Shown piece after piece: positions 1-21,519 of a DNA stretch of 21,519 nt (its first letter is position 1; every line of letters begins with the position of its first letter). The translations under genes and the position numbers were made by a program. Origin of the DNA: Methanobacteriota archaeon. GTDB lineage: Archaea; Thermoplasmatota; Poseidoniia; Poseidoniales; Poseidoniaceae. The notes under the pieces are model-generated. The model did no database searches, was not told the DNA's origin, and was given only the letters and a program-made list of their open reading frames with translations. The DNA is taken from positions 1 through 21,519 of the forward strand of contig JAPOHM010000004.1 of assembly GCA_029979405.1 (NCBI GenBank), in the 5' to 3' direction.

Positions 1-732
1 ACTGCGACTCTTGTTCATGATGACATAAATGATAATTCAGATGTTCGTAGAGGCAGGCCTACAATGCATTCTTTGGTAGGTCAAGCCAAAGCCATAATAG
101 GCGGCGATTGGTTATTTGTTCAAGGATTTGGCTTAGGTGGCATATATGATGAAGATGTTGTTAGAGTAATGGCAAATTGCTGTGCCGAGATAGCGAGTGC
201 TGAATTCATGCAAATAGATCATGTATTGAATTTGGCAACAACGCCAGAAGACTATTTACAAATCGTAAGGGGCAAAACTGCAGGGCCATTTGCAGCCGCT
301 GCGAAAGGAGCTGCGATGGTCGCAAATTCTGATTCAAAACAGTGTGACAAATTATTCCAGTTTGGAATGGAATTAGGGATTGCCTTCCAATTGGTCGATG
401 ACCTGTTGGATATTACAGGAGACGAACGAATTGGGAAAAATAGAGGTAGTGACGTGTACGAAGGGAAAATGACCTTACCCCTAATACACGCATTAACTAT
501 TCTTCATGGACCAGAAAGAGAAGAACTAGCTAACATAATCACAAATTTTGATGATACCAAGTTCGACAGGTTGATTGAATTATTGAATATTGGAGATAGC
601 ATAAACTACTCAGAAATTTTGGTAAATAATCACCTTCAAAGGGCGAAAAATTATCTCGAAAATTTCGATGATTGTGAAGCAAAAACCTTACTCTCTTTCG
701 TTATATCAATGGTTAGGGATAGGAATTCTTGA
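1..732 (+). CDS. idsA: Polyprenyl (geranylgeranyl-type) diphosphate synthase, 5' end missing
   Basis: The reading frame is open from the first base, so the gene starts before the window; 243 residues are visible. It is a trans-isoprenyl diphosphate synthase, which condenses isopentenyl diphosphate onto allylic diphosphates. In archaea this supplies the C20/C25 chains of ether lipids. Both aspartate-rich motifs are visible: the first (DDIND, followed by the RRGRPT loop) at the window start and the second (DDLLD) at about bases 400-414. The conserved RGKT segment lies between them, and GKMTLPL follows. The ATG at base 64 is internal, because it would lose the first catalytic motif. The stop is 4 nt before the geranylgeranyl reductase start, suggesting one operon for membrane lipid synthesis. 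Chain length cannot be set from what is visible, so the symbol is only a family label. Confidence 0.93.
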   Translation, partial: TATLVHDDINDNSDVRRGRPTMHSLVGQAKAIIGGDWLFVQGFGLGGIYDEDVVRVMANCCAEIASAEFMQIDHVLNLATTPEDYLQIVRGKTAGPFAAAAKGAAMVANSDSKQCDKLFQFGMELGIAFQLVDDLLDITGDERIGKNRGSDVYEGKMTLPLIHALTILHGPEREELANIITNFDDTKFDRLIELLNIGDSINYSEILVNNHLQRAKNYLENFDDCEAKTLLSFVISMVRDRNS

Positions 733-736
733 GGTG

Positions 737-1843
737 ATGGAAATTTCAACAAATTTCGATGCAGACGTCATTGTAATTGGTGGCGGTCCCGCAGGGAGTA
801 CGGTAGCGAGGTATGCTTCTGAAGGAGGATTAGATGTCCTCGTAATAGATGGGAGGGACCCGATTGGCTCACCTCTACAATGTGGAGAATTAGTCCCAAC
901 AAATGAAGAAATGAAGAGATTATGTCCTGATGTACCAGATGTTGATGACTTGTACCAAACTCCTGAACACGCTATATCTCGTAAGGTAGACAAAATGCAC
1001 ATCGTACCTCCTTCAGGTAAACCTTTAATTTTCGATTTTGAAGGATATATGCTAAATCGAGTTGCTCATGACGAAAACTTAGTAGAAATGGCAAAAAAAT
1101 CTGGAGCAAGATTTCTTGTCGATTCGAGGGTTGAAAAGGTATCTGGTAATGATGTTCTTTTGAAAAATGGCGACAAATATTCAGCTAAAATAATTGTAGA
1201 TGCGGCTGGACATAATGGTCCAATTAGGAGGGATTACTGGAATGAAAAATCCTTGAAGATACCTGTCAAATTTGTGTTAATGGATGGTGATTTTGGTGAC
1301 GCCGTTGAACTACATTTTGGTTCAATGGCTCCTGGTGGTTACGCATGGATGTTTCCGAAATGCGATGGAGCAAACATAGGGCTTGGGATCCAAAGGAGCT
1401 TTTCCAAGAAAAAGAACCTCAATCAATATACAGATGAATTTGTTTCGAAATACGATGGCGAAATTACTTTCAGAGGCGCAGGCTCGCTACCAATGTCTGG
1501 AACTGTCAAGAATTTCGTCAAAAATAATTATCTAATTGTTGGCGATTCTGCTGGAATGGTTCTCCCATCCAATGGTGCCGGGATTACTATAGCAATGATC
1601 GGAGGAAGGATTGCTGGACAAGTTATCTGTGAACATTTACAGAACGGCACATCTTTGCATGAATATGAAAAGAGATGGAAAAAACAAATGGGTAAGGTCA
1701 TGAGAAACTCAAAATTCTCATTCAAATTAGGTAGTTTGATGTTCAGACTTCCCGACTTTATTCTGAATCTTTTATTCAACAGACTGACAAAAGGAATCAT
1801 TTGGAGAGCTGTCACTTGTAGACGTATGCTGTGGATAGTGTGA
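737..1843 (+). CDS. Geranylgeranyl reductase family FAD-dependent oxidoreductase
   Basis: This is probably the flavoenzyme that saturates the geranylgeranyl chains of archaeal lipids. The N-terminus has a Rossmann dinucleotide-binding motif (VIVIGGGPAGS) about 10 residues in. A conserved cysteine follows in QCGELVP, the family's PxxYxWxFP motif appears as PGGYAWMFP, and the second FAD motif is VGDSAGMVLPSNGAG. The length of 368 residues is normal. I chose the ATG at 737: it sits 4 nt after the upstream stop, behind GAGGTG, and the Rossmann strand starts just after it. The longer frame from 668 would run 65 bases inside the synthase gene. An adjacent in-frame GTG at 734 is also possible. Co-occurrence with the prenyl synthase supports a role in lipids rather than in chlorophyll-type pathways. 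Confidence 0.9.
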   Translation: MEISTNFDADVIVIGGGPAGSTVARYASEGGLDVLVIDGRDPIGSPLQCGELVPTNEEMKRLCPDVPDVDDLYQTPEHAISRKVDKMHIVPPSGKPLIFDFEGYMLNRVAHDENLVEMAKKSGARFLVDSRVEKVSGNDVLLKNGDKYSAKIIVDAAGHNGPIRRDYWNEKSLKIPVKFVLMDGDFGDAVELHFGSMAPGGYAWMFPKCDGANIGLGIQRSFSKKKNLNQYTDEFVSKYDGEITFRGAGSLPMSGTVKNFVKNNYLIVGDSAGMVLPSNGAGITIAMIGGRIAGQVICEHLQNGTSLHEYEKRWKKQMGKVMRNSKFSFKLGSLMFRLPDFILNLLFNRLTKGIIWRAVTCRRMLWIV

Positions 1844-1900
1844 TGGGAAAATTAGTTTTAGGTCTCCAAAATTAGCGGTTGATTCAATAGTATCGAAGTA

Positions 1901-2395
1901 ATGGGATTAGACATGCACAGGGACGAAGAAGCAGTAAGCCCTGTCATTGCTACTGTGTTATTACTTGCAATCACGGTGTTACTTTCAAGCATGGTTTTCA
2001 TAATGATGTCAAGTACTTTTGACAGCGTAGAAAAAGATGACCCTAAGGCGTCATTCTCAGTTAGAGGTTTATCCAATGGATATCACGTTGTAACCATAAC
2101 AAGTATTGACCAGTCTCTTGACCCTGCAAAAATCAAGTGGTCGATTGTAAACATGAGTGGAAGCAGATTAGTCGACTCCTCTGGATTTGCAGATGACGCC
2201 GATGTATATGGCACGGTTGGAGCAAACATTTCATTCCATGATAGAGATGCAGGATGGTCTGTGACAAAAGGAGATTATTTTGTAATAAATTGTCAGAATT
2301 TGGATTGTAATACTGGCCACCACACTCTCGAATTAGTAGATACGGGCAGTAATACAGTACTTGGAAAACTGAGACTACCTGTAATCGAGAGTTAA
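1901..2395 (+). CDS. Archaeal type IV pilin-like protein (Pilin_N/DUF1628 type)
   Basis: A secreted, filament-type protein of 164 residues. The N-terminus carries the archaeal pilin signature: a short charged leader (RDEEA), then VSPVIATVLLLAITVLLSS, the hydrophobic stem kept after prepilin-peptidase cleavage. The likely cut is near A-VSPV. The rest (about residues 45-164) looks like a beta-rich exposed head with GGR-lineage-type low complexity absent and no recognised domain. No assembly ATPase, platform protein or prepilin peptidase is in the window, so this is a solitary pilin or pseudopilin that would use machinery encoded elsewhere. The start could also be the ATG four codons later. Its TAA stop shares a TTAA palindrome with the stop of the convergent moaA. 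Adhesion or archaellum-like use cannot be told apart here. Confidence 0.82.
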   Translation: MGLDMHRDEEAVSPVIATVLLLAITVLLSSMVFIMMSSTFDSVEKDDPKASFSVRGLSNGYHVVTITSIDQSLDPAKIKWSIVNMSGSRLVDSSGFADDADVYGTVGANISFHDRDAGWSVTKGDYFVINCQNLDCNTGHHTLELVDTGSNTVLGKLRLPVIES

Positions 2396-3363
2396 CCACC
2401 AATGTAAGACATCTCTACCTTTGAATGGCTTACCTTTCCTCTATTTTCAGAGTAGGCATCATCCCTATTACTCCAAATTGTCTTCATCGCGTTTTCAATA
2501 TCAGATTCTGTTGCACCCATTCTGATTATTGATTTCAAATCATTCCCTTTGTTTGCAAAAAGACAAGTATAGATTTGGCCATCAGCAGATAGCCTCGCTC
2601 TATTACAGGAGTGGCAGAATGGTTTGGATACACTTTCGATAAATCCTAATTCTTGTGATCCTTTTTGATACCGATTTGCAACTTCTCCTTCGTAGTTGCC
2701 ACTTATTGGAGATAATGGCAAAAGCAATTTTCTCATTTCATCTCCTGTGAAAACCTCCTCCAAATCCCATGAATTAGTTTCGCCCACATCCATGAATTCG
2801 ATGAATCGAACTATTACATCTGTACCTTCGAAATGTTCGGAGATTTGATTCACTGAGTGCTCATTGATGCCCTTTCTTATTACGGTATTTACCTTGACTT
2901 GTAATCCTACATCCAAAGCAGATTGAATTCCATTTAGGACCTTCTCTGGATTTTCCTTTGTATCTCCCATTTCTTGGAAAGTTTTCACATCGATCGCATC
3001 TAATGAGACCGTCACTCTATCTAATCCGGAATTCATCAACATCTCGGCATTATCTCCCAAAAGTAATCCATTGGTTGTAAGTGCTATGTCTAATTTATTT
3101 GGTAGCTGGCTAATTAGTTCTCCAATGTCTCTTCTTAGTAGTGGTTCTCCGCCTGTCAATCTTACTTTTTCTAATCCAAGTGGCAACATTGATTTGACTA
3201 CGAAAGAAATTTCTTCATATGATAGAATTTCACTCTTGTCCAGAAATTGATGGTCTCCAGAGAAATGCTCACGTGGCATGCAATATCTGCATCTCATGTT
3301 GCATCTGTCGGTCAGAGAAATACGAAGGTCCCTAAATGGGCGACCTCTCTTATCTTCGACCAT
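2392..3363 (-). CDS. moaA: GTP 3',8-cyclase MoaA (molybdenum cofactor synthesis)
   Basis: A radical SAM enzyme that converts GTP to 3',8-cyclo-7,8-dihydro-GTP, the first step of molybdopterin synthesis, in the cytoplasm. The SAM-binding cluster motif is CNMRCRYC (Cys22, 26, 29). The C-terminal substrate-side cluster motif is CHSCNRARLSADG...C (about Cys250, 253, 267). The chain ends in the conserved GG tail (KVEMSYIGG), which MoaA enzymes need for activity. The length, 323 residues, is full. No other moa gene is in the window. The gene is divergent from aroA with 93 bases between starts. A SAMP/MoaD-like beta-grasp gene at 16452 may be related to the pathway, but that is only a guess. Confidence 0.96.
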   Translation of the reverse strand: MVEDKRGRPFRDLRISLTDRCNMRCRYCMPREHFSGDHQFLDKSEILSYEEISFVVKSMLPLGLEKVRLTGGEPLLRRDIGELISQLPNKLDIALTTNGLLLGDNAEMLMNSGLDRVTVSLDAIDVKTFQEMGDTKENPEKVLNGIQSALDVGLQVKVNTVIRKGINEHSVNQISEHFEGTDVIVRFIEFMDVGETNSWDLEEVFTGDEMRKLLLPLSPISGNYEGEVANRYQKGSQELGFIESVSKPFCHSCNRARLSADGQIYTCLFANKGNDLKSIIRMGATESDIENAMKTIWSNRDDAYSENRGKVSHSKVEMSYIGG

Positions 3364-3391
3364 ATTACATTCGAGATGTTTGAATCATTTG

Positions 3392-3398
3392 AATTATA
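3392..3398 (-). promoter_or_regulatory. Possible TATA box for moaA
   Basis: On the minus strand the segment reads TATAATT, about 30 bases upstream of the moaA ATG. This fits an archaeal TATA box serving a leaderless or very short-leader transcript. No clear Shine-Dalgarno sequence precedes moaA, which agrees with that. The call rests on spacing and composition only. Confidence 0.3.
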
Positions 3399-3456
3399 CT
3401 CTCATACAACCATTCATTTCTAATGGGGATTTGGCACATATATCGGGGGATTCTCT

Positions 3457-4596
3457 ATGAGCGGTGATAAAATTGATGATTCCATTCAATCAATTTCTAT
3501 CAAGCCGAGTAAACTTGTTGGTAGTTTGAAATTGCCACCATCAAAAAGCCATGCAATGCGATGGTTGTTATTGGCAAGTATGGATTCTAACCCTACCGAA
3601 ATTAAAATGTATGAAATTGGCAAAGATGTACAAGCTATGATAGATTGCTTGTCTGATTTGGGTCTGATTTATCAAGACGAGATTATGCGCGGTGGGGAAT
3701 TGAAATTCAATACCGATACTTTGGACTGTAAAAATAGTGGGACTGCCTTACGTTTTTTGATTGGACAGGTAGCAACATGTGACGGTGAGATGACCTTTGA
3801 GGGAGACACAAGCCTCCGAGTAAGAACCTCCTTACCTCTTTTAGAATCTCTAAAAATTAACTACACGAGATTGGGTGATGATTTTTTGCCGATGAAGGTC
3901 AAAGGCCCTGTAATTTCTGAAAAAATTTCAATAGATACTTCTATTTCATCCCAATACTTATCTTCAATTTTGTTGATGACTCCAAGGACTAATGGCTTCG
4001 AATTGGTAACAACAGGTAAATCAGTTTCACAAAAGCATTCAGACCTTACTTGGGATTTATGTAAATTAACTGGTGCAAAAGAAATCGGATTGCCCTGGGT
4101 TGTAAACTGTCCCGATGTTAAGATCCCACCCGACCCTTCAATGACTGCTTTTTGTAAACTCGCAGGACTGGATATAGAAAATCCGCCAAAAGATGAGGAT
4201 TTAATCGGTCATGATTTGAACAATTTTAACCTAAAAGACTCTAACGACCTGATTACACCATTAGCAGCAATACTTGCGCTATCAGAGGGGGGCACTATTA
4301 GCGGTGCAAAACATGCCACATTCAAGGAATCAAACCGAATAACCTGTACGAGAAAAATGCTTGAACAGTTCTCGATTAACTGTAAAGAAACCGAGGATGG
4401 CCTACATATTCCTGGGGGTCAGACTCCAATTACTCCAAAACAAATAGTGAAGACTTATCGCGACCATCGAATACAGATGACTGCGGTGATATTGGCCTCT
4501 ATTTGTGGAGCTACTATTGAAGGTAAGAATTTACACGAAATTGCTTGGCCATCCTTCATTCAGCAATTGCAAAATTGTGGTTTGATTGTGGATTGA
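3457..4596 (+). CDS. aroA: EPSP synthase-like protein (shikimate pathway), divergent
   Basis: Family of 3-phosphoshikimate 1-carboxyvinyltransferase, which joins shikimate-3-phosphate and PEP before chorismate. Recognisable blocks in order are LPPSKSHAMR (Lys and Arg of the PEP site), NSGTALRFL, GDTSLRVR, SSQYLSS, FKESNR and YRDHRIQM. At 379 residues it is shorter than the usual ~420-440. Compared by eye with the E. coli enzyme, several usually fixed positions differ: SKPY reads SQKH, KE(T/S)DR reads KESNR, and the C-terminal KxFP/KSYP block reads EIAWPSF, so the late lysine is missing. No other aro gene is present. It ends 3 nt from the stop of convergent mutL. It is probably the genuine aroA of this genome, but altered specificity or kinetics is possible. 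Confidence 0.85.
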   Translation: MSGDKIDDSIQSISIKPSKLVGSLKLPPSKSHAMRWLLLASMDSNPTEIKMYEIGKDVQAMIDCLSDLGLIYQDEIMRGGELKFNTDTLDCKNSGTALRFLIGQVATCDGEMTFEGDTSLRVRTSLPLLESLKINYTRLGDDFLPMKVKGPVISEKISIDTSISSQYLSSILLMTPRTNGFELVTTGKSVSQKHSDLTWDLCKLTGAKEIGLPWVVNCPDVKIPPDPSMTAFCKLAGLDIENPPKDEDLIGHDLNNFNLKDSNDLITPLAAILALSEGGTISGAKHATFKESNRITCTRKMLEQFSINCKETEDGLHIPGGQTPITPKQIVKTYRDHRIQMTAVILASICGATIEGKNLHEIAWPSFIQQLQNCGLIVD

Positions 4597-4599
4597 AAT

Positions 4600-6501
4600 T
4601 TATCCGTGCCTTCCAAAGTGATGGTCTAATGAATTAAGTGGGATTCTCATGGCAGTAGGTCTTCCATGAACGCACGCCCAAGGGTTAGGGATTCGCCTCA
4701 TGTCGTCCAATAGTCTACGCATTTGTGCGAGGTTCAATTTTTCGTTTGCTTTCACCGCTCCCCTACATGCGTTGAGGAATGCAAAATGGTCCTTTCTTTG
4801 TTCTAGAGTCTCAAGTGGCGCACCATCCTCATTCATGTCGAGGATTATGTCATGAATGAATGGCTCAAGGTTTTCTGCAGCAAAAATTGCAGGAGCGCTT
4901 GTTATTTCATATCCTGAACTTGTCTTATTGAATTCAAACCCTATCTTTGAAAAATCTTCTATTCTTGATTCAAGCCTTGATAGCTGTCTTGCGTCTAGAT
5001 TAAGAGGAATTGAATTAATCCTTGGTTGAGATTTCCAAATTTCTTCATTATGTCTCAATCTTTCATATCTGACCCTTTCATGAAGTGCATGTTGGTCAAT
5101 CAGAAGTAATTCCTCATTTGCTTGAACTAAGATATATGAATCCGCAAATTGTGCCAATGGTTCCATCTCTGGTAAATCGTTTATCACAGGACCGATTGGA
5201 TTACTATTTGCAGGATTTTCCGAATCCATACCAGCATGTCTGTGCAATTGTCTTTCTTCTGACGATAAAGCAGGAGCTGTGGGTTTCTGCCCAGTTATTG
5301 TTTGTTGAGAAAATTCAGAGGTTGAAATTGGCCTTGGTTGAACCTTTTGTTTTTCTTCCTTTGCAATTTCACCGGATAATGAAATTTGAGCGGTTGTAGC
5401 CCAAGCCGGTTTGTTGGTATGGTGTTTGATTTCATTATTATTTGATAATGAGACTATGCCTGTGATTCCTCCACTGGATTCGGGTTCTGTTGGGGTTGAT
5501 TCAAGAGTATGAGAAATAGCCCTTTCCAATCTTTCCAGTACCCTCCAGGAGTTCTTTAGGCGCACCTCACTTTTTGTTGGGTGTACATTCACGTCAACTT
5601 CCTGATGAGGGATTTCCAAATTCAAAACAGCAACAGGATGTCTTCCCTGCATTAATCTCGTTTTGTATCCTCTTCTAATTGTCTGCAAGAAAGGTTGGGC
5701 TGCAACCGGCCTTGAATTAATCAAAATATGAATATCGTCGCCTTTTCCTCTTGTAATGTCAGGTGTTGAAATCCAACCAGACCACTCTTCTTCACCGGGA
5801 GCATCTTCGTCAATCTTTGGTGAAAATAATTGTATCATTTTCCCTGCCTGATGGCCAAGTACGTCGTATAGCCGATCATCCATTTCTAAAACCGCAGGTA
5901 CATCGAGTATTATTTTGTCATCATTTGTTAAACGAAAACCTACATCTTTGTTTGATACTGCATGTGAAATTACTATGTCTACTACTCTGCTAACTTCTGT
6001 TGAAGGCCTTCGCTGGAATGCGAGTCTTGCTGGTTGCTTCGCAAATAAATTCTCTACTGAGATTATCGTTCCTTCACCCATCCCAACTGGTAATACAGAA
6101 TTCTTGATTCCATTATCCATAGATATTGCAAAACCTTCACCTTCTTTTATTCGGGATGAAACGGTTATTTTACTTACCATGCCTATACTTGCAAGGGCTT
6201 CACCTCTAAATCCAAGAGTGTATATCTCAGCGAGGTCGCTTTGTGATTTCAGTTTACTAGTAGCATGTCTGTCTAAACATAGAGAAAGGTCATCTGGATG
6301 GATTCCTGAACCGTTATCTGAAATTTTGATGAGGTCAAATCCTCCCCTTTCAATATCTATAGAAACTTGTGTAGAGCCAGCATCAATTGAATTTTCAATT
6401 AGTTCTTTTACTACTTGCGCAGGTCTTTCAACAACCTCACCTGCAGCAATATGTCCTATTGTATAATCATCCAATTGCATTATTCTTTTCGGAGCGCTCA
6501 T
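4600..6501 (-). CDS. mutL: DNA mismatch repair protein MutL, endonuclease type
   Basis: A GHKL-ATPase that links MutS mismatch recognition to strand incision. The N-terminal ATPase blocks are intact: VVKELIENSIDAG (with the catalytic Glu), ISDNGSGI, and GFRGEALASIG at about residues 95-106. A polar, low-complexity linker spans roughly residues 330-440. The C-terminal domain carries the metal-binding endonuclease motif DQHA-x2-E-x4-E (DQHALHERVRYE), plus ACRGAVKANEKL, CVHGRP and a final FGR. These mark the nicking MutL of MutH-less organisms. At 633 residues it is full length. Its ATG overlaps the mutS stop (ATGA), implying translational coupling. The closest look is bacterial (B. subtilis-like), consistent with ancient transfer of mutSL into archaea. 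Confidence 0.97.
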   Translation of the reverse strand: MSAPKRIMQLDDYTIGHIAAGEVVERPAQVVKELIENSIDAGSTQVSIDIERGGFDLIKISDNGSGIHPDDLSLCLDRHATSKLKSQSDLAEIYTLGFRGEALASIGMVSKITVSSRIKEGEGFAISMDNGIKNSVLPVGMGEGTIISVENLFAKQPARLAFQRRPSTEVSRVVDIVISHAVSNKDVGFRLTNDDKIILDVPAVLEMDDRLYDVLGHQAGKMIQLFSPKIDEDAPGEEEWSGWISTPDITRGKGDDIHILINSRPVAAQPFLQTIRRGYKTRLMQGRHPVAVLNLEIPHQEVDVNVHPTKSEVRLKNSWRVLERLERAISHTLESTPTEPESSGGITGIVSLSNNNEIKHHTNKPAWATTAQISLSGEIAKEEKQKVQPRPISTSEFSQQTITGQKPTAPALSSEERQLHRHAGMDSENPANSNPIGPVINDLPEMEPLAQFADSYILVQANEELLLIDQHALHERVRYERLRHNEEIWKSQPRINSIPLNLDARQLSRLESRIEDFSKIGFEFNKTSSGYEITSAPAIFAAENLEPFIHDIILDMNEDGAPLETLEQRKDHFAFLNACRGAVKANEKLNLAQMRRLLDDMRRIPNPWACVHGRPTAMRIPLNSLDHHFGRHG

Positions 6502-9119
6502 TCATCAACCTCCAGAGAATTTTGCAGATCGTAAAGTGCTTGCAGTGCGTCTCTTGGACTCATAGAATCGATGTCCATATCACTTAATTTTGATTTGATG
6601 ATTTCCATTTTTTCATCCTTTTCGATAATAACGCTCGGCGTGCCTACGAATCCCAAAAGCGATGATTGTCCAGCATTTCTCGCCATTGGTGTACCCTTGT
6701 TACCGGCCTTTGCTCCGTCTGCCTGCTTTTCGAGGAAGTTTAGTAAGTCACTTGCTCGTTCAATAACATGTCTTGGAAGGCCGGCCAAAGCCGCTACTTG
6801 AACGCCATAAGAATCGTCGCACGGACCGTCCGCCACTGTGTGAAGGAATCTCAGTTCTCCATCCGTTTGAGCTACTTGGACATGGACATTCACAAGACCA
6901 CCTATTTCGCCTTCCAAACCAATTAATTGGTGATAGTGAGTCGCAAATAGTGTCCTTGAAGACAGACGTTTTGAGATATCTTCTGATACAGACCATGCAA
7001 TAGATAGACCATCAAAGGTAGATGTTCCTCTACCGATTTCATCAAGTAAAATTAGCGAGTCAGAGGTTGCCTGTTTTAGGATATGTGAAACCTCCATCAT
7101 TTCCATCATGAAAGTAGACCTACCTCTCCGAATGTCATCAGATGCTCCAACCCTGGTGAAGATTCTGTCGACGATCCCTATTTGTGCGCTATTGGCTGGT
7201 ACAAAAGAGCCACACTGCGCTAAAATCGTCACTAAGGCGGCGCACCTCAAATAGGTGGATTTACCTCCCATATTTGGCCCCGTTATCAACAAAAATTTTC
7301 TCTTCTTGTCGAACTGTAAATCATTTGGAACGAAGTTTGGCTGTAGTTCTAAAACGGGGTGCCTCAGTCCTTTTGCAACCAAACGATTATCTTCAAAAAT
7401 TACAGGTCTAGACCAAGAACGACTTCTTGCAATGGTTGCAAAACACTGGAGAACATCGATTTGAGATACATGTGTGCTAATCAATCCAAGCATCCTTGTA
7501 TTTTGTTTGCACCTTTCTCTCAAATCTCTAAACAATTCATATTCGATATTGTTCGCTTTCGTGGATGCTGTTAGCAATTTATCTTCCCAGTGTAACAATT
7601 CATCCGTTACGTATCTATTTCCGTTAGTCATTTGTTGCTTTCTCTTCCATTCATCTGGGACCTTAGACAAATGTGATTTTGTGACTTCTATATACCAACC
7701 TATTTGCCTGTTATGCTTGACTTTCAGTGATGGAATTTGTAATCTATTTCTTTCCTTTGTTTCCAAATCTTTGAACCATTTTTTGCCTATTGATGCTGCA
7801 GTTCGCAAATCATCTAAATTAGAATCGATACCCTCTCGAATAATTCCTCCATCTTTCATAGATAGTGGTTGTTCATCATTTAGATTAGCCTGAATATCAA
7901 TTTTCATCATCTCTAATACATCTAAATCTTCGGAGATTTTGTTTAACAATTCATCATCCATTTGTCTGCATATAGATTTTAGCTTTGGCATTCTTTCCAA
8001 TGCTAATGAAATGGCAACGAGATCTCTACCTGTGGAACGGTTGTAAGATAACTGAGTAGCTAATCGCTCCATATCTCTCAAACCTTTGAGAACATCTCTT
8101 ATCTCATCCAATCTTTTCGATGAACGAGCAATGCTCGCAACAGAGTCTTGTCTCTCCTCGATTTGTTCCTTGGATGCCAATGGTCGTAATATCCACTGTT
8201 TCAAGCACCTTCTTCCCATTGCAGTTCGGCATTTGTCGATAGAGCCAAGAAGAGATCCTTCTTTTTCTCCAGATAGCGTCTGTGTTAATTCTAAGTTTCT
8301 TAATGTGGTTTGGTCTAAGATTAAACTATCATTTGGGCGTAATATTTCAACGTCTTTGAATGATATTGATTCCATCAAGTGCATTGATGACAAGTAATCA
8401 GCGGCGAGGCCTGCCGCTTCCATGGCAATCGGAAAGTCCCCAAGGTCGATATGTCCTAAATCGGCTACTTCCAATATCTGTTTTAGTGCTTCATCAGATT
8501 TTCTCTTTGAAGTTGAGTGCTGTGAGAGTGTTATATTATCAATATTAGAAATAATTCTTCGGAGTTCGTCCTTTTCTGAGTCTTTAGGAGTGAACACTAA
8601 TTCTCTAGTACTACTACGTAGTAAATCATCTAATACTCTGTCCAATCGGTCTACGCCATTATATTCTACAGCCCACAGGTTTCCAGTGCTTGCGTCTAGT
8701 ATAGCTAAACCAACAGAGTCATTTTTTATCAAGATACTAGACAAGTTAGCGACTTCATCAGTTCCGATTAAACTCTCTTCATACAATGACCCTGGGGTGT
8801 AAATTCGAGTAACGACCCTTTCGAGTAGTTTTGCACCTTCCCTCAATTCTTCTTCTTGTTCAGCCACACAAACTTTGTGACCGGCTTTTAGCATCGCTCT
8901 TAGGTTGTCTTCAAGTGCATGCCATGGAAATCCTGCCATAGGTATTGGATTTTCAGCATTCTTATCCCTACTTGTTAAAGCCAATCCGAGTACTTCTGAA
9001 GCGACAACTGCGTCGTCATGGAATTGTTCATAGAAATCTCCCATTCGGAAAAATAAGACAGAATCTTGGTGTTCAGATTTGATGTCCATATACTGGTCCA
9101 TCATCCCCCTCTTGGCCAA
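6498..9119 (-). CDS. mutS: DNA mismatch repair protein MutS (MutS1)
   Basis: Mismatch-recognition ATPase. The N-terminal mismatch domain has the FxE motif as GDFYEQF (about Phe29 and Glu31), followed by the connector, lever and clamp regions. The ATPase has Walker A GPNMGGKST (around residue 616), the STFMMEM segment, Walker B LLDEIGRGTS (around 693) and FATHYHQL. The conserved C-terminal helix-turn-helix tail (SPRDALQALYDL) is present. The length of 873 residues is typical of bacterial MutS1. The start at 9119 is a TTG, since an in-frame stop lies 4 codons upstream. An ATG at 9104, directly behind AGAGGGGG, would give a protein starting MMDQYM, matching the bacterial PMMxQY start region equally well, and may be the true start. 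It is the first gene of a mutS-mutL operon. Confidence 0.97.
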   Translation of the reverse strand: MAKRGMMDQYMDIKSEHQDSVLFFRMGDFYEQFHDDAVVASEVLGLALTSRDKNAENPIPMAGFPWHALEDNLRAMLKAGHKVCVAEQEEELREGAKLLERVVTRIYTPGSLYEESLIGTDEVANLSSILIKNDSVGLAILDASTGNLWAVEYNGVDRLDRVLDDLLRSSTRELVFTPKDSEKDELRRIISNIDNITLSQHSTSKRKSDEALKQILEVADLGHIDLGDFPIAMEAAGLAADYLSSMHLMESISFKDVEILRPNDSLILDQTTLRNLELTQTLSGEKEGSLLGSIDKCRTAMGRRCLKQWILRPLASKEQIEERQDSVASIARSSKRLDEIRDVLKGLRDMERLATQLSYNRSTGRDLVAISLALERMPKLKSICRQMDDELLNKISEDLDVLEMMKIDIQANLNDEQPLSMKDGGIIREGIDSNLDDLRTAASIGKKWFKDLETKERNRLQIPSLKVKHNRQIGWYIEVTKSHLSKVPDEWKRKQQMTNGNRYVTDELLHWEDKLLTASTKANNIEYELFRDLRERCKQNTRMLGLISTHVSQIDVLQCFATIARSRSWSRPVIFEDNRLVAKGLRHPVLELQPNFVPNDLQFDKKRKFLLITGPNMGGKSTYLRCAALVTILAQCGSFVPANSAQIGIVDRIFTRVGASDDIRRGRSTFMMEMMEVSHILKQATSDSLILLDEIGRGTSTFDGLSIAWSVSEDISKRLSSRTLFATHYHQLIGLEGEIGGLVNVHVQVAQTDGELRFLHTVADGPCDDSYGVQVAALAGLPRHVIERASDLLNFLEKQADGAKAGNKGTPMARNAGQSSLLGFVGTPSVIIEKDEKMEIIKSKLSDMDIDSMSPRDALQALYDLQNSLEVDE

Positions 9120-9220
9120 TATTACACATCCTTAGCTTGCGCTAGGAGTTGTCGTGTGCGAAAGAGGTTCGTAAATTATCCCCTGACAAATAATTCAATC
9201 TCTTTGTTTTTTTAATTAGT

Positions 9221-10369
9221 TCAGAAAACTTCTCCGCGTCTAACCGAATCGGCAATATTCCAACCCATTACTGAAATAATCGTAATCGAAACGAGTATGA
9301 ATCCTAAGTCCATGACGCCCCTAAGGCTCAATATTGAAGTTCTTGCATCACTTTCTATAGAAACTGCACGCGGTGAATCATAAGCATCGGCACCGTATAT
9401 CGAGATTAATCCTTCAGAATTACAATCGACAAAGTTTGGGTTTAATCCCAAGTTTGATGGCAATTCCTCGTATATTATTTCAGCGTTGTTTATGATCGCA
9501 ACAGCGTCTGAGTTCAAACCACCAAATAGCCAAATTTTGTTGTTGTTATCGGATATTGACGAAAAGCTTGCTATGTTTAGAGAAGTAATTTCCATTGAAT
9601 CGATTACAACAGTGTCGTCAGTACCTGTGGCAATGTAATCTCCGTTATTCATTTGATAGATTCCGTGTATTGTTCCTTCTCCACCCAGGTAAATTATTTC
9701 CGAATCAGGTGAATTTATTCCATCCCACTCTACAAACATAACCAGTTCATACATCGGAGGAGATGTAGGATTTGTTCCCAACCAGTTTGGAGGAGCTTGC
9801 CAAGAGCCACCTACAAACCATCCTCCATCAGTAGCTAGCATGGAGTTGATGTGCATTATTCCATCTTGGGATGTAACATCAGAAAGGCCATCTCCTTCGC
9901 TAATGTGCATTGCGGCTAACTTGTCAGATGTACCATCTTGAATGACGACCAATAATTCATTTTGAGCGTTTGCTTCTACATTTTTAGCAGTTACATTCTT
10001 GCCTAATGCCATAGGAATCCAGCCAAATTCTACAGAATAATCTTCTTCGGTAAAAAATAGCAAACCTTCCGTTCCCATACAGGCGAAGGTGATGTGAGCG
10101 TGCTGAACTAAGCACGAGGCATATGGCGTCTCTTGGACATCGTCGTGAAGAGATACATATTTGCCAGATTCATTTTCAAACAATATTGCATCTCCTGCTG
10201 CATCAAGAATAATTCCATTCTGCTCGATTGCTGCTCCTTCATGAAATCCAGATAAGTTATCAGACCAGTCTATTAAGACGGCTCCAATTATCACTGCAAA
10301 AGCGAACACTGCGAAGGAAAGCCATTGATATTCTGACTCTTCCTCTAAGAACTTACGCCATGCTGACAT
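9221..10369 (-). CDS. Predicted membrane protein with two end anchors and a beta-rich exposed domain
   Basis: I do not recognise this 382-residue protein. There is one hydrophobic helix near the N-terminus (about residues 15-34, FAVFAFAVIIGAVLIDW) and one near the C-terminus (about 352-373, LGFILVSITIISVMGW), followed by a short basic-acidic tail (DSVRRGEVF). Between them are about 315 residues with few lysines or arginines, many Gly/Asp/Asn turns and short alternating hydrophobic stretches. This is the pattern expected of a beta-propeller or similar beta-repeat fold, although no exact repeat is visible. Two cysteines (SCLVQHAHITFACMG) may form a disulfide. The predicted topology places the large domain outside the cell with both short ends inside. 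It lies upstream of mutS with a 101-bp gap and is divergent from rpl10e. The function is unknown; a sensor or surface role is only a guess. Confidence 0.75.
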   Translation of the reverse strand: MSAWRKFLEEESEYQWLSFAVFAFAVIIGAVLIDWSDNLSGFHEGAAIEQNGIILDAAGDAILFENESGKYVSLHDDVQETPYASCLVQHAHITFACMGTEGLLFFTEEDYSVEFGWIPMALGKNVTAKNVEANAQNELLVVIQDGTSDKLAAMHISEGDGLSDVTSQDGIMHINSMLATDGGWFVGGSWQAPPNWLGTNPTSPPMYELVMFVEWDGINSPDSEIIYLGGEGTIHGIYQMNNGDYIATGTDDTVVIDSMEITSLNIASFSSISDNNNKIWLFGGLNSDAVAIINNAEIIYEELPSNLGLNPNFVDCNSEGLISIYGADAYDSPRAVSIESDARTSILSLRGVMDLGFILVSITIISVMGWNIADSVRRGEVF

Positions 10370-10438
10370 TAACCTGCGCTAACCCTACCTATTCAATGAC
10401 CTTTGCCCTATTTAAGAAAAAATAGTAATCGGTATCGT

Positions 10439-10446
10439 CATATATG
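10439..10446 (+). promoter_or_regulatory. Predicted TATA box and shared downstream block for rpl10e
   Basis: CATATATG lies 44 bases before the rpl10e start. It is followed by GGAAGGCAAGTCGCAAAATC, which nearly repeats the block before rpl37e (GGAAGGTAGGTCGCACAGTC). The spacing puts transcription start a few bases upstream of the GGAGG ribosome-binding site at 10470-10474. The TATA role is inferred; the similarity between the two sites is directly visible. Confidence 0.55.
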
Positions 10447-10482
10447 GAAGGCAAGTCGCAAAATCGCTTGGAGGATTGAGTC

Positions 10483-11022
10483 ATGGCACGAAAGCCCGCA
10501 AAAATGTACCGAAGACTAAAGGGTCCAGCCTACACCAGACGCAAGTATATCGGTGGTGTTCCGAACAACAGAATTCACCAATTCCATGTCGGCAACCGTC
10601 GTGCTGCAGAAACTGGAGAATTTACAATGGAACTCAATTTGATTGCAGACGAATCCTGTCAGATTCGCCACACAGCTCTCGAGGCGGCTCGTGTTATTTC
10701 GAATTCTACAATTAGGAAAGTAGCAGGTGCACAAAATTATGCTCTAAGGGTCCACACTTACCCTCATCACGTTTTGAGGGAGAACAAACAAGCAACCGGT
10801 GCAGGTGCTGACCGTGTTTCACAAGGAATGAGATGCGCCTTTGGAAAGAATGTTGGAACAGCAGCAAGAGTCAAGAGAGGTCAAAGGATCATATCTTTAC
10901 AATTCACCCCTGAACATTACTTAGTAGCAAAAGATGCACTAAGAAAAGCGGGAATGAAATTCCCAACACCTTGTACTACGAAACTTATTCGTGGTCATGA
11001 ATTTGTAAAAGGACTTGTCTGA
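10483..11022 (+). CDS. rpl10e: Large-subunit ribosomal protein uL16 (archaeal L10e)
   Basis: The archaeal/eukaryotic L10e member of the uL16 family, which sits near the peptidyl-transferase centre and contacts the A-site tRNA region. The N-terminal signature MARKPAKMYRRLKGPAYTR is present. Further on are the HVLRENKQATGAGADRVS loop, which corresponds to the flexible P-site loop, and MRCAFGKNVGTAARV. The length, 179 residues, is normal for archaea. The ATG at 10483 is 8 bases behind a GGAGG site, so the start is firm. It appears monocistronic: a hairpin candidate lies just downstream and ABCE1 begins 100 bases later. The upstream neighbour is divergent. Confidence 0.97.
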   Translation: MARKPAKMYRRLKGPAYTRRKYIGGVPNNRIHQFHVGNRRAAETGEFTMELNLIADESCQIRHTALEAARVISNSTIRKVAGAQNYALRVHTYPHHVLRENKQATGAGADRVSQGMRCAFGKNVGTAARVKRGQRIISLQFTPEHYLVAKDALRKAGMKFPTPCTTKLIRGHEFVKGLV

Positions 11023-11031
11023 TTACCAATT

Positions 11032-11052
11032 GGTTTGGCTTATGCCAAAACC
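11032..11052 (+). terminator. Hairpin after rpl10e, possible terminator or processing signal
   Basis: GGTTTGGC and GCCAAAACC form an 8-bp stem (one bulged A) around a TTAT loop, starting 9 bases after the rpl10e stop. It is followed by a T-rich stretch (TTAGGTAGTTTTCAATTTG). Archaeal termination mainly needs T-tracts, so the hairpin may instead protect the 3' end. The structure is clear but the role is inferred. Confidence 0.4.
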
Positions 11053-11122
11053 TCTATGTTAGGTAGTTTTCAATTTGTATTTGATGAATAATTAATCAAG
11101 CACCAATATAGGAGAGGATAAC

Positions 11123-12901
11123 ATGCGAGTTGCAGTTCTCAAGGAAGATAACTGTCAACCAAAGAAATGCATGGATGAATGCTTTGCCTTTTGTCCTCCT
11201 GTTCGAAATGGACAAGAATGTATAGTTATGGATAATGTTACTGGAAAACCACATATTTCAGAATCGCTATGTATTGGTTGTGGAATCTGTGTTAACAAGT
11301 GCCCACATGACGCACTTATCATTACTCAACTGCCCTCAGAGTTAGAAAGTGATATGATTCACAGGTATTCTCTTAACGGGTTCAGGCTATTCCGCCTGCC
11401 AACTCCCTCTAAAGAATCAGTTGTTGGAATTCTTGGCCCCAACGGGATGGGTAAATCAACAGCTTTCAAGATTCTAAACGGTTCAATCACACCGAATTTA
11501 GGAGATTTTGAAGCAGATGAAGTATGGTGGGAAGATGTGATAGAAAGCCTACCTCGTGGAGAATTGAGGGATTTCTTAATCGATGTGAGTAATTCCAAAG
11601 TTAAGGTAGCCTTGAAACCACAATATGTCGATAACATTCCCAAAGCCGTAAAAGGAAAAGTTGGGTCTTTATTGGAATCGGTTGATGAAAGGGATGTCTA
11701 TCAAGAAATGGTCGAGAAATTAGGTCTAAGCAAACTGCTTGACAGAGAATTAACTCAGTTGTCTGGTGGAGAATTACAAAGGGTAGCAATTTGTGCTACA
11801 CTATTGAAGAAGGCTGACGTTTACTTCTTCGATGAACCATCTTCTTATCTCGATATCCACGAAAGGATGAGAATTGTAAGAATTATTCAAGAATTATCAG
11901 AAAGTGCTAGAGTAATTGTAATCGAACACGATTTGGCGGTTTTGGATGTTCTTGCTGATTTAGTACACATTGTTTATGGGAGAAAAGGTGCGTTTGGTAT
12001 TTTTACCCCAGCAAGGTCAACAAGACAAGCCATCAATGCATATCTTGACGGTTTTTTAGTAGAACAAAATGTCAGGATTAGAGATAAGCCAATAAAATTC
12101 CAAACTCACACTGATCGGTCTAATGAGATTGGTAATCCTGTGGTAGAATGGGGAGATTTAGGCAAAACTCTAGGTGATTTCAATCTTCAAACAGGTACTG
12201 GCAAGGTCCACCAAGCCGAAGTTGTGGGAGTTGTAGGCCCTAACGGCACTGGAAAATCTACTATGGTCAAAATTTTGGCAGGTGAACACGAATACGATTC
12301 AGGTTGGGTAACTGCAGACGCTTCAATTTCATATAAACCGCAGCATATCGAAACTAATCTTGATTGTACGGTTCAGACCTGGTTAGATGCTGAAATTGGA
12401 CCCCGTTGGAGAAGCGGGGAATTCAATGTGAATGTGATAAGAGCCCTTGGGGTGGACGAACTTCTTGCCAAGCAGGTGAATAACTTATCAGGAGGAGAAT
12501 CTCAAGCAGTATCGATTGCGATATGTCTAGGAAGAGATGCTGATTTGTATTTACTTGATGAACCAAGCGCGCATCTTGACGCAAATGCAAGAATGGAAGC
12601 GGCTAAAGCGATTAGAAGAACCATGGAATCCAATGAAAAAGCGGCATTCGTAATTGACCATGACGTCTATTTCATTGACATTGTATCAGATTCACTATTG
12701 GTATTCGAAGGCGAAGGGGGAGTGAGTGGAAAAGCTGAGGGTCCATTTGGTCTTCGAGAGGGAATGAATCGATTCTTGTCAGGAGTCGATGTTACATTCA
12801 GAAGAGACCATGATTCCAAGAGACCGCGTATAAACAAATCCGAATCCAGAAAGGATCGAGAGCAAAGAGTTGCTGGGGATTACTATTCATTTGATTCATG
12901 A
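11123..12901 (+). CDS. rli1: Ribosome recycling factor ABCE1 (Rli1), Fe-S ABC ATPase
   Basis: A soluble twin ABC ATPase that splits post-termination ribosomes with aRF1/Pelota in archaea. The N-terminus has two ferredoxin-like [4Fe-4S] cysteine sets: CQPKKCMDECFAFCP, and CIGCGICVNKCPHDA at about residues 52-66. The first nucleotide domain has GPNGMGKST, LSGGELQR and FFDEPSSYLD. The second has GPNGTGKST, LSGGESQA and LLDEPSAHLD. The length, 592 residues, matches the family. A GGAGAGGATAAC leader precedes the ATG. The stop is 9 nt before nuclease A, whose ribosome-binding GAGG overlaps this stop, so the three genes 11123-16303 are probably co-transcribed. All key residues are present. Confidence 0.97.
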   Translation: MRVAVLKEDNCQPKKCMDECFAFCPPVRNGQECIVMDNVTGKPHISESLCIGCGICVNKCPHDALIITQLPSELESDMIHRYSLNGFRLFRLPTPSKESVVGILGPNGMGKSTAFKILNGSITPNLGDFEADEVWWEDVIESLPRGELRDFLIDVSNSKVKVALKPQYVDNIPKAVKGKVGSLLESVDERDVYQEMVEKLGLSKLLDRELTQLSGGELQRVAICATLLKKADVYFFDEPSSYLDIHERMRIVRIIQELSESARVIVIEHDLAVLDVLADLVHIVYGRKGAFGIFTPARSTRQAINAYLDGFLVEQNVRIRDKPIKFQTHTDRSNEIGNPVVEWGDLGKTLGDFNLQTGTGKVHQAEVVGVVGPNGTGKSTMVKILAGEHEYDSGWVTADASISYKPQHIETNLDCTVQTWLDAEIGPRWRSGEFNVNVIRALGVDELLAKQVNNLSGGESQAVSIAICLGRDADLYLLDEPSAHLDANARMEAAKAIRRTMESNEKAAFVIDHDVYFIDIVSDSLLVFEGEGGVSGKAEGPFGLREGMNRFLSGVDVTFRRDHDSKRPRINKSESRKDREQRVAGDYYSFDS

Positions 12902-12910
12902 GGCTAAATC

Positions 12911-14515
12911 ATGCCAGCCCAGATTCCTCCTGAAGCTCAGTCTATTGGAAGGTCACGGAGTAGGCTTTCAGCATCATCACTTACCACATTTCTAAGATGT
13001 AAGAAGCAGTGGTTCTTGAATTATAGGATAGGTCTCAGAGGTCCCGTTTCACCACCTCAGATTATGGGGATCGAAGTAGAGGATGCTTTCTGTTCAATTC
13101 TAATGCACAGGGCGCCAATAGTGGATTCAGTAGAGGATTTGTCATCGTGGCTTGAAGGGCTGATAGATGAGTATGGCCAAAAGGCGATTGATAATGGTAT
13201 AAATTCCTTTGAAGAATCTATTTGGAAGGATGGTGAGTTTTCAGATTACTTCGATATTGAAATTGTTTGTAACATGCTTAGAAACGGTATTGGATTGCAA
13301 TTAGAAGAAGTAAAGAAATGCTTTGAGGCAGGGGGAGGGCAAACCGAATTCGAAATCCCTGCCCCATGTTGGGATAATCCTCCTACATTTCTACAGCCAG
13401 AGAAAGCCAATAGCATGGTGTCATGGAAAGATGAAATCCATGTTTTCTCAAATCCAATAACGTGGCAGGACGCTTGGGAAATTGCTCGTCCGTGGGTAAA
13501 AGACCCAAGGAATCCCGAGCCTCAAAGAATGTATCATGCTGATAGATGGGCTGCCGGGGAATGTGATTTAGTTCACCGTTGGGATGGCAGAACAAGAATA
13601 ATCGATATAAAAATCGGGGACGGAGAAGGGTCTTTTTCTTCAAGTCTTAAACATCAACTAAATTTTTATGCATGGCTATGGAATGAAACTCATGATTCAA
13701 CTTGTGATGGAATTGAAGGATGGTATTTGAAAAATGGATTGAGGAAAGAAGTAGACCTAAATCCAAAAACAACTGAAGAATATCGAGAAATATACGAAGA
13801 AATGAGGAATTGGAATCTTACGAATGCGTTCCCAATCGATGAACCATGCTCCGGTGAACAAGCAGGTTGTAGGTGGTGTAAATTAGACCAATTACCATTT
13901 GAAAAGCCGATGATTTCTTCACCTTGTGAATTGATTTCTACAATCCCTTACCGTGTTAATGTTAAGGGCTCTTTGCAGGCTTCCTGGGGGCCTTTGCCAA
14001 ATCACTACGGAGAATTAGTCTTAGGAGCTATGATAAAATCTGGTGATAAGATGGTGACTTTGGAGGAAAGCCAGCCAAATTCTTTCCCCAAAATGCATGA
14101 TTCTCCTCAAGATGAAGTCATCGTAACTGGAGCATTACCTGGTGTTTGGAGAGGGCAACCAAGATTATATTTAGATAATCAAAGCTCTATAGAAGTTGGT
14201 GCTAAGTGTGAATTGACGAGGATGGGGATGCTACGCACAAAAGCAAATGTTCAGGGCATAGTCATATCAATTTCACGTAGAAACGGTATCCGTGCAGATG
14301 GAAGGCCATGGTCGATGGTGTCATTACATATCTGGGACGGAGAAAGCGTTGCAGAGTTGGTTGCATTTGGTTCTTCAATAAAGGGCTCTATTTTGTCTAT
14401 GAAGCAAGGAGATGAAGTTAGAATAATCTCTGCTGACCTTGGTTGGCGTGAGGGAATTATTCAGCTCAGAGTTGATAAAAGAACAACCAGAATCGAGATA
14501 CTATCGAAGGATTGA
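12911..14515 (+). CDS. Iron-sulfur PD-(D/E)XK nuclease with C-terminal OB-like region, paralogue A
   Basis: A predicted Cas4/Dna2/AddB-like (RecB family) nuclease of 534 residues. The N-terminal RLSASSLTTFLRC ends in Cys30. The nuclease core has GECDLV (Asp219), IIDIK (Asp232 and Lys234) and the family's QxxxY motif as QLNFY (Gln249, Tyr253). Cys313, Cys320 and Cys323 (CSGEQAGCRWC) follow, giving the one-plus-three cysteine pattern of a [4Fe-4S] nuclease. After about residue 345 come two stretches that look like OB folds; the last (about 445-530, with WSMVSLHIWDGE and GDEVRIISADL) resembles RPA-type OB folds. A conserved block AWEIARPWVKDP (188-199) lies before the catalytic Asp and is shared with paralogue B. 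It is coupled to ABCE1. No helicase domain is present, unlike Dna2 and AddB. The substrate is unknown; single-stranded DNA processing is a reasonable inference. Confidence 0.85.
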   Translation: MPAQIPPEAQSIGRSRSRLSASSLTTFLRCKKQWFLNYRIGLRGPVSPPQIMGIEVEDAFCSILMHRAPIVDSVEDLSSWLEGLIDEYGQKAIDNGINSFEESIWKDGEFSDYFDIEIVCNMLRNGIGLQLEEVKKCFEAGGGQTEFEIPAPCWDNPPTFLQPEKANSMVSWKDEIHVFSNPITWQDAWEIARPWVKDPRNPEPQRMYHADRWAAGECDLVHRWDGRTRIIDIKIGDGEGSFSSSLKHQLNFYAWLWNETHDSTCDGIEGWYLKNGLRKEVDLNPKTTEEYREIYEEMRNWNLTNAFPIDEPCSGEQAGCRWCKLDQLPFEKPMISSPCELISTIPYRVNVKGSLQASWGPLPNHYGELVLGAMIKSGDKMVTLEESQPNSFPKMHDSPQDEVIVTGALPGVWRGQPRLYLDNQSSIEVGAKCELTRMGMLRTKANVQGIVISISRRNGIRADGRPWSMVSLHIWDGESVAELVAFGSSIKGSILSMKQGDEVRIISADLGWREGIIQLRVDKRTTRIEILSKD

Positions 14516-14542
14516 ATAAACTCCAACTACGACGAGGGGTTC

Positions 14543-16303
14543 ATGCCTGTCAGTTCAATCAATCCAGAACATGATACTGTTGGCAAATTTAACAGGCTAT
14601 CCGCATCCCAAGCAAATACTTTCGCAGAATGCCCAAGAATTTGGTGGTATCAGAATAATTTGAGATTAAAGTTTGGACAAACGCCTCCTCTCTTCTTGGG
14701 TCGAGCAGTAGAAGAGTGTGTTACTAGAGTAATGATGGAATCTCCAGGTATAGTAACTTCATCAGCTCCGATTACTGTTTTACAGAATGGTGCAGATAAC
14801 CTACTTCCTTTGTATGATAGTGAAATTTCGAATGACATTTCTCAATGGTATGCCTCAAGAATAGCAAAGTATTGGCCAGATATTTGTAAAGCGATGCAAG
14901 AAGAATGGAGTAAAAATCCTAGAAAAGCAGGCAATTGGCATGATTATTCAATGGAAGAATACATGCAAATGTGTATTACTGCTCTTGATTTACATTTAGA
15001 GGAAGTACTTATAGTGAAGGAATCTATTTCTGATGAGGAGTTACAGAAGTGGAGAAATGGTGATGATAACCTCCTGATAAGATCTCCAGACAGGAGAGAA
15101 CAATTGGGACCTCATCCACTCGCAAGGGATGGGCCATGTCACCTTGTTGAAGCTTGGGAAATAGCAAGGCCATGGTTTGTAGACCCTGATTTAGAGCCAT
15201 TTTCACAAAACGCAATACATCCAGAATATTGGTTTCAAGGGGAGTATGATTTAGTTTACAGACATAGTTCAAAAATTAAAATTGTAGATCTAAAAGCAAG
15301 CAAAGGCGTAGGAGACAGAAGTGGCAACTATGTCGAACAATTGAAGATGTATGCAATGTTATGGTCAAAAACACATAATGGACAAATTCCGAAGGAACTT
15401 GAAGTCTGGTATTTAGGAGTAGGTAAGAAAAAGTCAGTAAAGCCTCCGACTGAAGATCAAATCACTGTTTTAGAAAGCCAGCTAAACCAATTATGGAATG
15501 AATTAAAATCAAGAACGGTTACAATATCAGACTGTCCTCCTAAACCTTCAGATTTGAGAGGATTCTCTGAAGGAGGGGTTCCGACTGAAGCACCAGAAGG
15601 TGTAAGGTGCGACAGTTGTGAGTGGTCAAAATTATGTCCTGGCGGACAAGGAAATGATAATTACAAAATAATCGATAATATCCAACCAAAAGGGGAAATT
15701 AAATCATATGAATTAACCCAACTAAGTAAATTAGAACCTAGGGTGAATATTTTCTGTGAGGTTTTTAGCGTCACTAAGAATAGCGAAGGAATTCCCAACG
15801 TAATGGTTCAACAAGATGGCGGAAAAGCATTTGTAAAAATAATTTCAAAACAAAGTGAAGGACAACTTACTTACGAGCCTGAAATAGAAAAAGGAGATTT
15901 TATTAGATTGGTTGGAGTAATCCCTTCAACTAATTGGAAAGGTGAAATTGAATTGAAGATCGACCCTCATGCCAGGATGATAAAGTCATCACGTGCTGAA
16001 GATGGAGACTGTGGACTTTTTGACTTCAAAGCAAGATGGAATTTGTATGGAAGAGTTGCATACAAGACATATAAGTACGGTATTGGCAAATCTGGAAAAC
16101 CATGGATTCGCAAGGGAATTGTATTGATTGATGATCAGACCAAAGTAACAGTTGAAGGTTGGGACAATTCCTGGCCTGCCATTTACAACACACTTCAGCA
16201 AGGAGATGAAATTGCAATTTTGAATGCTTCACTAGATGCTTGGGCTGTAGATGTCAAAGCAAACTTAGAGAAAAACACATCAATAATTCGAATTACGGAT
16301 TAA
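14543..16303 (+). CDS. Iron-sulfur PD-(D/E)XK nuclease with C-terminal OB-like region, paralogue B
   Basis: A diverged tandem duplicate of the preceding gene, 586 residues. The same order is visible: RLSASQANTFAEC (Cys30, same position as in A), block AWEIARPWFVDP (204-215), GEYDLV (Asp236), IVDLK (Asp249 and Lys251), QLKMY (Gln266, Tyr270), then Cys356, Cys359 and Cys365 (CDSCEWSKLC). All catalytic and cluster residues are kept, so it is probably active. The C-terminal ~200 residues look like two OB folds (about 400-480 and 497-583). Compared with A it has extra residues before the core (about 95-185). The start has a strong GAGGGG site and lies 27 nt after gene A. Its TAA is 10 nt from the tRNA-Ser 3' end. 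A physical partnership of A and B is inferred from pairing only. Confidence 0.85.
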   Translation: MPVSSINPEHDTVGKFNRLSASQANTFAECPRIWWYQNNLRLKFGQTPPLFLGRAVEECVTRVMMESPGIVTSSAPITVLQNGADNLLPLYDSEISNDISQWYASRIAKYWPDICKAMQEEWSKNPRKAGNWHDYSMEEYMQMCITALDLHLEEVLIVKESISDEELQKWRNGDDNLLIRSPDRREQLGPHPLARDGPCHLVEAWEIARPWFVDPDLEPFSQNAIHPEYWFQGEYDLVYRHSSKIKIVDLKASKGVGDRSGNYVEQLKMYAMLWSKTHNGQIPKELEVWYLGVGKKKSVKPPTEDQITVLESQLNQLWNELKSRTVTISDCPPKPSDLRGFSEGGVPTEAPEGVRCDSCEWSKLCPGGQGNDNYKIIDNIQPKGEIKSYELTQLSKLEPRVNIFCEVFSVTKNSEGIPNVMVQQDGGKAFVKIISKQSEGQLTYEPEIEKGDFIRLVGVIPSTNWKGEIELKIDPHARMIKSSRAEDGDCGLFDFKARWNLYGRVAYKTYKYGIGKSGKPWIRKGIVLIDDQTKVTVEGWDNSWPAIYNTLQQGDEIAILNASLDAWAVDVKANLEKNTSIIRITD

Positions 16304-16313
16304 TTTTAACAGG

Positions 16314-16396
16314 CGCCGAGAGAGAGATTTGAACTCCCGTGTCCGAAGGACAGTGGATTTCGAATCCACCGCAATACCGGGCTATGCGATCTCGGC
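16314..16396 (-). tRNA. tRNA-Ser (CGA anticodon)
   Basis: On the minus strand the acceptor arms GCCGAGA and TCTCGGC pair perfectly, followed by discriminator G, normal for serine. The anticodon stem GTGGA/TCCAC holds loop TTCGAAA, anticodon CGA, reading UCG. A long variable arm (TGTCC-TTC-GGACA) marks a class II tRNA, and the T arm is GGGAG-TTCAAAT-CTCTC. No intron is visible. The 3' CCA is not encoded: the next bases are CCT. Confidence 0.95.
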
Positions 16397-16420
16397 AAAC
16401 AATGCGCCCACCTGCACGAC

Positions 16421-16430
16421 CATCATAAGA
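16421..16430 (-). promoter_or_regulatory. Possible TATA box for tRNA-Ser
   Basis: On the minus strand TCTTATGATG is centred about 30 bases upstream of the mature tRNA 5' end, giving a short leader. It is followed by GTCGTGCAGG, loosely like the GTCG blocks downstream of the ribosomal TATA boxes. Only spacing and likeness support it. Confidence 0.35.
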
Positions 16431-16451
16431 GTGATGTTATTCGGGAAGTAC

Positions 16452-16652
16452 ATGCAAGTGACCCTAATCTCGGGTAAAGATGAGCATACTTTTGAGTTGG
16501 AACGGGGGTCCACTGTGAGACAAGTGCTTGATTTGGCAAATATTCATCCCTCTACCGTCATCGTTAGTTACGAAGATACTGTTCTACCACACTCAACAAC
16601 TCTAAAAGGTGACATCAGACTTGAGATAACTATCGTCAGTTCTGGTGGCTAA
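16452..16652 (+). CDS. Small ubiquitin-like beta-grasp protein (SAMP/MoaD/ThiS family) with Gly-Gly tail
   Basis: A 66-residue protein with the beta-grasp pattern: strand MQVTLI, then GSTVRQVLDLANIHPSTVIV, LRLEITIV-like last strand (RLEITIV) and a C-terminal SSGG. The length, the middle LxLANIxPxxV block and the Gly-Gly end match haloarchaeal SAMP2 and Urm1-type proteins. These serve as sulfur carriers in tRNA thiolation and as protein modifiers. I chose ATG 16452, which follows GGGAAG and gives the usual length; ATG 16434 would add six residues. A longer frame from 16329 would run through the tRNA gene and is not credible. It is divergent from tRNA-Ser and its stop abuts the stop of the convergent PAC2 gene. 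Sulfur carrier and modifier roles cannot be separated here; no E1-like (UbaA/MoeB) gene is in the window. Confidence 0.85.
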   Translation: MQVTLISGKDEHTFELERGSTVRQVLDLANIHPSTVIVSYEDTVLPHSTTLKGDIRLEITIVSSGG

Positions 16653-17405
16653 TCACATATAGATTGAATTCGCTGATTCCGACATTTCGGATATCAAATC
16701 CTCAGCTTTGTTGGGATGTATTTCTTTCAACTTGTCAGCTAATCTGTTTGTTGCATCGATTGGAATCGGTAACGGTAAACTCCACCATTTCCTTACAGTT
16801 TCGAGTAATAATTGAGCACCTACAGGGTCTAGCGATTTCCCAACAGTTGTTGCAATTACACAAGAAGAATTAACTCCATGAATGGGACTTAGTGCAGTTA
16901 TTAGTGCGGCCATTCCAATAATTCCAGCCTTAGGTTCATTTCTTCGAACATCGACCCCTTGTTTTTCCAGTTGTATTCTATATTGCGAGTTACCAGTTAC
17001 TGCAAACACTTCTTTTCTTTCCGGATTTGTTACCATGCCAGCAAAAACAATGATTTCACCACCTGCGAAAATCTCGATAATTGAGTTAGCCAACTCATAT
17101 TGTCCTTCTGGAGTCATTGGCTGAGCGTCACCGGTTAAGGTGAAGATTATTTTATTATCAATCTCTAATTTTGATAATAACACATGAGGCGGTTGAAGTA
17201 AACCGTCTTCGTCCAACTTGGCAAGGGGAGGAAAAGCAGGATGTATGATTCTTGCAATAGGCTCGGCGTCAAGCTCTAGATTAATTGCATCGATTGCTAA
17301 TTTACCGATATCTCCTACACCCGGCATAGCAACGAGTAGAGTCTCACCTTCTGTATTAGGTCTGGATATCCAATCAATGAGTGCACTCATAAATCTAAAG
17401 TGCAT
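16653..17405 (-). CDS. PAC2 (proteasome assembly chaperone-like) family protein
   Basis: Archaeal PAC2-like protein of 250 residues. Family features are the early glycine turn in LLVAMPGVGDIGKLAID, a central strand-turn set around FTLTGDAQPMTPEGQYELA, GEIIVFAGMV, and the block AGIIGMAALITALSPIHGV. The fold is known from eukaryotic proteasome assembly chaperones. The biochemical role in archaea is not settled. It is the last gene of the run rpl44e-rps27e-aIF2alpha-nop10-PAC2, 24 nt after nop10, an arrangement widely kept in archaea. A second in-frame ATG at 17390 (MSALIDW) may be the true start; neither has a clear ribosome-binding site. Confidence 0.82.
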   Translation of the reverse strand: MHFRFMSALIDWISRPNTEGETLLVAMPGVGDIGKLAIDAINLELDAEPIARIIHPAFPPLAKLDEDGLLQPPHVLLSKLEIDNKIIFTLTGDAQPMTPEGQYELANSIIEIFAGGEIIVFAGMVTNPERKEVFAVTGNSQYRIQLEKQGVDVRRNEPKAGIIGMAALITALSPIHGVNSSCVIATTVGKSLDPVGAQLLLETVRKWWSLPLPIPIDATNRLADKLKEIHPNKAEDLISEMSESANSIYM

Positions 17406-17429
17406 TTAGGCACAGTATAATGGTTGGCA

Positions 17430-17642
17430 TTATTCTTCTTCATCAGAACTTAATGTTGGAAGTGAATTGACCCACCCATCCTCTTCAACTCCGTCCAATT
17501 TTCTTCGTATGTGTGCTCTTTTGTCTTCTGGTGACCACTTGATTGGAGCTGCGGCCTTTGCGACAGAACCACATTTTGGACAAGTGGTTTCAAGACAGTA
17601 CTCTAAGCAGTCGACGCATTGTTGCATTGATTGCCTAACCAT
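17430..17642 (-). CDS. nop10: H/ACA ribonucleoprotein protein Nop10
   Basis: Small zinc-ribbon protein of the H/ACA guide-RNA pseudouridylation complex (with Cbf5, Gar1 and L7Ae), acting on rRNA. Two CxxC knuckles are present (Cys9/Cys12 and Cys21/Cys24, the latter CPKCGS), followed by the Nop10 hallmark WSPEDKRAHIRRKL, equivalent to the usual FSPEDRYGKYRR. At 70 residues it is slightly long because of an acidic tail (SSDEEE). The ATG follows the aIF2alpha TGA after one base, so translation is probably coupled. The start could also be the sixth codon, another ATG. Confidence 0.9.
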   Translation of the reverse strand: MVRQSMQQCVDCLEYCLETTCPKCGSVAKAAAPIKWSPEDKRAHIRRKLDGVEEDGWVNSLPTLSSDEEE

Positions 17643-17643
17643 C

Positions 17644-18456
17644 TCATTCCCTCTGAGCTTCAGCAGAGCCTCCAGAGGCTACCACAACGTCGATACAAGC
17701 CTTTGTAGCTCTATTCCAACCATCTTCAGCAGTCTTGAAATCTGGAGCCTTAAGTTCGATTCTGTAACTTGGCGCTCCATCGTAATGACAAGATACTTCC
17801 AACTCGGTTTCACTGTCTGAAACGGATTCTGCAGCGATCAAGGCTTCCTTGATTATTTCTATACCATCCCCGTCGTCGACATTCAGAGTGAAATGTCCTC
17901 GAATTTCTACTGTATCAGGGATGATATTCTTGATAGCGATTTCAATAAATGGTTGAATCCAATTGCCTTCAAATCCTAATTCTGAAAGTGATTCAGGCTT
18001 CGTTGCTGCTTCTTCGAAGGCGCCGTAAAGTGTCCCGAATGATTCTGTCAAGTCCACTTGATTCTCAGTGAGTTGGTCCTGATTCCAACCGACTTGTTCA
18101 GATAGAACCTTGAACAATTGTTTCGCTCTTTCTTCATTTTTCCATTCAGCAAGCCTGTCTCTTTTTCTTTCTTCACTTACAGACTTAAGAGACAATTCCA
18201 GAGATTTGTTGTCCTTTCTTGTTCTGAGAACTTTACAGATTAGCCTTTGCCCAGGTCTAGCGTAAGAACGGATATTCTTTACCCAACCACTTGCAATTTC
18301 ACCAATGAAAATAAATCCTTCAATGCCCTCATATTCTTCCAAATCTACGTATGCACCGTTTTGTTTTACTTCTCTTACGAGGGCGACAACCAGTTCGCCT
18401 TCTTGAGGTCCATCATCAATGATGCCTTCGGGCAAGGAGGTCAAGCCTCCATTCAT
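17644..18456 (-). CDS. eif2a: Translation initiation factor aIF2 subunit alpha
   Basis: Alpha subunit of the heterotrimeric initiator-tRNA carrier. The N-terminal S1-type OB domain spans about residues 10-85 (GELVVALVREVKQNGAYVDL, then EGFIFIGEIASGWVKNI and SLELSLKSVS). The helical middle domain runs to about 170, and the C-terminal alpha-beta domain that binds the gamma subunit is seen in AIKNIIPDTVEIRG. The length, 270 residues, is normal. In place of the usual HISEVS-type loop this protein has FIGEIASGWV, a mild departure. Its ATG overlaps the rps27e stop (ATGA) and it is followed by nop10. Confidence 0.96.
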   Translation of the reverse strand: MNGGLTSLPEGIIDDGPQEGELVVALVREVKQNGAYVDLEEYEGIEGFIFIGEIASGWVKNIRSYARPGQRLICKVLRTRKDNKSLELSLKSVSEERKRDRLAEWKNEERAKQLFKVLSEQVGWNQDQLTENQVDLTESFGTLYGAFEEAATKPESLSELGFEGNWIQPFIEIAIKNIIPDTVEIRGHFTLNVDDGDGIEIIKEALIAAESVSDSETELEVSCHYDGAPSYRIELKAPDFKTAEDGWNRATKACIDVVVASGGSAEAQRE

Positions 18457-18623
18457 TCAAGGGACTCAACGACATTACAGCCGACCAGCTGGGCCTTGCC
18501 ACCAGCAGGGTTTGTCAGTGTAGCGCCACATACTGCACAAGATATTACAGTCGTAGCACGTGAGAATATGATGCTTTCATTGGAGCAGTCTCTGCATGAT
18601 ACTTTAAGGAAATTTGATGCCAT
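18453..18623 (-). CDS. rps27e: Small-subunit ribosomal protein eS27 (S27e)
   Basis: A 56-residue zinc-ribbon ribosomal protein found by translating the gap between aIF2alpha and rpl44e. The protein begins MASNFLKVSCRDC, with Cys10/Cys13 and Cys29/Cys32 (CAVCG) as zinc ligands, then ATLTNPAGGKAQL and a VVESLE end, all typical of archaeal S27e. The ATG is preceded by GAGGTGA, which overlaps the rpl44e stop, at a spacing of about 6 bases. Its own TGA overlaps the aIF2alpha ATG. Confidence 0.96.
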   Translation of the reverse strand: MASNFLKVSCRDCSNESIIFSRATTVISCAVCGATLTNPAGGKAQLVGCNVVESLE

Positions 18624-18633
18624 AATTTTCACC

Positions 18634-18918
18634 TCAGTTGTCTACTAATTCGAATTTCTTTGCTCTCTGGCATGGAGCGTAATGTGCTTTACCAGTTTCA
18701 GTACATCGGTATAGAATGTTAACTCTCTTTGTAGGTTTTTCTCTTCCATCTGGTTTAGGACGTGGGAAACCGCGATATCCTGCCATAACTCTTCGGAATC
18801 TTCTCTGACCCCACTTAAGTTCGCTTGCGCGCTTCTTTTTCACACGCTCTACAGTGTGCATAGTGTGCTTACCAGCACTTGGACTGTACCTCTTTATTTG
18901 ACGTGGCATTTTGACCAT
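18634..18918 (-). CDS. rpl44e: Large-subunit ribosomal protein eL42 (L44e), zinc ligands mostly lost
   Basis: A 94-residue basic protein near the ribosomal E site. The family frame is clear: MPRQIKRYSPSAGKHTMHTV, ELKWGQRRFRR, KPTKRVNILYRC and a final RAKKFEL. The usual first knuckle YCPxC reads YSPSA here, and the second, CxECG, reads CTETG. Three of the four zinc cysteines are therefore missing; one extra Cys occurs in HYAPC. I chose the ATG at 18918 because AGGTGA lies 4 bases before it; the longer frame from 18939 would put that site inside the gene. It is the first gene of the operon leading to rps27e, 10 nt away. Confidence 0.94.
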   Translation of the reverse strand: MVKMPRQIKRYSPSAGKHTMHTVERVKKKRASELKWGQRRFRRVMAGYRGFPRPKPDGREKPTKRVNILYRCTETGKAHYAPCQRAKKFELVDN

Positions 18919-18954
18919 AGTCTCACCTTGAGCACCCAAGCCACCATCGACCTG

Positions 18955-18962
18955 TATTTATG
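18955..18962 (-). promoter_or_regulatory. Predicted TATA box for the rpl44e operon
   Basis: On the minus strand CATAAATA lies 44 bases before the rpl44e ATG, the same distance as for rpl10e, and is followed by CAGGTCGATGG. An upstream CGTCCGTC resembles CGTC elements before the other ribosomal TATA boxes. It would drive the five-gene operon. Inferred from spacing and likeness. Confidence 0.5.
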
Positions 18963-19049
18963 GCTGACGGACGCTAATTTCCAAGAAACCGACCCACTGA
19001 ATCAATTTTTAGCGGGCATATTGATAAATCTGATTGTAGCCGTCTGCTT

Positions 19050-19832
19050 ATGGATTCCATGATGAAAGCGGCGCTTCTATTTTGGATTCCATTGATATTA
19101 ATGGGTTTAGGATTGTGGCTTTCTACCAGTCGTAAATCCAAAGTTATAGGATTGGTTGTATTTGTTACATCAAGCCTAATCTTCCTCGCTTCTCCATGGA
19201 CTGTACCGAGCTCTGATTCAACAGCTGGAGCTCACCTCATTTTGAGTATAATCGCTCCTTGTGCCCTTCTGATATACGGTTTACACGGTATGATTTTTGG
19301 GGGTAATGTTCCCGTTGGTAGACTTGATAGTACCGCTAGATGGTCTGGTTTCTTTGCAATGTTTGTTTCGATCGGAATTTTTAGTTTGATGCATTGGTCG
19401 AATTTCACACCCATATGGAGAAGTGATGTCAATCCATATTGGATAGTATTTTGGCCAACTATGCTTCTTTTCTCAACCTCCCTTTGTGCGGCCGCATCCA
19501 TCGGAATGGTTGGATATGGTGAGAACCGATTTGGTGAATCTGTAAAACTAGCAGGTATGTCAATTTTGTTCGCAGGAATAACTCTCCTTGCGATGTTGGT
19601 TGATGGAGAACATACGACTGCTAGTGAATTCAGAGATTATCTGTTTCTTGTAGTCGCAGATATTCTAGGAATACTGGTTGGTGGAATGTTGGCTGTGGCT
19701 ATTTTTGCATTGGTTATATGGACTTATGAAAAATCATTACCTAATCCCGATAGTACTCATCCGCCAACCGAGCAGGAATTGAAAAAATTAGTTGAAATTG
19801 CAAATAATCACATAGGAGGTGAAGAGGAATGA
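19050..19832 (+). CDS. Unknown integral membrane protein, about seven helices
   Basis: Not recognised. The 260 residues contain about seven hydrophobic segments: 6-25, 32-48, 60-84, 98-116, 131-155, 167-184 and 197-225. A polar tail of about 33 residues, rich in Glu and Lys, ends in GGEEE. The extramembrane loops carry MHWSNFTPIWRSDVNPYW, rich in aromatics. No catalytic motif is evident. A GATAAAT about 26 bases before the ATG would give a leaderless transcript. The stop overlaps the next gene's ATG, so the two products probably work together. The neighbours are ribosomal operons and offer no functional hint. Confidence 0.7.
   Translation: MDSMMKAALLFWIPLILMGLGLWLSTSRKSKVIGLVVFVTSSLIFLASPWTVPSSDSTAGAHLILSIIAPCALLIYGLHGMIFGGNVPVGRLDSTARWSGFFAMFVSIGIFSLMHWSNFTPIWRSDVNPYWIVFWPTMLLFSTSLCAAASIGMVGYGENRFGESVKLAGMSILFAGITLLAMLVDGEHTTASEFRDYLFLVVADILGILVGGMLAVAIFALVIWTYEKSLPNPDSTHPPTEQELKKLVEIANNHIGGEEE
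19814..19822 (+). promoter_or_regulatory. Strong Shine-Dalgarno site for the second membrane gene
   Basis: AGGAGGTGA is a perfect match to the usual 16S rRNA tail complement. It lies 6 bases before the ATG at 19829 and is embedded in the last codons of the upstream gene. It fixes the downstream start and suggests independent as well as coupled initiation. Confidence 0.8.
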
Positions 19833-20284
19833 ACAAGTCACTTGCATCTTGGAAATTATTGCTATTTGCAGCGGCTCTTCCAATCCTTGTAATAATGGCT
19901 CTAAATCTATCTCTTGGTGAAGGAATTCATAAGGAGTCTTTCAAGAGATTTGCGAATTCAATTCTTACATCATACATTGTAGTTGGATTGATTTTACTCG
20001 GAAACCTATTCTTCTATGCGGATTCAAGACACAGACCACTTGCACCATTAGTCGGAATGTTGGTAGCAATAGGCTTTGGAATATTGGTTGTCTGGGGCCT
20101 TACTTCGTATGATGACCTATTATTGGAAGCAAACAGTGGATTGAGGTCACAATTACTTTCAAACATTGTGCGATTATTAGTTGCAATTACAGGAATGTTT
20201 GTAGCTGCATTCTTTGCAATAGGTTTTACTTTCGCTATGATAACCGGTCGCGAAAGAAGAATTTTGTTCAAAGAAGAAGAATAA
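19829..20284 (+). CDS. Unknown integral membrane protein, four helices
   Basis: Not recognised. The 151 residues have about four transmembrane segments (9-28, 42-63, 71-91 and 111-138) and a basic then acidic cytoplasmic tail ([12 protein letters not shown]). It starts inside the stop of the previous gene (ATGA) behind a very strong ribosome-binding site, so it is probably made at high or balanced level with that partner. It shows no motif linking it to a transporter or enzyme family. rpl37e begins 55 bases after its stop with its own promoter. Confidence 0.7.
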
Positions 20285-20300
20285 ATCGCTCCGTCGGTTT

Positions 20301-20307
20301 CATAAAG
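20301..20307 (+). promoter_or_regulatory. Predicted TATA box and shared downstream block for rpl37e
   Basis: CATAAAG lies 39 bases before the rpl37e start and is followed by GGAAGGTAGGTCGCACAGTC (from 20308). This matches the rpl10e site at most positions. GGTGA then serves as ribosome-binding site 6 bases before the ATG. The promoter role is inferred. Confidence 0.5.
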
Positions 20308-20339
20308 GGAAGGTAGGTCGCACAGTCGCAGGTGATACT

Positions 20340-20513
20340 ATGTCCAAAGGTACTCCATCCATGGGTAAGAGGCAAAAGACCACACACATCAGATGTAGAA
20401 GGTGTGGCAGAAACGCATATCACAAGCAAAAATCAACTTGCGCATCCTGTGGATACGGCTCCACTGCAAGGATGAGAGGATTCAGCTGGTCAAAGAAAAC
20501 ACATCGACCTTAA
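20340..20513 (+). CDS. rpl37e: Large-subunit ribosomal protein eL37 (L37e)
   Basis: A 57-residue zinc-ribbon protein found by direct translation. It begins [19 protein letters not shown], and the ligands are Cys19/Cys22 (CRRC) and Cys34/Cys37 (CASCG). The tail is [15 protein letters not shown], as in archaeal L37e, which binds rRNA. All four cysteines are intact, unlike the window's eL42. The ATG follows CAGGTGATACT. PurF starts 60 bases downstream. Confidence 0.96.
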
Positions 20514-20573
20514 TCGTTAAGAGAATGGAAAGGCCTGTAAAGCCTCTTGCATTGCAAACATCAGGCGAGACAA

Positions 20574-21519
20574 ATGTGTGGCATAATTGGTCTCGTCGGA
20601 AGAAGAGGATACCACATCAACCAGCTACTGTATGACGGGTTAACAGTCTTGCAACACAGAGGCCAAGATGCCGCTGGGATGATGACTGAAAACAACGGAA
20701 AATTCCACTTAAGAAAATCCAATGGTTTGGTCAAGGATGTTTTTTATAAAAAACACATGAAGAATTTACTCGGATCAAACGGGATTGGTCATGTAAGATA
20801 CCCAACAGCAGGCACATCATCTGCGGCAGAGGCTCAACCTTTCTACGTAAATTATCCATTTGGTATCTCCCTAGCGCACAATGGAAATTTAACCAATGCA
20901 AGTGAGATTAATGATTTGCTGACCAACGTACACAGACGGCACGTAAACACTACATCCGATTCGGAATTACTACTGAATCTCTTAGCAATGGAATTACATT
21001 CAAGGACTCAAAATCTCGACATAAATGGAGAAATACACGTCGATGTAAACACAATTTTCGAATCTGTGCATGCATTAAATAATCAAATAACGGGAGGTTA
21101 TGCTTGTGTCTCTTTGATATCTGGTTTTGGACTACTTGCATTTAGAGACCCGAACGGAATTAGGCCACTAATTTTCGGAAGCCGAGTTGTAGAAGGAGAA
21201 AAAGAATGGATAGTTGCAAGTGAATCAGTTGCAATACATGCGTTAGGATTCGATGTGGAGAGAGATATTTCACCTGGTGAAGCGATATTCATTTCATCAA
21301 CAGGGCAAGTTTTCACCAAGATTTGTGCTGATGAGACAAATCACTCACCATGTATCTTCGAGCACGTTTATTTCTCAAGACCTGATTCAATTATCGATGG
21401 CATATCTGTTTACCAAGCGAGGCTAAATCAAGGACAGAGGTTGGCGGAGCGGATATTAGAACAATTCCCTAACCACGACATTGATTGCGTAATTCCAGTT
21501 CCTGATTCTGGTAGGTATG
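20574..21519 (+). CDS. purF: Amidophosphoribosyltransferase PurF, 3' end beyond window
   Basis: First step of purine synthesis: it makes phosphoribosylamine from PRPP and glutamine. The frame stays open to the last base, with 315 residues visible. Translation starts MCGIIGLVG, so Cys2 becomes the N-terminal nucleophile without a propeptide. Class II glutaminase motifs follow: HRGQDAAGM, GIGHVRYPT, LAHNGNLTN, TSDSELLL, GGYACVSL and FRDPNGIRPL. The visible end, CVIPVPDSGRY, is the beginning of the phosphoribosyltransferase domain, whose PRPP loop is not in the window. Archaeal PurF starting directly at MCG is common. It may be on the rpl37e transcript or have its own start in the 60-base gap, which holds no clear promoter. 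Confidence 0.96.
   Translation, partial: MCGIIGLVGRRGYHINQLLYDGLTVLQHRGQDAAGMMTENNGKFHLRKSNGLVKDVFYKKHMKNLLGSNGIGHVRYPTAGTSSAAEAQPFYVNYPFGISLAHNGNLTNASEINDLLTNVHRRHVNTTSDSELLLNLLAMELHSRTQNLDINGEIHVDVNTIFESVHALNNQITGGYACVSLISGFGLLAFRDPNGIRPLIFGSRVVEGEKEWIVASESVAIHALGFDVERDISPGEAIFISSTGQVFTKICADETNHSPCIFEHVYFSRPDSIIDGISVYQARLNQGQRLAERILEQFPNHDIDCVIPVPDSGRY

What the first reader, a model, noticed from the sequence alone, without database searches (positions are those of the whole stretch)
12911..16303. Tandem pair of iron-sulfur PD-(D/E)XK nucleases carrying C-terminal OB-like regions and no helicase
Two adjacent, clearly paralogous but diverged genes both keep the full Cas4/Dna2/AddB-type set. 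This is one N-terminal Cys (position 30 in both), Asp + DxK, QxxxY, and three C-terminal Cys. Each then adds ~190 residues that look like two OB folds. Known relatives usually sit in CRISPR loci (Cas4) or are fused to helicases (Dna2, AddB). Here neither context is present. A heterodimeric nuclease with its own ssDNA-binding module is a plausible new DNA-processing unit.
Basis: partly seen in the sequence, partly recalled or inferred. Interest (0 to 1): 0.78.

Follow-up and report, generated by a model that had tools for sequence, protein, structure and literature searches.

The report
Paired archaeal nucleases with ssDNA-binding arms
Two neighbouring genes of marine Poseidoniales archaea encode old sister DNA-cutting enzymes, each predicted to carry an iron-sulfur cluster and a built-in arm like the one that cells use to hold single-stranded DNA; this combination seems peculiar to that order, and its cellular job is not yet known.

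Summary
Genes A (12911-14515, 534 aa) and B (14543-16303, 586 aa) are full-length paralogues (hhalign E 2e-58). Each has a Cas4/AddB-like nuclease domain with intact motifs II, III and QxxxY, four cysteines placed for an Fe-S cluster, and two C-terminal OB folds (AlphaFold2 pLDDT 90 and 88; RPA-like by fold and profile).

A or B occurs in 119 of 145 Poseidoniia genomes; all 78 matches in a 292-genome phylum sample lie in that class. They split before the sampled members radiated.

An obligate heterodimer is disfavoured: A was lost once, in a clade that keeps B (37 genomes), and B was lost five times with A kept. "No helicase" is true of the locus only: 114 of the 119 genomes also encode an AddA-like helicase-nuclease.

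Best explanation: helicase-free, ssDNA-directed nucleases with their own RPA-like arms, serving core replication or repair. Substrate and pathway are inferred. A mismatch-repair link found no support once the tree was considered. It is a new variant of a known nuclease superfamily.

The parts
12911..14515 (+). Gene A, 534 aa: Fe-S-type PD-(D/E)XK nuclease plus tandem OB
   Evidence: ORF; PF12705 45.7 bits; alignment of 83 sequences
12962..13891 (+). Gene A nuclease domain (residues 18-327): C30, E57, E217/D219, D232/K234, Q249/Y253, C313/C320/C323
13943..14200 (+). Gene A first OB fold (about residues 345-430)
   Evidence: strands 349-428 in the AlphaFold2 model; Foldseek tandem-OB hits
14228..14512 (+). 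Gene A second OB fold (about residues 440-534), RPA-like
   Evidence: strands 444-530; profile match to an archaeal RPA OB, E 0.03
14543..16303 (+). Gene B, 586 aa: paralogue of A, same architecture
   Evidence: ORF; PF12705 67.6 bits; hhalign A vs B E 2e-58
14576..15649 (+). Gene B nuclease domain (residues 12-369): C30, E57, E234/D236, D249/K251, Q266/Y270, C356/C359/C365
15710..15997 (+). Gene B first OB fold (about residues 390-485)
   Evidence: strands 401-481; Foldseek tandem-OB hits to RPA70
16025..16300 (+). Gene B second OB fold (about residues 495-586), RPA-like
   Evidence: strands 498-583; profile match to an archaeal RPA OB, E 0.005
11123..12901 (+). ABCE1 (Rli1) gene directly upstream, 9 nt before A; probable co-transcription (inferred)

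Best explanation
A and B are two ancient, separately usable paralogues of a Cas4/AddB-like Fe-S nuclease that gained a C-terminal tandem-OB arm of the RPA type. The arm holds single-stranded DNA and the nuclease core cuts it with divalent metal and no ATP. Metal ligands are D219/D232 (A) and D236/D249 (B), with K234/K251 completing motif III and Glu57 in the place of the usual motif I His. The Fe-S site staples the fold.

In the cell they would trim flaps, overhangs or ssDNA gaps made by helicases, polymerases or the AddAB-like enzyme during chromosome replication and repair: a Dna2-like or Exo5-like job without an attached motor. Fold, motifs, paralogy and distribution are shown by computation here. 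ssDNA preference, polarity, cluster occupancy and pathway are inferred.
For: Nuclease family match and fold match to ACE1, AdnA, AddB and Dna2, for B also Cas4. Invariant active-site residues in A and B. Tandem OB by structure, with hits to RPA70, Teb1, Pot1 and HIN-200 and by profile to archaeal RPA. In the solved relative Pcal_0546 the same motifs give metal-dependent ssDNA exonuclease activity (PMC4176176, abstract and passages seen).

Housekeeping profile: A+B lie directly behind ABCE1 and face the L44e-S27e-aIF2alpha-Nop10 cluster in the window. In 73 of the 80 loci fetched for A from named genomes both genes are present next to each other on one strand, with gaps of -59 to 112 nt. With B as query, none of 14 pattern matches in viral contigs was confirmed as a relative and no phage record matched; A was not used as query there.
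Against: I found no biochemical or genetic data for either protein. OB folds also bind proteins, RNA or dsDNA (HIN rows with dsDNA are in the lists), so ssDNA binding is not proved. Foldseek pairs over both OBs have rmsd of about 12-20 A, so the arm's geometry differs from RPA. Each gene has been lost in some lineages. Five genomes that have the AddA-like protein, and so are probably Poseidoniales, show neither A nor B (G050, G070, G096, G121, G140); incomplete assemblies may explain this but completeness is not given. Two A-only genomes (G109, G146) have lost the N-terminal Cys and the C-x2-C pair, so the cluster is not indispensable. The neighbouring genes are mostly for translation, not DNA repair, apart from MutS/MutL.
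Confidence: 0.6

Rival explanations
1. A and B form a heterodimeric nuclease, like AdnA-AdnB but without motors, in lineages that have both.
For: Adjacent, same-strand genes in 73 of 80 fetched A loci; both keep catalytic residues; duplication precedes the sampled radiation, so they have coexisted long.
Against: B-only in 39 and A-only in 6 of 119 positive genomes (tally in 93); B lost five times with A kept; A lost once with B kept in all 37 genomes of that clade on the tree; in L111 (G110) a 191-aa gene stands between A and B. No complex was modelled.
Confidence: 0.2
2. A/B is the excision exonuclease for the MutS-MutL mismatch repair whose genes lie about 4 kb upstream.
For: MutS/MutL are near neighbours in the window; MutS1 is present in 79 of 80 A-positive and 13 of 39 B-only genomes (tally in 93).
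Against: On the B tree the A loss is one event, MutS changes three times, and only one independent pair exists, so the correlation has no support. 13 B-only genomes keep MutS without A, and 16 of the 26 genomes with neither A nor B have MutS. MutS is not always near A, e.g. in G103 and G029 they are on different contigs.
Confidence: 0.12
3. Solo-Cas4-type defence protein against viruses.
For: Weak matches to DruK and Cas4 profiles in PADLOC; best fold row of the nuclease domain is the Argonaute-associated ACE1; pfam12705 members are known in defence loci (PMC5704561 section 8).
Against: Fixed housekeeping locus and parallel A and B trees, no recognised defence gene beside it in the window, no Cas1 in 50 Poseidoniia genomes tested, no relative of B confirmed in viral contigs or phages.
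Confidence: 0.08
4. The pair replaces NurA (with HerA) as the DNA-end resection nuclease.
For: NurA is found in 0 of 40 A/B-positive genomes against 5 of 8 other Thermoplasmatota genomes.
Against: A/B-negative Poseidoniia also mostly lack NurA (1 of 10 positive), and NurA is a divergent family easily missed. HerA was not searched. An AddA-like helicase-nuclease, the more natural resection enzyme, is in 114 of 119 A/B-positive genomes.
Confidence: 0.12

Closest known systems
Cas4 (DUF83/COG1468 and DUF911), e.g. Pcal_0546 and SSO0001
   Same: RecB-like nuclease fold, motif II, DxK/ExK, QxxxY, four Cys for an Fe-S cluster, no helicase
   Different: Below curated Cas4 cut-offs; motif I His replaced by Glu57; motif III is DxK where Pcal_0546 has Glu136; about 200 extra residues forming two OB folds; no Cas1 in the 50 Poseidoniia genomes tested
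AddB / AdnA nuclease domains
   Different: No helicase or helicase-like part; OB arm instead. The genomes carry a separate AddA-like protein, with a PDDEXK_1 neighbour in the two loci read
Dna2
   Different: No SF1 helicase; [quoted passage not shown]
ACE1, Argonaute-associated Cas4-family protein (9iab, 9iac)
   Different: 266-269 residues in the solved chains, so no room for the OB arm; different gene context, judged from its name only
Archaeal RPA (8aa9, 8oej) and RPA70 tandem OB
   Same: OB folds of the arm; second OB reaches profile E 0.005 (B) and 0.03 (A)
   Different: Fused to a nuclease; relative placement of the two OBs differs
UvrD-Cas4 and YprA-Cas4 fusions or operons of pfam12705
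   Same: Same Pfam family, outside CRISPR
   Different: Those are tied to helicases and often to defence genes (PMC5704561 section 8); A/B are not

Membership tests
PD-(D/E)XK nuclease superfamily, PF12705 PDDEXK_1 | profile match over the curated cut-off | tested here: met
   45.7 and 67.6 bits against 22
PD-(D/E)XK nuclease superfamily, PF12705 PDDEXK_1 | motif II Asp, motif III D/ExK, QxxxY | tested here: met
   same residues in 112 of 112 A rows and 140 of 140 B rows, one X each at B Q266 and Y270
PD-(D/E)XK nuclease superfamily, PF12705 PDDEXK_1 | nuclease activity on DNA | not testable with these tools
   needs assays
Cas4 (TIGR00372 / PF01930) | score over the curated cut-off | tested here: not met
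   A: 18.9 bits against 22.7 for PF01930, B not listed; A 20.9 and B 30.8 against 65 for TIGR00372
Cas4 (TIGR00372 / PF01930) | one N-terminal and three C-terminal Cys | tested here: met
   canonical spacing in B; shifted C-x6-C-x2-C in the window's A
Cas4 (TIGR00372 / PF01930) | motif I His | tested here: not met
   Glu57 aligned with that His of 4r5q, invariant
Cas4 (TIGR00372 / PF01930) | Cas1 in the genome or locus | tested here: not met
   0 of 50 Poseidoniia genomes; control positive in 9 of 14. Solo-Cas4 exist, so this alone is not decisive
AddB / AdnA / Dna2 | helicase or helicase-like region in the same chain | tested here: not met
   Pfam finds the nuclease only; the models show nuclease plus two OB folds
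AddB / AdnA / Dna2 | nuclease domain fold | tested here: met
RPA-type tandem OB | two consecutive OB folds | tested here: met
RPA-type tandem OB | single-stranded DNA binding | not testable with these tools
   inferred from the fold and from invariant residues, aromatic ones among them, in the arm
Obligate two-subunit nuclease | both genes always together | tested here: not met
   39 B-only and 6 A-only of 119 genomes; contiguous A-only loci
EXO5 | EXO5 profile and sliding ssDNA exonuclease activity | not tested
   recalled as a possible analogue; no EXO5 comparison was made

The most novel reading that the evidence does not exclude
Poseidoniales carry a helicase-free, self-contained ssDNA-processing module: an ancient duplicated Fe-S nuclease that bears its own RPA, with Glu in place of the motif I His as an altered metal site. 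The two paralogues divided the work (for example opposite polarity, or replication flaps versus repair gaps), so that either can be lost alone. It would do in these archaea what Dna2 with RPA does in eukaryotes, beside an AddAB-like resection enzyme.
Probability: 0.25. Interest if true: 0.72.

Novelty: new variant of a known kind. Interest (0 to 1): 0.5.

Why it matters
Poseidoniales are among the commonest archaea of the sunlit ocean (recalled), and I found no paper on how they process DNA ends, flaps and gaps in the listings I searched. A nuclease with its own RPA-like arm is a natural test of whether Dna2-like work needs a motor. The natural A-only and B-only genomes, and the A proteins that lost cysteines, give ready comparisons for what each copy and the Fe-S site do.

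Tried and rejected
Strict co-occurrence / heterodimer: tested with whole genomes and trees, rejected as obligate. Seven B-only loci (L107, L108, L109, L113, L114, L116, L117) were annotated to look for a degenerate A or a new partner; no second A/B-like gene was seen in any of the 7. Neighbour proteins were printed for 4 of the 7 (L107, L108, L109, L117); by eye they look like a radical SAM protein, and in two of them a PdxT-like amidotransferase (names recalled, not tested).

Mismatch-repair partner: the raw counts looked good (79 of 80 against 13 of 39), but the tree leaves one independent pair, so I dropped it as evidence. The one A-positive genome without MutS (G119) has A at base 3840 of its contig, so that may be an assembly gap.

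NurA replacement: suggestive only. The Rad50 hook model was too weak to use: 5 of 58 with a match, 2 over the cut-off. HerA, Mre11, Fen1 and RecJ were not searched. Viral or phage origin: no match for B. PDB sequence search with single proteins gave nothing for A and one weak Cas4 row for B (E 0.12); profiles did better. PADLOC gave weak matches only.

Literature: searches; I saw listings of at most 15 rows each (of 4, 1,125, 6, 524, 0, 3, 1, 1,266 and 94 papers) and none was about these proteins. The library holds only openly licensed PMC papers.

Limits: the genome search gives no completeness values here. No complex prediction was available. The protein searches list only the best 120 of 283 (A) and 489 (B) hits, so more distant relatives outside the order were not seen and are not excluded. 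One search kept the best 80 of 158 A relatives, so the 73-of-80 count is of A-bearing loci only. L081-L106 (26 more loci, partly from the same genomes) are left out of it; with them it is 98 of 106. Many A rows are short at the N terminus because of my ORF picker or contig ends. The trees are 'quick' IQ-TREE runs with long branches flagged, midpoint-rooted, without outgroup.
Full report
WHAT IS THERE. The window comes from a Poseidoniales (Marine Group II) archaeon: the 100%-identical protein record is named Candidatus Poseidoniaceae, and the 80 loci kept bear Poseidoniales, Poseidonia or euryarchaeote titles, except one titled Rhodobiaceae (L080), which encodes the same family and is probably mis-binned. 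A (12911-14515) and B (14543-16303) follow ABCE1 (11123-12901) with gaps of 9 and 27 nt. PDDEXK_1 is over the cut-off in both; Cas4 models are under theirs.

ARE THEY PARALOGUES. hhalign of the two family alignments (83 and 80 rows) aligns 539 columns at 23% identity, E 2e-58. A joint tree of 69 rows puts all 36 A rows on one side and all 33 B rows on the other (SH-aLRT 100), with broadly parallel subclades in each half. So the duplication is older than the sampled members. The root is a midpoint and no outgroup was used.

ACTIVE SITE AND CLUSTER. Residues of motifs II, III and QxxxY do not vary in 112 A and 140 B rows, save two ambiguous letters in B; rows include the window and some genomes twice. 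[quoted passage not shown] Cys mutants of Pcal_0546 and SSO1391 lost the cluster but not DNA cleavage, whereas in SSO0001 the cluster matters for activity (PMC4176176, abstract and passages seen). In A and B that His is Glu57, judged from the 4r5q alignment to B and from the A-B alignment. The four Cys of B are invariant. In A, lineages differ: C-x2-C-x5-C in several rows (e.g. G048, G103, G029), C-x6-C-x2-C in the window and its nearer kin, a tighter C-x-C-x2-C in G046, G110 and G136, and loss of the N-terminal Cys and of the C-x2-C pair in G109 and G146.

STRUCTURE. AlphaFold2 gave mean pLDDT 90.3 (A) and 88.3 (B). Among the 50 rows shown for each, the nuclease domain matches ACE1, AdnA, AddB and Dna2, and for B also Cas4. 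The C-terminal part is two OB folds: Foldseek's best hits are HIN-200 and RPA for A, RPA70 and Teb1 for B. Independently of any model, profiles of A and B reach an archaeal RPA OB with E 0.03 and 0.005 over the second OB. OB folds of this general shape occur in many proteins, tRNA synthetases in the same lists included, so ssDNA binding is inferred.

DISTRIBUTION. With the B profile 119 of 145 Poseidoniia genomes match at E <= 1e-5, with the A profile the same number. The phylum sample gave 78 of 292, and every matching handle also belongs to the Poseidoniia set. By my tally, taking a best E below 1e-60 or a true fragment as presence, 74 genomes have A+B, 39 B only and 6 A only (G109, G111, G134, G143, G145, G146). 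Of the 26 negatives, 21 are small genomes (0.7-1.4 Mb) without the AddA-like protein, perhaps Marine Group III. The other five (G050, G070, G096, G121, G140) have the AddA-like protein, so they are probably Poseidoniales that lack A and B or whose assemblies miss them. Among 80 A loci from named genomes, 73 hold B next to A; of the other 7, two (L069, L076) end too soon and five (L013, L015, L060, L064, L077) run on without B. In L015 the place of B holds genes for a 1403-aa protein with WD40-type matches and a 549-aa M23 peptidase. In L185 and L187 (G109, G146) it holds a 279-aa gene and one of about 2480 aa. On the tree of 73 B proteins the B-only state (37 rows) needs one change. On the A rows the A-only state needs five. 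These results speak against an obligate A-B complex.

FUNCTIONAL CONTEXT. Cas1: 0 of 50 Poseidoniia and 2 of 8 other Thermoplasmatota genomes. NurA: 0 of 40 A/B-positive, 1 of 10 A/B-negative Poseidoniia, 5 of 8 others. PDDEXK_1 matches were found in 58 of 58 genomes, and the capped listing shows further PDDEXK_1 proteins beside A and B in many A/B-positive ones. In G003 and G072 these include a 1604-1645 aa protein with UvrD and PDDEXK_1 domains next to a 1203-1228 aa protein with a PDDEXK_1 domain. The former is closest in PDB to AddA, then RecB; the latter had no PDB match. The AddA-like protein is in 119 of 145 genomes, 114 of them A/B-positive; G002, G037, G100, G118 and G136 have A or B but no AddA match. 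So end resection is likely done by that enzyme, and A/B more likely act on flaps, gaps or overhangs; this is inference. MutS1 follows A in raw counts but not after the tree is taken into account.

LOCUS. Downstream, facing B, lies the L44e-S27e-aIF2alpha-Nop10-PAC2 cluster (window 16653-18939, - strand; L44e and aIF2alpha named by eye). In many archaea that cluster is contiguous with the genes of PCNA, PriS and Gins15 (PMC2643942, abstract and passages seen). This makes a chromosome-maintenance role plausible but proves nothing, since the genes converge.

VERDICT. A real, conserved and, as far as sampled, order-specific architecture: Fe-S PD-(D/E)XK nuclease with an RPA-like tandem-OB arm, duplicated early. 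The nuclease family and OB folds are known kinds; the combination as a free-standing paralogous pair did not appear in the paper listings seen. I rate it a new variant of a known kind.

Noticed in passing
L140:5724-14194 (G003) and L139:6816-15334 (G072): Poseidoniales encode an AddAB-like pair: a 1604-1645 aa UvrD helicase with a C-terminal PDDEXK_1 domain next to a 1203-1228 aa PDDEXK_1 protein; the helicase is in 119 of 145 Poseidoniia genomes.
   Followed up: partly
window 4600-9119: Bacterial-type MutS and MutL next to each other; MutL reads DQHALHERVRYE, which fits the endonuclease motif DQHA-x2-E-x4-E (motif recalled), so a nicking MutL is likely.
   Followed up: partly
G109 and G146, gene A (L185:4778-6604, L187:9410-11242): A proteins that lost the N-terminal Cys and the C-x2-C pair but keep the catalytic residues, in genomes where other genes stand in the place of B.
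   Followed up: partly
L015:11657-17597 and L187:1085-9395: The slot of B is taken by large genes (1403 aa with WD40-type matches, 549 aa M23 peptidase; about 2480 aa), as if this place were an insertion hot spot.
   Followed up: no
window 16312-16652: tRNA-Ser(CGA) on the - strand (16312-16396) overlaps the TTG start of a ThiS/SAMP-like ORF (16329-16652, matches below cut-off); the real start is probably further in, as some relatives are 66-69 aa.
   Followed up: no
window 16653-18939: Archaeal L44e-S27e-aIF2alpha-Nop10-PAC2 cluster on the - strand, facing the A-B genes.
   Followed up: partly
40 A/B-positive Poseidoniia genomes: No NurA found in any of the 40, while 5 of 8 other Thermoplasmatota genomes have one.
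   Followed up: partly
L141:5979-7133, L142:6884-8113 (G003): Two further free-standing PDDEXK_1 proteins of about 400 aa, with likenesses in many A/B-positive genomes in the listing; the second also passes the Cas4 PF01930 cut-off.
   Followed up: no
L080 (CALDQY010000232.1): A contig titled Rhodobiaceae bacterium encodes gene A with about 44% identity to the window's, probably a mis-binned archaeal contig.
   Followed up: no
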